Source: Spirosoma spitsbergense DSM 19989 (GTDB taxonomy: Bacteria > Bacteroidota > Bacteroidia > Cytophagales > Spirosomataceae). From it: DNA of 64,000 nt. The notes under the pieces are model-generated. The model was not told where the DNA came from. It saw only the letters and a program-made list of their open reading frames with translations, and searched no databases. This document shows positions 1 to 64,000 of the stretch, piece by piece (the stretch's first letter is position 1; every line of letters starts with the position of its first letter). The position numbers were made by a program, and so were the translations under genes. The stretch spans positions 138 through 64,137 of the forward strand of contig NZ_KB893559.1 in assembly GCF_000374085.1 (NCBI RefSeq). Reading direction: 5' to 3'.

Positions 1-64
1 GCTGAATGGCGTCTAGTTGGTCGTATTGAGCGTCAATCAGCGCATGGAGTTCTTCACGAGTCAT
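1..64 (-). CDS. Partial CDS, N-terminal 21 codons only
   Basis: An ATG at 64-62 on the minus strand opens a frame that runs off the left edge, reading MTREELHALIDAQYDQ and onward with no stop. The acidic, helical character is all that can be seen and I do not recognise the family. It lies just downstream of a truncated membrane-protein gene on the same strand, so it may belong to whatever sequence replaced the end of that gene, possibly a mobile element. That last point is inference only. Confidence 0.4.
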   Translation of the reverse strand, partial: MTREELHALIDAQYDQLDAIQ

Positions 65-103
65 AGTAGTGCACAGAAAAGGGGTACAGATTATACAATG
101 TAA

Positions 104-493
104 CTATTTGCGGGTACTTTTGAAATGCACCCTATTTTCTTTCTTATACCAAAAGAAAAATAGAAGCCCCATCGCGATAGTAAAAACTACGTCTAAAGTC
201 AGTAAAGAAACATTTAATTTTTCAACTAAGAGATCAGTTAACAAAGTCCCTTCAATGCTCATCATCACAATTAATGACCAATAGGAAGGGGGAAAATACT
301 TTTTTTGTCTAAAATTCCAAACAGTAACTAAAATGGTAATTACACCCATTAAAATTGCCGTATTTGTTAAACCAAATTTCAAGTTTATCGAAACATAGTC
401 AGCCGCTGTTTCACCCACTGTCGTTGAAAATATTTTGATAATCCAAAACAATACACCTAAACTGGCTACTCTATTTATTAATTGCTTTTCCAT
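104..493 (-). pseudogene. Truncated COG4705-type membrane protein
   Basis: The 129-residue product has about four membrane helices and carries the sequence FWIIKIFSTTVGETAADYV near residues 16-34. This is characteristic of the COG4705 predicted membrane-anchored proteins, which are usually about 250 residues with two similar halves. Only the first half is present. The frame ends right after HFKSTRK, where family members continue with TRR(K)E and the second helical half. The sequence after the stop does not resume the protein in any frame I checked by eye. I infer a 3' truncation by deletion or insertion at about position 104. The family's function is unknown. Confidence 0.6.
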
Positions 494-806
494 AATATAA
501 TCTCATTTAATTATTAAGTTTTCTTTGTTGCAGGTTGGCTAGTACGGCTCGTGTCGAATTACTCCGGCGCACCGGGTTTGACAGGAGCTAACGGTAACGC
601 CCCCTTCGTTTGACGTGTCAAACGAAGGGGGCGTTTAACAAAAGTAATGACAGTTCTCTGGCAGAAATTTGAACTTCACTAATCGCTATGATTAAACGAA
701 GCCATCTTGACATTGACCACAACCATCACTGGGATTAGACCAATCATCGAGCGAACTTTCAGCGTCGTCAGGATACTGTCTCCCAATGCTGTCTGCGCTA
801 GCCGGG
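494..806. other. Gene-free stretch with one strong hairpin
   Basis: No convincing gene is present. A short plus-strand open frame begins after a stop at 515-517 and reads to a TGA at 611-613, ending GLTGANGNAPFV. It could be the worn 3' tail of a lost gene, and its stop codon lies inside the hairpin at 596-635. Nothing recognisable was seen in 640-806. Confidence 0.4.
596..635. repeat. Perfect 19-bp inverted repeat (hairpin)
   Basis: The arms are AACGCCCCCTTCGTTTGAC (596-614) and its exact reverse complement (617-635), separated by only GT. An RNA or single-strand hairpin of this length would be very stable. There is no T-run on either side, so it is not a standard intrinsic terminator, although it could serve as a bidirectional one. 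It lies between gene remnants. Confidence 0.75.
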
Positions 807-1096
807 TCAAAATTTCTCTTTAACCACTTTCACCTCTTTTTTAGCCTGGTCTTTCAGTAGTTTACCTTCGCCTTTCACCATTGCCTTCCGGTCTGCTTTA
901 AGGGCGGATTTGTCACCGGTCATTTTATCGGCTTTGCGGGCTGCCTTGTTCATTTTCATATTGGCCTTATCGGCAGTCACCTGCGTTTTGGCTTCAGCAA
1001 CGGCCGCTTTCTACTTCATCCATCCTGCGCCTGCGCATTGGACGTGATGGTCATAAACGCCAGGGCAATGCCGACCATAATTAGTGTCTTTTTCAT
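807..1096 (-). pseudogene. Frameshifted small secreted Lys/Ala-rich protein
   Basis: An ATG at 1096 opens a clear signal peptide (MKKTLIMVGIALAF, then a Ser-Asn-Ala-Gln-Ala cleavage region), but the frame stops after QAQDG. In another frame the sequence continues as an uninterrupted Lys/Ala/Asp-rich helix, KAAVAEAKTQVTADKANMK through KSALKADRKAMVKGEGKLL, ending KEKF and a TGA at 807-809. A TAG also lies just before the downstream frame. One frameshift plus a nonsense codon near 1010-1020 therefore split the gene. The intact form would be a periplasmic protein of about 95 residues made of repeated KADK-like units. Its function is unknown. Confidence 0.6.
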
Positions 1097-1199
1097 CGTC
1101 GTTGGGTCTCTTTTTGTGAGTGAATTTGCGCCCTGATGTAAAAACACGGGGCAGTTGCTTTTGTTGGTAAGTGATTGATTAAAAATAGATTAAACCAAG

Positions 1200-1412
1200 T
1201 TAGTTAGCCGCCAGATACGCTTCGGCTTCGTCGCGCAGCAGGGAGTACTCGGCCATCTCGATGACTTTTTTGTAGTACGTCTGGGCCGCTTCTTTCTGGT
1301 CCCGCTGCCCGGCTACCTGCGCCAGCACCTGGTTGGCGTAGGCCAGCATCAGTTCGTCTTTCGTGTTGGTTCTCAGTAGGGCCGAAGCCCCCGCCTGAGC
1401 TGGTGCCAGCTG
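1200..1412 (-). pseudogene. 3' tail of a TPR-like protein, 5' end lost
   Basis: Read from about 1412 leftward, the frame gives DELMLAYANQVLAQVAGQRD, then QKEAAQTYYKKVIEMAEYSL and RDEAEAYLAAN before a TAA at 1202-1200. The paired-helix pattern, with alternating Ala, Leu and Tyr and a YYKKVIEMAE motif, looks like the last tetratricopeptide unit of a larger protein. No start codon or upstream domain remains, because to its right the DNA becomes the tail of a plus-strand gene. Both genes therefore lost their 5' parts at the same junction near 1412. This is probably a dead remnant. Confidence 0.5.
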
Positions 1413-2099
1413 GCCCGTCAGCTCTACATTGACAACCCGGCCATCACCCTCCAGGCTACCGATCCGGGCAATCTGTCGGCCAGCACGGGCTTTGTGCTGA
1501 CGGTCAGTGCGGCCAGTTCGCAGACGGTGAGTCCCCCGCCCTCAACGAGCTTTGCCATCACGGGGGTGCAGACGCTCAGTTGCGTGGTGGTCAGCAATGG
1601 CCAGCGCCGGGTAAGCTTTACCCCCCGGTACGCGGGCCTGACGGGCCAGCCGGTGAGCTTCTCGGTGGTCAATGAGCTAGCACCCACTACTCAGCCGGGT
1701 CCGTATAGTCTGAACCTGTACACCGACAATCCACTCATCACCCTGAAAGCCAGTCAGCAGGGCACGGTCGGTGAAGCCAGTTTCAGCTACGCCTGGCTAC
1801 AGGCCTGCGGGAGTGCCGGTACCCGGCAGGCGGCCCCTGAGGCAACACCCCTGCGGGTGGTGGTGCTGGGCAACCCTGTCAGCCAGGCTCAGGTGTGGGT
1901 GGAAGTGCAGGGGGTGCCCGGGCAGACGGTGCAGCTGCGGGTCAGTGATGGGCAGGGCTACCCGGTGAGCACCCAGAGCCATCGGGTAGCGACGGGTGCC
2001 GACCGGTTCTGGGTACCGATTGGCACCAGTGCGAGCCAGTATTACCTGCGGGTGAGCACCGAAAGCCAGCACCAGACGGTCAGGCTTGTGAAGCAGTAA
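1413..2099 (+). pseudogene. C-terminal remnant of a T9SS-secreted protein
   Basis: The open frame has no credible start; it opens after a TAG at 1377-1379 and the first ATG is at 1494. It encodes two copies of a beta-rich unit: QLYIDNPAITLQATDPG near the start matches SLNLYTDNPLITLKASQQG about 100 residues later. It ends with a type IX secretion sorting domain of about 80 residues (LGNPVSQAQVWVEV, then SQYYLRVSTESQHQTVRLVKQ). The intact gene would have encoded a long cell-surface or secreted repeat protein exported through PorU-dependent T9SS. The N-terminus and signal peptide are gone, so the fragment should not be exported. Confidence 0.65.
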
Positions 2100-2152
2100 G
2101 GCTCGGTGAGCCCATAGTAAGCGGAAGGTCCATCCCAAAGCCAAAGCTTAGT

Positions 2153-2188
2153 CCAGCCCCTCAGCCCCAGACGGAGCGGAGGGGCTGG
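2153..2188 (+). terminator. Hairpin after the T9SS remnant
   Basis: The arms CCAGCCCCTC (2153-2162) and GAGGGGCTGG (2179-2188) form a 10-bp GC-rich stem with a 16-base loop, followed by a short T-rich stretch. It is placed about 50 bases after the stop of the secreted-protein remnant. Confidence 0.5.
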
Positions 2189-2259
2189 TTTATCACCGGG
2201 GCTGCCTTTTTTCAGAAATGACAGCCCTGGTAATGATATTCATCAGTATAGACGCCTGT

Positions 2260-2326
2260 TTAACGTGAATAGGGGATTAGATCAGGACTTATTTTGCCCC
2301 TACAGGACCGGGGCCATTCACGTTAA
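2260..2326. repeat. Spaced 11-bp inverted repeat
   Basis: TTAACGTGAAT (2260-2270) is mirrored exactly by ATTCACGTTAA (2316-2326). A nested AGGGG/CCCCT pair (2271-2275 and 2297-2301) could extend the structure. It sits between two converging transcription units, next to the 3' end of the gntP gene, so a terminator or processing structure is more likely than an operator. Confidence 0.5.
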
Positions 2327-2345
2327 TCAATAAAAAAGCGAGCAT

Positions 2346-3806
2346 TTACTTTCGGCGTAGTACCAGAAAAATCAGAGCCAGACCGACCAATGGAATCAGG
2401 GGGTCAAGCAGTGAACCGCCGGAGCCGAAGGTCAGATTAATCAGGGCGATCAGTATGCCCCCCACTGCCCAGGAAATACTGGTGGGAACGGACCAGGTCA
2501 TGATCTGCTGGTTCACCGCCACAATGCCCATCATGCGATTGACCACCCAGAAAAGACTGTCGTTGAAATAACTGAAAAACATCGATCCCATTACGGCGGA
2601 CTGAGCCGCAAACAGCATATTCATGCCCGGCACCTTTGTAAGAATAGGGGCGGTGATGGAGGCCGCCGTAATCATGGCTACCGTGCCGGAGCCCTGAATC
2701 AGCCGGATAACGGTAGCTACCAGAAATGGAATCATGAGGGGCGAAAACGGAAGCCGGGCAATTTGGGCCGCCAGTTGGGTGCCCGTGCCCGTTTCCCGAA
2801 CCACAAAGCCCAGCGCCCCGCCCGCCCCCGTTACCATCAGAATAATGCCTGCCGATTGGAGTCCTTCTTCCAGTCGCGCCGAGGTCTGATGCCGGTCGAG
2901 GTAAGGAACAAGGGTGTAAACGGCCAGTAAGGTGCTGATGCAAAGAGCAATGATAGGGGTTCCAACAAATAGAATCACCTGCAATAATCCGTACCATATT
3001 GATCCATCAGCACTTGCTGCCAGCGGGAATAAGGTAAGCAGGGCTTTGGTGAAAATCAGCAGAATAGGTACTACGATGGGCGCCAGCGAGCGCGTTAACG
3101 TCGGCAGAGGGCGGGCGGCCTTTTCAGTGATGTAGGTGTCCTCGATTGCTTTGAGGGGTTCGTCGGTGGGCGTTTCGGCGGAAGAGCCAGGATGCTTTTT
3201 GCCGAGCCACTGGGCATAGAGTACGAACGCAATGGTGCAGGGGATCGCTAACAGCATGCCCATCACCATCATGGCACCCACATCCACGCCAAACAGGCCC
3301 GCTACCCCCAGCGGACCGGGGGTGGGCGGCACCATCGTATGCGTAACGACCAGACCCCCAGCCAGAGCAACGCCCATTGTCACCACGGGGCGGTGGCTTT
3401 TTTTGGATAGTGCTTTGGCAACGGGAAATAGAATAACAAAGGCGGAGTCGGCGAAGATAGGGATGCTGACGAAATAACCGGTCATGGCCAGCGCCCACGC
3501 TTCTTTGCGGGCACCCAGCCAGTTGATGAACGAATAGGCGATCTGCTCGGCGGCCCCCGACACTTCCAGAATCCGGCCCATCATAACTCCCAGCCCGATA
3601 ATGATACCGATGGTGCCAAGCGTAGCCCCGAACCCTTTGGTAATGGCGTCGAGGGTTGCGTTTACCGACAGGCCACCCGTTAGCCCGGCTATACAGGCCG
3701 CCGTGATCATGGCAATCAGCGGGTGCACTCTGGTGCGTAAAACCAGGAGAATAAGCACAAAAACGGCAACGGCAAGCCCAAGGATAGGAACAGACAGGTG
3801 GGGCAT
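2346..3806 (-). CDS. GntP-family sugar-acid:H+ symporter
   Basis: This 486-residue protein has about twelve hydrophobic segments and the GntP layout. It begins with a helix pair (LAVAVFVLILLVLRTRVHPL) and contains GGLVVTHTMVPPTPGPLGVA, the Pro/Gly-rich signature of gluconate permeases. It should import a sugar acid with protons across the inner membrane. The gene starts at 3806 with an ATG that overlaps the TGA of the upstream dehydrogenase by one base, so the two are probably translationally coupled. Because its partner resembles D-erythronate dehydrogenase and a four-carbon acid kinase is divergent, the likely substrate is erythronate or threonate rather than gluconate. The substrate is inferred from context only. 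Confidence 0.85.
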   Translation of the reverse strand: MPHLSVPILGLAVAVFVLILLVLRTRVHPLIAMITAACIAGLTGGLSVNATLDAITKGFGATLGTIGIIIGLGVMMGRILEVSGAAEQIAYSFINWLGARKEAWALAMTGYFVSIPIFADSAFVILFPVAKALSKKSHRPVVTMGVALAGGLVVTHTMVPPTPGPLGVAGLFGVDVGAMMVMGMLLAIPCTIAFVLYAQWLGKKHPGSSAETPTDEPLKAIEDTYITEKAARPLPTLTRSLAPIVVPILLIFTKALLTLFPLAASADGSIWYGLLQVILFVGTPIIALCISTLLAVYTLVPYLDRHQTSARLEEGLQSAGIILMVTGAGGALGFVVRETGTGTQLAAQIARLPFSPLMIPFLVATVIRLIQGSGTVAMITAASITAPILTKVPGMNMLFAAQSAVMGSMFFSYFNDSLFWVVNRMMGIVAVNQQIMTWSVPTSISWAVGGILIALINLTFGSGGSLLDPLIPLVGLALIFLVLRRK

Positions 3807-4759
3807 CAGGCAGTTTTGTGGTTATCGGCAATGAATTGGGTAATGAACTGATCGAACTGACCATCGATCCCGAAACCAAACTGCAACGCCCGGCTATTGT
3901 CAATAACGCCCGGCCAGCTGCTGACAATGGCATCAATCGCCGGGTCGGGGTTGAACCGAACACGGTCCCGCGCTTCTTTTCCGGCAATCCGTTCGAGGGA
4001 GTCCAGCATCTGCTGCACCGTGACGCTAACACCCGGCAGGTTTATGGTGCGCCAGCCGCCGAAGTCGGAGCCGGGTAGTGTAGCTGCTTTAAGAATATTC
4101 CGGATAATGGTATCCGGGCTCGACAGCCACAGTGCCAGGTCTGGCGACACGGGGCAAATGGCTGGCTCACCCCGGAGCGGCTCCCGGATAATGCTGCTCA
4201 CGAAGGAGGAAGCCGCCTGATTCGGTCGACCGGGTCGAACGCAGACGGTGGGCAGGCGCAGCACCCGTCCATCAACGAAGTTTTTACGGCTGTAGTCATT
4301 GACCAGCAGTTCGCCCATGGCTTTCTGGGTGCCATACGACGAGCGGGGTGTAACGGCGGTAGTATCATCGACCACGGCGGGCAGCGTACCACCGTAGACG
4401 GCCAGGGAACTGGCAAACACGAACCGAATGCCCGGGTGCTGGTGGCGGCAGGCTTCCAGCAGTTGCCGGGTAACGTCCAGATTCACCGCCCAGCCCAGAT
4501 CAAACTCTTTCTCGGCCTGGCTGCTCACGATGGCGGCCAGATGGAAAATAAGTCCGGTCCGGGCCGTAATGAGCTGTTGAGCCGTCCCCGCTGTCGAGAG
4601 GTCTGCTTCTTGGCAGGTCACCCGCTCATCCTGACCCGGACGGGACGGCATTACCTGGTCTACCAGCAGGAGTTCATCAAACGCTATCGAACTGTTCAGC
4701 AGGGCTTTGGCCAGTCGCTGGCCCAGAAAACCCGCTCCCCCCGTAATGATTACTTGCAT
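3806..4759 (-). CDS. NAD-dependent epimerase/dehydratase, D-erythronate dehydrogenase (DenD)-like
   Basis: This is a short-chain extended-type dehydrogenase. The Rossmann motif ITGGAGFLGQRLA is at the N-terminus and the catalytic Tyr-Lys lies in SSYGTQKAMGELL, followed by DGRVLRLPTVCVRPGRPNQA. The RPGRPN segment and C-terminal half match the DenD-type group that oxidises D-erythronate to 2-oxo-erythronate in the DUF1537-kinase pathways. I prefer the ATG at 4759 (MQVIITGG), since the Rossmann strand usually begins at residue 2-4; an ATG at 4777 would add six residues. It is coupled to the permease gene by a one-base stop/start overlap. The specific substrate is inferred. Confidence 0.75.
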   Translation of the reverse strand: MQVIITGGAGFLGQRLAKALLNSSIAFDELLLVDQVMPSRPGQDERVTCQEADLSTAGTAQQLITARTGLIFHLAAIVSSQAEKEFDLGWAVNLDVTRQLLEACRHQHPGIRFVFASSLAVYGGTLPAVVDDTTAVTPRSSYGTQKAMGELLVNDYSRKNFVDGRVLRLPTVCVRPGRPNQAASSFVSSIIREPLRGEPAICPVSPDLALWLSSPDTIIRNILKAATLPGSDFGGWRTINLPGVSVTVQQMLDSLERIAGKEARDRVRFNPDPAIDAIVSSWPGVIDNSRALQFGFGIDGQFDQFITQFIADNHKTA

Positions 4760-4916
4760 AGTCGTAAATCCCGCCATAAGTAGGCAGGTCTGTATCGGTT
4801 CTCTTACCTCAAATGGCCCTGTGACGTCCTGATTGAAAGAAACAGGATCGGGACTCCAGAACCAATAGACTCGAATAGCGCTTATTTACTCATTCCCGAC
4901 GATAGTTTACACGCCC

Positions 4917-6320
4917 ATGTACGTGAACGTTACCCAGAAAATGGGTCAGTTACCCTCCGACTACGCAGAAGACCTGCTGGCTTCCATTCGCCAGGAATTT
5001 ATTCGCAGTAACAAAACCATTGTAGTTCTTGATGATGACCCAACCGGAACCCAGACCTGCCAGGACGTAACCGTGCTGACCAACTGGCGGGTGGCGCTTA
5101 TTACCGACGAACTGAAAAAGAAACCGGCTATCCTGTTCATCCTGACCAACTCGCGCAGCCTGCCGGAGCCGGAAGCGGTGGCCCTGACGCGGGAAGTTGG
5201 CCGTAACCTGAACGAAGCGGCCATTGCCAGCGGCCGGGAGCTTGTCGTGATCAGCCGCAGCGATTCTACCCTGCGGGGGCATTTTCCGGCGGAGGTGGAC
5301 GCCATTGCCCAAACACTGAACCGGCCAGATGCCGTTGTGGTGCTGGTGCCCGCCTTTCTTGAAGGGGCGCGCTATACGATCGGCGATGTGCATTATCTGG
5401 TTGAGAACGAGGTGCTGGTGCCGGTGTCGGAAACGCCCTTTGCCCGCGACGTGGTGTTTGGCTACCGGCATGCGAATCTGAAGCAGTGGGTCGAGGAAAA
5501 AACGGGCGGGCGGGTTCGGGCCAGCGATGTGCAGTCAATTTCACTGGAAACCATTCGAATTGGTGGCCCGAAGGCGGTCAGCGAAACGTTGATGGCCTGT
5601 TCTCCGGGTTCGGTCTGCGTGGTCAATGCGGCCAGTTACCGCGATCTGGAGGTCGTGGTTATGGGGCTTATGCAGGCAGAAAAGGCGGGGAAATTATTTC
5701 TGTATCGTAGTTCAGCCACGCTGGTACCCATCCGCGCCGGGATGCTTTCCGGTCAGCTTTTTATCCCCCCGACAGAAAATACCGGGCCGGTAACGGGTTA
5801 CCTCGTTGTGGTGGGCTCCCACGTACCCAAAACTACGGGTCAGCTCAACTGGCTGCTGACTACGGGAACCGGGAAAAGTATAGAGGTGAACGTTGGCGAA
5901 CTGCTGAACACCAACGACCGGGCTGGACAGGCCGCTACCATCAGCCAGCAGGTAGATACCTGGCTGGCTGATGGCGAAAACGTGGTGATTCACACCAGCC
6001 GCAAACAGGAAGTGGGTGCCGATGCGGCCGGTAGCCTGACGATCAACGCGCAGGTATCTGACTTCCTCGTCAGCATCTTAAGCGGGCTAACCATCCGGCC
6101 CAAATTCATCGTCGCCAAAGGCGGCATCACATCCAGTGACCTGGCCACCGGGGGCCTTTCGGCCGAAAAAGCGGAGGTACTAGGGGCCGTCATTCCCGGC
6201 GTACCAGTCTGGCAGATGGATGCCAACAGTAAGTTTCCGGGCATCTGCTACGTGGTGTTTCCGGGCAACGTTGGCGACGAAACGGCACTGGCCGAGGTGT
6301 GCCGGACAATGAATCAGTAA
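4917..6320 (+). CDS. Four-carbon acid sugar kinase (DUF1537 family)
   Basis: The 467-residue protein has the two-domain structure of the DUF1537 kinases. The N-terminal substrate-binding domain carries VVLDDDPTGTQTCQDV near residues 36-51 and RSDSTLRGHFPAE near 114-126. The C-terminal nucleotide-binding domain ends with FIVAKGGITSSDLATGGL. These kinases phosphorylate threonate, erythronate or their 2-oxo forms at O4. It is transcribed divergently from the dehydrogenase-permease pair across about 157 bp, which should hold both promoters. The OtnI isomerase and OtnC aldolase that would complete the erythronate route are not in the window, so the end of the pathway lies elsewhere or differs. Confidence 0.85.
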   Translation: MYVNVTQKMGQLPSDYAEDLLASIRQEFIRSNKTIVVLDDDPTGTQTCQDVTVLTNWRVALITDELKKKPAILFILTNSRSLPEPEAVALTREVGRNLNEAAIASGRELVVISRSDSTLRGHFPAEVDAIAQTLNRPDAVVVLVPAFLEGARYTIGDVHYLVENEVLVPVSETPFARDVVFGYRHANLKQWVEEKTGGRVRASDVQSISLETIRIGGPKAVSETLMACSPGSVCVVNAASYRDLEVVVMGLMQAEKAGKLFLYRSSATLVPIRAGMLSGQLFIPPTENTGPVTGYLVVVGSHVPKTTGQLNWLLTTGTGKSIEVNVGELLNTNDRAGQAATISQQVDTWLADGENVVIHTSRKQEVGADAAGSLTINAQVSDFLVSILSGLTIRPKFIVAKGGITSSDLATGGLSAEKAEVLGAVIPGVPVWQMDANSKFPGICYVVFPGNVGDETALAEVCRTMNQ

Positions 6321-6596
6321 AACCCTGGCACCGGGCTGCTGGGTGGCTCCGGGGCGCTATTATGCTGCACTCTTACGGATCAAGCGTTATCAGGCGGGTT
6401 TCTCACCGGCAATAACCCAGCAGGCCGTGGCTACCGTTCTGGCCAATGCCCGATACGGGTTACACCTGCGCCGACTGCGGTAAAGTAACTACCTGCGCTA
6501 CCAGTAGCACCCACTTGCCGGCCGGCACGCGATCAGCGTGCCGCGTGCCGGCTTTACCTTATGGGTTGAAACCGATTCAGGATCAATGCGCTGGAA

Positions 6597-6779
6597 TTGT
6601 TAGGATTACCCGTCATGTACACGCAGCCGATGCGGTCCGTGAGCCGTATGGGCTTTGATGCGGGGCCGGCATTTCTCGATCTGACGTACCACTGTGGTTT
6701 CAGTAATGCAGTTAGCGGAACGGGCTTTGACGGGTCGCAGCGCCGGATCGCGAGCGCCAGCGTTGGCGTCAAATTCTAG
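6597..6779 (+). pseudogene. 3' fragment of an outer-membrane beta-barrel gene
   Basis: The last 40 codons before the TAG read FDAGPAFLDLTYHCGFSN, then GFDGSQRRIASASVGVKF. This is the usual final hairpin of a PorT-like or OprF-like Bacteroidota barrel, ending in Phe. Nothing upstream in the same frame gives a signal peptide or earlier strands; stops occur in every frame between 6321 and 6597. That upstream stretch also contains a 10-bp inverted repeat (6521-6530 with 6543-6552). The gene appears to be a decayed relative of the intact barrel gene that follows. Confidence 0.55.
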
Positions 6780-6865
6780 TAGTGCATTTTTGCCATATGG
6801 ATCATATTATAACCGAAAATCAGAATGGTTAAAAACATTGTTGGCCATTACCCTGTTAAGGGGGG

Positions 6866-6881
6866 TGTAATCTCGATTACA
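6866..6881. promoter_or_regulatory. Palindrome upstream of the barrel gene
   Basis: TGTAATC and GATTACA flank a TC centre, giving a 16-bp inverted repeat 36 bases before the ATG at 6917. The size and location suit an operator for a dimeric regulator. No regulator gene is adjacent, so the role is a guess. Confidence 0.35.
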
Positions 6882-6916
6882 ACTTTTTTTTGTGCAACTC
6901 AACGAAAAAACAAAAA

Positions 6917-7774
6917 ATGATCAAAACTCAGGTTTCACTACTGGCAGTCTATCTGCTGGGTGCTGGTCTGGCAACTGCCCAGACTACCACCAATTCATCG
7001 TCAACTACCACGACGAGCACTGCGTACGGCACAACGCCAACCACCACTACCGACAGTTCAACTGCATCGGGTATGTCTAACAGCAATGCTACGATGGGTA
7101 CCGGCAAAACAAACAGCATGGGCACCACAACCAACAGCATGGCTTCGCCATCATATGGCACGACGACGACCACCACAACGACGACGAGCAACAACACCCC
7201 CTCTACCACTGGTGATGTTAGCACGGGCAAAGCCAATGACCGGGCCTGGGGTAAAGACGGAAAATTCGGTGTTTATGCCGGGGTGAACTTCTCGCGCTTC
7301 GTCAACGAACCCATTCCTGATGGTGCGTTCCGGGCGGGTTATCAGGTTGGTATTTACGGCCGGTCAGCGGGTACCATCTTTGGCCAACTGGGTGTGGAGT
7401 ATCGTACTTCCACCTCGAATTTAGTACGAAACGGCACTGGCCAAAGCACACAGCCGGCAGGTGAAATACGGGGCCAGATAGATCAGCAATTTGTGGCCAT
7501 TCCTGCCTTCGTCGGTGTGCGTATCGGTAGCGCCCTTGGTCTTCGCTTACAGGCAGGTGCCGAGTTGTCAGCGTTAATACGCCACCCAAACAACAAGTTT
7601 GGCATTAATAACGATGATATCCGCCGAACTATCCTGGGTGGCTTACTTGGTGCGGGTGTCAACCTCGGGCCACTAACGCTCGATGCGGTATACAACTACG
7701 GTTTACAGAACGTATTCGAAGGCGCGGATACCAAGCGTCGCCTTATCGCGGTGAACCTGGGCTTCCGTTTCTAA
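6917..7774 (+). CDS. Outer-membrane beta-barrel protein with Thr/Ser-rich linker
   Basis: I start at the ATG at 6917, which gives a clean signal peptide (MIKTQVSLLAVYLLGAGLATAQ spans residues 1-22). An upstream in-frame TTG at 6890 would only add polar residues. Residues 23-100 are low-complexity Thr/Ser/Asn with runs of seven to nine Thr. From about residue 108 the alternating pattern of a small barrel begins (KFGVYAGVNFSRFV, then RAGYQVGIYGRS), and it ends RRLIAVNLGFRF with a terminal Phe. The fold resembles PorT-family barrels. The flexible linker would sit in the periplasm or at the surface. Function is unknown. It stands alone, with a palindrome upstream and a strong terminator downstream. 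Confidence 0.75.
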   Translation: MIKTQVSLLAVYLLGAGLATAQTTTNSSSTTTTSTAYGTTPTTTTDSSTASGMSNSNATMGTGKTNSMGTTTNSMASPSYGTTTTTTTTTSNNTPSTTGDVSTGKANDRAWGKDGKFGVYAGVNFSRFVNEPIPDGAFRAGYQVGIYGRSAGTIFGQLGVEYRTSTSNLVRNGTGQSTQPAGEIRGQIDQQFVAIPAFVGVRIGSALGLRLQAGAELSALIRHPNNKFGINNDDIRRTILGGLLGAGVNLGPLTLDAVYNYGLQNVFEGADTKRRLIAVNLGFRF

Positions 7775-7788
7775 TCTGTTTTGTACAT

Positions 7789-7824
7789 AAAAGAGGCCGC
7801 CTTCCAACGAAGGCGGCCTCTTTT
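7789..7824 (+). terminator. Perfect intrinsic terminator
   Basis: AAAAGAGGCCGCCTTC (7789-7804), loop CAAC, and GAAGGCGGCCTCTTTT (7809-7824) form a perfect 16-bp stem starting 15 bases after the barrel gene's stop. Its A/T ends make it bidirectional. Confidence 0.9.
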
Positions 7825-7930
7825 GGTAAGGAGACGCGTAGAGCGGCCGCTGGTCCGGGTTTCGTTGTGCGTTCGCATGTGGCCATCGAAAAGAATGTTC
7901 GGGCGCTTTTGCCCAATCCAAGGCGGTGCT

Positions 7931-8104
7931 ATGAAGGTAAACAATGCCAGTTTAGTTACGGGCCTGATCATAGGTGATACACCGTTTCCAAGTAATTGTT
8001 CCGGGGAACTCGAGGAGATGTTTGAGCGCAATAAAGGTGGCAAGATTCCTGCTATTTGCACTGAAGAACTAAACTTGCAGTCAGAGATCGCCGGCTTATT
8101 CTGA
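7931..8104 (+). CDS. Possible small protein, 57 residues
   Basis: An ATG at 7931 opens a 57-codon frame (MKVNNASLVTGLIIGDTPF, ending SEIAGLF). I do not recognise the product. Support is weak: the frame is plausible and its TGA overlaps the ATG of a second small frame by one base, a pattern expected for coupled genes. No promoter was identified. It could equally be chance coding in a region that holds remnants. Confidence 0.25.
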   Translation: MKVNNASLVTGLIIGDTPFPSNCSGELEEMFERNKGGKIPAICTEELNLQSEIAGLF

Positions 8105-8244
8105 TGATTATGTGGTTGCTACCTGGATTCTGCGCAGGTTTTGTCCTGGGCCGGGCGGGTAGTTATGAGCCGGGGGAAACAGACACAGTAAAGGTGATAA
8201 AGCAGAAGCTGGCCAATTCTGAAACGGATAGGCTACCTATATAA
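8104..8244 (+). CDS. Possible small membrane protein, 46 residues
   Basis: The frame starts one base inside the stop of the preceding small frame and encodes one N-terminal hydrophobic helix (MIMWLLPGFCAGFVLG), followed by a charged tail (TDTVKVIKQKLANSETDR). That is the layout of a small single-pass membrane protein or a phage accessory protein. No family could be assigned and coding status is unproven. Confidence 0.25.
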   Translation: MIMWLLPGFCAGFVLGRAGSYEPGETDTVKVIKQKLANSETDRLPI

Positions 8245-8874
8245 CCTCGTAATTTCGTTCAATCAATTAAACTACTATCGGCTCAAAGCAGATAGATATG
8301 GTTTCGGCTGAAGCCGGCCAAAGGGAGTCGATGCTTGTAAAGCCATGCACGAAGCCCTTCGATAGAATAGTATGGCTTTCCAGGCTCATGGGCAAAAAGT
8401 TAAACAGGGTCGCCTGAGCAGTCTTCGCATGAAGGCGAGGAATTTTCCCCAGAGTGATACATCGCCCGGAACCCGTTAACCTAAATCGGCGGTCGCACCA
8501 TGAACTCATTTTACGTAGTTTCTATTCCTTGATGGCCTTGGTTGGCAGGCTAACAACGGTAGTTTTTAGTAGCGGACTCCGCCGAACCCAGGAGTACAAT
8601 TCAACGGATTGATTGGCTTACAATCCTGGCAACCGCAATACCTCCAACACGCGCCGTTGGGATTAGGTATCGTATTCCTGCACCAACTTAAAACACGTAG
8701 CCCGCCATTCTTCGGAAATACTATCCAGCAACTACGTTAGCATAAGGGACTAGCTTTAGGCGATGTCTAAAAAACCAAAATTCACTGATTATCAGAACAG
8801 GGCAAGGATAAAGCCGGGAGCTTTTCCTTTATGGTAAAACGTCTGTTATCGATTTACCTAAACCTTGTAGTTCA
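8245..8874. other. 630-bp stretch without a recognisable gene
   Basis: No protein family, RNA or strong repeat was recognised. A minus-strand open frame of 80 codons (8267-8509) has no family resemblance and is treated as chance. The last part must contain the promoter of the oxidoreductase gene at 8875, but no clear TAnnTTTG box was found. Confidence 0.4.
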
Positions 8875-10248
8875 ATGAAAAACAAAGCTGGTCAAGATTC
8901 CCGTCGCGAATTTCTGGTGAAGGCAGCCACGGCCGCAATGGCTGCTCCGCTCTTACTAAGTGCATCAGCACAGGCTTCTGGCTCTGCCTCCAAACTCAGG
9001 CATGCTTGTATCGGCGTAGGCGGTATGGGATGGGGAGACCTGAACCAGTTTAAAAAACACCCGAAGGTAGACATTGTGGCTCTCTGCGACGTGGACGAAA
9101 ATAACCTGAAACGGGCAGCCGAGCTCGTACCCGGCGCCCGGACGTATACCGACTGGCGGGAAATGCTCCGGGTAGAAGCGAACGCCATTGATTCGGTAAA
9201 TGTAACCGTGCCCGATCACAATCACTTTCCCATTGCTTATCAGGCTATCCGGCTTAAAAAGCATGTGTACTGTCAAAAACCAATGTGCCATGATGTGGCC
9301 GAAGTGCGGGAGCTTACCAAAGCGGCCGTGAAAGCTGGCGTAACCACGCAACTAGGTACACAGGTAGCTGCTACCCTTGGCGACAGAACCGCCGTACAAT
9401 GGATCAGGCAGGGTATTATCGGTAAAGTAACGCATGCCTATTTATGTTCGAACCGACCCGGAGCGGTGGCAAAGTATAGGCTCGTGGGGCCTCGCCCGGC
9501 TCAGGGTCAGGAGGTTCCGGCGCATTTGCACTGGGATCAGTGGATTGGCACTGCTCCTGTCCGGCCCTATGCACCCGATATCTATCATCCTGCCATCTGG
9601 CGCACCTGGCAGGACTTCGGTACGGGCTGGTCGGGGGATATTGGCTGCCATATTTTTGACGCCGTCTGGAAAGGCCTGGGCATGAAAGCTCCGCTGTCGG
9701 TACAGGCCGAAGTACAAAAATCATGGAAAGAGTCTACCGAACGCCGGGCCGATACGTGGCCACAAGGCAATCATATAAGCTGGGTATTTCCGGGAAACGA
9801 ACTAACCGAGTCCGGTACCTTACCGGTAGAGTGGTTCGACGGGGAGTTTTATCCGCCCCAGGAAATCAGGGATTTATTTACCCAGGGGGAATACCCGGCC
9901 GAATCGGCCATGCTGGTTGGTACCGAAGGTGCGTTGCTGATTCCCCATCAAAAGATGCCCGTGATAATCCCGACGGGTAACGTGAAAGCGTATAATACCC
10001 CTGTGTTAGAAGAGCGAAACCATTACCATCATTTTGTGGATGCCTGCCTGGGCGGTGAAAAAACAGAATCTCATTTTGCTCAGTCGGGTCCGATGACAGA
10101 GGCCGTTTTGCTGGGTACCGTGGCGATACGGGTACCGGGCCAACTGCTGAAATGGGATTCCGCCCAGATGAAGTTTTCCAACTATCCGGCGGCTGATAAG
10201 TACCTGCGTCGTGCTTACCGTAAGGGTTGGGAAGTGAAGGGCGTATAG
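8875..10248 (+). CDS. Gfo/Idh/MocA-family oxidoreductase, Tat-exported
   Basis: The protein (457 residues) begins with a twin-arginine signal (DSRREFLVKAATAAMAAPLL), so it should be exported folded with its NAD(P) cofactor. The Rossmann motif GVGGMGWGDLNQF is near residues 47-59. The family's EKP-like motif appears as CQKPMCHDVAEV near residues 132-143, with the conserved Lys. The C-terminal half is the alpha/beta substrate domain with several Trp-rich segments. Exported members of this group in Bacteroidota act on sugars, often oxidising to or reducing 3-keto-glycosides. The next gene, a DUF1080 protein on the same strand 163 bp downstream, supports that role. The exact substrate is unknown. 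Confidence 0.85.
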   Translation: MKNKAGQDSRREFLVKAATAAMAAPLLLSASAQASGSASKLRHACIGVGGMGWGDLNQFKKHPKVDIVALCDVDENNLKRAAELVPGARTYTDWREMLRVEANAIDSVNVTVPDHNHFPIAYQAIRLKKHVYCQKPMCHDVAEVRELTKAAVKAGVTTQLGTQVAATLGDRTAVQWIRQGIIGKVTHAYLCSNRPGAVAKYRLVGPRPAQGQEVPAHLHWDQWIGTAPVRPYAPDIYHPAIWRTWQDFGTGWSGDIGCHIFDAVWKGLGMKAPLSVQAEVQKSWKESTERRADTWPQGNHISWVFPGNELTESGTLPVEWFDGEFYPPQEIRDLFTQGEYPAESAMLVGTEGALLIPHQKMPVIIPTGNVKAYNTPVLEERNHYHHFVDACLGGEKTESHFAQSGPMTEAVLLGTVAIRVPGQLLKWDSAQMKFSNYPAADKYLRRAYRKGWEVKGV

Positions 10249-10411
10249 GGCTTTCTTAAAAAAACTTGAGGGAGCTTCCAGGTAGACAAATTCAACTCTT
10301 TAGTTGAAGAGCGCAGCTTTGGAAAAGCACATCGCTCAATCCGGGAAAGCAGGGAAATTGGATACCTTGACCCATCAAACAGAATACTAGTGGCATTTTA
10401 ACCTACTTCTT

Positions 10412-11278
10412 ATGGTCTGCAAATTTGAAACCTGCACTATACAAATCAGGAAAACACGTTGGTTATCAAGCCTTTTACATACATTGCTACTGTTGGTACC
10501 AATCAGCACCACACTGGCTCAACAACCAACTTCCACCACACCCCCGCCCAGGAGGGTTAGCCCATTTACTCAACCAGACCCCATTGATTTCAACGACCAC
10601 CAGGGATACGTATCGCTATTCAACGGAAAAGACCTCAAGCAATGGGACGGAAATCCCAAATTCTGGCGCGTTGAGAATGGGGTTATCGTAGGTGAATCGA
10701 CGCCCGAAAATCCGAGTGGCAACAGCTATATCGCGTATCGGGGTATGGAAGCCAAAGATTTTACCTTAAAATTTGAAATTAAAGTAGAAGGCGACGGCGG
10801 CAGCGGTATGCAGTACCGAAGCCGGACAGGGCTTCCCTGGCTGGCACCCATTTCGCCAAAAGTGACCGCCAACGTAGGCCCGGTCAATCTGAACTGGATG
10901 ATGACGGGCCCCCAGGCCGATTTCTGGCCCAGTCAGCCGTGGACCGGACAATTTTACTCCGAAAACACGCCCATGCGAATTCTGGCCTGGCGGGGACAGG
11001 TGGTCGAAGGATTTGGTAATCAGCGAAAGCGCCTGATGGGCATTATTGGCGACCGGGATACCCTGGCAAGCCAGCATATTAAACCCAATGACTGGAACCA
11101 ATATACCGTGATTGCCCGGGGTGGCACCTTCATTCATATTTTGAATGGTCAACTGATGGCCGTTATGATCGACGATGATCCAACTTCTTCCAACAATCAG
11201 ACAGGCCAGATTGGCATTGAAATCGAAGCCACTACCAAAGTTTCGGTACGGAATATCTGGCTAAAAAAGCTTAACTAA
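10412..11278 (+). CDS. DUF1080 protein, probable 3-keto-disaccharide hydrolase
   Basis: After an N-terminal hydrophobic signal (SSLLHTLLLLVPISTTLAQ, cleavage near residue 36) comes a concanavalin-like domain typical of DUF1080. It carries YVSLFNGKDLKQWDGNPKFW near residues 66-85, GDGGSGMQYRSR near 127-138, and the end pattern GQIGIEIE then VSVRNIWLKKLN. Characterised DUF1080 members cleave 3-keto-glycosides after a dehydrogenase has oxidised the sugar. Together with the preceding exported Gfo/Idh/MocA enzyme this suggests a periplasmic oxidise-then-cleave pair. A small TTCAACT/AGTTGAA hairpin (10291-10308) lies in the gap between the two genes. Confidence 0.8.
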   Translation: MVCKFETCTIQIRKTRWLSSLLHTLLLLVPISTTLAQQPTSTTPPPRRVSPFTQPDPIDFNDHQGYVSLFNGKDLKQWDGNPKFWRVENGVIVGESTPENPSGNSYIAYRGMEAKDFTLKFEIKVEGDGGSGMQYRSRTGLPWLAPISPKVTANVGPVNLNWMMTGPQADFWPSQPWTGQFYSENTPMRILAWRGQVVEGFGNQRKRLMGIIGDRDTLASQHIKPNDWNQYTVIARGGTFIHILNGQLMAVMIDDDPTSSNNQTGQIGIEIEATTKVSVRNIWLKKLN

Positions 11279-11361
11279 GCCTTTAGGTGCTATAAAAATG
11301 GCTGGAGTAACCCTTGTTAAGCGGCAACGGCAGCCACTCTCCTGAGATGATGCAGGAGGGC

Positions 11362-12288
11362 CTATACTGTAAAGTGGAAGAGTTGGTCCAAAAGCGGTGT
11401 TTTTCGCAGGAGCAGCGGGGCATCATAAAAACCAGACTGGTGCTCTTTTCGCCGTTCGATTAGACCAAACCAGCTGGCAAACTGCTCTACAAACCGCCAC
11501 CGGTACACCCGTTCAAATTCGAGTGAGTAACCTGGTAATCGGCCCAATGCAATCGGCTCTCGCAGGTGAGGAAAGGCCGTTAGTAATTTAGTCGCATAAA
11601 AATCGGTGTCCCGCCACTGGGTTCCGTAGCGATGAACCAGATAGAGCGAATAAGCCCAGCCAAAATGCCCGGCATCGGTAGGGGTGTCATCCAGATAAGC
11701 CCAGTTGAAGCGCAGGGTATACTCCTGGAGCACCTGCCGAACGTGTACCGCTCGCTCCTTGCTCAGAGCCTGTTGACCCAATTTCGTTAAGGAGAACGCA
11801 TTCTGTCGTTTTTTGACGTAGGGACTCAGCGACAGACAGGCTTTCAACGCCTGAAGAAAGCGCACGTTGTCCTCACAGATCTTTTTGGTAATTCCCCGTT
11901 CGATGTCGTCTTGTACCAAAAGCTTCCGCTCATAGAGGCTTCGGCAGAGAGCCAGCGGCAAGTTTCCTTTCGGGGTGAGTTTGATGAGGGAGTCCGTGCG
12001 TAAGTGCTGGTACAGGCTCTCCATCAAGACAAAGAAAGGAATCTGATCCAGCAGCGAATCTGTCTGATCATCCCGTAGATGTAGGACCGACCCCGTTCCC
12101 CAGGGATCATGTAGCAAGGTATGCATTTGCTCCGGGGAAAGCCCCTCAAAATCAGGATGAGGCTGCTGATTGCGCGCCTGGGTGAAGGCGGCCATTTTCC
12201 GATTCACCTCCTCCAGCGAGAGCTGGCCGCTGGTGACTTCGGGATGAGCCCTGATGAAGGCTTGCCAGATCTCTTGAGCGACTCCCAT
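11362..12288 (-). CDS. Unnamed 308-residue protein
   Basis: The product is soluble and mostly helical, with no signal peptide. Notable segments are LSPEQMHTLLHDPWGTGSVL near residues 49-68, LTPKGNLPLALCRSLYE near 103-119, LTKLGQQALS near 167-176, and FNWAYLDDTPTDAGHFGWAY near 195-214. From memory these resemble a recurring uncharacterised Bacteroidota family (QMHxLL..PF, KGNLP, FNWAY signatures), but I cannot name a domain. The LTPKGNLP and LTKLGQ stretches resemble winged-helix wings, so nucleic-acid binding is possible. It stands alone on its strand, with a conspicuous hairpin about 100 bp upstream. Confidence 0.6.
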   Translation of the reverse strand: MGVAQEIWQAFIRAHPEVTSGQLSLEEVNRKMAAFTQARNQQPHPDFEGLSPEQMHTLLHDPWGTGSVLHLRDDQTDSLLDQIPFFVLMESLYQHLRTDSLIKLTPKGNLPLALCRSLYERKLLVQDDIERGITKKICEDNVRFLQALKACLSLSPYVKKRQNAFSLTKLGQQALSKERAVHVRQVLQEYTLRFNWAYLDDTPTDAGHFGWAYSLYLVHRYGTQWRDTDFYATKLLTAFPHLREPIALGRLPGYSLEFERVYRWRFVEQFASWFGLIERRKEHQSGFYDAPLLLRKTPLLDQLFHFTV

Positions 12289-12390
12289 ACACTAAAATGC
12301 TAAACCAATTGATGCGTAAAGGTAAAAAAAATCGAAAACCGAGTCATTTATGGGATAGCAAAATCCACGTGGAGGTGCGTTTTGGTTTTG

Positions 12391-12435
12391 TAATAGTATC
12401 ACACTTAGATCGCAGATTCAAGTGTGATACTATTA
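12391..12435. repeat. 16-bp perfect inverted repeat in a 443-bp gene-free gap
   Basis: TAATAGTATCACACTT (12391-12406) and AAGTGTGATACTATTA (12420-12435) flank a 13-base loop. The arms are AT-rich, unlike the GC-rich surroundings. The repeat lies 103 bp upstream of the start of the unnamed 308-residue gene and about 300 bp upstream of the TMEM175-like gene on the other strand, so a shared operator is possible. The rest of 12289-12731 shows no gene. Confidence 0.6.
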
Positions 12436-12731
12436 TAATTGAGGTTGAAAGGGTTGATTTAATGTGTTCGTTGGGGGTAAAATAGTTCAATCGCTCCGGC
12501 GCCGGTTCTTGCGGGGGACGGTCATTGATGCGCTCCTGTCAGGTCTTCACTGCACGGGCGACCCTGAGTTTGGCAACTGCTGCAAACTCATCTGTTGTAT
12601 TTCATTTTAGAATCGACAATCTACTATCTGAATCAAATAATTTCCTGGCACTTTACAACACGAGCCATTCGGTAAGGCATTTATAACTATTTGACGGTGC
12701 AGCCGTTTTAAACAGGTACTCTCGTATATGA

Positions 12732-13358
12732 ATGACAGATTCTCAGGAAAACGGCACTGTGCGTATGGAAACGTTCAGCGACGGCGTTTTTGCGATTGAT
12801 ATTACCCTGCTTACCTTTCAGTTAAAGTCGCCCAGTCCGGGCGATGCGGCTTCCAGCTATACACTGGCCATGTCCCTGCTGCACCAATGGCCCAGCTACA
12901 TCGCTTACTTTGTCAGTTTTACCACCATTTTTATCATATGGCTCAATCACCATCGGATGTATAATGTTATCCAGCGAAGCGATGTCCCGTTTATGTTTTA
13001 CAACGGGTTGTTGCTGCTGCTGGTCAGTATTGTCCCCTTCACTACGTCCCTGATGGCCGATTATATAAATACCCCGGCCCATCGTATTTCGTCCATCCTG
13101 TATATGGCCCTGTTTTCGGGCATATCCTGGACATTACTTCGGATGTGGACTTATTCCACCGATAATTACCGACTGCTCAAACGCCCGGCGGCCGATGTCC
13201 TTGTCGATTCGGTCCGGACTAATCTTATCATCAGCACATCGGTCTACGCATTAGCTGCGGTGCTGAGTTTTTTTGTACCATTTCTGGGCATTTTGACTGG
13301 TTTGGTTATGGTTTTTCACTTATCCCGTCTAAAGTTTCACCGGGACAAAGTAGTTTAG
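12732..13358 (+). CDS. TMEM175-family potassium channel-like protein
   Basis: The 208-residue protein has six predicted membrane helices. The family signature is at the N-terminus as RMETFSDGVFAIDITLL near residues 11-27; the FSDGVFAI helix lines the pore in bacterial TMEM175 (DUF1211) channels. A polar helix WLNHHRMYNVI follows, as usual. Prokaryotic members contain one six-helix unit and assemble as tetramers. It is followed after 14 bp by a peptidoglycan-hydrolase lipoprotein gene on the same strand, so the two may be co-transcribed, although their functions have no obvious link. Confidence 0.85.
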   Translation: MTDSQENGTVRMETFSDGVFAIDITLLTFQLKSPSPGDAASSYTLAMSLLHQWPSYIAYFVSFTTIFIIWLNHHRMYNVIQRSDVPFMFYNGLLLLLVSIVPFTTSLMADYINTPAHRISSILYMALFSGISWTLLRMWTYSTDNYRLLKRPAADVLVDSVRTNLIISTSVYALAAVLSFFVPFLGILTGLVMVFHLSRLKFHRDKVV

Positions 13359-13372
13359 ACTAGTGTATCATT

Positions 13373-14749
13373 ATGGTTTTTCGTTATTCCGCCCGTTTTC
13401 TTTTGATTGGTTTAGTCGCTGGATGGTTCAGTGCCTGTACAGGTTTTGGCCCAACGGCTAACCTGTTCCGGCCCAACTCCCCGCACGAACAGTATAGTCA
13501 GTCGCTGAAGACAGCAAAACTCGACCAGACAGCCCTCGGCTCCGACTGGCTGGCAGCTGGCGAACGGGCCACCCGCGACTCGCTGACCCTTTCAGTCCCT
13601 TATCGGGAGAGTGGCTATTTTTCGGCCAGCAAGGTATTTGCCGCTGGTTATCGGCTGGAAGCACAGCGGGGAGACCGTTTACTGGTAAAAGTGGAGACGC
13701 AGGGACAGAAGGCCATTCAGGTTTTTATTGACGTTTTTGTGCTGGAAGATCGTAACCGAATCAGTTTGGTTGCCACGGCCAAAGCCGATACGAACGTGCT
13801 CACCTGGGAACCCCGCAAAAACCAGACGTACCTCATTCGTATCCAGCCCGAATTATTACGCAGCGGCAGTTACACCATCGACATTACCCGCGAACCCGCG
13901 CTGGCTTTTCCGGTACAGGGCAAGACCAGCAAACAAATCGACAGTTACTTTGGCGCAAACCGCGATGGCGGCCGTCGTAAGCACGAAGGCGTAGATATTT
14001 TTGCCCCTAGAGGGACCCCGGCTATAGCGTCAGCGTCTGGGGTGGTTTCGGGCGTTGGGACGAACAGATTGGGCGGTAATGTGGCCTTTGTGACGGATAA
14101 TGAGCATAATGTCCGTATCTATTACGCCCACCTCGACCGCTGGAACGTAACGAATGGTCAGCGGGTAACCGTTGGCGATACGGTTGGCTTTATCGGGAAC
14201 ACAGGCAATGCCCGCACTACGGGACCGCACCTTCATTACGGCATTTACGATTTTGGCGGAGGGGCTGTCAATCCGCTGCCATTTATCCGGCTGGGGCGTG
14301 GGCCAGCCCGGCAGCCTTTGTTGCCAGCATCGCGACTGGGCGATTCAATACGGGTAGCTACGGCCACCACGCCTATCCGGCTCTCCCCGAGTAGTAAAAG
14401 TTCTGTATTGCGGAACCTGCCTAAAGCGACGGCGCTGACCACGATGGGTGGAACGGAAACCTGGCTACGGGTCGAGTTGCCCGATGGTCTGATTGGTTAT
14501 GTAGCCAGCCAGACCGTGGAGCCGGTAAAACGTCCGCTCAGAAAGTTGATCCTTGTCGACACCGGTACGCTGCTGGATGAGGCTACCAGCCGGGCTGCTA
14601 CCATAAAAACATTACCGACAGGAACAAAGGTAGATGTACTGGCCACCACTGGTTCTTTTCAACTGGTACGCGGCAACGGGGGACAAACGGGCTGGTTATC
14701 GGTAAACGAAGCCGCCGACAGGGCATCAGAGACGGGTTCAGTAAAGTAG
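13373..14749 (+). CDS. M23 (LytM-type) metallopeptidase lipoprotein with SH3-like repeats
   Basis: The signal ends in a lipobox (GWFSAC, Cys22), so this is a lipoprotein. Residues 30-190 form a beta-rich region of unknown type. The M23 domain follows, with zinc ligands His204 and Asp208 in KHEGVDIFAPRG and His286/His288 in GPHLHYGIYDF, plus YYAHLDRW between them. All ligands expected for an active lysostaphin-type endopeptidase are present. The last 130 residues carry two SH3-like units that probably bind peptidoglycan (SIRVATATTPIRLSPSSKSS and ILVDTGTLLDEATSR). It probably trims cross-links in the periplasm. Confidence 0.9.
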   Translation: MVFRYSARFLLIGLVAGWFSACTGFGPTANLFRPNSPHEQYSQSLKTAKLDQTALGSDWLAAGERATRDSLTLSVPYRESGYFSASKVFAAGYRLEAQRGDRLLVKVETQGQKAIQVFIDVFVLEDRNRISLVATAKADTNVLTWEPRKNQTYLIRIQPELLRSGSYTIDITREPALAFPVQGKTSKQIDSYFGANRDGGRRKHEGVDIFAPRGTPAIASASGVVSGVGTNRLGGNVAFVTDNEHNVRIYYAHLDRWNVTNGQRVTVGDTVGFIGNTGNARTTGPHLHYGIYDFGGGAVNPLPFIRLGRGPARQPLLPASRLGDSIRVATATTPIRLSPSSKSSVLRNLPKATALTTMGGTETWLRVELPDGLIGYVASQTVEPVKRPLRKLILVDTGTLLDEATSRAATIKTLPTGTKVDVLATTGSFQLVRGNGGQTGWLSVNEAADRASETGSVK

Positions 14750-14775
14750 CCTGCCGATTTTCCGATAGAGGTCGC

Positions 14776-15081
14776 TCACCACTTGTCGGTGGAGGAAGCC
14801 GCATGGACGGGCTTCTTACCGGATTGAGCTGAGGACGGTTGAATATCCCAGGAATGATCGACCGGGGCGATGGCCTGAAGCGTGTCGCAGTCTTCCAGTT
14901 TTTCCTGCAATTCCACAATGGTATGTTCCTGCTGCGTCAGGTTTCGTTGTAAATCAATCGTAACGTCCTCCAGCCGCTGATGACGGTTATAAGCCACACC
15001 CAGCAATGCAGTTATACCCAATAGCAGTACGAATACCGCTATCATTAGCGTATAGACAATACCTCGATTTATAGTTGACAT
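14776..15081 (-). CDS. Small single-pass membrane protein with coiled coil
   Basis: The 101-residue product has one N-terminal helix (VYTLMIAVFVLLLGITALLG), then a heptad-patterned segment (RLEDVTIDLQRNLTQQEHTI, VELQEKLEDC), then a polar tail. It resembles small anchor proteins with a periplasmic coiled coil. The family is not recognised. It converges with the M23 gene, whose stop is 26 bp away, and has no same-strand partner within 100 bp. Confidence 0.6.
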   Translation of the reverse strand: MSTINRGIVYTLMIAVFVLLLGITALLGVAYNRHQRLEDVTIDLQRNLTQQEHTIVELQEKLEDCDTLQAIAPVDHSWDIQPSSAQSGKKPVHAASSTDKW

Positions 15082-15124
15082 GGGTTAGATTACTGTAGGC
15101 AAAGTAACAAAAAGGTAGGCCCAT

Positions 15125-15160
15125 AAAAAAACCTGCTTTCACACGAAAGCAGGTTTTTTT
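15125..15160. terminator. Bidirectional intrinsic terminator
   Basis: AAAAAAACCTGCTTTC (15125-15140), loop ACAC, and GAAAGCAGGTTTTTTT (15145-15160) form a perfect 16-bp stem with T-runs on both strands. It ends the DUF4136 gene on the minus strand. Confidence 0.92.
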
Positions 15161-15181
15161 ATTTTACAGGCCAGATTCCTT

Positions 15182-15751
15182 TTAGCGGGCCGCACCGTAA
15201 TCCTGGCCGGCACTTTCAGGGAACTGCTTCATGATGGCCGCCACTGTTTCGCGGAAGGCCTGATCCCGATCCCGTTCTTTGTTCTTATTATTGATCTGAC
15301 CCGTTGCCCAACCCTGCCAGACAATGTCGTTGGTACGGGCATCTATTACATTGATAACAACGCGGTTTTCTTCATATTGCCGGGAGTAGACGCCATTGTT
15401 CATCCCCCCGTACCACCACGAATAAGGCGAATACATATTGTTTGACTGAATCTGCTGTTTGTCTTTCGAGTCCATAAAGAACCGAACGACCAGATCCGCT
15501 TCCCCCTGCGTTACGGGCTTGTAGCCACGCTCTTTGAGCGACAGGTCGAGTGCGTCCGCAATCCGGCGCTGATTCAGGTTGCTACCCACAATGGGATCGG
15601 CGTTGCGTTGTCGATCGGCTTCGATGCGATAGGTCGAAAACTGCCGTACGTTTACTTTCGGATCATAGTCGTACTTGACCGTAATGGCCGGAGCGCAGGA
15701 CGCCAGCGTACCGGCGACGAACAAACTGGTGATTATGTGGTTGATTTTCAT
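15182..15751 (-). CDS. DUF4136 lipoprotein
   Basis: I place the start at the ATG at 15751, which gives a lipoprotein signal with lipobox LASC (Cys19). Longer in-frame starts add an unlikely polar extension. The mature part has the DUF4136 pattern: VKYDYDPKVNVRQFSTYRI after the lipid anchor, QRRIADALDLSLKERGYKPV in the middle, then ADLVVRFFMDSKDK and DARTNDIVWQGWATG. DUF4136 proteins are periplasmic-side lipoproteins of unknown function that are common in this phylum. It is a single-gene unit with its own terminator. Confidence 0.85.
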   Translation of the reverse strand: MKINHIITSLFVAGTLASCAPAITVKYDYDPKVNVRQFSTYRIEADRQRNADPIVGSNLNQRRIADALDLSLKERGYKPVTQGEADLVVRFFMDSKDKQQIQSNNMYSPYSWWYGGMNNGVYSRQYEENRVVINVIDARTNDIVWQGWATGQINNKNKERDRDQAFRETVAAIMKQFPESAGQDYGAAR

Positions 15752-15965
15752 GTATTTTGAGTCATTAACGTTTTCGAATTGATTAATAAACGATGGAAAA
15801 TGACCATTCGTATATTGTACGTTAATAACTAAAAACACCCCCTATTCGTTCCTGAACGCTGTGTAAGCAGCTAGCTGACAGCGTAGTACAAACTACTGAT
15901 TATCAACACAAAAGTACGCCATTAAGGTTTTTTAACAGAACGAGGTTCCCCTATAGGAACGAGAT

Positions 15966-16007
15966 AAAAAAGAAGCCACCGCTCAGCTGAGCGGTGGCTT
16001 CTTTTTT
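15966..16007 (-). terminator. Terminator of the atpA-atpG unit
   Basis: A perfect 42-base palindrome with arms ending in A6/T6 and a core of GCCACCGCTCAG/CTGAGCGGTGGC lies 18 bases after the atpG stop on the minus strand. Confidence 0.92.
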
Positions 16008-16025
16008 ACAGGATACCTGGTCAAT

Positions 16026-16916
16026 CTAGGCACTGGCCAGTGCCTCAGCACCACCCACAATTTCGAGAATTTCGGTTGTAATTGCGGCTTGACGGGTTCG
16101 GTTGTAGACCAGCCGAAGTTCTTTCAGCAATTCACCCGCATTTTCAGTCGCCTTGTCCATGGCTGTCATCCGGGCACCGTGTTCCGATGCGTTTGAATCC
16201 AGCACGGCTTTGTACAATTGAATCTTTATTGTTTTCGGGATCAGTTCCGTAACGATCTCTTCTTCCGATGGCTCAAAGATATAGTTGGTTGCTACCGCCG
16301 GAACACTGCCAGCGGGGGCTTTCGTGGCCACGATGGGCAACATCTGCTCGGTCCGTACAATTTGTACCGCTGCATTTCGGAATTCATTATAGATCACCTC
16401 GACTACATCGTAGCGACCCGCAACGAACCCTTCCATTGCTTCTTCAGCCGCTGCCCGCACGGCCGCAAAATTCAGCGTACCGAAGACATCGACGTGCGCT
16501 GTATTGACCTTAAAGCCACGACGGTTAAAGGCCTCTCCTCCTTTCTTACCAATGGCCATTATTTCTACATTGCCCGAACGGGCCTGCGACGCATACTTTT
16601 CTTCGATCAATGCCAACGCACCTTTCACCGCGTTCGTGTTGAAAGCACCACAGAGACCCCGGTCGGAGGTAACCACGATGAGCAGAGCACGCTGCACAGC
16701 ACGCTCTTGCTTATATAGGCTTTCGGAGGCTACTTCTGCCCCGGCAGAAACGGTTCCAAGCATCTGCCGTAGCTTTTGCGCATAAGGCCGTAACTGGGTA
16801 ATGTTATCCTGTGCCCGGCGCAACTTGGCGGCCGCCACCATTTTCATGGCTTTGGTAATCTGCTGAGTCGAGTTGATGGAGGCAATCCGGGCACGTACTT
16901 CTTTTAATGAGGCCAT
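16026..16916 (-). CDS. atpG: F-type ATP synthase subunit gamma
   Basis: The 296-residue protein is a full-length gamma subunit, the central rotating shaft linking F0 proton flow to ATP synthesis in F1. The N-terminal helix MASLKEVRARIASINSTQQI followed by KAMKMVAAAKLRRAQ is diagnostic. So is the C-terminal signature ENAGELLKELRLVYNRTRQA near residues 259-278. The central Rossmann-like part contains TSDRGLCGAFNTN near 83-95. It follows atpA on the same strand with a 110-bp gap filled by a heptamer-built repeat and ends at a strong terminator. Neighbouring atpH, atpF, atpE, atpB, atpD and atpC are absent. Confidence 0.97.
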   Translation of the reverse strand: MASLKEVRARIASINSTQQITKAMKMVAAAKLRRAQDNITQLRPYAQKLRQMLGTVSAGAEVASESLYKQERAVQRALLIVVTSDRGLCGAFNTNAVKGALALIEEKYASQARSGNVEIMAIGKKGGEAFNRRGFKVNTAHVDVFGTLNFAAVRAAAEEAMEGFVAGRYDVVEVIYNEFRNAAVQIVRTEQMLPIVATKAPAGSVPAVATNYIFEPSEEEIVTELIPKTIKIQLYKAVLDSNASEHGARMTAMDKATENAGELLKELRLVYNRTRQAAITTEILEIVGGAEALASA

Positions 16917-16927
16917 TTGTGTGAAGT

Positions 16928-17020
16928 ATTAGGAGTGAGGAGCGAGGAGCGAGGAGGGCTACCGCCGACGGTATTACCGCCGAATGGCTCTCACTCCTCA
17001 CTACTCGCTCCTGATACTCC
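16928..17020. repeat. Heptamer-built inverted repeat between atpA and atpG
   Basis: The plus strand carries GGAGTGA, GGAGCGA, GGAGCGA, GGAG in tandem (from about 16931). About 35 bases later it carries the complementary series, which read on the minus strand is GGAGTATCA, GGAGCGA, GTAGTGA, GGAGTGA. The two runs can pair imperfectly into a long stem. The element fills nearly the whole gap between two co-transcribed genes, so it would be present in the atpAG mRNA. Confidence 0.65.
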
Positions 17021-17026
17021 TGAGAA

Positions 17027-18601
17027 CTAATATTTAGCGGACAGATCAGCGGCTACTTTCTTCAGAGTGGCCGTACCGTCATCGGTTAGTTTACCGGCGC
17101 GCAACTCGGCCAGCACCTGTGGGTGCTGAGCACTCAGCATCATCGAAAACTCCGTTTCAAATTCTTTTACCTTATTAACCGGCACCTTATCGAGTAACCC
17201 GTTCGTAGACGCGTAGATGATAGCCACCTGCTGTTCGACCGGAACCGGCGAATACTGCGGCTGCTTCAACATCTCCTGGTTCCGCCGACCCCGTTCGATA
17301 GTCAGCTTGGTCGACGCATCGAGGTCAGAGCCAAACTTGGCGAAGGCCTCCAGTTCGCGGAACTGAGCCTGGTCCAGTTTGAGCGTACCCGCCACTTTCT
17401 TCATGGATTTAATCTGGGCATTACCACCCACGCGCGATACCGAGATACCCACGTTGATAGCGGGACGGATACCAGCGTTGAACAGGTTCGACTCCAGAAA
17501 GATCTGGCCATCCGTAATCGAGATTACGTTGGTCGGGATATAAGCCGATACGTCACCTGCCTGCGTTTCAATGATGGGCAGCGCCGTTAATGAACCACCC
17601 CCTTTCACCTTACCGATTAGAGACGGGGGCAGATCGTTCATGTTTTGGGCAATTTCGTCGTTCTGGCTGATTTTGGCAGCCCGCTCCAGCAAACGGCTGT
17701 GCAGGTAGAAGACGTCGCCCGGATACGCTTCACGACCCGGTGGCCGACGCAGCAGCAGGGACACCTCCCGGTAAGCTACTGCCTGCTTAGACAGATCATC
17801 GTACACAACCAGCGCCGGACGGCCTGTGTCGCGGAAGTACTCACCAATGGCTGCGCCCGTGAACGGGGCAAAGAACTGCATCGGCGATGGATCAGAGGCA
17901 CTGGCTGCTACAACAACCGTGTAGTCCATGGCACCGGCCTTGCGCAGGGTTTGCTCCACCTGCTTCACGGTCGATGCTTTCTGACCGCAGGCAACGTAGA
18001 TACAGAATACAGGCTCACCCTTGTCGAAAAACTCTTTCTGGTTAATGATTGTGTCGATAGCCACGGCGGTTTTACCCGTCTGCCGGTCACCGATGATCAA
18101 CTCACGCTGACCACGCCCGATGGGGATCATGGCGTCAATCGCTTTGATACCGGTTTGAAGGGGTTCCGTTACCGGCTGGCGATAGATTACGCCGGGCGCT
18201 TTCCGCTCCAGCGGCATCCGGAACAATTCTCCCTGAATGGGCCCCATGCCATCAATTGGCAGGCCGAGGGTGTTAACCACCCGACCCAGAATACCATCAC
18301 CCACGTTAACGTAGGCAATCTGGTCGGTGCGTTTTACGATGTCGCCCTCTTTGATTTCAGAGTAATCGCCAAGCAATACTGCTCCAACGTTATCTTCTTC
18401 AAGGTTCAGTGCCATAGCCTGAAGCCCATTTTCGAACGATAGCAATTCGCCGGCCTGCACCTTCGAGAGGCCGTAGATACGCGCTACGCCATCGCCGATT
18501 TGCAGCACCGTACCGACTTCTTCGAGTTCAGCTTCGGTTTGTGTTCCCGCCAGTTGCTGGCGGAGGATAGCTGATATCTCGTCGGGTCTTACGGATTCCA
18601 T
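17027..18601 (-). CDS. atpA: F-type ATP synthase subunit alpha
   Basis: The 524-residue protein is a complete alpha subunit. The P-loop [18 protein letters not shown] is near residues 171-188. The conserved stretch [20 protein letters not shown] is near 268-287, followed by [20 protein letters not shown], and the arginine-finger region [11 protein letters not shown] is near 387-397. It forms the non-catalytic nucleotide sites of the F1 head. The N-terminus [19 protein letters not shown] is normal for the family. A TAnnTTTG-type box lies about 37 bp upstream (18638-18645). Only atpG follows, and the gene upstream is an unrelated isomerase on the other strand. Confidence 0.97.
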
Positions 18602-18637
18602 ATGTATAATGAAATTTTAATGTTGATTTTTCGGGCG

Positions 18638-18645
18638 CAAAGGTA
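18638..18645 (-). promoter_or_regulatory. Minus-7 promoter box for atpA-atpG
   Basis: On the minus strand the sequence TACCTTTG matches the Bacteroidota minus-7 consensus TAnnTTTG and lies about 37 bp before the atpA ATG. No well-spaced minus-33 TTTG was found. The remaining upstream region to 18975 (about 330 bp) shows no gene. Confidence 0.55.
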
Positions 18646-18975
18646 CGATGAAAACTTGACAAAAGTGCGACAAAACGCAGAATTAGTGGCTGAATAGTAG
18701 ACTTTTCCAATATCAGTTGCTGGTCATATACACCACTAAACAGGCCGCTTAAACCGTTTGTATAAATTAGCCAGAATTTTGACTCGCCAGAATTGATATA
18801 CGCCAATCTTTCCACTACATTTATTTTTCTTATCATAGACAAAATTCGGCTTTAGGACCAACTACGTTCACTAACTATTTTTCTACGAATAAGTCAACGC
18901 TTAAACTTTTACCCTATTCATTCGCGTTTCATAGGGAATAAAGCTCAGTTTACTTACACCCGTTTCATTTTACGC

Positions 18976-19827
18976 ATGAAGTTTAATCAATGGATGCTGA
19001 CCGGTATAGTGTCAGCAATTTTTATCGCTGGTACAGCGACCGCACAGGTAAAAAAAGCACCCGCTAAAAAACCCGTTTCCCCCAAACTGGTAACGACCGC
19101 CAAACCGGCCACATCGGTCGTGAACTTATCCTCTACTCAGGATTCGGTCAGTTACAGTATTGGGGTTTTTATGGCGCAGAATTTGAAGCAACAGGGTATT
19201 ACCGAGCTCAATGACGCCTTGCTGATGCGCGGTCTGGAAGATGCCCTGAAGGATAAAATGCCTCTGCTGACACAGGAGCAGTGTGGTCAGGTTATGAATA
19301 GTTTTATGCAGAAGCAGATGGCCGTCCGCAATGCGGAAGGGATGAAAGCTTCGGCCGAGAATAAAAAAGCAGGTAGTGCCTTTCTGGCCGAAAACAAAGC
19401 TAAAACCGGCGTTTTTACTACTTCCAGTGGTTTGCAGTATCTGGTTGAAAAGGAAGGCACAGGGGCTAAGCCAACCGCTACAGATCGCGTTCGAGTGCAT
19501 TACACGGGTCGTTTGCTGGATGGCAAAGTGTTCGATAGTTCAGTAGAACGCGGCCAACCCGCCGAGTTCGGGGTTAATGAAGTTATTAAAGGGTGGACGG
19601 AAGCACTTCAGCTAATGCCTGTCGGCTCGAAATGGAAATTATACATTCCCTCCGAACTTGCCTACGGCGACCGGGGGGCCGGGGCCGACATTAAGCCGGG
19701 CTCAACCCTGGTTTTCGATGTCGAGTTACTCGACCTTGTCAAGCCAGCGCAGGCAGAACCAGCAGCCGATAAGGCAGGGCCGCAACCGGTTAAATCGACC
19801 CCTCCAGGCGAGAAGAAAAACGAGTAA
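18976..19827 (+). CDS. FKBP-type peptidyl-prolyl isomerase, exported
   Basis: A signal peptide (TGIVSAIFIAGTATAQ) is followed by an Ala/Lys/Pro-rich linker. An N-terminal helical FKBP dimerisation domain (SVSYSIGVFMAQNLKQQGI near residues 57-75) comes next, then a canonical FKBP_C domain (residues about 150-258) with VHYTGRLLDGKVFDSS, EVIKGWTEALQLMPVGSKW and IPSELAYGDRGAG. This is the Mip/FkpA architecture. The enzyme catalyses proline isomerisation of periplasmic or outer-membrane proteins. The C-terminal Pro/Lys-rich tail is extra. The gene precedes a tail-specific protease gene on the same strand, which fits an envelope-protein quality-control pairing. Confidence 0.92.
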   Translation: MKFNQWMLTGIVSAIFIAGTATAQVKKAPAKKPVSPKLVTTAKPATSVVNLSSTQDSVSYSIGVFMAQNLKQQGITELNDALLMRGLEDALKDKMPLLTQEQCGQVMNSFMQKQMAVRNAEGMKASAENKKAGSAFLAENKAKTGVFTTSSGLQYLVEKEGTGAKPTATDRVRVHYTGRLLDGKVFDSSVERGQPAEFGVNEVIKGWTEALQLMPVGSKWKLYIPSELAYGDRGAGADIKPGSTLVFDVELLDLVKPAQAEPAADKAGPQPVKSTPPGEKKNE

Positions 19828-19916
19828 TCAGTAAAAGTGTCTAGGTAATTGCAGGGAGCAGGCACTTTCAGTTAGTTAATTAACCTGTCAATTACTTCCG
19901 TTAATCGCAGTATACG

Positions 19917-22034
19917 ATGAAAAAATACTTAGTGACACTCTTACCCGTGCTGTTACTCAGCTTTCAGCCGGACTCCTCCCCGAGTAGAACGCCTGGGGGC
20001 GTTCCGTCCTCTACGGCAACCTCTGCCACGTATGCTGCGGACGATCTCAAGCCAACGATCTCCCAGGAGCGCGTCGAACAGCTGGTTGCCAAACTACTGA
20101 CCACCTATCATTACCGCAAAGTGCGGCTTAACGATTCGTTATCATCAGTGGTGTGGGACAATTACCTGAAAGACATCGACGGGAATAAAACCTACCTGCT
20201 GGCATCGGACGTAGCGGCTTTCGAGAAATACCGGTACCAGATCGACGATGCGCTGGTAAACGGGGATCTGACAGCGGCTTATGATCTGTATAACGTATTT
20301 CGTAAACGGTATAAGGAGCGCAGCGAGTTTATTAAAGAGCAGATAAAAAAGCCGTTTACATTTACCGAAGACGAAACGTTCAATACGGATCGGCAGAAGG
20401 CAGCGTGGCCCAAAACGGTAGAAGAGCAAAACGACCTGTGGCGTAAAATCCTGAAGAATCAGGAATTGGAGTTAAAGCTGGGGAATCGGAAAGACAGTGT
20501 TGTGCTGGCTACCATGAATCAGCGGTACACCAATCTGGACAAAGCATACGGCCGGGTCAAAAGTGCCGATGTGTTCCAGATTTACATGAACTCCTTTGCC
20601 GAAGCCCTCGACCCGCACACCAACTATTTTTCCCCAACCAATGCAGATCGTTTCAATCAGGAAATGAGTCAGTCGCTGGAAGGTATCGGGGCTATGTTGC
20701 AGGAGGATGGTGAGTACATCAAAATAACGAAAGTACTCCCCGGTGGTCCGGCGTTCAAAAGCAATGCACTCAAAGAAAACGATAAGATTGCCGGGGTAGC
20801 TCAGGGTGACAACGGTGCCATGGTCAACACCATGAACTGGCAGGTAGACGAAGTAGTGAAACTCATCAAAGGTCCCAAAGGGACGGTGGTTCGGCTACAG
20901 GTCGTTTCGCCGGATGCTCTGGCCAGTGCTCCTCCCAAGGAAATCCGTATGGTGCGCGAGAAAATAAAGCTGGAAGATCAGCGGGCAAAAAAAGAAGTGA
21001 TTGAGGTAACGGACAACGGCAAGCGGTTCAAAATTGGCGTTATCAATATCCCCATGTTTTACCGCGATTTTGAAGGTGCCCGCAAACACGAAAAAGAATT
21101 CAGCAGCACCACCAGCGATGTAAAGAAATTCATTGACTCGCTAAAAATCGAGAAGGTAGACGGTATCGTGATCGACCTGCGCGACAACGGGGGTGGCTCA
21201 CTCACAGAAGCCATCGACCTGACGGGGTTATTCATTCCCAAAGGACCGGTGGTGCAGGTGAAAGAATCGACCGGCGAAACGGAAGTGTATGCCGACTCTG
21301 ATCCCACCGTTGCCTACGAAGGGCCAATGGCTATTCTGGTTAACCGGTTTAGCGCATCGGCTTCGGAGATTTTTGCAGCCGCCATTCAGGACTACAAACG
21401 GGGTGTTATTGTGGGTGGTCAAACCTTTGGTAAGGGCACCGTGCAAACCCTGATTGACCTGAACAAGTGGCTGTCCAGAGATGCGGATAAGAGCAACAAA
21501 GACAACGAGAAAGTTGGCGAGTTGAAAATGACTATCCAGAAGTTCTACCGTATCAATGGCAGCAGCACCCAGCACAAAGGCGTAACACCCGATGTAGAGT
21601 TCCCATCGGCTTTTTCGGCCGAAGAATACGGTGAAAGTTCGCAGCCAAGCGCGCTTCCCTGGGATCAGATCAATTCGGCCCGCTATGATCAGTCACGCGA
21701 TCTGAACGATAAAATAGTAACCCGCCTGCGCGACCGCTTCGATCAGCGGCTCAAGTCGGACCCCGAACTGAAACAACTGGCGCAGGATCTGGTCGATTTC
21801 AAAAAAGCCAAGTCCAACACAGTGGTATCATTACAGGAATCAAAGCGCCGGAAAGAACGCGAGGAAGCCGAACGGAAACGGGCGGCTGCCAACAAGGTAT
21901 CCCAGGCATCGGACCCGGATGATGAAACGGGAGAAGCAACACCCGCAACGACTACTAAGCCTAAGAAGAAGAAAGACCTGTATCTGAACGAAGCAGGGCT
22001 AGTACTGGCCGACTACATTCTGGCGCTTAAATAA
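19917..22034 (+). CDS. S41 carboxy-terminal processing protease (Prc/Tsp type)
   Basis: The 705-residue protein has a signal sequence, an N-terminal helical domain (about 40-220), a PDZ domain near 240-350 (GIGAMLQEDGEYIKITKVLP), and the S41 catalytic domain. The Ser/Lys dyad is visible as Ser481 in RFSASASEIFAAA and Lys506 in FGKGTVQTL; the spacing of 25 matches E. coli Prc. The DUF3340-like C-terminal region (about 560-700) ends in a Lys/Glu-rich segment. The enzyme degrades or trims periplasmic proteins from their C-termini. It lies 89 bp after the FKBP isomerase gene and is followed by an intrinsic terminator. Confidence 0.93.
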   Translation: MKKYLVTLLPVLLLSFQPDSSPSRTPGGVPSSTATSATYAADDLKPTISQERVEQLVAKLLTTYHYRKVRLNDSLSSVVWDNYLKDIDGNKTYLLASDVAAFEKYRYQIDDALVNGDLTAAYDLYNVFRKRYKERSEFIKEQIKKPFTFTEDETFNTDRQKAAWPKTVEEQNDLWRKILKNQELELKLGNRKDSVVLATMNQRYTNLDKAYGRVKSADVFQIYMNSFAEALDPHTNYFSPTNADRFNQEMSQSLEGIGAMLQEDGEYIKITKVLPGGPAFKSNALKENDKIAGVAQGDNGAMVNTMNWQVDEVVKLIKGPKGTVVRLQVVSPDALASAPPKEIRMVREKIKLEDQRAKKEVIEVTDNGKRFKIGVINIPMFYRDFEGARKHEKEFSSTTSDVKKFIDSLKIEKVDGIVIDLRDNGGGSLTEAIDLTGLFIPKGPVVQVKESTGETEVYADSDPTVAYEGPMAILVNRFSASASEIFAAAIQDYKRGVIVGGQTFGKGTVQTLIDLNKWLSRDADKSNKDNEKVGELKMTIQKFYRINGSSTQHKGVTPDVEFPSAFSAEEYGESSQPSALPWDQINSARYDQSRDLNDKIVTRLRDRFDQRLKSDPELKQLAQDLVDFKKAKSNTVVSLQESKRRKEREEAERKRAAANKVSQASDPDDETGEATPATTTKPKKKKDLYLNEAGLVLADYILALK

Positions 22035-22070
22035 CCAGCGGTTGTTTCAGCCTTAGATTAATTCATTAAC

Positions 22071-22105
22071 AAAACCCCATGCAACAATCCGTTACATGGG
22101 GTTTT
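22071..22105 (+). terminator. Intrinsic terminator after the S41 protease gene
   Basis: AAAACCCCATG (22071-22081) pairs exactly with CATGGGGTTTT (22095-22105) around a 13-base loop, and a T-run follows. It lies 37 bp after the protease stop and just before the next small gene. Confidence 0.85.
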
Positions 22106-22131
22106 ACTTATCTCACAGACCAACTGTATCC

Positions 22132-22371
22132 ATGTGGTATTTTCTGATTAAGCAGCGTACGCTCGAAAAAAATCAATTTCAGGTTTTGCAAAAACAGGCA
22201 TCGGTCACTGAGATAGAGCCTTTCAGTGAACCCCATGAAAACTGGTACGTCTTTTCCGTCGAAAAAGAAACATATCAGGCTTTTATGGATTACCTCGATA
22301 CGGATGGTATCATTTATTCGCTGGTTTCCAGCCGGCCTACCCGCGCTGAATTACTGGCCGAAATGAATTAG
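22132..22371 (+). CDS. Small unnamed protein, 79 residues
   Basis: I start at the ATG at 22132, because an in-frame GTG/ATG further up (22096) would lie inside the terminator hairpin. The product has an alternating beta-alpha pattern: MWYFLIKQRTLEKNQFQVLQ, then NWYVFSVEKETYQAFMDYL and DGIIYSLVSSRP. This resembles a small ferredoxin-like fold. No family was recognised. It converges on the MATE exporter gene, with one base between the two stops. Confidence 0.6.
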   Translation: MWYFLIKQRTLEKNQFQVLQKQASVTEIEPFSEPHENWYVFSVEKETYQAFMDYLDTDGIIYSLVSSRPTRAELLAEMN

Positions 22372-22372
22372 T

Positions 22373-23779
22373 CTATCCTTGTGGGACAATCAACTTTACT
22401 GACTCATTTTCGGCGGGTAATTGTAATCGGCTAATCAACCGAAAAAACCGCCATGTCAGCAGAACGGCGGCAATGGTTAGTCCACTCAGCAAACCAATCC
22501 ACACGCCAATAGCATCCATTTTTAACGGAAATGCCAGTACGTAACTCAACGGTAACGCTACCACCCAGTACGAAAACAGCGTAATCAGTGTCGGTACATT
22601 TACGTCGGATATGCCCCGCAGGCCGCCCAGTGCCACCACCTGAATACCATCGGACAGTTGAAAGAAGCCCGCAACGATAACCAGTGAAGCCGCAATCGTC
22701 ATAACGGCCGGGTTATCCCGAATGTACAGGGTTACCAGCCACTCATTAGCCGTCAGGAACAGCACCGCCATGACACCCATGAAACTGATCGACAGCAAAA
22801 AAGCCGCTACGCCTGCCCGCCATGCCCCTGTTCGACTTTGTTGCCCGATGGCCGCACTAACCCGTATAGCAGCCGCCGACGAGATACCCGTTGCCATCAT
22901 ATAGGTGACAGAAGCCATATTAATGGCAATTTGATGAGCCGCCAGCCGGTCTTCGCCCAGCCAGCCGACAATAACGACTGCCAGGGAGAAAGTGGCCACT
23001 TCGAAGAAAAACGTCAGGCCACCAGGAATACCCAGCCGCAGAATTTCCCAGGCTTCCTGCCGTGTCGTTAACGAGCGAAAAGCGTTGATCAGGTACGGTT
23101 TAAACCGCCCGGACCGGTAAATGTAGAGCAGCATGGCAACCGCCATGAAGACGCGTGAGAGTAGCGTAGCCAAAGCCGATCCCTGCAAACCCAACGCCGG
23201 AAAGGGACCGGCACCGGTGATCAGCACGTAATTAAATCCGGCATTGATAAAAAGGGCCGACAGGGTAATAGCCATCGCTACCCGTGGGAAACGTAATCCA
23301 TCGCAAAGTTGACGGGCTGCCACAAAAATTAGCAGTGGTAACAAAGACCCGCTCAGAACCAGCATAAAATCGCGGGCCAGCCGCGCCACTTCCGGTGTTT
23401 GCCCAAACAGGTCGAAGTTAAAAGCCAGTAGTACAGAAAGGCCGCCCAGCCCAAAGCTCATCAATATACTAACCCGAAGCCCCGCCCGGAATAAGCGGTT
23501 AATACCAGCCGGGTCGTTCTGATTATGCGCTTTGGATACCAGTGCGGCTACCACCGTCAGCCCGCCAACGCCAATACTCGACATCAGGAATGATAACGAA
23601 TTGGCTAGTCCGGCGGCTCCGAGCGGCACGGCCCCCAGCAACCGCCCCACAAACAGGTTGTCCGTAACACCCATTAATACTACCCCTAGCTGTGCAATAA
23701 TAATGGGCACACTCAACCGAATGGTGTCCCTCAGTTCGGGACGGTAATTAACAACCAGAGAACGCAGCGAAGGGGTCAT
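22373..23779 (-). CDS. MATE-family multidrug/Na+ antiporter
   Basis: The protein has twelve membrane helices arranged as two similar halves. The first half begins IRLSVPIIIAQLGVVLMGVTDNLFVGRLLG and the second EILRLGIPGGLTFFFEVATFS, both standard for NorM/MATE exporters. These export cationic drugs or metabolites in exchange for Na+ or H+. I choose the ATG at 23779 (MTPSLRS); an ATG at 23803 adds eight residues and would overlap the region upstream of the divergent gene. The protein is complete and about the usual length. Confidence 0.9.
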   Translation of the reverse strand: MTPSLRSLVVNYRPELRDTIRLSVPIIIAQLGVVLMGVTDNLFVGRLLGAVPLGAAGLANSLSFLMSSIGVGGLTVVAALVSKAHNQNDPAGINRLFRAGLRVSILMSFGLGGLSVLLAFNFDLFGQTPEVARLARDFMLVLSGSLLPLLIFVAARQLCDGLRFPRVAMAITLSALFINAGFNYVLITGAGPFPALGLQGSALATLLSRVFMAVAMLLYIYRSGRFKPYLINAFRSLTTRQEAWEILRLGIPGGLTFFFEVATFSLAVVIVGWLGEDRLAAHQIAINMASVTYMMATGISSAAAIRVSAAIGQQSRTGAWRAGVAAFLLSISFMGVMAVLFLTANEWLVTLYIRDNPAVMTIAASLVIVAGFFQLSDGIQVVALGGLRGISDVNVPTLITLFSYWVVALPLSYVLAFPLKMDAIGVWIGLLSGLTIAAVLLTWRFFRLISRLQLPAENESVKLIVPQG

Positions 23780-23861
23780 AAGCTCAATAATGATCGGGGA
23801 CAAAAATAGTACATTCTCATCAGGGCTTTGTGCCTTTGCCCGATATCCCCGGCCTGGGTTC

Positions 23862-23892
23862 TTTGCCCCTCGCTCCTTTCTTCGTACTTTTG
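23862..23892 (+). promoter_or_regulatory. Consensus Bacteroidota promoter for the DUF4290 gene
   Basis: TTTG (23862-23865), then 19 bases, then TACTTTTG (23885-23892) match the minus-33 TTTG and minus-7 TAnnTTTG consensus with ideal spacing. The predicted transcription start (about 23896-23899) lies downstream of a longer in-frame opening at 23790. It therefore supports initiation at the TTG at 23922. Confidence 0.75.
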
Positions 23893-23921
23893 CTTTCTAT
23901 ATCACAAATCCGACAGGGACT

Positions 23922-24692
23922 TTGAAAGAATACGGCAGCAGTATCCAGAAGTTGGTTGATAACATGGTCAATATCGAAGACCGCTCAACCCGTACCCGTT
24001 ACGCACACATTCTGATTGAATTGATGCGTCAGATTCATCCCAACATGAAAGACGGGCAGGATTACTACAACAAGTTGTGGGATGACCTGTACATCATGTC
24101 GAATTTTACGCTGGATGTGGATAGCCCCTACCCGCCCCCATCGGAAGAAGCCCTCGGCAAAAAGCCCCAGCGTGTTCCGTATAACACACACCGCCTGAAA
24201 TTCAAACACTTTGGCCGTAATGTAGACCTGCTGGTAGCCAAAGCCGTTGCGCTGGAAGACCCCGAAGAGCGCCGGACCTTTGTTTCTTACCTGACACGCC
24301 TGATGAAGACGTTTTATCAGGCGTGGAATAAAGAATCGGTGGAAGATGAAACCATCTATCAAAGCCTGATTGAACTCTCTGACGGCAAGTTATCCGATGA
24401 CATTAAACTCATTCGGGAAGAAGGCCTTGTTGACGCTACCCCGCGCGAGCGAACGGGCGACCAGCCACAGCGCATCGGCAACAATCGAAACCGGAACGAC
24501 AACGCAAACACGCAGGGAGGACGACCAAACCGGGATAATAGCCAGCGTAATTTCAGCAATAACCGAAATCGGAACGACCGCGATTCAAACGCGCAGGGCG
24601 GACGACCAGGCCGTGACGGTACACGCAACACGAACAGACCCGGTGGTAGCTCAGGTGGCCCCAACCGAAACAATGACCGTCGGAGACGGTAA
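23922..24692 (+). CDS. DUF4290 protein with Arg/Asn/Gly-rich tail
   Basis: The DUF4290 core spans residues 1-175: KEYGSSIQKLVDNMVNIEDR at the start, then MRQIHPNMKDGQDYYNKLWD, and FGRNVDLLVAKAVALEDPEER. Family members begin at the YG..IQ helix, so I use the TTG at 23922; the frame is open further upstream but the promoter lies inside it. The last 70 residues are a low-complexity tail with two copies of NRNRND followed by QGGRP, ending NNDRRRR. Such tails bind RNA in other proteins, so RNA contact is possible. The core function is unknown. murA follows 93 bp downstream across a heptamer hairpin. Confidence 0.8.
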   Translation: MKEYGSSIQKLVDNMVNIEDRSTRTRYAHILIELMRQIHPNMKDGQDYYNKLWDDLYIMSNFTLDVDSPYPPPSEEALGKKPQRVPYNTHRLKFKHFGRNVDLLVAKAVALEDPEERRTFVSYLTRLMKTFYQAWNKESVEDETIYQSLIELSDGKLSDDIKLIREEGLVDATPRERTGDQPQRIGNNRNRNDNANTQGGRPNRDNSQRNFSNNRNRNDRDSNAQGGRPGRDGTRNTNRPGGSSGGPNRNNDRRRR

Positions 24693-24699
24693 ACTTTTT

Positions 24700-24781
24700 A
24701 ATGATGAATGATGAATGACAAATGAGGGCTGTAATTATATTCATTTGTCACTCATCACTCATCGTTCATCATTCATCATTC
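24700..24781. repeat. Heptamer-built inverted repeat before murA
   Basis: The left arm (24700-24725) contains tandem ATGAATG-type heptamers ending in GACAAATGA. The right arm (24741-24766) begins TCATTTGTCACTCATCA and pairs with it at 23 of 26 positions. Further TCATCAT units run to within five bases of the murA ATG. The heptamer unit TGAATGA is related to the GGAGTGA unit of the atpA-atpG element. Confidence 0.75.
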
Positions 24782-24785
24782 ACAA

Positions 24786-26093
24786 ATGGCCTCTTTTCAA
24801 ATTACTGGCGGATGCAAGCTGAAAGGCGATATTTTACCGCAGGGCGCTAAAAACGAAGCCCTCCAGATTCTTTGCGCGGTATTACTGACCAAAGAACCGG
24901 TTGTTATCCATAATATTCCGGGTATTCGCGATGTGAACCAACTCATCGACCTACTGGGGGATTTGGGCGTGTGGGTCACCAAAATCGGGACCAGTTCGTA
25001 CCGCTTTCAGGCCAGCGATGTCAACCTGGACTATCTGGAGACCGACACGTACAAACAGAAAGCGGCTGCCCTTCGGGGATCGGTCATGCTGCTGGGTCCC
25101 ATGCTGGCCCGCTTCAAAAAAGGGCGCATTCCCCGTCCGGGTGGCGACAAAATTGGCCGTCGGCGTTTGGATACTCACTTTTTGGGCTTTGAAAAGCTGG
25201 GTGCCCAATTTAATTACGACCCCAACGATGGGGGGTATTACCAGGTCGATGCCGGTAATCTGCGCGGTGCGTACATGCTGCTTGATGAGGCATCCGTAAC
25301 CGGTACAGCCAATATCCTGATGGCGGCCGTGATGGCCGAGGGTACGACCACCATTTATAACGCGGCCTGTGAACCGTATCTGCAGCAACTCTGCAAGATG
25401 CTCAACTCGATGGGCGCCAAGATTTCCGGCGTGGGTTCCAATCTGCTCACGATTGAAGGCGTGTCGGAGTTGATGGGGACGGAGCATACCATGCTACCTG
25501 ACATGATCGAGATTGGGTCGTTCATTGGTCTGGCCGCCATGACGCAGTCCGAAATCACGATCAAAAACTGCCGTATTCCCGAACTGGGCATCATTCCCGA
25601 TCAGTTCAGGCGGCTTGGTATCCAGATGGAATTCCGGGGCGACGACATTTTTATTCCTGCTCAGGAGCATTACCAGATCGACAGTTTTCTGGATGGCGGC
25701 ATGATGACCGTAGCCGATGCACCCTGGCCCGGCTTCACCCCCGACCTGCTGAGTATCGTCCTCGTAACGGCCGTACAGGCGCAGGGAACACTGCTGATAC
25801 ACCAGAAAATGTTTGAGAGCCGCCTGTTCTTCGTCGATAAATTAATCGATATGGGGGCACAGATTATTCTCTGCGACCCGCACCGGGCTACGGTGGTGGG
25901 CCTGAACCGGCAAATTCCGCTGAAAGGTATTCGGATGTCATCGCCGGATATCCGGGCCGGAGTAGCCTTACTTATTGCGGCCATGTCAGCCAAAGGCACC
26001 AGTATTATCGATAACATTGAGCAGATCGACCGTGGCTACCAGCACATCGATACGCGCCTTAACGCCATCGGGGCCGAGATTGTGCGGTTGTAG
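24786..26093 (+). CDS. murA: UDP-N-acetylglucosamine 1-carboxyvinyltransferase
   Basis: This 435-residue protein is full-length MurA, which transfers enolpyruvate from PEP to UDP-GlcNAc in the first committed step of peptidoglycan synthesis. QGAKNEALQILCAVLL near residues 19-34 holds the conserved Lys-Asn pair. The catalytic loop reads RPGGDKIGRRRLDTH (residues 117-131), and MMTVADAPWPGFTPDL carries the later conserved region. At the position of the fosfomycin-alkylated Cys115 of E. coli the residue is Asp121 (codon 25146-25148, GAC). MurA enzymes with Asp there, as in Mycobacterium tuberculosis, are active and fosfomycin-resistant. The start codon is immediately preceded by a repeat hairpin. 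Confidence 0.95.
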   Translation: MASFQITGGCKLKGDILPQGAKNEALQILCAVLLTKEPVVIHNIPGIRDVNQLIDLLGDLGVWVTKIGTSSYRFQASDVNLDYLETDTYKQKAAALRGSVMLLGPMLARFKKGRIPRPGGDKIGRRRLDTHFLGFEKLGAQFNYDPNDGGYYQVDAGNLRGAYMLLDEASVTGTANILMAAVMAEGTTTIYNAACEPYLQQLCKMLNSMGAKISGVGSNLLTIEGVSELMGTEHTMLPDMIEIGSFIGLAAMTQSEITIKNCRIPELGIIPDQFRRLGIQMEFRGDDIFIPAQEHYQIDSFLDGGMMTVADAPWPGFTPDLLSIVLVTAVQAQGTLLIHQKMFESRLFFVDKLIDMGAQIILCDPHRATVVGLNRQIPLKGIRMSSPDIRAGVALLIAAMSAKGTSIIDNIEQIDRGYQHIDTRLNAIGAEIVRL

Positions 26094-26248
26094 GCTGACC
26101 TGCTTTTGAGTTTCTGATGCGTACAACGCATTAGTTGGATCACGACGTTTGGGTAACTTACTAAACCTTCCGGGCTGTTTCTTGTCTTAATCATGTACTC
26201 CGTTCCGTTAAGGACGGAAAATGATTCTATCAATTCAGTTATACGATA

Positions 26249-26920
26249 ATGAAAACACTCCAATTCAACGTATCCATCTGGGCATTGGCCCTGCTTACCG
26301 CCAGCAGTTCACTGGCAGCCTGCGCTCAGACCAGAAGGTCGGTACAATTCAGTTCGGCGCGTGTCTCCAATGCTACCGTGGTCGACTCATCGAGAATAAA
26401 ACTCCTGATGCCACTGCAACAAACGGTGACTAAGTTAAAGAAACTTTCGGCCACCGGTGACCCCGACTTCGACTATTCGTTCCAGGCCAAACTACAGGCT
26501 CAGGGGTTGCAGGACTTCCTGAAACAGGAAATTGAGAATGGCAAGGACAGTTCGCTTCAACAGATGGCTAAACAACTATTGGAAACGACAACGGCCGACA
26601 TAGCCACGATTGATGCGACCATGCGGCAACTGAAGCCAACGCGCCCTAATCAGACGTTTACGCAGCAGCAAGGCCAGAATATTGAGGCAATGAACCTGAA
26701 ATTGCAGAAAACCACTAGTAATGATACCTTGAGCAAGGATTTTGATTCCAACTTTGCCACACTGCTGATGGATCAGCGGCAGGATTCTATCGACATGGCT
26801 ACTACGTATCTGCAATACGGCAAAAATGACACGTTACGGGCGTATGCGCAACAGTTGGTGGATCAATCCAAAAAGCAGATGAATACGCTTAAGACTATGA
26901 CCAAGACAACCGTCAAGTAA
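26249..26920 (+). CDS. Secreted helical protein, DUF305/DUF4142-like
   Basis: The N-terminus is a signal peptide (SIWALALLTASSSLAAC) whose Ala-Ala-Cys end could also be a lipobox. The mature region has two similar helical halves: DFDYSFQAKLQAQGLQDFLK near residues 71-90 and DFDSNFATLLMDQRQDSIDM near 162-181. Each is followed by a run of the A..L....KKQM type. This recalls ferritin-like DUF305 or DUF4142 bundles. The His pair of metal-binding DUF305 proteins is not present, since the second half has RQ at that place. A terminator directly follows, separating it from the opsin homologue. Confidence 0.6.
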   Translation: MKTLQFNVSIWALALLTASSSLAACAQTRRSVQFSSARVSNATVVDSSRIKLLMPLQQTVTKLKKLSATGDPDFDYSFQAKLQAQGLQDFLKQEIENGKDSSLQQMAKQLLETTTADIATIDATMRQLKPTRPNQTFTQQQGQNIEAMNLKLQKTTSNDTLSKDFDSNFATLLMDQRQDSIDMATTYLQYGKNDTLRAYAQQLVDQSKKQMNTLKTMTKTTVK

Positions 26921-26944
26921 ACGTATTAATGACTAATTTTGACG

Positions 26945-26978
26945 ATGGCAGGTATCTGAAAATACCTGCCATTTTTTT
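26945..26978 (+). terminator. Intrinsic terminator abutting the next start codon
   Basis: ATGGCAGGTAT (26945-26955), loop CTGAAA, and ATACCTGCCAT (26962-26972) form an 11-bp perfect stem, and the T-run occupies 26972-26978. The ATG of the opsin-like gene starts at 26979, with no spacer. As read, the hairpin both ends the upstream gene and would mask the start region of the downstream one. Confidence 0.85.
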
Positions 26979-27785
26979 ATGGAAATAGCGGATTCCTTTA
27001 TTCCAACGGCTGGTGCGGTTGGCCTTTTACCCATGGTCACCTACTTTTTCATGGTTGTGGCTATGTTTATCTCTCTGGGCATTTTTATAACGGCCATAAC
27101 CCAAAACAGAAGCCAGCCCTCCAATTTGACCGTGCACCCTCAGCAGTTGGTGCCAACCTTACTGGCGGTTGTTTCTGCCAGCACCGGGCTGGTCTATTAT
27201 CTGATCCAGTTACACTACCATGATTTACTGGCCGAATTTCCCACTGTCAGCGATGCCACAGACCGCCAGACGCTTATTCGGGAATCCTACAATGCCATTG
27301 GACAATACCGGTACGTGGCGTGGTTTATGACTGCGCCACTCCTGCTGCTGCTGGTTATTGCCCCCCTCAGGCTCCCCTGGGAATCCAGCAAACGGCTGTT
27401 AACAGGGTTGTTGGCTGCCGCATTACTGATGGTTTTCACAGGCTACATCGGCCATCAACAAGTATCCTTCGATAACGAAATTCAGCCTGGTCCGAAGTTA
27501 GGCTGGGGCAGTATTTCATTAGTATGTTACGGATATATCTCGATTACGTTGTATCGACGCTGGAAAGCCAGCGGTCAGGCACAGGGGCACTTCCGTACCA
27601 TGGCCCTTTTATTCGTCGGTAGCTGGGGAATTTATTTGTTGGGGTATGGTCTGACTGTTTTACCCATTGATTTTAACTGGCTCCACATTACCTATACTAT
27701 AACGGATGTAACCAGCCAGATTGGCATTGGTCTGATCAGTTACGTAACCTGGTCAGACAGTAAGTCGATGACCTTAGCAAAGTAG
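26979..27785 (+). CDS. Type-1 (microbial) opsin homologue lacking the retinal-binding lysine
   Basis: Seven hydrophobic helices lie at about residues 17-40, 57-78, 108-130, 137-158, 174-192, 206-227 and 234-257. Helix C reads QYRYVAWFMTAPLLLLL (from 109). It keeps Arg111, Tyr112, Trp115, Thr118 and Pro120 of bacteriorhodopsin (R82, Y83, W86, T89, P91) but has Ala114 for the proton acceptor D85 and Leu125 for D96. Helix D ends with TGYIG, as in the proteorhodopsin/xanthorhodopsin group. Helix F keeps Trp216 and Tyr219. Helix G reads ITDVTSQIGIGL: Asp243 matches D212, but Gln247 (codon 27717-27719, CAG) replaces the Schiff-base Lys216. The protein should therefore neither bind retinal covalently nor pump protons. 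No carotenoid or retinal synthesis gene is nearby. Opsin homologues without the lysine are known in other prokaryotes; their function is unsettled. Confidence 0.85.
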   Translation: MEIADSFIPTAGAVGLLPMVTYFFMVVAMFISLGIFITAITQNRSQPSNLTVHPQQLVPTLLAVVSASTGLVYYLIQLHYHDLLAEFPTVSDATDRQTLIRESYNAIGQYRYVAWFMTAPLLLLLVIAPLRLPWESSKRLLTGLLAAALLMVFTGYIGHQQVSFDNEIQPGPKLGWGSISLVCYGYISITLYRRWKASGQAQGHFRTMALLFVGSWGIYLLGYGLTVLPIDFNWLHITYTITDVTSQIGIGLISYVTWSDSKSMTLAK

Positions 27786-27815
27786 CGCATGTTAAGCCCT
27801 GTAGCCTACAATTAT

Positions 27816-29648
27816 CTACACACTCTGCATGGTACTCAGTCTGCGATAGAATCCCTCATCCAGATTTAGCAGTTCGTCGTGCCGGCCACGTTCTACAATT
27901 CGGCCCTGGTTCACGACCAGAATTTCGTCGGCATGCTGGATGGTGCTGAGCCGGTGCGCAATCACGAGGGTAGTACGGTTGGCCATCAGGCGGGTCAGGG
28001 CTTCCTGCACCAGCTTTTCGGACTCGGTATCGAGGGCCGACGTGGCTTCATCCAGAATGAGGATCGGGGGGTTTTTCAGGATGGCGCGGGCAATGCTGAT
28101 TCGCTGCCGCTGACCACCGGAGAGTTTGCCCCCCCTATCGCCGATGACGGTTTGATAGCCATCCGACTGGGCCATGATAAAGGTATGGGCATTAGCAATC
28201 CGGGCCGCTTCCATAATATCCCCTTCGGTGGCCGGACTGCCAAAAGCGATGTTGTTGAAAATCGTGTCATTAAACAGGATACTTTCCTGGGTAACAATGC
28301 CCATCTGCGTTCGAAGAGAGGCCGTTGTGCAATCACGCAGGTCTACGCCGTCAATCAGTATCCGTCCGGCAGCAGGGTCGTAGAAACGGGGAATAAGGTC
28401 GGCAATGGTGGATTTGCCCCCACCCGACGAGCCAACCAGGGCAATGGTTTTTCCTTTCTCCAGGTCAAAACTAACGTCGCGTAAAACCGGGGTGTCGGCG
28501 TTGTAGGCGAAGGATACGTTCTCCACCGAAATCCGGTCAGTAAACCCCGTTAGGACTACAGCCCCGGGTTTATCCTGAATGGCAGACTCGGTGTCGATCA
28601 GCTCGATAACCCGCTCTCCCGAAGCCAGCCCCCGCTGCGACCCGCTGAAGGCGTTGGAAATATCTTTGGCCGGGCGCGTCACCTGCGAAAAAATAGCAAT
28701 GTAGGCAATGAACTGAGCCGCTGTCAAATCCGACTGCCCACTCAGTACCAGCGACCCGCCATACAGCAAAATCCCCGCCACCACGGCCACCCCCATCACT
28801 TCCGAAAAGGGCGAAGCCAGTTCGCGCCGGTTGGCCAGCGACTTGATGGCATCGCGGTAGCCTTCATTCTCGCGCCGGAACTTATCCAGAATAAACCCTT
28901 CGGCCACAAATCCTTTCACTACCCGCATCCCGCCGAAGGTTTCGTCGAGCAGGCTAATCAAACTACTCAGTCGTTGCTGTCCTTCCTGCGCGTCTCGTTT
29001 CATCCGCCGAACAAGCGTAGCGATGAAGCCGCCCGAAATAGGAATGACCACAATGGCAAAGAGCGTCAGTTTAACCGAAATACTGAGCAGCGCAATGACG
29101 TAACCAACCAGTAAAAACACCTCTTTCGATGCCGCCGACATAGTATTGGCGATGGAATTTTCGACCTCCTGCACGTCGGACGTGATGCGCGACATGAGGT
29201 TTCCTTTACGCTCATTGGAGAAAAAACCGAGGTGCAGACCCAGCGTCCGGCTGAAAACGGCCTCGCGCAGGCGGGCCACCATCCGCGCCTTGAACGCTTC
29301 CAGCTGCCGGACGGACAAGTATTTGAACACATTGCTCAACGCAACCGATACCACAATAATGACGCAGACAAACTGGAGAGCACCCAGTTTACCGTACTGC
29401 TGAAAAATCCGGGCGAAGTAGTAACTAAAGGCATCCGTTGGCGACGACGTGATGGACGGTGCGGGCTGGCTCATCAGCGCGTTCATCTGCTGCGTATCGA
29501 CTTTATCGAACAGGATACTAAGCAGGGGAATCAATAAAGTAAAGTTGAGCACCCCAAACACACTGGCCACCAGTGATGTCACCACAAAGGGGGTCAAAAA
29601 TCGCCCCAGCGGTTTGGCGAAGGATAATAAGCGAAGGTATGTTTTCAT
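27816..29648 (-). CDS. ABC exporter, MsbA-like fused membrane/ATPase protein
   Basis: About 320 residues of six-helix membrane domain are followed by a complete ATPase domain. That domain has Walker A GSSGGGKSTIADLI, signature LSGGQRQRISIARAIL, Walker B ILILDEATSALD and H-loop LVIAHRLSTIQHADE. It is a homodimeric exporter of lipids, drugs or peptides in the inner membrane. I use the ATG at 29648 (MKTYLRLLSF), because a TACCTTTG promoter box (29657-29664) lies inside the longer frame that could begin at 29675. The gene is divergent from a PadR regulator gene with a shared inverted repeat, suggesting PadR-controlled export. Confidence 0.92.
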   Translation of the reverse strand: MKTYLRLLSFAKPLGRFLTPFVVTSLVASVFGVLNFTLLIPLLSILFDKVDTQQMNALMSQPAPSITSSPTDAFSYYFARIFQQYGKLGALQFVCVIIVVSVALSNVFKYLSVRQLEAFKARMVARLREAVFSRTLGLHLGFFSNERKGNLMSRITSDVQEVENSIANTMSAASKEVFLLVGYVIALLSISVKLTLFAIVVIPISGGFIATLVRRMKRDAQEGQQRLSSLISLLDETFGGMRVVKGFVAEGFILDKFRRENEGYRDAIKSLANRRELASPFSEVMGVAVVAGILLYGGSLVLSGQSDLTAAQFIAYIAIFSQVTRPAKDISNAFSGSQRGLASGERVIELIDTESAIQDKPGAVVLTGFTDRISVENVSFAYNADTPVLRDVSFDLEKGKTIALVGSSGGGKSTIADLIPRFYDPAAGRILIDGVDLRDCTTASLRTQMGIVTQESILFNDTIFNNIAFGSPATEGDIMEAARIANAHTFIMAQSDGYQTVIGDRGGKLSGGQRQRISIARAILKNPPILILDEATSALDTESEKLVQEALTRLMANRTTLVIAHRLSTIQHADEILVVNQGRIVERGRHDELLNLDEGFYRRLSTMQSV

Positions 29649-29656
29649 TCGTTCGG

Positions 29657-29664
29657 CAAAGGTA
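29657..29664 (-). promoter_or_regulatory. Minus-7 promoter box of the ABC exporter
   Basis: TACCTTTG on the minus strand matches TAnnTTTG and ends only eight bases before the exporter ATG, predicting an mRNA with almost no leader. No clear minus-33 TTTG was seen; the expected position overlaps the left arm of the inverted repeat at 29684-29704. Confidence 0.55.
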
Positions 29665-29683
29665 CGACCCTGCAACCTTTTTT

Positions 29684-29704
29684 ATACCTAAGACTTGTAG
29701 GTAT
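29684..29704. promoter_or_regulatory. Candidate PadR operator
   Basis: ATACCTA (29684-29690) and TAGGTAT (29698-29704) form an inverted repeat with a 7-base spacer, centred between the divergent ABC exporter and PadR genes. The right arm lies between a TTG (29695-29697) and a TATGTTTA box (29719-29726), the likely promoter of the PadR gene. Binding of a PadR dimer here could block both promoters. PadR binding is inferred from position and symmetry. Confidence 0.55.
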
Positions 29705-29730
29705 GTAATTTTCTTTTGTATGTTTACTGC

Positions 29731-30075
29731 ATGAACACCCCAACTAATTCGTCGCTGCTGAAAGGTAGCCTGTCGGTCATGATTTTGCGGTTGCTGGAAG
29801 ACCGCGAACGGATGTACGGCTACGAGATTACGCAAAAAGTAAAGGAACTGACGGCGGGCGAAATGGCCATTACCGAAGGGGCTCTCTACCCCGCCCTGCA
29901 CAAACTCGAAGCCGAAGGGCTGCTCACCACCGAGACCCAGCTGGTGGATGGCCGCGCCCGCAAATATTACTCGCTCACCAAAACCGGCCAAACCGAAGCT
30001 GCCGGGCGCATCGCCGAGTTAGCAGCTTTCCTGGAGAATCTGAATTTAGTCCTCAACCTGAAACCAAGCCTTTGA
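29731..30075 (+). CDS. PadR-family transcriptional regulator
   Basis: The 114-residue protein, starting at the ATG at 29731 (MNTPTNSSLLKG), is a standard short PadR winged-helix repressor. It carries KGSLSVMILRLLEDRERMYGYEI, followed by ITEGALYPALHKLEAEGLL in the recognition helix region and GRARKYYSLTKTGQ in the wing. PadR proteins usually repress a neighbouring exporter or membrane-protein operon and lose DNA binding on contact with a small molecule. The next gene starts one base after its stop and encodes its membrane partner, and the ABC exporter gene is divergent. Confidence 0.92.
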   Translation: MNTPTNSSLLKGSLSVMILRLLEDRERMYGYEITQKVKELTAGEMAITEGALYPALHKLEAEGLLTTETQLVDGRARKYYSLTKTGQTEAAGRIAELAAFLENLNLVLNLKPSL

Positions 30076-30076
30076 T

Positions 30077-30769
30077 ATGACCCTCACGCCCGACCAACTC
30101 ACCGCCATTGATAACCATCTTCGCCAAGAAAACCGACTTACCAACGAGGCACTGCTTCAGGAGCTAACCGACCATTACACGACCGCTTTAAGCGAACGTG
30201 TGGCGCAGGGGATGCCGTTTGAATCCGCGTTATCCGATGTGCAACAAGCGTTTGGCGGACACAAAGGATTGCAGAAAATGGAGCGGGGTTACAACCGGAT
30301 TACGTTTCAACAGTATGATTCGCTGTGGATGAAATACATTCGGAAACAGGGCCGATGGCCCCACTGTCTGATGCCTTTGTTTGTGTTTGGCGTAGTGTAC
30401 TGGACAACTACGGACATGAGCAGACCAACTTCTTTTTCGGTAGGCACCCTGGTATATACACCCTGGTTTGGCTTCATTTTAGGCTCGATAGCAGGGCTGC
30501 TTATCAAGTTTATCCAGTTGGTTGTTCAGGGCGGCATCCGGGGTAAAAACTTCCCGTACAAAGCCCGGTATTTAGTCACCCGCGTCATTCCGGTTGCCCT
30601 GTTGCTATACGGAATCAGCGTTGGACTTACTTACCTGAATGCCTACCTTCCCCCCTTCGTTTACGAAACCACCCTGTCGGCTTGTGCTGCCCTGATAATC
30701 ATGTACACCATTAGCTACAGTCAGTTCTACCAGGCCGTTTCTAAGGGTAGTCGGAAAGCAAGTTGGTAG
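30077..30769 (+). CDS. PadR-associated membrane protein
   Basis: The first 75 residues form a helical cytoplasmic segment (LTAIDNHLRQENRLTNEALL, then ELTDHYTTALSERVAQGMPF, ESALSDVQQAFGG). This resembles the HAAS/DUF1700-type domain commonly encoded next to PadR regulators. Four or so membrane helices follow (residues about 95-220). Such proteins are thought to act with or sense the state of the PadR-controlled system. The gene lies one base after padR and is almost certainly co-transcribed with it. The precise function is unknown. Confidence 0.7.
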   Translation: MTLTPDQLTAIDNHLRQENRLTNEALLQELTDHYTTALSERVAQGMPFESALSDVQQAFGGHKGLQKMERGYNRITFQQYDSLWMKYIRKQGRWPHCLMPLFVFGVVYWTTTDMSRPTSFSVGTLVYTPWFGFILGSIAGLLIKFIQLVVQGGIRGKNFPYKARYLVTRVIPVALLLYGISVGLTYLNAYLPPFVYETTLSACAALIIMYTISYSQFYQAVSKGSRKASW

Positions 30770-30778
30770 TATCCCTCT

Positions 30779-30934
30779 TCAGATCTGTGGCATAGTGGCA
30801 ATACTATTTAACACCATGAAAAGACGCTCAGTATATTTCTCCGATACATCATATCCAAACGTATCCAGCAAATAACTGACTACATCCCGATAGTCTTCCT
30901 GTGCCTGAGATGTCCAGACTATTTCCCGAGCCAT
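30779..30934 (-). pseudogene. Truncated ParE/RelE-type toxin
   Basis: The frame starts at 30934 inside the end of the antitoxin gene (16-base overlap) and reads MAREIVWTSQAQEDYRDVVS, continuing to VLNSIATMPQI and then TGA, 51 residues in all. ParE-family toxins begin with this strand-helix-helix pattern but normally continue with G(R/K) and the C-terminal beta-sheet for about 95-100 residues. The C-terminal half, which holds most catalytic or gyrase-contacting residues, is missing, so the toxin should be inactive. The downstream DNA does not resume the protein in the frames I checked. Confidence 0.6.
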
Positions 30935-31158
30935 TGACGTACCTGTTGCTTCATGTCTTCATTTGATATGACTTCGTTCCGACTAGCCTGCTCCAGCGAG
31001 ATACGCATTCGGTCAAGGTGTTTCGGATCCGTAGTGTCCAGCAGCAGGGGGTGCTGGTCAAGATACAGAGCGGCAGCCGCGTACAAAATTGTCAACGCCT
31101 GTTCGTCCTCGATTCGATCAATCAACTCGTGAAAGTTGCGCCGGATGTCATCATTCAT
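30919..31158 (-). CDS. Antitoxin of a ParE/RelE-type module
   Basis: The 79-residue acidic protein starts NDDIRRNFHELIDRIEDEQA and ends NEVISNEDMKQQVRQWLGK. That end matches the addiction-module antitoxins (the EExxxxxxxWL type C-terminus) paired with ParE-like toxins. Its last codons overlap the toxin start by 16 bases, the usual antitoxin-first layout. It appears intact while the toxin is truncated. Confidence 0.75.
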   Translation of the reverse strand: MNDDIRRNFHELIDRIEDEQALTILYAAAALYLDQHPLLLDTTDPKHLDRMRISLEQASRNEVISNEDMKQQVRQWLGK

Positions 31159-31210
31159 CGTTATAGTGCTGCGGTCGTTACTGCGTTAAATATAGCGAAT
31201 TATGCGCGAT

Positions 31211-32296
31211 TCAGTTACCTAGTAACGTTCGGTACAGAGACCAATACTCTTTGGCGATACTCGGCCAGCTAAACCCGGCGGCTCGTTTTTTCAGGCGTTC
31301 TTCGCGCAGGGAATTCTGCCCGAAATCGTGCAGGCCATCGTGTACCACTTTAGCCATACTCTCCGGCTCGAAGTTTTCGAAGTAATACGCTTCCTTTCCA
31401 CCCACTTCGGGCAAACTCGTCAGGTTAGAGCTGAAAACCGGCTTGCCAAACGTCATAGCCTCCGCTACGGGCAGACCAAATCCTTCCGACAGCGATGGGA
31501 ACATAAACGCTTCGCAGTGCGCGTAGAGCCACAACTTCGTCGCTTCATCGACCGGGCCGGGCATCAGCAGGCGGTCGGCCACGCCCAGTTTCTGCGCCTG
31601 CTCCCGAATATGCTGTGCGTAGGCATGCCTGTCTGGCCCGGCCAGTATTAAGCGGTAATCCGGAAAAGCCTCCAGTAAAGGCAACAGCGTATGCACGTTT
31701 TTCTTGGGGTGAATGACACCGACAGACAGGAAAAATGGCGACTGAGAAAAGGACTTGATGGGCGACTGGGAATTCAGCTCAGCAGGGGCTTTTCCGGGGT
31801 CAACGGCCACGCCGGTATAAACGACCTCCATCGGGAGCTCGGCCGGAACCTTCAGATGCTCCCGCACCACCGATGCCGTGTAAGCCGACCCAGCCGTAAG
31901 GAGGGTCGCCTTATTTATTTTTCGCTGCAGTTTATCTAACCGCCGTTTCTTTTTTGCGGCTGAATAGTCGGCGCGTTCCAGAAAGTTCAGGTCGTAGATA
32001 GTGAGTATCAGCGGGGCTTTACCCGGTAGATAAGCACTATCCTGATGCAGGCAGTGCCACACATCGTATGTCCCCCCACCCGGATGACCCGGAATCCAGA
32101 GTTTCCGCTGCCAGGATGCCTCGATGTAGTTGACCGAGTCGCCGAATACGCCGGTTTGCCCTTTCGGCACCAGGAACGTGAGCGACCAGTCCGCAGGACG
32201 CTGGCGAACCAGTTCATGGCCGAGGTGCAGGCACACCTGGCCTAAACCACTGTTCAGGTCGCGCAGGCGCTCAGTATCAATAAAGAGAGAAGGCAT
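31211..32296 (-). CDS. GT4-family glycosyltransferase
   Basis: With the start at the ATG at 32296 (MPSLFIDTERLRDLNSGLGQ), the protein is about 361 residues and has the GT-B fold. The N-terminal acceptor domain contains YDVWHCLHQDSAY. The C-terminal nucleotide-sugar domain contains FFLSVGVIHPKKNVHTLLPL, RLLMPGPVDEATKLWLYAHC and the E-x7-E motif ALFP-like FPSLSEGFGLPVAEAM. It transfers a sugar from a nucleotide donor, probably to a cell-surface glycan; the acceptor is unknown. The upstream in-frame extension to 32461 is rejected because it overlaps hemE and its promoter. Confidence 0.85.
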   Translation of the reverse strand: MPSLFIDTERLRDLNSGLGQVCLHLGHELVRQRPADWSLTFLVPKGQTGVFGDSVNYIEASWQRKLWIPGHPGGGTYDVWHCLHQDSAYLPGKAPLILTIYDLNFLERADYSAAKKKRRLDKLQRKINKATLLTAGSAYTASVVREHLKVPAELPMEVVYTGVAVDPGKAPAELNSQSPIKSFSQSPFFLSVGVIHPKKNVHTLLPLLEAFPDYRLILAGPDRHAYAQHIREQAQKLGVADRLLMPGPVDEATKLWLYAHCEAFMFPSLSEGFGLPVAEAMTFGKPVFSSNLTSLPEVGGKEAYYFENFEPESMAKVVHDGLHDFGQNSLREERLKKRAAGFSWPSIAKEYWSLYRTLLGN

Positions 32297-32415
32297 AACC
32301 GTTTTTGATTTCAGCAAAATTGTGAAATCCTGCGCAATACCGGGCAATTTATATTGAGAACCGGCAGCACGCTGGCAGCACGATAATTTCCTCCGAACGT
32401 GTCCGCGTTCGGGAT

Positions 32416-32423
32416 TATCTTTG
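32416..32423 (+). promoter_or_regulatory. Minus-7 promoter box of hemE
   Basis: TATCTTTG matches TAnnTTTG and ends four bases before the hemE ATG at 32428, so transcription should begin at or next to the start codon. A matching minus-33 box was not clear. Confidence 0.55.
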
Positions 32424-32427
32424 CGGC

Positions 32428-33468
32428 ATGATACAGAATGATTTGCTGCTCCGCACGGCACGGGGCGAACTGACCGAGCGGGTGCCGGTCTGGATGATGC
32501 GTCAGGCGGGGCGGGTACTGCCTCAGTACCGGGTTGTTCGGGAGCGGGCCGGGAGTTTTATTACGCTGGCCAAGACCCCCGAACTAGCGGCCGAAGTGAC
32601 CATCCAGCCGGTCGATGCCTTCGATGTGGATGCCGCCATTATCTTCTCCGACATCCTGGTGATTCCCGAAGCAATGGGACTGCCCTACGAAATGATTGAA
32701 AGCCGGGGACCCGTTTTCCCGAGTACGGTCCGGACGATGGCCGACCTGAGCCGCCTGCGGGTAGCCGATGCCGAAAGCGACCTGGGCTATGTGCTGGATG
32801 CCATCAGACTGACCAAAAAAGAACTCAACAACCGCGTACCACTGATTGGTTTTGCCGGTGCCCCCTTCACCATTTTTTGCTACATGACCGAGGGGAAAGG
32901 GTCAAAAACATTCTCCATCGCCAAAAAGCTGCTGTATACCGACCCCGATTTTGCCCACGCCCTGTTGCAGCAAATTACCGATAGCACCATTGCGTACCTA
33001 CAGGCCCAAATCCGGGCCGGTGCCGATCTGGTGCAACTGTTCGATTCCTGGGCGGGCATCCTGTCGCCGGAGCAGTACCGGACGTTTTCCCTGCCGTACA
33101 TTAAACAGATCTGTGATTCAATAACCGCACCGGCGGACCGCAACGTACCCATAACTATTTTTGCCAAAGGCGCCTTCTTTGCCCGGCACGAGATTGGGCA
33201 GTTAAGCTGCGACGTAGTGGGGCTGGACTGGAATATGGACCCCGCCGAATCACGCGAATTGATTCCAAACCGGGTGCTACAGGGAAATCTGGACCCCTGC
33301 GCCCTCTACGCCGACTTTAGTCAGATTCGGGCAGAGGTAAAGCAAATGCTCAGTAGTTTCGGCCATCAGCACTACATCGCTAACTTAGGCCACGGCATCT
33401 ATCCCGACGTTGACCCCGACAAGGCCCGCTGCTTTGTGGATGCCGTGAAGGAGTTCTCAGTAGTTTAA
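32428..33468 (+). CDS. hemE: Uroporphyrinogen decarboxylase
   Basis: The 346-residue enzyme removes four carboxyl groups from uroporphyrinogen III to give coproporphyrinogen III in haem synthesis. The substrate-binding motif [18 protein letters not shown] is near residues 18-35 and the catalytic-Asp region [19 protein letters not shown] near 71-89. [19 protein letters not shown] and [13 protein letters not shown] are also conserved. The length is normal. The last 14 codons are of special note, because a diverged second version of them lies 0.8 kb downstream past a higBA module. It may be translated from a leaderless mRNA. Confidence 0.96.
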
Positions 33469-33485
33469 ATTAGAAAAAATACCTA

Positions 33486-33518
33486 AGAATATAATTACAT
33501 ATACTGTAATTATATTCT
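33486..33518. promoter_or_regulatory. AT-rich inverted repeat between hemE and higB
   Basis: AGAATATAATTACA (33486-33499) and TGTAATTATATTCT (33505-33518) flank the loop TATAC. It begins 18 bases after the hemE stop and lies just before the toxin frame. It could be the HigA-bound operator of the module; the lack of GC pairs makes a terminator less likely. Confidence 0.55.
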
Positions 33519-33561
33519 CATTATCGAATTTTCAATAACTTTATCGGGTTGTCTACTAGAC

Positions 33562-33855
33562 ATAGTCATTTTCACACCGGGTACTATCAGCCTGTATGCT
33601 CAAAGCCATCCGGATGTGCATGATGAGTTACTACGCTGGATGCGGGTTGTGGAAGCGGCCGACTGGTCATCGGTGGCAGACATCAGGCAAGATTTTAATT
33701 CAGTTGATTATGTTAAAAATGACCGCTATGTATTCAACATAAAGGGTAATCAATATAGACTTGTTGCTATGATACATTTCCGTGTAAGAAGTCTATATAT
33801 TCGATTTATCGGCACGCATAGTGCGTACGACAGGATAAATGTTTCTGAAGTGTAA
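33562..33855 (+). pseudogene. HigB-family toxin with lost start codon
   Basis: From the codon at 33562 the frame encodes about 97 residues of a HigB mRNA interferase: VIFTPGTISLYAQSHPDVHD, then WSSVADIRQDFNSVDYV and RYVFNIKGNQYRLVAMIHF, ending with LYIRFIGTHSAYDRI. All core motifs are present. At the expected initiator the codon is ATA, and no in-frame ATG, GTG or TTG occurs between the stop at 33484-33486 and the GTG at 33616. That GTG would remove the first 18 residues. The toxin is therefore probably silent or made very weakly. An unusual initiator (ATA, or CTG at 33592) cannot be excluded. Confidence 0.65.
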
Positions 33856-33874
33856 CGGCCAAAACATTCCGAAT

Positions 33875-34261
33875 ATGGAAACAAGAATCACAACTGAAAC
33901 TGAATACCGACAGGTTCAGGCAGATGTAGAAACCTATTTGCAGAAGGCAACCAGAGGTAGTGGATTTGCCAGCCTCAGCGAAACGGAAGACCGTGAATTA
34001 TTGCGTCTATCGCATCTAATGAAAGCGTATGAAGAAGAACATTTTCCGATGCCAACTCAGCATAAAACGCTAAAGGGCATGATCGAATTGAAAATGTTTG
34101 AGCGAAATCTAAAACAAAAAGACCTGGCCGAATTGCTTGAGATTGAAGCGCCCCGCGTATCAGAATTACTCCGTGGCAAACGCCGGGTAAGTATTGATGT
34201 AGCTCGTCAACTATACAGGAAGTTGGGTATTCCGGCCGATTTTATTCTAGAACACGCTTGA
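33875..34261 (+). CDS. higA: HigA-family antitoxin (XRE regulator)
   Basis: I start at the ATG at 33875 (METRITTETEYRQVQADVET), giving 128 residues. The C-terminal helix-turn-helix is clear: LKGMIELKMFERNLKQKDLA, LLEIEAPRVSELLRGKRRVS, then LYRKLGIPADFILEHA. This is the HigA antitoxin arrangement, with the gene 19 bases after the toxin as in other higBA operons. It would neutralise HigB and repress its own promoter. Its stop codon lies directly against a displaced copy of the hemE 3' end. Confidence 0.88.
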   Translation: METRITTETEYRQVQADVETYLQKATRGSGFASLSETEDRELLRLSHLMKAYEEEHFPMPTQHKTLKGMIELKMFERNLKQKDLAELLEIEAPRVSELLRGKRRVSIDVARQLYRKLGIPADFILEHA

Positions 34262-34262
34262 T

Positions 34263-34316
34263 AACAAAGCACAGTGCTTCGTGGATGCCATGAAGGAGAT
34301 GAGTGCGAATAGCTAG
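34263..34316 (+). pseudogene. Displaced second copy of the hemE 3' end
   Basis: The frame reads NKAQCFVDAMKEMSANS and then TAG. The end of the intact hemE reads [16 protein letters not shown] and then TAA. The 24-base core TGCTTCGTGGATGCCATGAA(GGAG) matches hemE 33430-33453 at 22 of 24 positions, with third-codon-position differences elsewhere. No start codon or RBS precedes it. It is what remains of a hemE tail from before, or brought along with, insertion of the higBA module. Confidence 0.75.
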
Positions 34317-34346
34317 TGCTGCTGAAAAGGGCAGCCTGTTTATTCG

Positions 34347-34376
34347 GGGGTGGGCACTATTGATAGTGCCTACCCC
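34347..34376. terminator. Hairpin downstream of the hemE-higBA region
   Basis: GGGGTGGGCACTAT and ATAGTGCCTACCCC pair as a 14-bp stem with one mismatch around TG. There is no long T-run. It is placed 31 bases after the displaced hemE tail, where the original hemE terminator would be expected. Confidence 0.5.
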
Positions 34377-34469
34377 TTGCTGTATAAAACATCCCCATTC
34401 GCCCGGTCCTGATGGATAGATAAGCCCGCGAAGGTAACGGCTGAGCAACTCCCCCCTGCCGGTAGTTTG

Positions 34470-35273
34470 CTATTTACTACCCTGCACCTGGGCGTGGTTG
34501 ATCACCGCCACCAGGATTACACCACCGATGATGTTACCGATCAAAGCGGGCAGTATAAAATTCCCCAGTACATCACCCCAGGCAACTTTTTGCATAGCTG
34601 CCAACGTGAAGGTTTCTACCGACCCAGCTATGACATGACTAAAATGAGCGACACTGATGATGTAGGTGATCAGAATAATAATCCAGAGTCGGGCACTATG
34701 GGCGTTTGGCAGAATCCATACCATCAGCGCGATCAGCCATCCGGCAAATATGCCGCGCAGCAATGTCGTTGAGAAATCAGGTTCCATTACTTCATAGCCG
34801 ATTTCTTCAAAGGACTTGAGCACGGAGGGACTGAAAACGGCGGTTTTGGCAATAACGAATGCCAACAGCAAGGCACCGGTTAAATTAGCCAGCAGCACGA
34901 TTCCCCAGAGCCTCATCACTCGCCAGAACGTCCTGACGTTTTTACGCTCCAGTAAAGGCAGAATGGGCGTGAGGGTATTCTCCGTAAACAGCTGTTGTCT
35001 GCCAAGAATGACAATGACAAAACCAAGGCTGTAGCCAAAGCTGGCCACCAGCGTACTCCACTCGGCTTTGGGCAGATAGGTCTTTAACAACCCATGGCCT
35101 ATCATGGAGAAACCCATGGATAATCCAGCGGCCAGTCCGGACCAAAACAGGGAATCGGCGGGTCGGTCCAGTTCCGTTTCGGCCTCCTGAAAAATAGCCT
35201 TGTGAATATCGTGGGCAGACGAGGCCTGCTGTACAACCTCCTGTTCGGTATTTTCACTCTCTTGCTGCGCCAT
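34470..35273 (-). CDS. Formate/nitrite transporter (FNT) family protein, YfdC-like
   Basis: The 267-residue protein begins with a polar, acidic segment of about 45 residues (EVVQQASSAHDIHKAIFQEA). Six membrane helices follow, with FNT features: LFWSGLAAGLSMGFSMIG, RQQLFTENTLTPILPLL (the FTEN loop typical of the YfdC branch), and AHFSHVIAGSVETF. FNT pentamers conduct small monocarboxylates or anions, but the substrate of the YfdC branch is unknown. A long inverted repeat directly precedes the start codon. Confidence 0.85.
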   Translation of the reverse strand: MAQQESENTEQEVVQQASSAHDIHKAIFQEAETELDRPADSLFWSGLAAGLSMGFSMIGHGLLKTYLPKAEWSTLVASFGYSLGFVIVILGRQQLFTENTLTPILPLLERKNVRTFWRVMRLWGIVLLANLTGALLLAFVIAKTAVFSPSVLKSFEEIGYEVMEPDFSTTLLRGIFAGWLIALMVWILPNAHSARLWIIILITYIISVAHFSHVIAGSVETFTLAAMQKVAWGDVLGNFILPALIGNIIGGVILVAVINHAQVQGSK

Positions 35274-35276
35274 ACA

Positions 35277-35311
35277 TGTTTCCTGTAAACCAAGTCGATT
35301 TACAGGAAACA
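35277..35311. promoter_or_regulatory. Inverted repeat at the start of the FNT gene
   Basis: TGTTTCCTGTAAA (35277-35289) and TTTACAGGAAACA (35299-35311) are perfect complements with a 9-base loop, three bases upstream of the FNT start codon on the minus strand. Flanking CATACA/TGTATG can extend the pairing through the start codon. It could be an operator or an mRNA structure that controls translation. The rest of the gap to 35547 shows no gene. Confidence 0.6.
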
Positions 35312-35547
35312 GGATGTGTATGATTATGGTTATACCGACCGTTGTTTAAAAGAGCATGGAGAGAATAGCTGACGGCTAACCCAGCTCATTCCAGCCCAGG
35401 CCGAAGGCTAACTCCCTCTGATTCAGCCGGAAATCAGAATCTCCTTTGCTGCCCTATGGCTCAACAGTTGCCCCTTTTCGGTTACCGTGTCGATATGTCG
35501 CTTTATATATCCGACGCCAGCCACTTAAAAAAGCGGGCAAAATGCGC

Positions 35548-36537
35548 TCACAAATGCTCCTTCGCTTCGGCCTTCAGCTGGGCCTTGTCGATTGGAACCA
35601 CCCCCACCGATTCGCAAACCAGGCCACCGCCGAGGTTCGATAAACCGGCAATGACCGAAGGTGGTTGCCGGAGCGCCACGCAACAGGCCGCAATGCTGAT
35701 CACCGTATCGCCCGCGCCCGACACATCGGCAATCTTGCGGACGTGGGCCGGTAATTTCAGTCGCTCGCCGTTGTAATCAATAAATGCCCCGCGTTCCGAC
35801 AGGGTGATGAGTGCCCCTTTCAGATTCAGGGTTTGGATCAGCTGATCGACAGCCGCCTGGAACTCCCCGGCATTATCCACATCGAAGTCGAGTTTCAGTC
35901 CTTCCCGCAGTTCTTTCAGATTGGGCTTGAACAGGGTGGTGTTTTGGTACGACAGGAAGTTGCGTTTTTTGGGATCGACTACCGTAGGAATATGCTGCTC
36001 ATTGGCAAAATCGGTAATCCGGGCAATGGCTTCTTTACTCAGAACACCCTTATCGTAATCCTCAAAAATGACGACGTGGCAGGTTGGAATCAGTTCAATG
36101 GCTTTGGCCACCAGTTTCGCCTGCTCATCGGCAGTGATGTATTTATCGGTTTCGGTGTCCACCCGCACCACCTGCTGAGAACCGGCAATGATACGTTCCT
36201 TAATGGTCGTAATCCGGTCGGCACTCCGGATAAGCCCATCGCAGTTCAGCCCCCGGTTGCCCAGTTCCTGTTCCAGCTGGTCGCCCGGTGCATCGGCTCC
36301 AATGACGGAGCAGATGATGGCTTCGGCCCCCAGTGCCTGCACGTTCAGGAGTACATTCCCTGCCCCGCCCAACCGCAGTTCGCGCCGGTCGAAGCGCACA
36401 ATAGGAACGGGGGCTTCGGGCGAAATACGCTCTACATGCCCCCAAACGTAGGAGTCGAGCATCACATCGCCAATAATCAACACACGAAGTTTATCGAACT
36501 GTTCGAACAGTTCATCAATAGATATATCCAACACCAT
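35548..36537 (-). CDS. D-glycero-beta-D-manno-heptose-7-phosphate kinase (PfkB family)
   Basis: Starting at the ATG at 36537 (MVLDISIDELFEQFDKLRVL) gives about 329 residues. The kinase signatures are IGDVMLDSYVWGHVERISPE and APVPIVRFDRRELRLGGAGN near the N-terminus, VVIFEDYDKGVL in the centre, VVDPKKRNFLSYQNTTLFKP, and the PfkB motif DVSGAGDTVISIAA near the C-terminus. This matches the HldA/RfaE domain-I enzymes that phosphorylate heptose-7-phosphate for ADP-heptose and LPS core synthesis. The nucleotidyltransferase domain fused in HldE is absent, so that step must be encoded elsewhere. Confidence 0.88.
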   Translation of the reverse strand: MVLDISIDELFEQFDKLRVLIIGDVMLDSYVWGHVERISPEAPVPIVRFDRRELRLGGAGNVLLNVQALGAEAIICSVIGADAPGDQLEQELGNRGLNCDGLIRSADRITTIKERIIAGSQQVVRVDTETDKYITADEQAKLVAKAIELIPTCHVVIFEDYDKGVLSKEAIARITDFANEQHIPTVVDPKKRNFLSYQNTTLFKPNLKELREGLKLDFDVDNAGEFQAAVDQLIQTLNLKGALITLSERGAFIDYNGERLKLPAHVRKIADVSGAGDTVISIAACCVALRQPPSVIAGLSNLGGGLVCESVGVVPIDKAQLKAEAKEHL

Positions 36538-36841
36538 CTGGTTGCGAGCGGCACGCATAAGCATAAAACAGCTTGATTCAGACTGCAAAGAAACGAAACG
36601 CCCCCCCCTTTTCCGAATATGTTTCTCCACAGCCTGCCACTATGGAAGGGGTGCATCACCTGACATACACGAACCAGTATGTGTAAACGCCAGGCCCGTG
36701 CAGCAGACTGCCAACGTGAGCCAGCGTATCGATTTCAGGCACTTCCTTACCGCTTGATAAATTGACTAAGCCGCCTGCTGAACAAGGTAGTACATAGCCT
36801 ACCTTTAAGACTCAGCCTATTCATATCTAGCAGAATTGCCC
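36538..36841. other. 304-bp divergent intergenic region, no gene seen
   Basis: The region should contain promoters for the heptose kinase and the T9SS metalloprotease. TACCTTTA (about 36800-36807) resembles a degenerate TAnnTTTG box for the protease gene. No repeat or RNA was recognised. Confidence 0.4.
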
Positions 36842-39800
36842 ATGAAACACGGCGCTACCTGGTTACTTTTCTTCCTGCTTTCCTTACCCGCTGGTGTACT
36901 GGCCCAGATACCCGATCCTCGTTTTGGCTGCAAAACCGACGACTCGCAGCTAAGTCCGTCCATGATTCGGGTTATTCAGTCTCTGGGCCAGCCAGCCAGT
37001 CAGGGACGCCGGCAGGCCACCCAACGGCTGGAATGCCGCGTGGCTGTAGATGTCGACAACAGCCTCTATAAAGCATTCGGGGGCGACGCAGCTGCAATCA
37101 GGGGTTACGTCTATCAGACCATAGCACAATCATCCGTTATTTTTGAGCGCGAACTGAATGTAAAACTCACCGTCACAACCATCAAAATCTGGGATACGCC
37201 CGACCCATACACCACCAAAAATGATATTGGTATTCACCTGGGCGATATGGCGAAGTGGTGGAGTCAAAACCAGAAAGCGGTAGCCCGCGATTTCATCATT
37301 GGCTATACCACTAAAACCGACCCGTCAGCATCGGGCATTGCTTACCTGGGTAATAACGGCTTCTCCGATGGTACGGTCATTGGGTATAACCAACCCGGTG
37401 CTACGGACCGGATTTCGACGATCACCCATGAAATAGGGCATGTGATGGGGTCACCTCACACGCACAACTGCAACTGGCCCGGTGGCCCAATTGACTTCTG
37501 CGGCAAAGCAGAGGGGCCCTGCTATAACGGCCCGCAGATAGCCCGTATCGGTACGATAATGAGTTACTGCCATACCGTGCTGGATGGCAGGGTACTGGAT
37601 ACCTTTCACCCGCTTTGTATCGAACTGATGCGCCGTAATGCCGATCTTGTTCTGGCCGACAGACGTATAGACCAGCGCCCGGAGGTACCAGCGGGTATTA
37701 CCAACAGTTCGACTACCCAGCCCGACCCGTATGTGGAGTGGGCAACAACGAAACTAGCGGAGCAATACCAGTTTCAGCTGGGTACAACTGCCGATTTCAG
37801 CACGGGGATAAAACTTGACACAACCGTATCGTACGCACTGGTGCAGGCCGAAAACCTCACGGTGGGTCAATCCTACTATTGGCGCGTCAAAGCCCGCAAT
37901 GGCCCCGGCGAAAGTGCATGGTCTACTACTGGTCAGGTAACGGTGGCAGCCAGTCCAATACTGCGCCCACCAGGTTTACGGTTGCCAGCCAGCGGAGCGA
38001 AGAATATCCCGGCCAATGTGGTTAGCTGGTATACGGCAGATGGTGCAACGGGCTATCAACTCCAGGCCGACTACAGCAACAGCTTCACGACCCCCATTGT
38101 CAGCAAAACCCTGTCGGCATCGGCTACCTCGTTCAATCTATCCGACAGTAACTTTGGCAACTGTTCCGGCAGCTGCTGGCTATACTGGCGCGTAAAAACG
38201 ATAAAAAACAGTACCGAAAGCGACTGGTCAATGGTTCGGGCCTATCAGCGCAGCCCACAGCTGGTGGGGTTATGGCCCATACCGGGCAACGCCCCGGTTG
38301 TGCAACAGCCGCTGGGCGTTCCTATTTCGTGGTATGACTACAACAACGAAGAAGCTACCTCGCAGATTCAGCTGGCCACGTCAGCGGATTTTACTAAGCT
38401 GGTATTCGACAAATCGCAGACGTACAATCAACTCGGCCAGGCGGTTCTGCGCAATGGGTTTGTTGTCATGGCCGATTCACTGCAACCCGCCACTACCTAC
38501 TATTACCGCGTTAAACTGAAAATAAAGGCCACGGGTACAGAAACAGCCTGGCAGTCGGGCACGTTTATGACCGGTTCCGATGCCCATCGCTGGAATTTCA
38601 CTAATTCGGCCAATAGCAATCTGCCCCCTGCTGACATCAATCAATTCGCGTTCGACACCACCGGTGCCATCTGGGCTGCCACAAGGCAGGGCGTATACCG
38701 AAGTGCCGATGGCACGAAATGGACATCGATGAACGGTACTAAGGTGGCTACGGGCGTAGCAGCCCTAACGATTAGCCGCCGAAACCAAGCCTATGTGCTG
38801 GCCAATTTCGGCATTTACGCCCAAAATGGCGAGGACTGGGTTCAGATTCCCAATCCACCCAACGTTACTTACTTCTACGGAACGATAGCTGTCGGCGATA
38901 ACGATGTGCTGTATCTGATTACGTCCAGTAGAGTATACCGCTATATGGATAGTCAATGGACAACCTACAGCGCACCCGACCTGGTGACCGATGGCTATAT
39001 ATACGATGGCGTGGTTGATGCCAGCAATCACCTCTGGGTGCGGTACTACGGCAGAAACGGCCTGGGTCATTTTGACGGTAACCGCTGGGAAACCATCAGC
39101 AATCTGCCGGTCGAATACATGACCTTCCTGTCGATTGACCGAACGGGTAAAACACTCTACGCGGGTGGGTACAACGGCCTGTTCCGGCTCAACACCACCG
39201 ATAAATCCACCGAAACAATCTCATCGGGAACGATTACCGGGGCCGATAATCAAACCTTTTTGCAGACGGGCTTCAATAGTGATAATAATCTGATCGTAAG
39301 CACCTTTACAAACCTGTACCGCTACGACGGGAAAGCCTGGCTGGCACAGCCAATACTAACCCAGAGCGACTATAATACCCAGATGCGCATCAGTCCCGAC
39401 AACCGGGTCTGGTTTCTCAACAAAAGTAACGGGTTGAGTCTGTACGAACCGCGCACCCTGACATCGACCTTAGCGAAAGGCATTTATTGCCCCGGCGATA
39501 CGGTGCCCGTTGCCTTCACCGCCAACTTTACGCCCCAACCCGGCACAACCTACCGCGCGGAACTGACGGACCCGGCAGGCCTGCGATTTTCAACGGTTAC
39601 CAGTATTATTTCGGGCACTACAGCCAGACTGCGCCTGCCCCTATCCCAGACACCCGGCAACCGCTATAAAGTCAGGCTGTCGGCCATTCAGGGCAGCACC
39701 ACCATTTATGGCGATGAAAGTTCAGGCTTTGCGGTCAATCCGATTCCCCAAGCCACACTGACCCCCGCCACCGATGCGGCCTTCTGCGCCGGAACCCCCT

Positions 39801-40492
39801 ACCCGCTCCAGGCCAGTACCGATGCGGGTGCCAGTCTGCAATGGCTGAAAGACGGGGTTGCCTTATCAAATGCGACCCTGTCAAGCTACAGTGTCGGGCA
39901 ATCCGGCAGGTATGCTTTATCAGTAAGTCTGAACGGTTGCCAGGCGCTGTCTGCCCCCGTATCCGTAACCGTAAAAGAGGGCGTCACCGCTGCCATTACG
40001 CCCCAAGGTAATACACTGGCCTACGCACCCGCCACCGTTGCCTTACTGGCGAATGTCGGTACGGATTACACCTATCAATGGTACCGGGATGGAGTTGTTA
40101 TTGCGGGCGCTACCAGCCTGAGTTACGCAGCGGATAAAAGTGGCAGTTTTGCCGTACTCGTTACCGGTCCGAACGGCTGTAGTGCAACCGCATCGGCGGT
40201 ATCCGTACGCATCGAGATTTTGCTGGCCGTTGACCCGGCCACTAACCCGACCGACTGGCACCTGACCCCCAATCCGGTTGAGCGTACCTGTACCGTATCG
40301 GTTGGAACCGGCCTTACCGAGCCGGTCACCTTAACGCTCACCGATGCCGGCGGCCGGGCCGTACTACGCCAAACCCTGCCGCGCGGCCAGACGAAAACCG
40401 ATCTGGATGTTGGCCAGCTACCGGCGGGTACGTATATCCTGCGGACCGGAACCGGGCAGAACGAAAGCCAAAAGCGCCTGGTAAAACAGTGA
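36842..40492 (+). CDS. Large T9SS-secreted metalloprotease with beta-propeller
   Basis: The 1216-residue protein starts at the ATG at 36842, with signal MKHGATWLLFFLLSLPAG. Domain 1 (about 45-285) is a metzincin-type protease with zinc motif THEIGHVMGSPHTHNC (first His at residue 196) and a downstream Met-turn-like GTIMSYCH. Fibronectin-III-like repeats follow (about 290-580), containing YYWRVKARNGPGESAWS. Then come WD/two-component-regulator-type propeller blades (about 590-870; FDTTGAIWAATRQGVYRS), a beta domain, two Ig-like units (GTPYPLQASTDAGASLQWLK), and a C-terminal type IX sorting domain ending GTYILRTGTGQNESQKRLVKQ. It should be exported through T9SS, cleaved, and act on extracellular protein. 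Confidence 0.88.
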   Translation: MKHGATWLLFFLLSLPAGVLAQIPDPRFGCKTDDSQLSPSMIRVIQSLGQPASQGRRQATQRLECRVAVDVDNSLYKAFGGDAAAIRGYVYQTIAQSSVIFERELNVKLTVTTIKIWDTPDPYTTKNDIGIHLGDMAKWWSQNQKAVARDFIIGYTTKTDPSASGIAYLGNNGFSDGTVIGYNQPGATDRISTITHEIGHVMGSPHTHNCNWPGGPIDFCGKAEGPCYNGPQIARIGTIMSYCHTVLDGRVLDTFHPLCIELMRRNADLVLADRRIDQRPEVPAGITNSSTTQPDPYVEWATTKLAEQYQFQLGTTADFSTGIKLDTTVSYALVQAENLTVGQSYYWRVKARNGPGESAWSTTGQVTVAASPILRPPGLRLPASGAKNIPANVVSWYTADGATGYQLQADYSNSFTTPIVSKTLSASATSFNLSDSNFGNCSGSCWLYWRVKTIKNSTESDWSMVRAYQRSPQLVGLWPIPGNAPVVQQPLGVPISWYDYNNEEATSQIQLATSADFTKLVFDKSQTYNQLGQAVLRNGFVVMADSLQPATTYYYRVKLKIKATGTETAWQSGTFMTGSDAHRWNFTNSANSNLPPADINQFAFDTTGAIWAATRQGVYRSADGTKWTSMNGTKVATGVAALTISRRNQAYVLANFGIYAQNGEDWVQIPNPPNVTYFYGTIAVGDNDVLYLITSSRVYRYMDSQWTTYSAPDLVTDGYIYDGVVDASNHLWVRYYGRNGLGHFDGNRWETISNLPVEYMTFLSIDRTGKTLYAGGYNGLFRLNTTDKSTETISSGTITGADNQTFLQTGFNSDNNLIVSTFTNLYRYDGKAWLAQPILTQSDYNTQMRISPDNRVWFLNKSNGLSLYEPRTLTSTLAKGIYCPGDTVPVAFTANFTPQPGTTYRAELTDPAGLRFSTVTSIISGTTARLRLPLSQTPGNRYKVRLSAIQGSTTIYGDESSGFAVNPIPQATLTPATDAAFCAGTPYPLQASTDAGASLQWLKDGVALSNATLSSYSVGQSGRYALSVSLNGCQALSAPVSVTVKEGVTAAITPQGNTLAYAPATVALLANVGTDYTYQWYRDGVVIAGATSLSYAADKSGSFAVLVTGPNGCSATASAVSVRIEILLAVDPATNPTDWHLTPNPVERTCTVSVGTGLTEPVTLTLTDAGGRAVLRQTLPRGQTKTDLDVGQLPAGTYILRTGTGQNESQKRLVKQ

Positions 40493-40544
40493 GCAGGGCT
40501 CGCCAACCCGCTGCCGGTACGGGCCTTTCGCAAAACCAGTCCCC

Positions 40545-42095
40545 TTACCGCGTCGTAATAAACTGAAGCAGCAGGTCGGGCCTGAAAAACAACAGGACGA
40601 TGGGCACCACTAACCCGACAGCCAGCCAGACAGCCACTCTGGGTAGCGGCATCGAATGCGAAAGGTCTGCGACGGGAGGGCGAAAGAAAAGCAGGAAGGG
40701 TAGTTTGAGGTAATAAACCAGGGAGATCAGCGCATTCAGCAAACCCAGGGCGAACAAAGCCAGTAACCAGGGATTACCCGACTGTTGCCAGGCCTCATAC
40801 AGGGCCGAAAATGACAGAAGTTTGGCCGTAAAGCCTACCGTTGGGGGCAGTCCCGTCAGCGCCAGCATCACTATTGTTAGCGCAATAGACAATACGGGTT
40901 GCTTTGGCCCAAGCCCGGCGAACGTACGAATGGTTAAATCCTGCCCCTGACTGCGGGCCAGCAAGTCGATGAGAAAGAAAGCGGCCAGGGAGATGAACAG
41001 ATACGTACCTGCGTAGAAAAGTACCGCGTCGAAACCCGCATTATTCATAGCCACCACGCCCACCAGCAAAAAACCGGCGTGGGCAATGGTCGAATACGCC
41101 AGCAGTCGCTTGGCATCGGTTTGCCGCAGGGCCGATAGGTTCCCAATCAGAATCCCCGCCAGCGCCAGCACCGCCAGGGGTGTTTGCAGCACAAAGGCGG
41201 TACTGCCATCCAGCGCCGACTCAACCGGCAGCGCGGTTACCACCCGGATAATAACCAGTACCGCAGCCGCTTTGGGGCCAATCGAGAAGAACGCAGCCAC
41301 CGGCACGGGAGCGGCTTCGTACGCATCGGGTGTCCAGACATGAAACGGAACACCCGCCAGTTTGAATAACAGCCCCGCCAGTGTCAGCAGCACCGCAACG
41401 GCCACTACCGCTCCCTCCTGCCGGGCCATTTCTGCCCCGAAGGCGTCGGCCGTCAGATCGAGCGTACCGGTCATACCGTACAGCAACGACATGCCGTACA
41501 GCATGATGGCCGAGCTGATAGCCCCGAACAGCAGGTACTTGATGCCGCCTTCCGACGCTTTTCGGTCGGCAGTGAGGGCGGTGAGCAGGTACGAACAGAT
41601 GGACACCAGTTCGATACTCAGGTATATACTGAGCATATTGACCGAAATGGTCATCAGAAACAGGCCCAGCGTCATGGCAATCAGCAGGGAGTACCATTCA
41701 AAGGGTAAGCGTGCCCTACCGTCGGGAGCCAGCGGAAAATGATCGGAAAGACCATCCTGAACCAACGGCTGCCGGTTGGTAAAAAACTCATACAGCAACA
41801 CAAAAGCAGCACTCAGCGCTATGATGACCTGCATGAAAACGGCCTGACTATCCACAAATAACAGGTGCATGAACAGGAACCCCCGCACCGGCGACAGCAC
41901 AGCCCAGCCACCCGCTGCCAGAACGACAAGGAGACTTAGTACAGCGAGAAACTGACGGATTTTCGGAGCCGTAGTGAACCGGAGCAAACTGATCTCGGCC
42001 ACCAGCAACAGGCAGAAACAGGCCGATAGCCAGATCTCCGGCCCAAAACCGCCCAGGCTGGCAATAATATCGTTTAACTGATCGGTAAGAGACAA
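40545..42095 (-). CDS. nuoN: NADH-quinone oxidoreductase subunit N
   Basis: The 516-residue protein has about fourteen membrane helices and the NuoN signatures of proton-pumping complex I. MLSIYLSIELVSICSYLLTA holds the key Glu of the fifth helix, and EGGIKYLLFGAISSAIMLYG is the lysine-bearing discontinuous helix region. LAGVPFHVWTPDAYEAAPVP and LTGLPPTVGFTAKLLSFSA are also conserved. It forms one antiporter-like channel of complex I. The other nuo genes are absent. It lies 12 bp downstream of a terC-like gene on the same strand, an unusual setting, so it could be a second copy or the displaced end of a split nuo operon. Confidence 0.93.
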   Translation of the reverse strand: MSLTDQLNDIIASLGGFGPEIWLSACFCLLLVAEISLLRFTTAPKIRQFLAVLSLLVVLAAGGWAVLSPVRGFLFMHLLFVDSQAVFMQVIIALSAAFVLLYEFFTNRQPLVQDGLSDHFPLAPDGRARLPFEWYSLLIAMTLGLFLMTISVNMLSIYLSIELVSICSYLLTALTADRKASEGGIKYLLFGAISSAIMLYGMSLLYGMTGTLDLTADAFGAEMARQEGAVVAVAVLLTLAGLLFKLAGVPFHVWTPDAYEAAPVPVAAFFSIGPKAAAVLVIIRVVTALPVESALDGSTAFVLQTPLAVLALAGILIGNLSALRQTDAKRLLAYSTIAHAGFLLVGVVAMNNAGFDAVLFYAGTYLFISLAAFFLIDLLARSQGQDLTIRTFAGLGPKQPVLSIALTIVMLALTGLPPTVGFTAKLLSFSALYEAWQQSGNPWLLALFALGLLNALISLVYYLKLPFLLFFRPPVADLSHSMPLPRVAVWLAVGLVVPIVLLFFRPDLLLQFITTR

Positions 42096-42107
42096 GTTGG
42101 GTGGTGG

Positions 42108-42923
42108 TTAAATCATGCCGTCACGCTCCGGCTGGCCATCGTAGCCACGGAGTTTTACCGGGTTCTGCTGCTTCCGCAACCGGATATTCAGGAACTCGAC
42201 CAGCAGTGAGAAGGCAATCGCGAAGTACAGATACCCTTTCGGCACCGTACCCACTTCCTGATTGAAGATAACCACTTCGGACAGGTGTGCCCCCTCCGCC
42301 ACCAGCATAAACCCAATCATGATCAGGAAGGCCAGCCCCAGCATCTGAATGGTTGGGTGGTCATTGACAAACGAGCCAACGGGTCCGGCAAAGAACATCA
42401 TAATCAGGATCGAGAGCACCACGGCAATCATCATGATGGCCACATTCTGCGTAAGGCCGATGGCGGTCAGGATGGAGTCAATCGAGAAAACGATATTGGT
42501 GATCGCAATCTGCGTCACTACGTTGGATACGGTAGCCCGGCCTTTGACAGTGCCACCCTCCAGTTCGTCCGGCTCATCGCCCTCCAGTTTGTGGTGGATC
42601 TCGGATGTGGCCTTGTAGAGCAGGAACAGTCCTCCCGCAAACAGAATCAGGCTCTGCCCCGTAAAGTCGGCTTTAAACCAGTCGGCATCAATATGCGTAA
42701 ACGGTTTACTAAGGGATATAACGAACGATATACCCAAAAGCAGCACCAGCCGGAAGGCCATCGCCAAAACAAGACCAATGTTTCGGGCTTTAGGCTGGTC
42801 TTCGCGGGACAGTTTGTTGGCCGCAATAGAGATGAAGATAATATTGTCGATACCCAGAACAATTTCCAGAAACGTCAGGGTAAGCAGGCTAATGATAGAT
42901 TCGGCCGTAAAGAGGTCGCTCAT
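42108..42923 (-). CDS. TerC-family membrane protein
   Basis: The start at the ATG at 42923 (MSDLFTAESIISLLTLTFLE) gives 271 residues. TerC features are the acidic helix EIVLGIDNIIFISIAANKL and the repeat unit AITNIVFSIDSILTAIGL, whose Asp residues lie in membrane helices. Nine or so helices are expected. TerC proteins are linked to metal (manganese) efflux, tellurite resistance and loading of secreted metalloenzymes. The C-terminal tail LRKQQNPVKLRGYD is cytoplasmic and charged. It is the first gene of a probable two-gene unit with nuoN. Confidence 0.88.
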   Translation of the reverse strand: MSDLFTAESIISLLTLTFLEIVLGIDNIIFISIAANKLSREDQPKARNIGLVLAMAFRLVLLLGISFVISLSKPFTHIDADWFKADFTGQSLILFAGGLFLLYKATSEIHHKLEGDEPDELEGGTVKGRATVSNVVTQIAITNIVFSIDSILTAIGLTQNVAIMMIAVVLSILIMMFFAGPVGSFVNDHPTIQMLGLAFLIMIGFMLVAEGAHLSEVVIFNQEVGTVPKGYLYFAIAFSLLVEFLNIRLRKQQNPVKLRGYDGQPERDGMI

Positions 42924-43554
42924 GATAGAACAGCAGTGAAAGGCCAAAAATACCTGCTTCGGGCCGAGTCTGCAACCCCCTGGCTAAGAAAGAGCGATGA
43001 ACCGGACAAATGGCCATCCATACGGATGGCCGGATACGGGGCAGTAAGCCCGGTCGCAATGAATACCCGGCGAATGGTTTCGTCAGGGGGCGGTTTATTA
43101 AGAAGAACTAAATCACCGCCGTTTTACCTTCAGCACTGACTGACCACCCCCAACCCCCTCCTAAAACAGGAGGGGGCTACCTAGCGGGGTACCCTTTCTA
43201 AAGCCCCCTCCTGTTTTAGGAGGGGGTTGGGGGTGGTTATCCTCAATTAGCCATTCCTAGTTTAATTTCTTCAAACCATTTTAAATCACCTACCATCCAC
43301 AACCATTCGCAACGAACAGCCAGCCAGTGGCGTATGGACAAATACGAGCCAGCTGGTAATTTTGGCCGGAAAGTCCGGCTGAAACCGACTGAACAACGCT
43401 TTTCCCGAACGGACAAATGAGCTTTTGTCGCCAATAAATGGTATGTTTTAAGGTAGAAGGCAACATATTTTGGGGTAAGCTGGTTATAAACAGGAGTATC
43501 GTTGTCCAGTTACATGCCTGAACGGGTTCGTCATACACCCCAAAAGAGTCTGTT
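42924..43554. other. 631-bp gene-free region between terC and tamB
   Basis: The only structure seen is the long inverted repeat at 43143-43237. No small gene is convincing here; a 63-codon minus-strand frame (43243-43434) has no family likeness. The tamB promoter should lie in the right part. Confidence 0.5.
43143..43237. repeat. 95-bp element with 36-bp perfect inverted arms
   Basis: The left arm (43143-43178) begins ACCACCCCCAACCCCCTCCT and ends AGGAGGGGGCT. The right arm (43202-43237) is its exact reverse complement, and the loop is 23 bases. Each arm also contains its own small palindrome (CCCCCTCCT with AGGAGGGGG around AAAAC), so nested hairpins can form. This resembles REP/BIME-like or MITE-like repeats with C-tract arms. 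Confidence 0.85.
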
Positions 43555-46500
43555 GTGTCGAAAATAATTGTACGTGTTTTATTGGGATTGCTAGCCCTTG
43601 TGTTGCTGCTGGTCGGATTCGTCGTGCTCGTTGCAACCACCCCCTGGGGCCAGAAACTGGTAACGAAGCAGGTCAATTCCTACCTCGCTCAAAAGCTCCA
43701 GTCACCCTTTCATATTGGTCGCGTTCGTTATTCAATACCCGACTGGATTGAACTGGATGACGTATTTTTCAAAACCCCTCAGGGCGATACGTTACTGAAC
43801 GGGGGCCGGATGCGTATTGACCTGGACATGCTGGGGTTACTGAACAACAAAGTAGCGCTGAATCAGATTTCGCTGGAACATATACGCCTGACCGTAAACC
43901 GGACCCTACCGGACACAACGTTCAATTTTCAGTACCTGCTGGACGCGTTCGACACGGGGGCAGCCCCCGAACCCTCCGACACAGTTTCAACCCCGATGAT
44001 GATCAACCTCTCCAGTATATTCCTGAGGGATGTCCGCATTCGGTATAAAGATGATGTCGTTGGCGCCGAAGTCAATACCTACGTCGATAGTATACGGGCC
44101 AATTTCAGTGATTCGGATGTGTACAAATCAAAATATCACCTGTCCGATGTCGCCGTAAATGGCTTAAACCTGCGTACCCGCCTGTATGAGGGATTGCCCA
44201 CACCCACCAGTGCGCCATCCGCGCCGGGCGACACGCTCGATCTGGCCCTGGGCAAATGGCAGGTGAACAACGCCAAATGGGATATTGAGGTTTTGCCGTC
44301 GGATTTCAAGACGAAAGGCAGTGCGGGAAAACTGACCATGGAGTCCAATTATTTTTACCTCGATGGCGAAAAAATTGGTATCAAATCCCTCAACCTGACC
44401 AACGCCGACATTGCCGCCACGCTCACCAAACCCACCAAAAAAGCAACTGCACCTACCCCACCAGCAGCGGCAGCTACAACTCCAGGCGAATCCACGCGGG
44501 GCTGGCAGGCTAAACTGACGAATGTTCATTTTGCCAACAACCGAATCCAGTTCAACGACGAAACGGCACCCCGGCAGAAGACGGGGCTCGACTACAGCCA
44601 TATGGATTTACAAAATCTGGGTATCGACGGGCGGTTTCTGGTGTATAAGGATTTAGGAAAAAAGGGGCAGCTTATCAGCGGTCAGCTGCGTAATGGCCGG
44701 TTCCGGGCCACGAGTGGGCTGGTGCTTCAGAAGATGGAAGCGAACGTGCTGTACACGGATACCACCACTACGCTCACCAACCTGTATATCCAGACACCCA
44801 CCACCCTGCTGCGCGACCAGCTGGTGCTCCGGTACGATTCGCTGGGGCAGTTGAGCGACCCTCGCTTTGCGTCGCGGGTCAACGTCAATATAAAACTGAA
44901 GAACAGTTACCTGTCGGTGAACGATGTCCTCCAACTGGCGCCCTTCCTGGCCGATACGCCCCCCTTTGCCGGCAATAGCGGAGGGGTTTTCCGGGCTAAT
45001 ATGCAGGCAGTGGGTACGCTGGCCGCGCTAAACCTGCCCCGCGTGGAATTTTCCATGCTGTCGGGTACCAAACTACGGGCCAGTGGCAAACTCACCAACG
45101 TAACCGACCCCGAACGGCTGGGCGTGGCCATGACGGTGCAGGAAGCCACCACCACCAAAGCCGACATTGAAAAACTGGCCCCCAAAGGGTCTATTCCGTC
45201 GTCTATCGACTTACCGGCCTCCTTCAACCTGACCGGCAAACTAAATGGCCAGCTGAATGACCTTATTCTGGATGCTAAACTGAACACGGAATGGGGTACA
45301 GCCGCTTTTGACGGGCGACTGGCTGGCTTCGTTACCGGCAAGAATGAGACGTACAAGGGCACGCTCAACCTGAACGAATTCGATGCGGGTAAGTGGCTGA
45401 AACAAACCGGCACGATGGGTAAAGTAACGGGTCGCGCTACGGTAGACGGGCGGGGCATCGACGTGAATACCCTCACCACCAACTTCGACCTGGCCATCCA
45501 GTCGGCCGACCTGAACGGGTACGTCTATCAGAACATCAATGCCGAAGGTAAACTGGCCAATGGCCTGCTGGACATAACCGGCGGCAGCAAAGACCCGAAC
45601 GCCAACCTGACGCTGGACCTGAAAGTGGGCCTCAAGGGAGACTTTCCCAGCGTTACCGGCCGAACGATGGTTAACGAGCTGAACCTGCAAAAACTGAAAC
45701 TTTACCCGGACCCCCTCTCCATCAAAGGTAAGATCCTGCTCGATATGGCTTCTACCGACCCGGCTAAACCCGTAGGGACCATTTCTGCCAGCGACGCTAC
45801 CCTGAGCCTGAACGGGACCAGCTACCCCATTGATTCGCTCTATGCCCGACTGGCGGTTGATGGCACGACCAAAAATGTGCTGGCCCGGCTACCCGGTGCC
45901 CGGCTGACCATGAACGGACAGTTCGAGTACACGCAGTTGTACGACATCCTTGCGGGAGAAATCAGTAAGTACATCGCCCTGCCCGCTCTGACCTATAAAA
46001 AAATTCCGCCCCCCTATGCGTTCACGGTAGGGCTGAAAGCGTATCAGAACCCACTGCTGAAAGCCTTTGTACCCGCCCTGACCAAACTGGACACCGTTCG
46101 GCTCAGTGCCTATCTGGATGCCAGCCGGGATACCACCCTGTCGGCCACGCTGCGCACCGGCGAAGTGATCTACGATACCATCACGGTGAAAGGCAGCAGC
46201 CTGGCGCTGCGGGGTGCCAATAATCAGTTGAAAGTGGATGGGAAAGTCGATGGAATTCTGTACAGCGGCCTGAACATCAGGGAAACGGACCTGACCGGAA
46301 CAGCCGCTAATAATCAGTTTGCGTTTGCCGTGGTCACGAAGGATTCCATCAATCAGGATCTGCACGGGCTGGCGGGTACCCTCAGCATCGTCGATTCCAG
46401 CTACCGGTTTCACTTTGCCCGGAATGGATTGCTGACCAACTACCAGCGGTGGCAAACCGATACCACCGGTTTTGCGCAGTATGGGGATGATGGCGTACTC

Positions 46501-48645
46501 GTCAATCGACTACACATCGAACAGGGAGACCAGTACCTCGAAATAAGTAATACGGAGCAGTACCCCAATGCCCCCATCCGGGTAACGGCCCACGCCCTCA
46601 GTATCGAAAACCTGACGCGGCTGGCCAATCAGGATACCACCCTGGCCGCCGGGGAATTGAATGGTACCGTCATTATCCGCGACTATATGAGTACGGATAA
46701 CAAACTATCCTTCATTGGCTCGGTGTATGTCGATAGCCTGCAGGTGATGGACAAGCCCATCGGCAACCTCACCGCCCGCTTCCGGAATAATGAGGATGGC
46801 CGGATCAATGTCAACACCACGCTGGCCGGTCCCTACAATGACGCCACCATAACGGGATATTATAACCCCGACGATGCCAAAAAAGCCCTCGATCTGGCCA
46901 TCAGCCTCAAACGGCTGGATGCCCGAACCATCGAAGCGTTCAGCTTCGGGGAACTGCGGGAGGCTAAGGGGAAACTCACCGGTGACTTCACCGTGGCGGG
47001 TGCCATCGACAACCCGAAACTGGATGGTAGTGTCGCGTTCGACTCCGTGGCGTTCAACATCAAACAACTGAACGCTACCTACCACATCGACGAGGAAAAA
47101 CTGGCTTTTTCCGGGCAGACGATCACCCTGAACAAGTTTAAAATGCGCGACGACAAAGGGCGTATATTGACGACGGATGGCACGGTAGTCCTTAAAAATA
47201 TTCCCGACGTAGCGTATAACCTGCGCGTTCAGGCCGATAATTTTCAGGTGCTGAATGCCGCCCGTAAAGACAATGACTATGCCTATGGGCAAGCCTCTGT
47301 CACGGCCGATCTGCGCATCAAAGGCACCGGTACCAGTCCCTCGATCAATGGCACCGTCCGGCTGGAAGATGGCAGCAAAATATCGCTCGTACTGCCCGAC
47401 GAATCCCTGAATGTTGATGCCTCCAAGGACATCGTGACGTTCATCAACCACAAGGACTCCCTGGCCCTGACCAAATATTTATACCTGCCCAAAAAGGATA
47501 GCATCAATACGCACCGGCTGTCGTTCGACAAGCTTGGCAACTCCAACATTTCGCTCGACCTGGAAGCCGACGAGAAATCGGAACTGACCATTGTGGTCGA
47601 CGAACTGAACGGCGATTACCTGCGGGCACGGGGCAATGCCCGGCTTAACGTGGGCATCAATGCGGCTGGGGAGATGACCGTACTGGGCCGTTACGACGTA
47701 ACGGAAGGGGAATATTCCATGACCTATCAGGTGCTGAAACGGCAGTTCAAGATTCAGAAAGGCGGCTACATCCAGTTTACCGGCGACCCACTCCGGGCCG
47801 ACATCAACATGACGGCCGTGTACCAGGTGGACACGTCCCCCGTCGACCTGATCGGGAACGAAACCACCAGTGCCAGTGTGCCTACCGCAGCCCTGAACCG
47901 CAAGCTCCCCTTCGACGTGGCCCTGACCATCACCAACAATCTGGCCGCGCCCAAACTGAACTTCGACATCCGGCAGCCCGACGTGGACGGTAGCAACGCT
48001 GCGGCAACCAGTGTATTTGGCACCGCTATCGAGAACAAACTGAAACTGCTCAGACAGGATGAATCGATGATGAACAAACAGGTCTTTGCGCTGCTGGTGC
48101 TGGGTCGGTTCCTGCCCGAAAGCACCTCCGATTTCTTCTCCGGCTCGGGTTCCGGCGGACTCGATACCCAGGCGGAGGGTGTGGCCCGCAGCAGTGTTAG
48201 TAAACTTATTTCGGATCAGTTGGGAAAGCTGGCGTCCAATGTACTGAAGGGCTTCGATGTGGATTTCAACCTGCTGTCGCAAACGGGAGCCGCCAACACA
48301 GGCGGCACGACCAATGGCGCCCGTACCGACCTGAACGTAGGCCTGTCGAAGAGTTTCCTGTCCGGCCGCCTGACGGTGTCGGTGGGGCGTAATTTCGTGC
48401 TGGAAAATGCCGCCAACAGTGCCACCCGGAACCCGAATGAGGTGTTCGACAATGTATCCCTAAATTATAACCTCACCCGCGATGGCCGCTACGTACTGCG
48501 GGCTTACCGCCATAATGATTATCAGGCGGTGCTGGATGGATATATCATCGAAACGGGGGTCGGTTTCGTCATCACGGTAGATTATAACACCCTGTCCGAG
48601 ATATTTCACCGGTCGCCCGCACCCGGTGCGCCCCCGGTAAATTAA
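43555..48645 (+). CDS. TamB-type translocation and assembly protein
   Basis: This 1696-residue protein has one N-terminal membrane helix (IVRVLLGLLALVLLLVGFVV) and then very long beta-repeat (AsmA/TamB-type groove) sequence. It ends with the conserved C-terminal DUF490/TamB domain, including VLKRQFKIQKGGYIQFTGDP near residue 1400 and NKQVFALLVLGRFLPES near 1506. It spans the periplasm and works with an Omp85 partner in outer-membrane protein assembly or lipid transport. The start is a GTG at 43555. The next gene, six bases downstream, encodes the partner. Residues about 295-315 form an Ala/Pro/Thr-rich linker. Confidence 0.92.
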   Translation: MSKIIVRVLLGLLALVLLLVGFVVLVATTPWGQKLVTKQVNSYLAQKLQSPFHIGRVRYSIPDWIELDDVFFKTPQGDTLLNGGRMRIDLDMLGLLNNKVALNQISLEHIRLTVNRTLPDTTFNFQYLLDAFDTGAAPEPSDTVSTPMMINLSSIFLRDVRIRYKDDVVGAEVNTYVDSIRANFSDSDVYKSKYHLSDVAVNGLNLRTRLYEGLPTPTSAPSAPGDTLDLALGKWQVNNAKWDIEVLPSDFKTKGSAGKLTMESNYFYLDGEKIGIKSLNLTNADIAATLTKPTKKATAPTPPAAAATTPGESTRGWQAKLTNVHFANNRIQFNDETAPRQKTGLDYSHMDLQNLGIDGRFLVYKDLGKKGQLISGQLRNGRFRATSGLVLQKMEANVLYTDTTTTLTNLYIQTPTTLLRDQLVLRYDSLGQLSDPRFASRVNVNIKLKNSYLSVNDVLQLAPFLADTPPFAGNSGGVFRANMQAVGTLAALNLPRVEFSMLSGTKLRASGKLTNVTDPERLGVAMTVQEATTTKADIEKLAPKGSIPSSIDLPASFNLTGKLNGQLNDLILDAKLNTEWGTAAFDGRLAGFVTGKNETYKGTLNLNEFDAGKWLKQTGTMGKVTGRATVDGRGIDVNTLTTNFDLAIQSADLNGYVYQNINAEGKLANGLLDITGGSKDPNANLTLDLKVGLKGDFPSVTGRTMVNELNLQKLKLYPDPLSIKGKILLDMASTDPAKPVGTISASDATLSLNGTSYPIDSLYARLAVDGTTKNVLARLPGARLTMNGQFEYTQLYDILAGEISKYIALPALTYKKIPPPYAFTVGLKAYQNPLLKAFVPALTKLDTVRLSAYLDASRDTTLSATLRTGEVIYDTITVKGSSLALRGANNQLKVDGKVDGILYSGLNIRETDLTGTAANNQFAFAVVTKDSINQDLHGLAGTLSIVDSSYRFHFARNGLLTNYQRWQTDTTGFAQYGDDGVLVNRLHIEQGDQYLEISNTEQYPNAPIRVTAHALSIENLTRLANQDTTLAAGELNGTVIIRDYMSTDNKLSFIGSVYVDSLQVMDKPIGNLTARFRNNEDGRINVNTTLAGPYNDATITGYYNPDDAKKALDLAISLKRLDARTIEAFSFGELREAKGKLTGDFTVAGAIDNPKLDGSVAFDSVAFNIKQLNATYHIDEEKLAFSGQTITLNKFKMRDDKGRILTTDGTVVLKNIPDVAYNLRVQADNFQVLNAARKDNDYAYGQASVTADLRIKGTGTSPSINGTVRLEDGSKISLVLPDESLNVDASKDIVTFINHKDSLALTKYLYLPKKDSINTHRLSFDKLGNSNISLDLEADEKSELTIVVDELNGDYLRARGNARLNVGINAAGEMTVLGRYDVTEGEYSMTYQVLKRQFKIQKGGYIQFTGDPLRADINMTAVYQVDTSPVDLIGNETTSASVPTAALNRKLPFDVALTITNNLAAPKLNFDIRQPDVDGSNAAATSVFGTAIENKLKLLRQDESMMNKQVFALLVLGRFLPESTSDFFSGSGSGGLDTQAEGVARSSVSKLISDQLGKLASNVLKGFDVDFNLLSQTGAANTGGTTNGARTDLNVGLSKSFLSGRLTVSVGRNFVLENAANSATRNPNEVFDNVSLNYNLTRDGRYVLRAYRHNDYQAVLDGYIIETGVGFVITVDYNTLSEIFHRSPAPGAPPVN

Positions 48646-48651
48646 TTCGTT

Positions 48652-51030
48652 ATGAACTTTTTATTGACATATAAACCCCACTCCACCCGCACTGGCGGGG
48701 TATATATCCTGCTGCTGGCGGGTTTGCTCACGGGGTGTAACATTGCCAAACACCTGCCCGCCAAAGAGCGGCTGTACGATGGCACCGATATTGTCATGAA
48801 GGCCGATTCGACGGTATCGGCCGATGAACAGGCAACGCTGACCACCCGGTTGCTGGAGCTGGCCCGGCCCCGGCCCAATGCCAAACTGTTTGGCTACCCG
48901 TATAAAGTTGGTTTCTATTACCTGCTGGGAGAGCCAAAGAAAAATGGCCTGCGTGCCTGGTTTCGCAAAAAATTCGGGGAAGAACCCGTCTTTGCCAGTG
49001 CCAGAGCCATATCCGCGAACATCCCGGTCTTCGAGGCTACCCTGCAAAATCAGGGGTACTTCGACTCGCAGGTGACCGGCGAACTGAAAGAGAAAGGATA
49101 CAAGGCACGGGGGGTGTTCGAGGTCAATGTAAAACCCCGCTTTTACATCGATTCGGTGGGCTTTCTGGTCGACTCTACGCCCGTTCGAAAAGCCCTGCGC
49201 GTGGCCTCCCGCAAAACAGTTTTTCATAAAGGTGACCCTTACACCTTCGATAATATCAAGATCGAGCGTGAGCGGATCAGTCAGGCCATTAAACAGCAGG
49301 GCTTCTACTACTTCCTGCCCGACTACGTAGCGGTGCTGGCCGACAACGATTCCACCCTGCACAAAACCAGTCTGTATTTTGCCATCAAACCCGAAATACC
49401 CGAAGCAGCCGCCGTGCCCTATTATATTCGGAACGTCTATATTTACCCCAATTATAGCCTCTCTACCGCGCAGGTCGATACCAACCTGCTGCTGGCGTAT
49501 CAGTCGAAATCGAACTTCACCATTGTCGATTCGTCCAACCGCTTCAACCCCAAACTGTTCCGGGATATCGTTGCCGTGCGGCCGGGTACCCGTTATAACA
49601 GCCTGGCGCAGGACCTGACCCTCTCCCGCTTTATCAATGTGGGGGCGTTTAAATTCGTCCGCAACCGCTTCGAACCGGCTCAGCAGGGCGATTCGGCCAT
49701 CCTGGATGTCCACTATTACCTGACCCCCTACCCCACCAAGTCGGCACGGGTGGAGCTGGACGGTACCTCCCGCTCCAACAACTTCAACGGAACGCAGGTC
49801 ATCCTCAGCTGGCGTAACCGCAACGCCCTCCGGCGGGCCGAACTGCTCACCATCAATGCCAATGCCGGCATCGAGTACCAGATTGGCGGGGGCGATCAGA
49901 ACGTCACCAACTACCGGTTTGGCCTGGATGCCATACTGAGTTTTCCGCGGCTGGTGTCGCCCATCCGGTTCCGGTACGATGCCCGCCGGAAAGCCCTGCC
50001 CAAAACCAACGTCACGGCGGGGTATCAGACCATCATCCGGGGGGGACTCTACCGCATCAACTCCTTCCAGACTACCTTCGGCTACGCCTGGCGGCAGAAT
50101 CAGCAGGTAGAGCACGTCTTTCAGCCGCTCAGTGCCAACTACGTGTACGTCCCCCTCAATCAGGTAGGCGATGAAGTGTATACTATCCTGTTCGACCCGG
50201 AGGTGTCAGACATTGTGAAGCGACAATACCAGACGACCGTTTTCAATTCCGACCAGCTTATTCTGAGTTCACTCTACCAGTTCAATTATAACTCGTCGCC
50301 CCGGACGGTTTCGCCCAACACGTTCCGGCTGACGGCCAACGTGGAAGTGGCGGGTAACATGGCGAGTCTGCTTTTCCGCAAACAGCTACCCGCCGACGAC
50401 CGAAATGGGTTGTTCGGCGTACCCTACGCCCAGTTCGCCCGGTTCGATGTCGATTCGCGGTTGTACCACAAAGTCAGCAGCAGCATTACCTGGGCCAACC
50501 GGCTGTTCATGGGCATTGGTGTTCCCTATGGCAATTCCAAAGGCTTCCAGTTGCCCTTCACCAAGCAGTATTTTGTGGGGGGCAGCAACAGCATCCGGGC
50601 GTTTCGGCCCCGCGCCATTGGGCCGGGCCTGTTCACCCGCGACACCATCCGGAACCTGCCCCTCTTTCAGGATGGCGGGGGCGACATAAAACTGGAAGCC
50701 AATACCGAAATACGGGCCAAGTTCAACAAGTACCTGGAGGGAGCCGTATTCGTGGATGCGGGTAACGTCTGGACCTATACCAGTGTGGGCACCTTCGGGC
50801 CGGGTGCGCAGTTCACCAATAAATTTTACGAGCAGATTGCCGTAGGGGCCGGCATCGGTCTCCGCATCGACCTGTCCTATTTCCTGATCCGCTTCGATCT
50901 GGCTACGCCGTTGCGCAAACCGTACAAAACCGATGGCAACGAGTGGGTCATCGACAAGATGGCGTTCGGCAGCAGCACCTGGCGCAAACAGAACCTGGTC
51001 TTCAACATCGCCGTAGGTTATCCGTTCTAG
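48652..51030 (+). CDS. Omp85-family lipoprotein, TamL-type
   Basis: The 792-residue protein begins with a signal ending in lipobox LLTGC (Cys29), followed by NIAKHLPAKERLYDGTDIVM. Lipidation is the mark of the Bacteroidota-specific TamA variant called TamL. POTRA-like repeats occupy about 40-370 (NIPVFEATLQNQGYFDSQVT, then IERERISQAIKQQGFYYFLP). The barrel with the Omp85 motif region KQYFVGGSNSIRAFRPRAIG is near residues 640-660, and the C-terminal strand ends NIAVGYPF with a terminal Phe. It pairs with TamB encoded just upstream, forming a trans-envelope assembly complex. Confidence 0.92.
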   Translation: MNFLLTYKPHSTRTGGVYILLLAGLLTGCNIAKHLPAKERLYDGTDIVMKADSTVSADEQATLTTRLLELARPRPNAKLFGYPYKVGFYYLLGEPKKNGLRAWFRKKFGEEPVFASARAISANIPVFEATLQNQGYFDSQVTGELKEKGYKARGVFEVNVKPRFYIDSVGFLVDSTPVRKALRVASRKTVFHKGDPYTFDNIKIERERISQAIKQQGFYYFLPDYVAVLADNDSTLHKTSLYFAIKPEIPEAAAVPYYIRNVYIYPNYSLSTAQVDTNLLLAYQSKSNFTIVDSSNRFNPKLFRDIVAVRPGTRYNSLAQDLTLSRFINVGAFKFVRNRFEPAQQGDSAILDVHYYLTPYPTKSARVELDGTSRSNNFNGTQVILSWRNRNALRRAELLTINANAGIEYQIGGGDQNVTNYRFGLDAILSFPRLVSPIRFRYDARRKALPKTNVTAGYQTIIRGGLYRINSFQTTFGYAWRQNQQVEHVFQPLSANYVYVPLNQVGDEVYTILFDPEVSDIVKRQYQTTVFNSDQLILSSLYQFNYNSSPRTVSPNTFRLTANVEVAGNMASLLFRKQLPADDRNGLFGVPYAQFARFDVDSRLYHKVSSSITWANRLFMGIGVPYGNSKGFQLPFTKQYFVGGSNSIRAFRPRAIGPGLFTRDTIRNLPLFQDGGGDIKLEANTEIRAKFNKYLEGAVFVDAGNVWTYTSVGTFGPGAQFTNKFYEQIAVGAGIGLRIDLSYFLIRFDLATPLRKPYKTDGNEWVIDKMAFGSSTWRKQNLVFNIAVGYPF

Positions 51031-51040
51031 GTGGATGGTC

Positions 51041-51162
51041 TTGTAGAGACGCAATACCTTGCGTCTCCTGTCCGGATGGTTTTTATTTGTTACCCGGATG
51101 GTTTTTTGCTGACGCAAGGTATTGCTGACGCATAGGAGACGCAAGGTATTGCGTCTCTACAA
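51041..51162. repeat. Inverted repeat with 29-bp perfect arms and internal repeats
   Basis: The left arm (51041-51069) begins TTGTAGAGACGCAATACCTT. The right arm (51134-51162) is its exact reverse complement, ending GCGTCTCTACAA. Inside, GACGCAAGGTATTGC occurs twice (51111 and 51138) and CCGGATGGTTTTT occurs twice (51072 and 51095). This GTAGAGACGCAA-type palindrome family is familiar from Bacteroidota and cyanobacterial intergenic repeats. It lies 11 bp after the tamL stop and may also act as its terminator. Confidence 0.85.
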
Positions 51163-51292
51163 ACCCTCCCAAATAAACGTTAAATTGCAACCGTTTAAAT
51201 AGGATAGGAAATCAACGTATAGACAAACCAGGTAATTTGCTTATCCTAATCAGGCCAGCCGTTGCCCCTTTCAATACCCACCATTCCCGTAC

Positions 51293-52057
51293 ATGACGAC
51301 AAAAAACTTTTGGCAACGGCTCATTCACCCCGGCGAGGCTTCCGAAGCCGACCGGGAGGATTGTTTCTGGAAAGTCGATCTTCACTCCCACCTGCTGCCC
51401 AACATCGACGATGGTGTTGCCACGCTGGACGAAACCCTGATCTGCCTGAAACAACTGGCGGACTGGGGTATCAAAAAAGTAATTACGACCCCACACGTTA
51501 GCCGCGACTGGTATCCCAATAGTGCAGCCCTTATTCTGGAAAAACTAGCCACTGTACGCGACCTCATTGCCGAAAACCAGCTCCCGCTCACCATCGACGC
51601 AGCCGCCGAGTATATGCTGGACGATTTTTTCATGGATATGCTCCGGGAAGGCGAATTGATTCCGTTCGGAGAACGCCGGTTCCTGCTGTTCGAAACGGGC
51701 TGGTCGCAGGCCCCAATGAATCTGAGCGACATGGTCTTTCGCATTCAGACGCACGGCTACACGCCCGTGCTGGCTCACCCCGAACGCTACAAATACTACC
51801 ATACCGACAGGGCCGCGCTGCAACACCTGCGCGACATTGGCTGCCTGTTTCAGCTCAACTGGATGTCGTTGAGCGGGCGTTATGGTTCTCACGTAGAAAA
51901 GCAGGCCCGTTTCCTGCTACAACAGCGCTGGGTAGACTTCATCGGCAGCGACATGCACCGCCCCGGCGATCTGGACACCATGGCCCGCCTGTTCAAATCC
52001 GGCGATATGAAATTACTGGAAGAGCAAACGCTGCTGAACGAAACGTTGCTGGGGTAG
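51293..52057 (+). CDS. CpsB/YwqE-type PHP tyrosine phosphatase
   Basis: The 254-residue PHP-fold protein shows all metal-binding motifs of bacterial polysaccharide tyrosine phosphatases: KVDLHSHLLPNIDDG near residues 28-42, VITTPHVSRDWYPN near 64-77, PVLAHPERYKYY near 158-169, and FIGSDMHRPGD near 217-227. These enzymes dephosphorylate the tyrosine kinase that controls chain length in Wzy-dependent exopolysaccharide or capsule synthesis. It sits at the left edge of the glycan locus, on the opposite strand to the glycosyltransferases. No Wzc-like kinase is in the window. Confidence 0.9.
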   Translation: MTTKNFWQRLIHPGEASEADREDCFWKVDLHSHLLPNIDDGVATLDETLICLKQLADWGIKKVITTPHVSRDWYPNSAALILEKLATVRDLIAENQLPLTIDAAAEYMLDDFFMDMLREGELIPFGERRFLLFETGWSQAPMNLSDMVFRIQTHGYTPVLAHPERYKYYHTDRAALQHLRDIGCLFQLNWMSLSGRYGSHVEKQARFLLQQRWVDFIGSDMHRPGDLDTMARLFKSGDMKLLEEQTLLNETLLG

Positions 52058-52075
52058 AGAAATGAGTATGAGAAA

Positions 52076-52666
52076 TTAACGAATAGATACGTTATCCAGC
52101 CCGCCCCGGTCCGGTCCAGATCGGAACTCGCCCCGTATCTTTAAGCTGGTCAGATTTTGCAGGACCTGCTGTAATTCGGCTTTTGTAGCCTTTACTTTTC
52201 CTTTTTTCCACCCAGCAGTTTCATCCAGTTTCACGGAGTAAGCCGTCCAGATAGTCTTGGGGTTATAAGACGTTTTATGAGTTAAGGTCAAAGTTCCATC
52301 AGTAATAATTATATCATCCGCATCAGCCTGATTATCAATTGCTGATTGCTCCAGATCGAAGCTGAGTTGAAGACCGTAAGCCTTGCGAACCGTAGTAGTA
52401 AATTCAGTTGAAGCAACAAAGTACCAGAAACCAGTGGCATCATCGATACCGTACACATAACCTCCTGGGTTACCACCGGTAGCGCTGTAACCACTTTTAC
52501 AGCCTACACTCCCTTCCCACCCCTGTGCATCATCATCGAAACCGTACGATATAGGAAAAAGGGGTGTTATTAGTTCAGTACAGGCAGTGAAATGAGTACC
52601 ACAAATCAGGAGGACTAAAACATTAAACGCACTAGACTTCAGAAAGGGCAAAATTATGTCTAGCAT
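52076..52666 (-). CDS. Lipoprotein with laminin-B-like domain
   Basis: The N-terminus has a hydrophobic segment and a probable lipobox (HFTAC, Cys29). The mature protein contains SYGFDDDAQGWEGSVGC, then LQLSFDLEQSAIDNQADADD, IIITDGTLTLTHKTSYNPKT and a final GEFRSGPDRGGLDNVSI. This is the pattern of the laminin B (domain IV) beta-sandwich that occurs in many secreted bacterial proteins and probably binds carbohydrate. It converges with the phosphatase gene, 18 bp away. Involvement with the exopolysaccharide made by the neighbouring genes is inferred from position. Confidence 0.6.
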   Translation of the reverse strand: MLDIILPFLKSSAFNVLVLLICGTHFTACTELITPLFPISYGFDDDAQGWEGSVGCKSGYSATGGNPGGYVYGIDDATGFWYFVASTEFTTTVRKAYGLQLSFDLEQSAIDNQADADDIIITDGTLTLTHKTSYNPKTIWTAYSVKLDETAGWKKGKVKATKAELQQVLQNLTSLKIRGEFRSGPDRGGLDNVSIR

Positions 52667-52730
52667 ACCAGTAAGAAATGGGTTGACCGTAAATATACAC
52701 TACGGTGGTACATCGTCAAACTGGACAAAA

Positions 52731-54020
52731 CTAACTCACTAATTCATCCAGTGTTTTATGAGCAACGCGCTCTTTTTGACTGGATGGACCTTTTTTAGTC
52801 ACTTCTCTTAAATGCTGTTCAAACCCGTTAAGTATTACTTCCCGGTTCAGGAATTTTTCCGCGTACCGTCGGGCATTGGCCCGATACGGGGTTAGATCCG
52901 AAACAAGCGATTCACGGATAGTCGTTACCAGCTTTTCTGCCGATTCCGGTTCGATTAGTATGCCCATGTTGTGCGTACTCACTACGTCGAACAAGGTAGT
53001 GCCCGGAACTGCCGATACCAGCGCACACCCACCGGCCGCTAAAATACCGGTCAGCTTTGAGGGTAGCACCAGATCAGAAGCTGATTTCTTTTGCAGTACC
53101 AGGTGGATATCCGCTGTTGCCAGCAGCGCCGATAACTTTTCGGCGGGCTGCAACGGGTAAAACCGAACATTCGTCAGACCGTAGTCCCGCACCAGTGTTT
53201 CCAGCTTACCTTTCCCCCCTCCTGATCCAAAAATAAGAAATTTGACCTCCGGCTGTGAAACGAACGATTTGGCGGCTTCGATGATAATTTCCAGCCCCTG
53301 CTTTTCGCCCAGACTGCCCGAATAAAGTACCGCTTTGTCGGTCGACTGTAAACCCAACTCCGCCCGCAGTGATTGCGCCGACGAAAGCGGTTTGACTAAA
53401 GTACCGTCGACCCAATTCGGGAATAGTACGCATTCCTGCTGAATCACGTTCTTTTGCGTCACCTTCCGAACCATCCCTTCGCTAATGGTCGATACGACGG
53501 TACAGTGTTTGAGAATGAACTGCTCAACACGGAACATGATGTCCAGAAACCGCTTGTTTTTAAGCATACCTAATTCCTTGGCCATGTCGATCTGTAAATC
53601 CTGAATGTGGCACCAAAGTGGTACCCGGCGCAACTTACTGTAAAAAACAGGAAGCAAACCCAGGTGAAATGGGGGCGACAAACAAATAACAACATCGTAC
53701 CGTTTGCCAAAAAAAACGGGTAGCCAGTACACCAGACTGCTCAATACGAAAGAAAACTCGTGCAGAATCCGCTTGAGCGAGGTAACGTTACCCGGTACGT
53801 AAAATGGACAGCGATGCACCCTTACCCCCGCCAGCTGTTCCGTATGCCACCATTTTCCCCGGTGCGACGCATGAACGGCCCACTCGGGATAATAGGGCAT
53901 GGTGGTAATTACCTCCACCGTTTCTCCCTGCTGTGCCAGCCAGGCTGCCATATCGCCCGTGTACTTACCAATACCGGTTAGCTCAGGGGCATAATTTATA
54001 CCGTAAATAAGAATTCGCAT
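52731..54020 (-). CDS. WcaI-like glycosyltransferase (GT4)
   Basis: The 429-residue GT-B enzyme begins ILIYGINYAPELTGIGKYTG and continues TMPYYPEWAVHASHRGKWWH, a pattern specific to the colanic-acid WcaI group. VVICLSPPFHLGLLPVFY, HIQDLQIDMAKELGML and SKLTGILAAGGCALVSAV are also conserved. In E. coli WcaI adds a sugar, thought to be fucose, to the colanic-acid unit; the donor here is unknown. Its gene lies 27 bp downstream of a VanZ-type gene on the same strand, within the leftward cluster. Confidence 0.88.
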   Translation of the reverse strand: MRILIYGINYAPELTGIGKYTGDMAAWLAQQGETVEVITTMPYYPEWAVHASHRGKWWHTEQLAGVRVHRCPFYVPGNVTSLKRILHEFSFVLSSLVYWLPVFFGKRYDVVICLSPPFHLGLLPVFYSKLRRVPLWCHIQDLQIDMAKELGMLKNKRFLDIMFRVEQFILKHCTVVSTISEGMVRKVTQKNVIQQECVLFPNWVDGTLVKPLSSAQSLRAELGLQSTDKAVLYSGSLGEKQGLEIIIEAAKSFVSQPEVKFLIFGSGGGKGKLETLVRDYGLTNVRFYPLQPAEKLSALLATADIHLVLQKKSASDLVLPSKLTGILAAGGCALVSAVPGTTLFDVVSTHNMGILIEPESAEKLVTTIRESLVSDLTPYRANARRYAEKFLNREVILNGFEQHLREVTKKGPSSQKERVAHKTLDELVS

Positions 54021-54047
54021 AAAGGTTGTCTTTGTGATTCCCGCTGG

Positions 54048-54449
54048 TCACCAATGCCTTTTATGGTTCACCAGTCGAAGTAGACCCAGTGGCAATAAGC
54101 CAATAAACGCTCCGGCAGATCCCCAGGCAATGTCACCCCAGTCAAAATGCCGTAGCGGCAACAGTAACTGACCCGCTTCGGCAATACTGACAACGGCTAT
54201 CAGCAATAGCCAAAGCCAGAACCAGTTTATCCACGCTTGCCCGGTAGACGATAGCCAGTAGCCACTCGATACCCCCATGATAAAAAAGGGCACTGCGGTC
54301 CGGACATTCATGTTGTCATTTACATCCGTCCAGTGCGACAACCAGTCGGGCAATATTCTATATGTTCCCAAATTAGGCTTTGGCAACCAGCTGAAATAGA
54401 AAACGATGCTGGCACCAATCAATAGACTTACAAAAAAAAGTGCCCTCAT
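54048..54449 (-). CDS. VanZ-family membrane protein
   Basis: The 133-residue protein has four or five helices and the VanZ pattern: FYFSWLPKPN near the N-terminus, HWTDVNDNMNVRTAVPFFIM in the middle, and EAGQLLLPLRHFDWGDIAWG with the conserved acidic pair near the C-terminus. Despite the name, VanZ-like proteins of this kind are not resistance genes by default and often occur in exopolysaccharide clusters, where their role is undefined. The gene is 12 bp downstream of a GT2 glycosyltransferase gene. Confidence 0.82.
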   Translation of the reverse strand: MRALFFVSLLIGASIVFYFSWLPKPNLGTYRILPDWLSHWTDVNDNMNVRTAVPFFIMGVSSGYWLSSTGQAWINWFWLWLLLIAVVSIAEAGQLLLPLRHFDWGDIAWGSAGAFIGLLPLGLLRLVNHKRHW

Positions 54450-54461
54450 AAGCGCGCTCCA

Positions 54462-55334
54462 TTAGCTGTGAACGGTAAGGGGAGCGGTTAGTGTATCGGA
54501 CACCTTCTCTGCCGGTGTTTTTTTAGCCGTCAGTTCCCTGGTCTTAAGCACAATAAAATACTCATAGACTGCCTGTAATACGGCATAAGTCATACCTGCC
54601 TGACCATCCAGAAAGCCGCGACGCCAGATGGCCAGATAAAACCACTTGACCAGTGGGCGACCCGGCAGCTTATAAAAAATACCTTTCTGATGGTAACGAC
54701 GTTCACTAAAATCCTTTCCGAAGGCAGCTTTCTTAAGCGAGAAACTGGTGCCTTTGTTCATATCCTGCATACGCATAGCGGCTTCCATATCCGCATAGCC
54801 AAGATGACGCTGCCACCAGTAACGAAAGCCCTTACTGAACGGGTAATGATCCAGAAAGCCGCCAATTCTGGACACATTGCCATCGGGTATGGATATTGGA
54901 TTTACCAATCGTTCATACCGCATCTTATCAGGCCGGAACAACCGCAGATAAAAAGGTGACATCTGTGCATGTTTCAGCCAGGTGCCATTCCAGGCAAAAT
55001 CACGCCGTTGTACCTCATAAGCCACAACTTCAGCATCATCCGGTTTGAACGATAATAGGACTTCTCTCAATTCCGGCGAAACCCGCTCGTCGGCGTCAAT
55101 ATATAAAACCCACTTATTTTTAAACGGAATGTTAGCCAGCCCCCAATTCTGGTGGGCCGCCCAGTTATCGAATTTACGCTGTGTTATTTTCGCCCCGGCT
55201 TTTTGAGCTATCTCAAGGGTTTTATCATCGCTGTAGGAATCAAACAGATGAATATCGTTACACCAGGCAACTGATTCCAGACAGCCGGGTAAATCCTGCT
55301 GTTCATTTTTAGTGAGAATGAGAACCGAAATCAT
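54462..55334 (-). CDS. GT2-family glycosyltransferase (WaaE/KdtX-like)
   Basis: The 290-residue GT-A enzyme has the nucleotide-binding strand ISVLILTKNEQQDLPGCLES at the start, LFDSYSDDKTLEIAQ with the Ser-Asp pair, and the DxD motif in WVLYIDADERVSPELREVLL. The middle region contains HAQMSPFYLRLFRPDKMRYE. The organisation is that of the WaaE-like branch of family 2, which adds a sugar to LPS core or to an exopolysaccharide unit. The donor is not predictable. Confidence 0.88.
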   Translation of the reverse strand: MISVLILTKNEQQDLPGCLESVAWCNDIHLFDSYSDDKTLEIAQKAGAKITQRKFDNWAAHQNWGLANIPFKNKWVLYIDADERVSPELREVLLSFKPDDAEVVAYEVQRRDFAWNGTWLKHAQMSPFYLRLFRPDKMRYERLVNPISIPDGNVSRIGGFLDHYPFSKGFRYWWQRHLGYADMEAAMRMQDMNKGTSFSLKKAAFGKDFSERRYHQKGIFYKLPGRPLVKWFYLAIWRRGFLDGQAGMTYAVLQAVYEYFIVLKTRELTAKKTPAEKVSDTLTAPLTVHS

Positions 55335-55389
55335 ACAATTGTGACTGTATTACGGGTTAATGGCTTTGACTTTTCTACTTTACAAAACA

Positions 55390-56232
55390 CTAATTAAACA
55401 GACTAGCATTTTCTATCAAGTGCTGTTCATTAAACATAGAACACAGCACCACACTCTTTGGAAAGTCCATACCTAATTGCTTTAATTTTTCGGCGGGAGT
55501 CATATTATTACTCCCGCCCCTTAACGGTGAAAAAAGCACATTCGATGCTAGTCCTCTTTTCTCCACTACTGTTTTATAGCCTGTTGCTCCTGGCGAATTA
55601 TCAAACTGTAACACATCGAAATGACGTAGGTATTGGCTGTGCAGAGCACCTTGCGAACGCATGTATGCCAGGCCCCATGCTCTGATTTTCCCCTCTTTCT
55701 TCAGCTTTTCAGCGGTGTCCTTTAACTCGTCTATAAAAGAAAGAGATTCAGGGGGTTCATGAACGAAGAAGTAGTCGAGATAATCAGTATTAAGAGCGCG
55801 CAAACTACGCTCCAAACTTACTCTCATCTCATTACCACGCAATGGTATTCGATCGTGGAAATGATCAGCGACTTTAGCGATAGAATCAACGACTACTGGT
55901 TTCGCTTGTAAATTCGATTGATTTGAATTACTACGAATTATTCGAATTATTGGCTTGATAGGTCTAAGTATTTTTGCTTTCCAGTTAGCCTGGATACCGA
56001 ACTTACTGGCTATTATCACTTTATCACGTCTGTCTTTAACTACTTTACCGAAAAACCCTTCAGCTTCACCATACCCATAAGAACGAGCCAAATCGAAGTG
56101 AGTAATGCCACAATCAAAAGCACAGTCCATAGCTCTGCGTGCCTTTTTCGCATCTACGGAACCAAGAATGGGTGCGCAGCCAAATCCTAAGGCCGAAGAT
56201 TTTATTCCTTCCGTCAGCTCAACAGTTCTCAT
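55390..56232 (-). CDS. Aldo/keto reductase
   Basis: The 280-residue (alpha/beta)8 enzyme shows the catalytic Asp47 and Tyr52 in THFDLARSYGYGEAEGFFGK, Lys77 in IIASKFG, and the His in YLDYFFVHEPPES. NADPH-binding and end features fit a family member of normal length, although the C-terminal part is short. Its start overlaps the stop of the GMC oxidoreductase gene by four bases (ATGA), so the two enzymes are coupled. Within a glycan locus this suggests a two-step redox modification of a sugar or other building block. Confidence 0.87.
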   Translation of the reverse strand: MRTVELTEGIKSSALGFGCAPILGSVDAKKARRAMDCAFDCGITHFDLARSYGYGEAEGFFGKVVKDRRDKVIIASKFGIQANWKAKILRPIKPIIRIIRSNSNQSNLQAKPVVVDSIAKVADHFHDRIPLRGNEMRVSLERSLRALNTDYLDYFFVHEPPESLSFIDELKDTAEKLKKEGKIRAWGLAYMRSQGALHSQYLRHFDVLQFDNSPGATGYKTVVEKRGLASNVLFSPLRGGSNNMTPAEKLKQLGMDFPKSVVLCSMFNEQHLIENASLFN

Positions 56233-57881
56233 AGTTGTTTGGTCAAATGTTCAGCCAGTCTTACCGCAAAAGCTCCTAGAAAAAAGGTAGGATTAGCCTG
56301 ACTGGATGTTGGGAAAACGGAACTGCTACACACATAGACATTTTTTGTCCCCCAAACTTTTAATTGCCGATCAACAACTCCCCTTTCCGGTGAATCTGCG
56401 ATTCGGGTTGTGCCTGATTGATGAATACCATCACGAGACATTCCCCGTATTGCTGTAGACATATCAATATCCGGATACCAATACTCCAACTCTCCACACC
56501 CCGTTTCACGTAGCCAATTGTCAAGTACTTTATGTAATTTGATGACCGAATTAATGTCTTCTTCCAGTAATGAATAGTTAATCACCAGGGACTCTCTATC
56601 CGGTCCAAGCTCCATCCTATTTGAAACGTCTGGTATCTGCTCCGAATGAAAATGAAGCGCATACCGGTTCTCCGGACTGAATAAAAAAACTCCTGGTAGC
56701 TTACGTTTCAGTAAATACCGTTTGTAAAATATTGTAGCAGGTATAACAAGTGATTTTGGAAATTGTCGAAAAACGTTCCCTATGTGCCTTGATATTCCGT
56801 ATCGTTTCCCTTTCGTAATCGACTCTGCAATGGCTGCTGGCGCTAGTTTCTTACCCAGAATTGGCATTAACATAGCGAGATACATGAAAGACATGGCCCC
56901 ACTACGATGCTTGGGATCATAATAAAGGGGATTGTCAAGCCATATTGCCGTATTGAGCAAATTATTTTCTGTTAAGAACTTGTCTGTAAATTGAAAACGC
57001 CTTCTTAAGTAAATACCTTCTTCGTCGCGCAGAAACCCATAGTCAGTTTTTGTTGCCCCACCATAAAACCTGACTGAAGCGATTTTACCAGACAAATGAC
57101 CCTGATAGTATTTACCCAACGCGGCAGGTAGTGCAGGCAGCAAGTTAAACAGCTGACTATTTCTAAGCAGAATACGCGTAGACTCCTGAGCACCGGCAGC
57201 TATGACAAAAGCCTTTGCTTTTACATCAAATAATTCTGCTTGACCTATTTTTCTAATTTTCAGAATGGAAAAGTGACCACTCCCTTGCAGATCAACAAAT
57301 TCTCTTGCTTCATATCCCCGCAAAACTGTGAGATTAGGTCGTGCAGCAATATCGTCGGCATAGCGGCTTCCAAAGCGAGTGGGCATACTCCAACGCTCCA
57401 CTACAGAATCGGTTACTATACCTTCCCGGAAGTTTTCCGCAACCCGTTCATCCTTAAATTGTGGTATTTCATTTATGTTAAAGACAGCCTTCCCACATTC
57501 AAAATAATCGGCTGAACGGGCTAAGTATTTATCCAGCTCCCTAAATAAATCCAAATCCCATGTGCAACCATCAGCAATAATTGGACGATCTACAAAATCC
57601 ACTTCGTCATACATGACACAACGCCCCCCCCAGGTAGCAGATGTTCCACCGAAGCCCTTGTTAGTACACTCATAGGGCTCATGATGGTTTGTTAAATTCG
57701 TAACCTGAATTGAGTCATCAAGATCATTCTTAGTTTTCGTGTTGCTATCACCATACTCAATTATCACAACAGAATGCTCAGGTTGCAAACGGGTGTATTC
57801 CAAAGCTGTAATCAAACCAGCTGGTCCACTCCCCACAATACATAAGTCGTATTCTTTATCGCCTGAATCTTTGAAACTCAT
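56229..57881 (-). CDS. GMC-family FAD-dependent oxidoreductase
   Basis: The 550-residue protein has the FAD-binding motif YDLCIVGSGPAGLITALEY at the N-terminus and GFGGTSATWGGRCVMYDEVD near residues 70-90. The C-terminal catalytic region has GIHQSGTTRIA, then GTKNVYVCSSSVFPTSSQAN and PTFFLGAFAVRLAEHL, with the His/Asn pair of the family. No signal peptide is seen, so it acts in the cytoplasm. It overlaps its neighbours at both ends (ATGA with the aldo/keto reductase, one base with the acyltransferase). The substrate is unknown; location suggests a nucleotide- or lipid-linked sugar. Confidence 0.88.
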   Translation of the reverse strand: MSFKDSGDKEYDLCIVGSGPAGLITALEYTRLQPEHSVVIIEYGDSNTKTKNDLDDSIQVTNLTNHHEPYECTNKGFGGTSATWGGRCVMYDEVDFVDRPIIADGCTWDLDLFRELDKYLARSADYFECGKAVFNINEIPQFKDERVAENFREGIVTDSVVERWSMPTRFGSRYADDIAARPNLTVLRGYEAREFVDLQGSGHFSILKIRKIGQAELFDVKAKAFVIAAGAQESTRILLRNSQLFNLLPALPAALGKYYQGHLSGKIASVRFYGGATKTDYGFLRDEEGIYLRRRFQFTDKFLTENNLLNTAIWLDNPLYYDPKHRSGAMSFMYLAMLMPILGKKLAPAAIAESITKGKRYGISRHIGNVFRQFPKSLVIPATIFYKRYLLKRKLPGVFLFSPENRYALHFHSEQIPDVSNRMELGPDRESLVINYSLLEEDINSVIKLHKVLDNWLRETGCGELEYWYPDIDMSTAIRGMSRDGIHQSGTTRIADSPERGVVDRQLKVWGTKNVYVCSSSVFPTSSQANPTFFLGAFAVRLAEHLTKQL

Positions 57882-58468
57882 TACGCTGTTATTTCTGTTT
57901 TATCAAGAAAGTTAATCCGCTCTTTAACCCGTACTGCTGGATTTCCTGCATAAACTGTCCATGCTGCCAAAGAAGTCGATGTGACGGCTGCTGCCCCCAA
58001 AACGCTTCCCTCCCGACAATGTGCTCCCGGAAGAACAACCGCTTTAGCACATATCCACGAATAAGCTTCAATGACTATTCTTTTCTTAATGTATGTAAAC
58101 TCGATTGTATTATAGTCGTGAGTAGCACCACACAAATAAGCTCCTTGTGAAAGAATAGCGTGATGCCCTAAGTAGACTCCGCCAGGGTTATAGATCTCCA
58201 CTTCCGGGCCAATTGTAACAACATCTTCAGTTTCCAACAACCAGGGTGCCCAGATTTTACAGTCTGGGTATATGAAGTTGGACTTGCCTATTTTCGCTCC
58301 AAAAAACCGGAGAACTGTACAACGCCAGTTATGTAAAAACCTAGGCGTCCATCGGCACATTACTACCCATACTGCTGACCAAATTAACCGTTTAATTTTG
58401 TCGGATCTAGAAAAACTAGGTCGCATATAGGCATCGCTACTAGTAGAATTATGTGAAAACATCTTCAC
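57881..58468 (-). CDS. WcaF-like acetyltransferase (left-handed beta-helix)
   Basis: The 195-residue protein contains hexapeptide repeats such as IGPEVEIYNPGGVYLGHHAI and SWICAKAVVLPGAHCREGSV, ending AAWTVYAGNPAVRVKER. The N-terminal stretch (KRLIWSAVWVVMCRWTPRFL, then RCTVLRFFGAKIGKSNFIYP) is that of the WcaF colanic-acid acetyltransferases. It probably O-acetylates a sugar of the repeat unit using acetyl-CoA. Its stop shares a base with the start of the downstream GMC gene. Confidence 0.88.
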   Translation of the reverse strand: MKMFSHNSTSSDAYMRPSFSRSDKIKRLIWSAVWVVMCRWTPRFLHNWRCTVLRFFGAKIGKSNFIYPDCKIWAPWLLETEDVVTIGPEVEIYNPGGVYLGHHAILSQGAYLCGATHDYNTIEFTYIKKRIVIEAYSWICAKAVVLPGAHCREGSVLGAAAVTSTSLAAWTVYAGNPAVRVKERINFLDKTEITA

Positions 58469-58513
58469 TATAAGATTTTACAGACTAAAATATATTTAAC
58501 TCAAGTTGAAAAG

Positions 58514-59647
58514 TCAGTCGTTAATAATAGATTGATTATAATTTTCCATATACTTTTTTGCCAGTATATCTCTGGAGAATGACTCCAATATTTTCTCCCT
58601 GCCCGTACTGTTTATAGACATTCTCTTCTTTTTATCAGCAATAGCACTTAATAAGCCATTTGTAATAGAAACTTCATCCAGTTCTACAATCCAGCCAAGA
58701 TCATTTTCTTTCACATAATCAGCTAATCCAACTGCAGTTGACAATAACACCGGGGTTCCAACGTATAAGGACTCTATTACTACATTAGCAAAATTTTCGT
58801 TATGAGATGTCAGTACAAAAAGGTCGGCACTGGCTAATTCATCATACTTTTCACTATGATCTTTCCATCCAATCCATTCAATTAGGTGGTCTATCTTTAA
58901 TACTACTGATTCATTTTTTAATTCTTCGATATACGTTTTTTCGCCACTTCCAGCTATTCTCAGCCTAATTGGAGCATCAATCTTACTTATTGCTTTAAAA
59001 AGTATATCGAGCCCTTTTTTAGGATGTATTCTTGATAGAAATACAAGCGTAAAGATTTCATTTTCCGTTCGATTAAATTGCTCAGATGGTAATTTAATAA
59101 TATTAGGAAGAAGAAATCCTGTCCAATTTGGTATTAGTTTTCCACATTCAATATACTCAGATTCTGATGTAGCATGGAATATGGCTGCTTGCAAAGCATC
59201 TTTCCCTATCAGTTTATGAATCCATTTTTTTGTTCCAGGATATGTCTTAGTCATTATATAACTACTAAGCATACCTCTTGGAGATACTACAACTTTCACT
59301 TTTTTTAAATGACAAATAGCAGCAGCAATAACCACTACTGGATTCCACCAGGAATGAATATGGACTATATCAAAACTTTGACAATCCCTGTATAAGTTGG
59401 TCCATAAAGCAGGTGCAATGTTTGTATTTCCACGTGTTATTCGCGAAAAATAAGTCACGGTCACCCCATCAACATTAATGCCTTTGCCTGTCACTACAGG
59501 TAATTCTTTATCTCCATTAGCATTAGTCGTGTATACACTAATTTTGTTATCTTTTAATAAAGATTCACACAAGCTGGCAATAGATTCGATTGGACCACCA
59601 TATATATATGCTGGTTTGTATGTAGGCACTACGTGAAGTATTTTCAT
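58514..59647 (-). CDS. GT4-family glycosyltransferase
   Basis: The 377-residue GT-B enzyme starts MKILHVVPTYKPAYIYGGPI and contains FDIVHIHSWWNPVVVIAAAI and VSPRGMLSSYIMTK in the acceptor domain. TLVFLSRIHPKKGLDILFKA and ASADLFVLTSHNENFANVVI-type sequence in the donor domain carry the E-x7-E-like region (ENFANVVIES). It transfers an unknown sugar in glycan assembly. Its codon use and composition are visibly more AT-rich than the genes left of 57 kb. Confidence 0.88.
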   Translation of the reverse strand: MKILHVVPTYKPAYIYGGPIESIASLCESLLKDNKISVYTTNANGDKELPVVTGKGINVDGVTVTYFSRITRGNTNIAPALWTNLYRDCQSFDIVHIHSWWNPVVVIAAAICHLKKVKVVVSPRGMLSSYIMTKTYPGTKKWIHKLIGKDALQAAIFHATSESEYIECGKLIPNWTGFLLPNIIKLPSEQFNRTENEIFTLVFLSRIHPKKGLDILFKAISKIDAPIRLRIAGSGEKTYIEELKNESVVLKIDHLIEWIGWKDHSEKYDELASADLFVLTSHNENFANVVIESLYVGTPVLLSTAVGLADYVKENDLGWIVELDEVSITNGLLSAIADKKKRMSINSTGREKILESFSRDILAKKYMENYNQSIIND

Positions 59648-59691
59648 TACAGTTCCAGTAAGGATACATTATAATCGTTAGTCACTCATTA

Positions 59692-60894
59692 TTATGCTCT
59701 GACTAATATAGTTTCATTTTTCCGTTCATCGTGACCCGCTAAAACAGATTGATAAATCGCTTCAATCGTTTCAGCGTAGCAAGCCAGATCAAAACGCTCC
59801 ACATTTTCTTTACCAACTTTTATTACATCCCTACGTGCTTCAGGGGATAAGGAAATTACGGTATTGACCAATTGAGTTGCTTTTTCTGCCCACGTTCTTA
59901 TTTCTGCTTTAGCAACAGGTCGTCTGTGCATTAGGAAACCAGCTTTGCCAGCTACTTCAGTCATAGGAGCCTCATCAGTTGTAATGACAGGACACCCGGA
60001 AGCCATTGCTTCCGCTATTGGCCAGCCGAAGCCTTCAGCCAGTGAAGGGAAGAGGAAGACAGAAGCACCAGAATAAGCCCGTTTCACCGCTTCATTATCC
60101 AAATCAGTGAGCAAATGAATGTTCGCTTTGTGAGGAGATTGCTGAAAGCGTTCCATCAATTTGGCATCGGGTGAGGCTCCAATCATTAGTAATGGCAAAG
60201 AAACTGCACTATGGTCACGCCATGCATCGTACACATCAATGACGCCAACTCGATTCTTGTACCACTGATTACCACCAACGTGCAATAAGTAACCTGCCTC
60301 AAGTGAAAGCCCGGTTTGTGAACCAAGTTGCCGCCTTGACTGGCTTATATCCAGCGGAGGGAAAGACTGGTTCAACGCATTGTACACCACCTCCGAGCAG
60401 GCAGGGATTGATGACAGCAAGGCATGTAATTGATCCCTTGTCCTGCTGGAAACCGAAATAAAGTTTTTTCCCTTACTGTACCCACGACGAATAAATGCCT
60501 GATATTGACGACCACTCCAACTCGTCGGATTTTCTGGGATGTTGCCAAGGGCCGATTGTTGAGCTAGAAAATCATGGCAATGAATAACATGAGGGCGATC
60601 AGCGATCAATGGAACCCAAGGCCCCTGTGCATGATCAGTAAATACGAATAACGTATCTAATGCACATTCATGAATTCGCTTACGAACCTCATTCGGAAAC
60701 AAAATGTATTGATCGACATAACCTAACCACTTTTTTATTCCCTGAGGTACTTTCAGCTTCACTGCTCTTGCTGTCGGGGACCATATTTCTATAATATGTC
60801 CACGTTCACACATACATTTCTCAAGCATGTGCGCAAAACGGGGCATACTCTGGGAAGGCATAAAGGCAGGGTGAACAAAGAAGACTATTTTCAT
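59692..60894 (-). CDS. GT4-family glycosyltransferase
   Basis: The 400-residue GT-B enzyme has the N-terminal strand MKIVFFVHPAFMPSQSMPRF and the donor-domain motifs LEAGYLLHVGGNQWYKNRVG and GASVFLFPSLAEGFGWPIAE, with the conserved E-x7-E. A DHAQGPWVPLIADRPHVIHC segment marks the acceptor side. It probably adds one sugar to the lipid-linked repeat unit. Its start overlaps the end of the preceding acyltransferase gene by four bases, placing both in one transcript. Confidence 0.88.
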   Translation of the reverse strand: MKIVFFVHPAFMPSQSMPRFAHMLEKCMCERGHIIEIWSPTARAVKLKVPQGIKKWLGYVDQYILFPNEVRKRIHECALDTLFVFTDHAQGPWVPLIADRPHVIHCHDFLAQQSALGNIPENPTSWSGRQYQAFIRRGYSKGKNFISVSSRTRDQLHALLSSIPACSEVVYNALNQSFPPLDISQSRRQLGSQTGLSLEAGYLLHVGGNQWYKNRVGVIDVYDAWRDHSAVSLPLLMIGASPDAKLMERFQQSPHKANIHLLTDLDNEAVKRAYSGASVFLFPSLAEGFGWPIAEAMASGCPVITTDEAPMTEVAGKAGFLMHRRPVAKAEIRTWAEKATQLVNTVISLSPEARRDVIKVGKENVERFDLACYAETIEAIYQSVLAGHDERKNETILVRA

Positions 60895-62012
60895 TCCGAA
60901 TAATTTTTTTTAAAATTTACCAGATGAAAGTAATTTATCCTTAAAAATTTAAAATTCCACTTTAATGATAATTCCTCTAATCTTATTACTAGAACAGTAA
61001 AGATGATAATTATAAATAACTGAAAATATAAGTTAAGATCATAATAAGAAAGAACTAATAATAGAGGATAGTGCAAAGAATAAATTGCGTAACTCCCTTT
61101 ACCTATCTTATAAAATAAAAAATTTAGGCTGTCAATAATAAACGACCGACTTAAGAATCTTCTATACAAAAGGGTATAGTAAAAAATAGAGTTCATCATT
61201 AAACCTTTACAGACAACTATCAAAGTGTTTGAATTAACGTAGCGATATCCCAACAATAAATAGAATGAACTGAAAAATAAAATAAATAAGAAGATAAAAT
61301 TATACTTCTTATTATATAGGTAATATTGAGAATTAATATAGCCTAAAAGCCAAATAATAAAACTATTAAAAAATAGCAGGTGCGGAAAAAAAAATTTACT
61401 GTTTACTACCACGCCAAGAATTGTAAGTAGAAGTAATATCAATATTTTCACACTCATATTTAACTTAAATACATATTGTGAGTTAAGGAAAAACGTAATC
61501 AAAAAAAACCAATAAAAGAAGAATTCAAATGCTAAAGACCATAAAGGTCCATTAAAACCATATGGTGTAAACCAGCTGCTTTTAATGGAGTCTGATGTTT
61601 GTAAAAACATCAAGTTACCGGCGATATTTTTCAGGCTATATTCCTCTAAGTAGTAATTATTCATCAGAATACCACAAAAAAGAGTTAAGACTAGAGCCAT
61701 CATATATATGGGCAACAAACGTTTTAATCGGCGATACGCATACTCGTTAATAATTTCGGAATCATTAAGGTTCTTATTTTTCAAACTTAAACCAATACAA
61801 AAACCAGATAATACAAAAAAGAATATTACTGCTTCCTGGTTTAGTCCCGATATAAAATTTAAAAAAGAATAGATTGTACTAGAACATTTGGCTTTAAAAA
61901 AAATATTATTTATTTTAAAAAAATGGTGATACAACACAATAATGGCAGCGATCCCCCTTAAGCTATCTAATAACAGCAAGCGTTTATCTTGGGGTATCTT
62001 ATTTTTTATCAT
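60891..62012 (-). CDS. Acyltransferase-3 family membrane protein
   Basis: From the ATG at 62012 the protein begins MIKNKIPQDKRLLLLDSLRG, followed by IAAIIVLYHHFF with the catalytic-region His pair of the family. About ten membrane helices follow, and GFCIGLSLKN and YAYRRLKRLLPIY are further family motifs. These enzymes O-acylate extracytoplasmic glycans. An upstream ATG at 62063 would add a 17-residue hydrophobic leader and is less typical. The gene is strikingly AT-rich, far below the rest of the window, which points to recent acquisition. Confidence 0.85.
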   Translation of the reverse strand: MIKNKIPQDKRLLLLDSLRGIAAIIVLYHHFFKINNIFFKAKCSSTIYSFLNFISGLNQEAVIFFFVLSGFCIGLSLKNKNLNDSEIINEYAYRRLKRLLPIYMMALVLTLFCGILMNNYYLEEYSLKNIAGNLMFLQTSDSIKSSWFTPYGFNGPLWSLAFEFFFYWFFLITFFLNSQYVFKLNMSVKILILLLLTILGVVVNSKFFFPHLLFFNSFIIWLLGYINSQYYLYNKKYNFIFLFILFFSSFYLLLGYRYVNSNTLIVVCKGLMMNSIFYYTLLYRRFLSRSFIIDSLNFLFYKIGKGSYAIYSLHYPLLLVLSYYDLNLYFQLFIIIIFTVLVIRLEELSLKWNFKFLRINYFHLVNFKKNYSE

Positions 62013-62109
62013 AATTAAAGAAAGCTTGTTAAAGAATCGAAATAATATGATCAAAAATAGCAAGAGAGTATATCCTCAAATTATTGGCCGTCTTTATACC
62101 TATTATACA

Positions 62110-63192
62110 CTACGAAATTACTCTTTTTACTTTTTCTGATTTTGCAACTATATTGATTCTTACGACTTCTTTTAGTATCTGTTGACAAACATCTTCATTC
62201 CCAACTTGGAGAGATCGAACGCGTTGCATACCAGCCAATCGAATTTTCTCACGCAAATGATCATCTGACAATAACTTTTTACACACACATATGCATTCAG
62301 TTGCATCCGACCAGAAAACAGCTTCTACTCCATCCCTGTACATATCCAAGTGTTCAGTTGTACGTTCAGCGCACAGCACCCCCCCTGCGTAAGGTACTTC
62401 CAAAGATCGTTGTGTATGTAAATCCCTATTTCCTTTAGACAATAATCCAAGACATATTTTTGCACCTTGCATAGCAGAAACATAATCTCGCCCACCTAGG
62501 GCATTGCCTCGAAAATATGGCTTTAGCCTATTCCAATAAGGTGACTTATGCCAACGGTTTCCCCAGATACTAATAGGAATCCCTGCATCAATTAAGTGAA
62601 GTAAAAATTCGTCCCTTCTCTCATGTCTCATCCAAGTACCAATGAAAGCAACTTCTGAAGAGAACTGTGGCGGTATTTCATTGAGATCTACATATGCTGA
62701 ATGAGCAACTTCATCATAACTCCTCAACTTTAATAAGACATTATGTACTCCATAATTAAAACACTCATTTTGTGTCTCCTTCCTAACAACTACAACCAAG
62801 TCATACAATGGAAGAGCTTTCTTTAAAGAAAAGAACCGATTCCCATCTCTTGCGCCAGTAGGATCATCTACGTTGTATAATATAACAGGAACATTAACAG
62901 ATCTCAATATTCTTAAACATTCTTTCCCTATTAGCTCACCACTATCAATCCAAATTAAATCAGGACTAGTACCATTATTTAATATTTTTTTCAACCAACT
63001 ACACATTCTTCCTTGGAGAAAAATATATCCAGTGTGGTAATGAAATTTACTGACTAAAGAATTGCCCAAATAACCCCTGTTATCACTTCTAGGGTTGAAA
63101 ATTTCCACATTGTGTCCTAATCGTTTCAATGCAAAAGCACGATGCGAGGAAGTACTGCTAGACTTCTCTTCTCCTATATAAAAAATATTCAT
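62110..63192 (-). CDS. CgeB-like glycosyltransferase
   Basis: The 360-residue protein begins MNIFYIGEEKSSSTSSHRAF. It contains DLIWIDSGELIGKECLRILR, VPVILYNVDDPTGARDGNRF and, in the C-terminal half, AFIGTWMRHERRDEFLLHLI and QRSLEVPYAGGVLCAERT. This is the pattern of the CgeB/DUF3880 plus Glyco_trans_1_2 group, GT-B enzymes of cell-surface glycan clusters. It lies between two acyltransferase-3 genes on the same strand, with only 6 bp to the one at its right. Confidence 0.8.
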   Translation of the reverse strand: MNIFYIGEEKSSSTSSHRAFALKRLGHNVEIFNPRSDNRGYLGNSLVSKFHYHTGYIFLQGRMCSWLKKILNNGTSPDLIWIDSGELIGKECLRILRSVNVPVILYNVDDPTGARDGNRFFSLKKALPLYDLVVVVRKETQNECFNYGVHNVLLKLRSYDEVAHSAYVDLNEIPPQFSSEVAFIGTWMRHERRDEFLLHLIDAGIPISIWGNRWHKSPYWNRLKPYFRGNALGGRDYVSAMQGAKICLGLLSKGNRDLHTQRSLEVPYAGGVLCAERTTEHLDMYRDGVEAVFWSDATECICVCKKLLSDDHLREKIRLAGMQRVRSLQVGNEDVCQQILKEVVRINIVAKSEKVKRVIS

Positions 63193-63198
63193 AGTACA

Positions 63199-64000
63199 TC
63201 ATCCTTTTATCTTGATTTTTTTCACTAAATAATGTGACGGTTGCTCTACTAATTTATACATTATAAAACATAACGCAACGGTTGCTAGTATTTTCATCGC
63301 ATTTTCAAGAACAGTCAAAGGGTGAAAATAATCAATAATAAAATTGACAAAAATCAAATGAAATAAGTATATTGAATAGCTCCACTTTCCCGCGGATTCA
63401 AGGGCTTTTATGGGCTTATGATAAGAATAATACAATACTTCTTTATTTATCCATATATAACTTAGGATCATAAAAAGTGGTATAAAAGTAATTTTATAAG
63501 AAATGGCATAATGAAACCTTAATATTGAACAAAGCACTCCACATGACAAAACTAGAAAGCGAAAAAAGATCAAATTATTAAAACTCGGTATTATATTTTT
63601 TTTATAATATTCATTATAGTCATTCGCAATTTTTACACCAAGTAGCCATGCAGGTAATCCAAGTATCCAATTTATATAGTGCCCTAATGAATGAAAATTA
63701 GTAGTTAAGTCTTTTTTTTGATTCAAAGCTATACTAAAATCATCAGTAAATAGTACTACTATTAGAATAGCCGAAATGAAAGCTATTATTATTATAGTGT
63801 TCAAATTAATTTTCTTTGTAAAAATCATATAATGAATAGCAGGGTAAAGCAAATAATAAAATATTTCACAATACAAACTCCAAACTACATGTGGCACTTC
63901 AACATTTATTACATAGCATATTACAGACAGAGCTAACAAGGGGAGTATTATTCTTAATAATCTCCTGGCATAAAAATTTAGAATGTTGATTTCTCCGGCA
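63199..64000 (-). CDS. Acyltransferase-3 family protein, 5' end outside the window
   Basis: The frame is open to the right edge, so the N-terminus with the catalytic His is missing. The visible part begins INILNFYARRLLRIILPLLA, a family motif near residue 80 of such proteins, and continues with VPHVVWSLYCEIFYYLLYPA. About eight further helices follow, ending LVEQPSHYLVKKIKIKG, the usual short cytoplasmic end. It should O-acylate an exported glycan or lipid. It is very AT-rich, like the acyltransferase at 60891-62012. Confidence 0.82.
   Translation of the reverse strand, partial: AGEINILNFYARRLLRIILPLLALSVICYVINVEVPHVVWSLYCEIFYYLLYPAIHYMIFTKKINLNTIIIIAFISAILIVVLFTDDFSIALNQKKDLTTNFHSLGHYINWILGLPAWLLGVKIANDYNEYYKKNIIPSFNNLIFFRFLVLSCGVLCSILRFHYAISYKITFIPLFMILSYIWINKEVLYYSYHKPIKALESAGKWSYSIYLFHLIFVNFIIDYFHPLTVLENAMKILATVALCFIMYKLVEQPSHYLVKKIKIKG

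Follow-up and report, generated by a model that had tools for sequence, protein, structure and literature searches.

What does a cell do with a rhodopsin that has lost the residue to which its pigment binds, and has such a protein been kept for a purpose? The question is raised by a 268-aa open reading frame (positions 26,979–27,785; all coordinates given for this stretch are on the forward strand) in the 64,000-nt stretch of the Spirosoma spitsbergense DSM 19989 genome analyzed here (the window). This protein belongs to the type-1 (microbial) opsin superfamily by both its Pfam profile and its seven-helix rhodopsin fold, as an earlier note written from the DNA letters had proposed, and its best PDB profile match is 4hyj, the Exiguobacterium sibiricum rhodopsin. 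In the alignment, Gln247 (codon CAG, 27,717–27,719) takes the place of the Schiff-base lysine (Lys216), Ala114 (27,318–27,320) that of the primary counterion/acceptor (D85), and Leu125 that of D96, just as the note had read them; these reference sites, and those below, follow bacteriorhodopsin numbering. The family residues R111, W115, T118, P120, W216, Y219, and D243 are retained, including the markers previously listed for helices C, F, and G. The only lysines, at residues 138, 173, 196, 262, and 268, lie at the hand-drawn helix ends or outside them, and a search of the membrane core for lysine returned none, which removes the possibility that a helix-G lysine sits elsewhere in the pocket. 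The protein thus carries Gln where retinal-binding rhodopsins have the helix-G lysine and Ala where outward proton pumps (DTD/DTE/DTK) have the acidic D85-type acceptor of helix C, and is a lysine-less opsin (Rh-noK in the broad sense), i.e., a type-1 opsin without the helix-G lysine.

Lysine-less opsins are a kind already known, since Rh-noK, haloarchaeal ORPs, and flotillin-associated rhodopsins have been described (PMC4915679; PMC10308929; PMC7714340), in agreement with the earlier note. Rh-noK (Yamauchi et al., 2019, as cited in PMC10308929) are XR-related, occur in marine betaproteobacteria in tandem with proteorhodopsin, and number ~600 among 5,558 rhodopsin genes according to the Guillardia paper (PMC7714340). 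They share with the protein described here a type-1 opsin fold without the retinal-binding lysine, but the Spirosoma loss took place inside a Spirosoma/Hymenobacter DTK lineage and beside a DUF305-like gene, and 12 of the 13 genomes concerned have no rhodopsin other than members of the clade. The haloarchaeal ORPs (Becker et al., 2016; PMC4915679, which also mentions fungal, cyanobacterial, and chlorophyte ones) are similar in that the lysine is replaced (by Arg, or by Leu and other hydrophobics), that some species lack crtY and brp, and that a light-independent role has been proposed, although they form a separate clade near the sensory rhodopsins. In flotillin-associated rhodopsins of freshwater organisms, which are thought to be retinal-less, the lysine site is occupied by Q, T, L, or R; these rhodopsins differ in that they belong to the proteorhodopsin family and adjoin a flotillin gene, and the genomes of the marine forms encode a pumping rhodopsin at another place (PMC10308929). 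A Pfam scan of ten neighbors in the window, two of which matched no family, detected no flotillin.

The distribution of close relatives indicates that the lysine was lost repeatedly. With the 268-aa opsin as query, matches at E ≤ 0.001 were obtained in 64 of 222 family genomes, and strong matches (E < 1e-50) in 29 of the 36 genus genomes and in two genomes of another genus; the latter matches comprise 35 clade members, 22 with the lysine and 13 without. Lys-less copies in 13 different genomes rule out the mutation of a single strain, which the earlier note had left as an alternative. The residue at the lysine site varies among them (L in four, I in four, Q in two, V in two, and C in one), and the D85 site holds Asp or Glu in all 22 Lys-bearing members and Ala, Gly, or Ser in all 13 Lys-less ones, such that loss of the lysine is always paired with loss of the carboxylate. 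The combination of Gln247 and Ala114, whose conservation the earlier note had asked to have checked, is not itself conserved among orthologs: it is common only to the nearest relative, Spirosoma luteum (G192), and the other Lys-less relatives combine L, I, V, or C at the lysine site with A, G, or S at the D85 site. In named genomes, a scan yielded 32 loci, of which 15 are from Spirosoma or from a MAG of the Spirosomataceae and the other 17 from Hymenobacter, Fibrella, one Cyclobacteriaceae, and one Sphingobacteriaceae record (L117, with no opsin ORF, is left out of the locus counts). All 16 readable loci outside Spirosoma keep the lysine, and 14 carry the DTK motif; two Hymenobacter loci, L130 and L132, have Ser in place of the Asp at the D85 site. 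These DTK rhodopsins, like 4hyj, share the fold of the Spirosoma protein and differ in having kept the lysine. An order-wide search matched 23 of 390 genomes at E ≤ 1e-25, and the six in another family all have the lysine.

On trees made without alignment columns 114, 125, and 247, the Lys-less state requires three changes. A single loss for all 13 copies is rejected (AU p = 0.00095), whereas a single Lys-less clade with G214 omitted is not (AU p = 0.0875), so these phylogenies support at least two losses within the clade. The lineages concerned are G214, which lies next to Lys-bearing G211 (support 95/96), G187, the G000/G192 pair, and nine copies that group together; these nine and the pair share an open fork with Lys-bearing G216. 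Provided that the lysine was never regained, three or four losses would be required, depending on the position of G216 in this fork.

The Lys-less copies are under purifying selection that is strongest at the extracytoplasmic half and the pocket aromatics, while the cytoplasmic half drifts. Estimated by the Nei-Gojobori method, dN/dS for five Lys-less pairs, in which two of the species appear twice, comes to 0.220, 0.136, 0.090, 0.090, and 0.131, and in the same order it is 0.154, 0.091, 0.036, 0.045, and 0.048 for the outer half and 0.294, 0.217, 0.163, 0.201, and 0.303 for the inner half; halves were assigned by bacteriorhodopsin topology, and the ratios are rough because some dS values exceed 1. 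Across the 13 Lys-less copies, site identity averages 0.68 in the outer half and 0.375 in the inner half, a difference reached by 0 of 5000 permutations, and the contrast is sharper in the loops (outer 0.74, inner 0.28). Forty-two positions are identical among these copies, and the retained features comprise an invariant R82/D212/Y185 core, the part of the helix bundle that faces outward, and the surfaces formed by B-C, D-E, and F-G. In the extracytoplasmic B-C region (residues 81–106; 27,219–27,296), modeled as extensions of helices B and C, residues D92, R96, Q97, R101, E102, and N105 are identical across the Lys-less copies that cover them, and the D-E loop, also extracytoplasmic (residues 158–172, GHQQVSFDNEIQPGP; 27,450–27,494), is strongly conserved. 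Selection of this kind, together with the conserved aromatics and outer loops, supports the suspicion in the earlier note that the protein has evolved a role and is not simply decaying at random.

Our leading explanation, held tentatively, is that this opsin, free of retinal, has been retained for a task in the cell envelope that does not depend on light, where it would serve as a docking or scaffold partner through its outward face. A light-independent role is probable, because the residue that holds the pigment has been lost and yet the outward face is preserved by selection, and normal photoreceptor function is very unlikely. Of the sensor, scaffold, or ligand-binding roles suggested earlier, envelope docking or a ligand fits the pattern, but signaling by the cytoplasmic face is less likely, because the constraint sits on the extracytoplasmic half. 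As the relatives indicate, the ancestor would have been a Lys-bearing, DTK-type opsin like those of Hymenobacter, some of which are encoded next to an enzyme that forms retinal; most Spirosoma copies came to lie directly behind a gene for a DUF305-like lipoprotein, and Lys216 and the D85 carboxylate would have vanished together more than once. The protein may now act at the membrane through its periplasmic face, with the neighboring lipoprotein as first candidate partner and the old pocket filled by a lipid or other hydrophobic ligand that serves folding or ligand sensing.

Comparisons with other sequence sets bear on this docking explanation in both directions. Mean identity in 16 Lys-bearing copies that lie beside the DUF305-like gene is 0.67 outside and 0.40 inside (0 of 5000 permutations). 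Twelve xanthorhodopsins have 0.74 outside and 0.82 inside, in favor of the explanation; in 21 ancestral-type sequences the contrast is weaker but has the same direction as in the Lys-less copies (0.63 and 0.54; 56 of 5000), which counts against it. Among five Lys-bearing clade pairs, G191/G209 has a strong asymmetry (outer dN/dS 0.104 vs. inner 0.770), two G194/G207 pairs and G112/G114 have little or none, and G185/G186, which lacks the two oxygenases and has the same neighbor, has none (0.132 vs. 0.119), again a point against. Four pairs of canonical rhodopsins have no consistent asymmetry, in favor of docking, and a lower dN/dS than the Lys-less pairs (0.013–0.043), which counts against it.

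The candidate partner is a 223-aa helical protein encoded directly upstream on the same strand (26,249–26,920). A DUF305 domain (40.6 bits against a cut-off of 27; the DUF4142 match, at 26.3 bits, is below its cut-off) and a four-helix fold together place it with DUF305/CopM-like proteins, and CopM is its best relative by sequence and fold. Its N-terminus, judged by eye, resembles a lipoprotein signal peptide, with AAC at residues 23–25. The His pair of CopM, in its PHH segment, binds metal; at the aligned position the profile consensus has DQR, and the neighbor protein likewise has DQR and no such pair. Several relatives retain one His (DHR). A gene of this type lies directly upstream of all 13 Lys-less and 16 of the 22 Lys-bearing clade copies (28 of 34 loci in the table plus G208, seen in L106). 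Two gene contexts surround the pair, with insertions on either side and never between; an opposite-strand ORF is listed between the two genes in G213 only because the opsin is broken there. In the literature that we searched, no DUF305 or DUF4142 neighbor of a rhodopsin was found.

This adjacency could be plain synteny. The DUF305-like gene occurs in all 36 genus genomes, including seven without a clade opsin, and therefore does not require the opsin, which weighs against the docking explanation. Opsin and partner distances are correlated when controlled for a nearby MATE gene (Mantel test, 26 of 34 loci with one control gene, omitting G213, G216, and others with no MATE gene in view; partial r 0.60 for the whole protein), and the correlation is suggestive of a partnership only, since it comes from a single control and holds for the inner half (0.50) as well as the outer half (0.60).

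The two genes are separated by 58 nt, which hold a terminator-like hairpin (26,944–26,973) whose T tract runs into the opsin ATG (the whole element spanning 26,944–26,978). In all 27 paired loci (counted without G213 and G208), the end of an 11–24-bp stem falls in the interval from 8 nt before the start codon to 4 nt inside it; only some stems carry a T tract. Folding z-scores for 64 nt around the opsin start average −6.7, with 26 of 27 under −3, in comparison with 1 of 28 partner starts, 0 of 71 starts of five other neighbor genes, 1 of 16 XR/NaR starts, and none of five unpaired opsins (a sixth, L086, G197b, was omitted). In 12 aligned gaps (of 13 with a length of 63 nt), 89.5% of cells pair, against 34–44% in slid registers, and 31 cells are changed on both sides. 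Two of five covariation measures are weak against shuffles: the 17 further pair types are not above them (reached by 342 of 500), and the count of pairs with a both-sided change is reached by 23 of 500. Both-sided changes occur at 6 of the 12 inner pairs in seven Lys-less rows (3 of 12 without G197a) and at 4 of 12 in five Lys-bearing rows. Within the inner 12 pairs, G-U cells exceed A-C cells by 14 to 1, which disfavors a DNA palindrome and favors, on this base-pairing pattern, an element that acts as RNA of the sense strand. Rfam hits were sub-threshold only (L20 leader, 22.1 bits vs. 58.7), so no known RNA was recognized. Gaps to the conserved Met range from 56 to 81 nt in the 27 loci and are not all multiples of three, so that a conserved fusion, whether from a start codon farther upstream or by read-through of the stop, is ruled out.

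Six of the seven opsin-less genomes also have a hairpin (z under −4) within 80 nt behind the partner gene, and the element is therefore probably the terminator of the partner gene, at whose base the opsin start is located. For the same reason, and because it lies between the genes, simple co-transcription in an operon with the upstream gene is doubtful. The hairpin at the start codon would keep opsin output low relative to the lipoprotein. A more specific version of the docking explanation, which appears unlikely in full, is that a light-driven pump became a retinal-free membrane protein that receives or scaffolds a ferritin-like lipoprotein in the periplasm, with its expression gated by the hairpin, which would serve as both terminator of the lipoprotein gene and start-codon lock.

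The pocket allows a different use to be considered: the emptied retinal cavity, together with a xanthorhodopsin-type fenestration, could non-covalently hold a carotenoid, an apocarotenoid, or another hydrophobic ligand for storage, membrane ordering, or chemical sensing, which we regard as possible, if somewhat unlikely. Sixteen pocket positions were compared with the other membrane positions of the same half, and their identity in Lys-less copies is 0.85 vs. 0.59 outside and 0.70 vs. 0.41 inside (stratified permutation, 1 of 5000). Aromatics are retained at the W86 site (12/13) and the W182 site (12/13), and the Y185 and W189 sites both hold Tyr in all 13, while D115 and P186 are lost in all 13 and G122 has become Ser in nine. 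A pocket excess also occurs in the other sequence sets, with identities of 0.95–1.00 in the ancestral-type and canonical ones, so that, by these alignments, the pocket of Lys-less copies is kept but relaxed, and the kept residues, being equally or better kept in Lys-bearing sets, may serve folding instead of a ligand. With Kin4B8 residues numbered by hand count, G177 aligns with the fenestration Gly153 of helix E (kept in 12/13) and Y223 with Tyr204 (13/13), residues whose role in the fenestration is described in PMC13093654; the Gly makes this a candidate site for a xanthorhodopsin-type carotenoid antenna. The Thr157 fenestration site, on the other hand, holds Leu in 11 and Ala in two Lys-less copies. 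A lycopene cyclase homolog is encoded in 35 of the 36 genus genomes, a point in favor of a carotenoid ligand.

The known retinal-forming enzymes occur in only part of the genus. Homology searches located BCD in 10 and RPE65 in six of the 36 genus genomes, and 20 of the 29 with a clade opsin have neither retinal-forming enzyme, including 12 of the 13 with a Lys-less copy. In Hymenobacter, the gene next to the opsin belongs to one shared cluster at 7 of 13 readable loci, and one member of this cluster was confirmed as BCD, a retinal-forming oxygenase. Among 16 genus genomes in which all clade members have the lysine, eight have BCD or RPE65 and eight have neither; on this evidence, loss of the retinal enzymes can precede loss of the lysine. 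The absence of BCD and RPE65 is not proof that retinal is missing, because a functional rhodopsin is made by a bacterium without known retinal genes, according to the abstract of PMC7734400, and because G193 has a DTE rhodopsin and neither enzyme.

A rhodopsin without retinal might also be decaying slowly, disappearing lineage by lineage. This is quite unlikely, although dN/dS does exceed that of canonical rhodopsins and reaches 0.77 in the inner half of G191/G209, and the opsin is missing beside the partner gene in seven genomes. In addition, the Lys-less opsin of S. telluris (L085/L112) is split between frames, where a gene break and a sequencing error are indistinguishable; this copy counts against the docking explanation as well. 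Five Lys-bearing copies have no W182-type Trp (Ala in G191, G209, and G188, Gly in G199, and Leu in G208), and their pocket may be failing by another route. Against decay, the other 12 Lys-less copies are intact, outer-half dN/dS is only 0.036–0.154, 42 positions are identical, and the hairpin is kept at the start codon, with the both-sided changes in the seven Lys-less rows noted above.

A sensor that passes a non-light stimulus to the cytoplasm or to a membrane transducer, as proposed for the haloarchaeal ORPs, would have a precedent in the many ORPs that adjoin HAMP/MCP transducers (a link that is common but not universal among ORPs; PMC4915679). It is nevertheless improbable here, given that the cytoplasmic loops (0.28) and half (0.375) are poorly conserved and that no transducer, kinase, or MCP family was matched among the ten scanned window neighbors.

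Betaproteobacterial Rh-noK have been suggested to act as subunits that modulate a canonical rhodopsin of their own cell, and such a role would be conceivable in S. spitsbergense, the sole genome with a Lys-less copy that has BCD, RPE65, and a rhodopsin outside the clade: its canonical DTE xanthorhodopsin adjoins BCD (L001:1444–3373, contig C80), and its RPE65 homolog is on another contig. As a general explanation it is highly improbable, since the other 12 genomes lack a rhodopsin outside the clade, although G197 does have an additional Lys-bearing clade member alongside its Lys-less copy. That the protein is still photoactive, either with retinal bound by other means than a Schiff base or thanks to a novel retinal route, is extremely doubtful given the lack of both a membrane-core lysine and a D85-type acid, even though S. 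spitsbergense encodes BCD and RPE65 and the bacterium of PMC7734400 manages without known retinal genes.

If the more specific version of the docking explanation is correct, the conversion of a pump to a receptor or scaffold went through graded intermediates that survive in one genus. Every step of the series is represented in this genus and its neighbors: DTK opsins encoded next to a retinal enzyme, Lys-bearing opsins in genomes that have no such enzyme, and Lys-less copies of more than one origin. Related species can thereby be compared in matched sets. The outward-facing constraint, the fixed neighbor, and the start-codon hairpin are each directly open to experiment.

Other features were observed in these genomes. 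A sodium-pump rhodopsin has been described from S. oryzae. G193 encodes a rhodopsin (L102:6950–7717; Pfam 158 bits) with the lysine, a DTS motif, and Pro at the D212 site (PIVSK), and its start region folds strongly (z −6.0). At 14 loci, the opsin is followed in the same orientation by a gene for a ~298-aa protein that, judged by eye, is apparently secreted (L064–L070, L072, L078, L079, L081, L082, L084, and L085), with one gene in between at L067; it was not seen near the opsin in S. spitsbergense or S. luteum. At four Lys-bearing loci (L076, L089, L092, and L093), the next gene downstream of the opsin encodes a helical protein of ~150 aa that, by eye, is DUF2383/ferritin-like.
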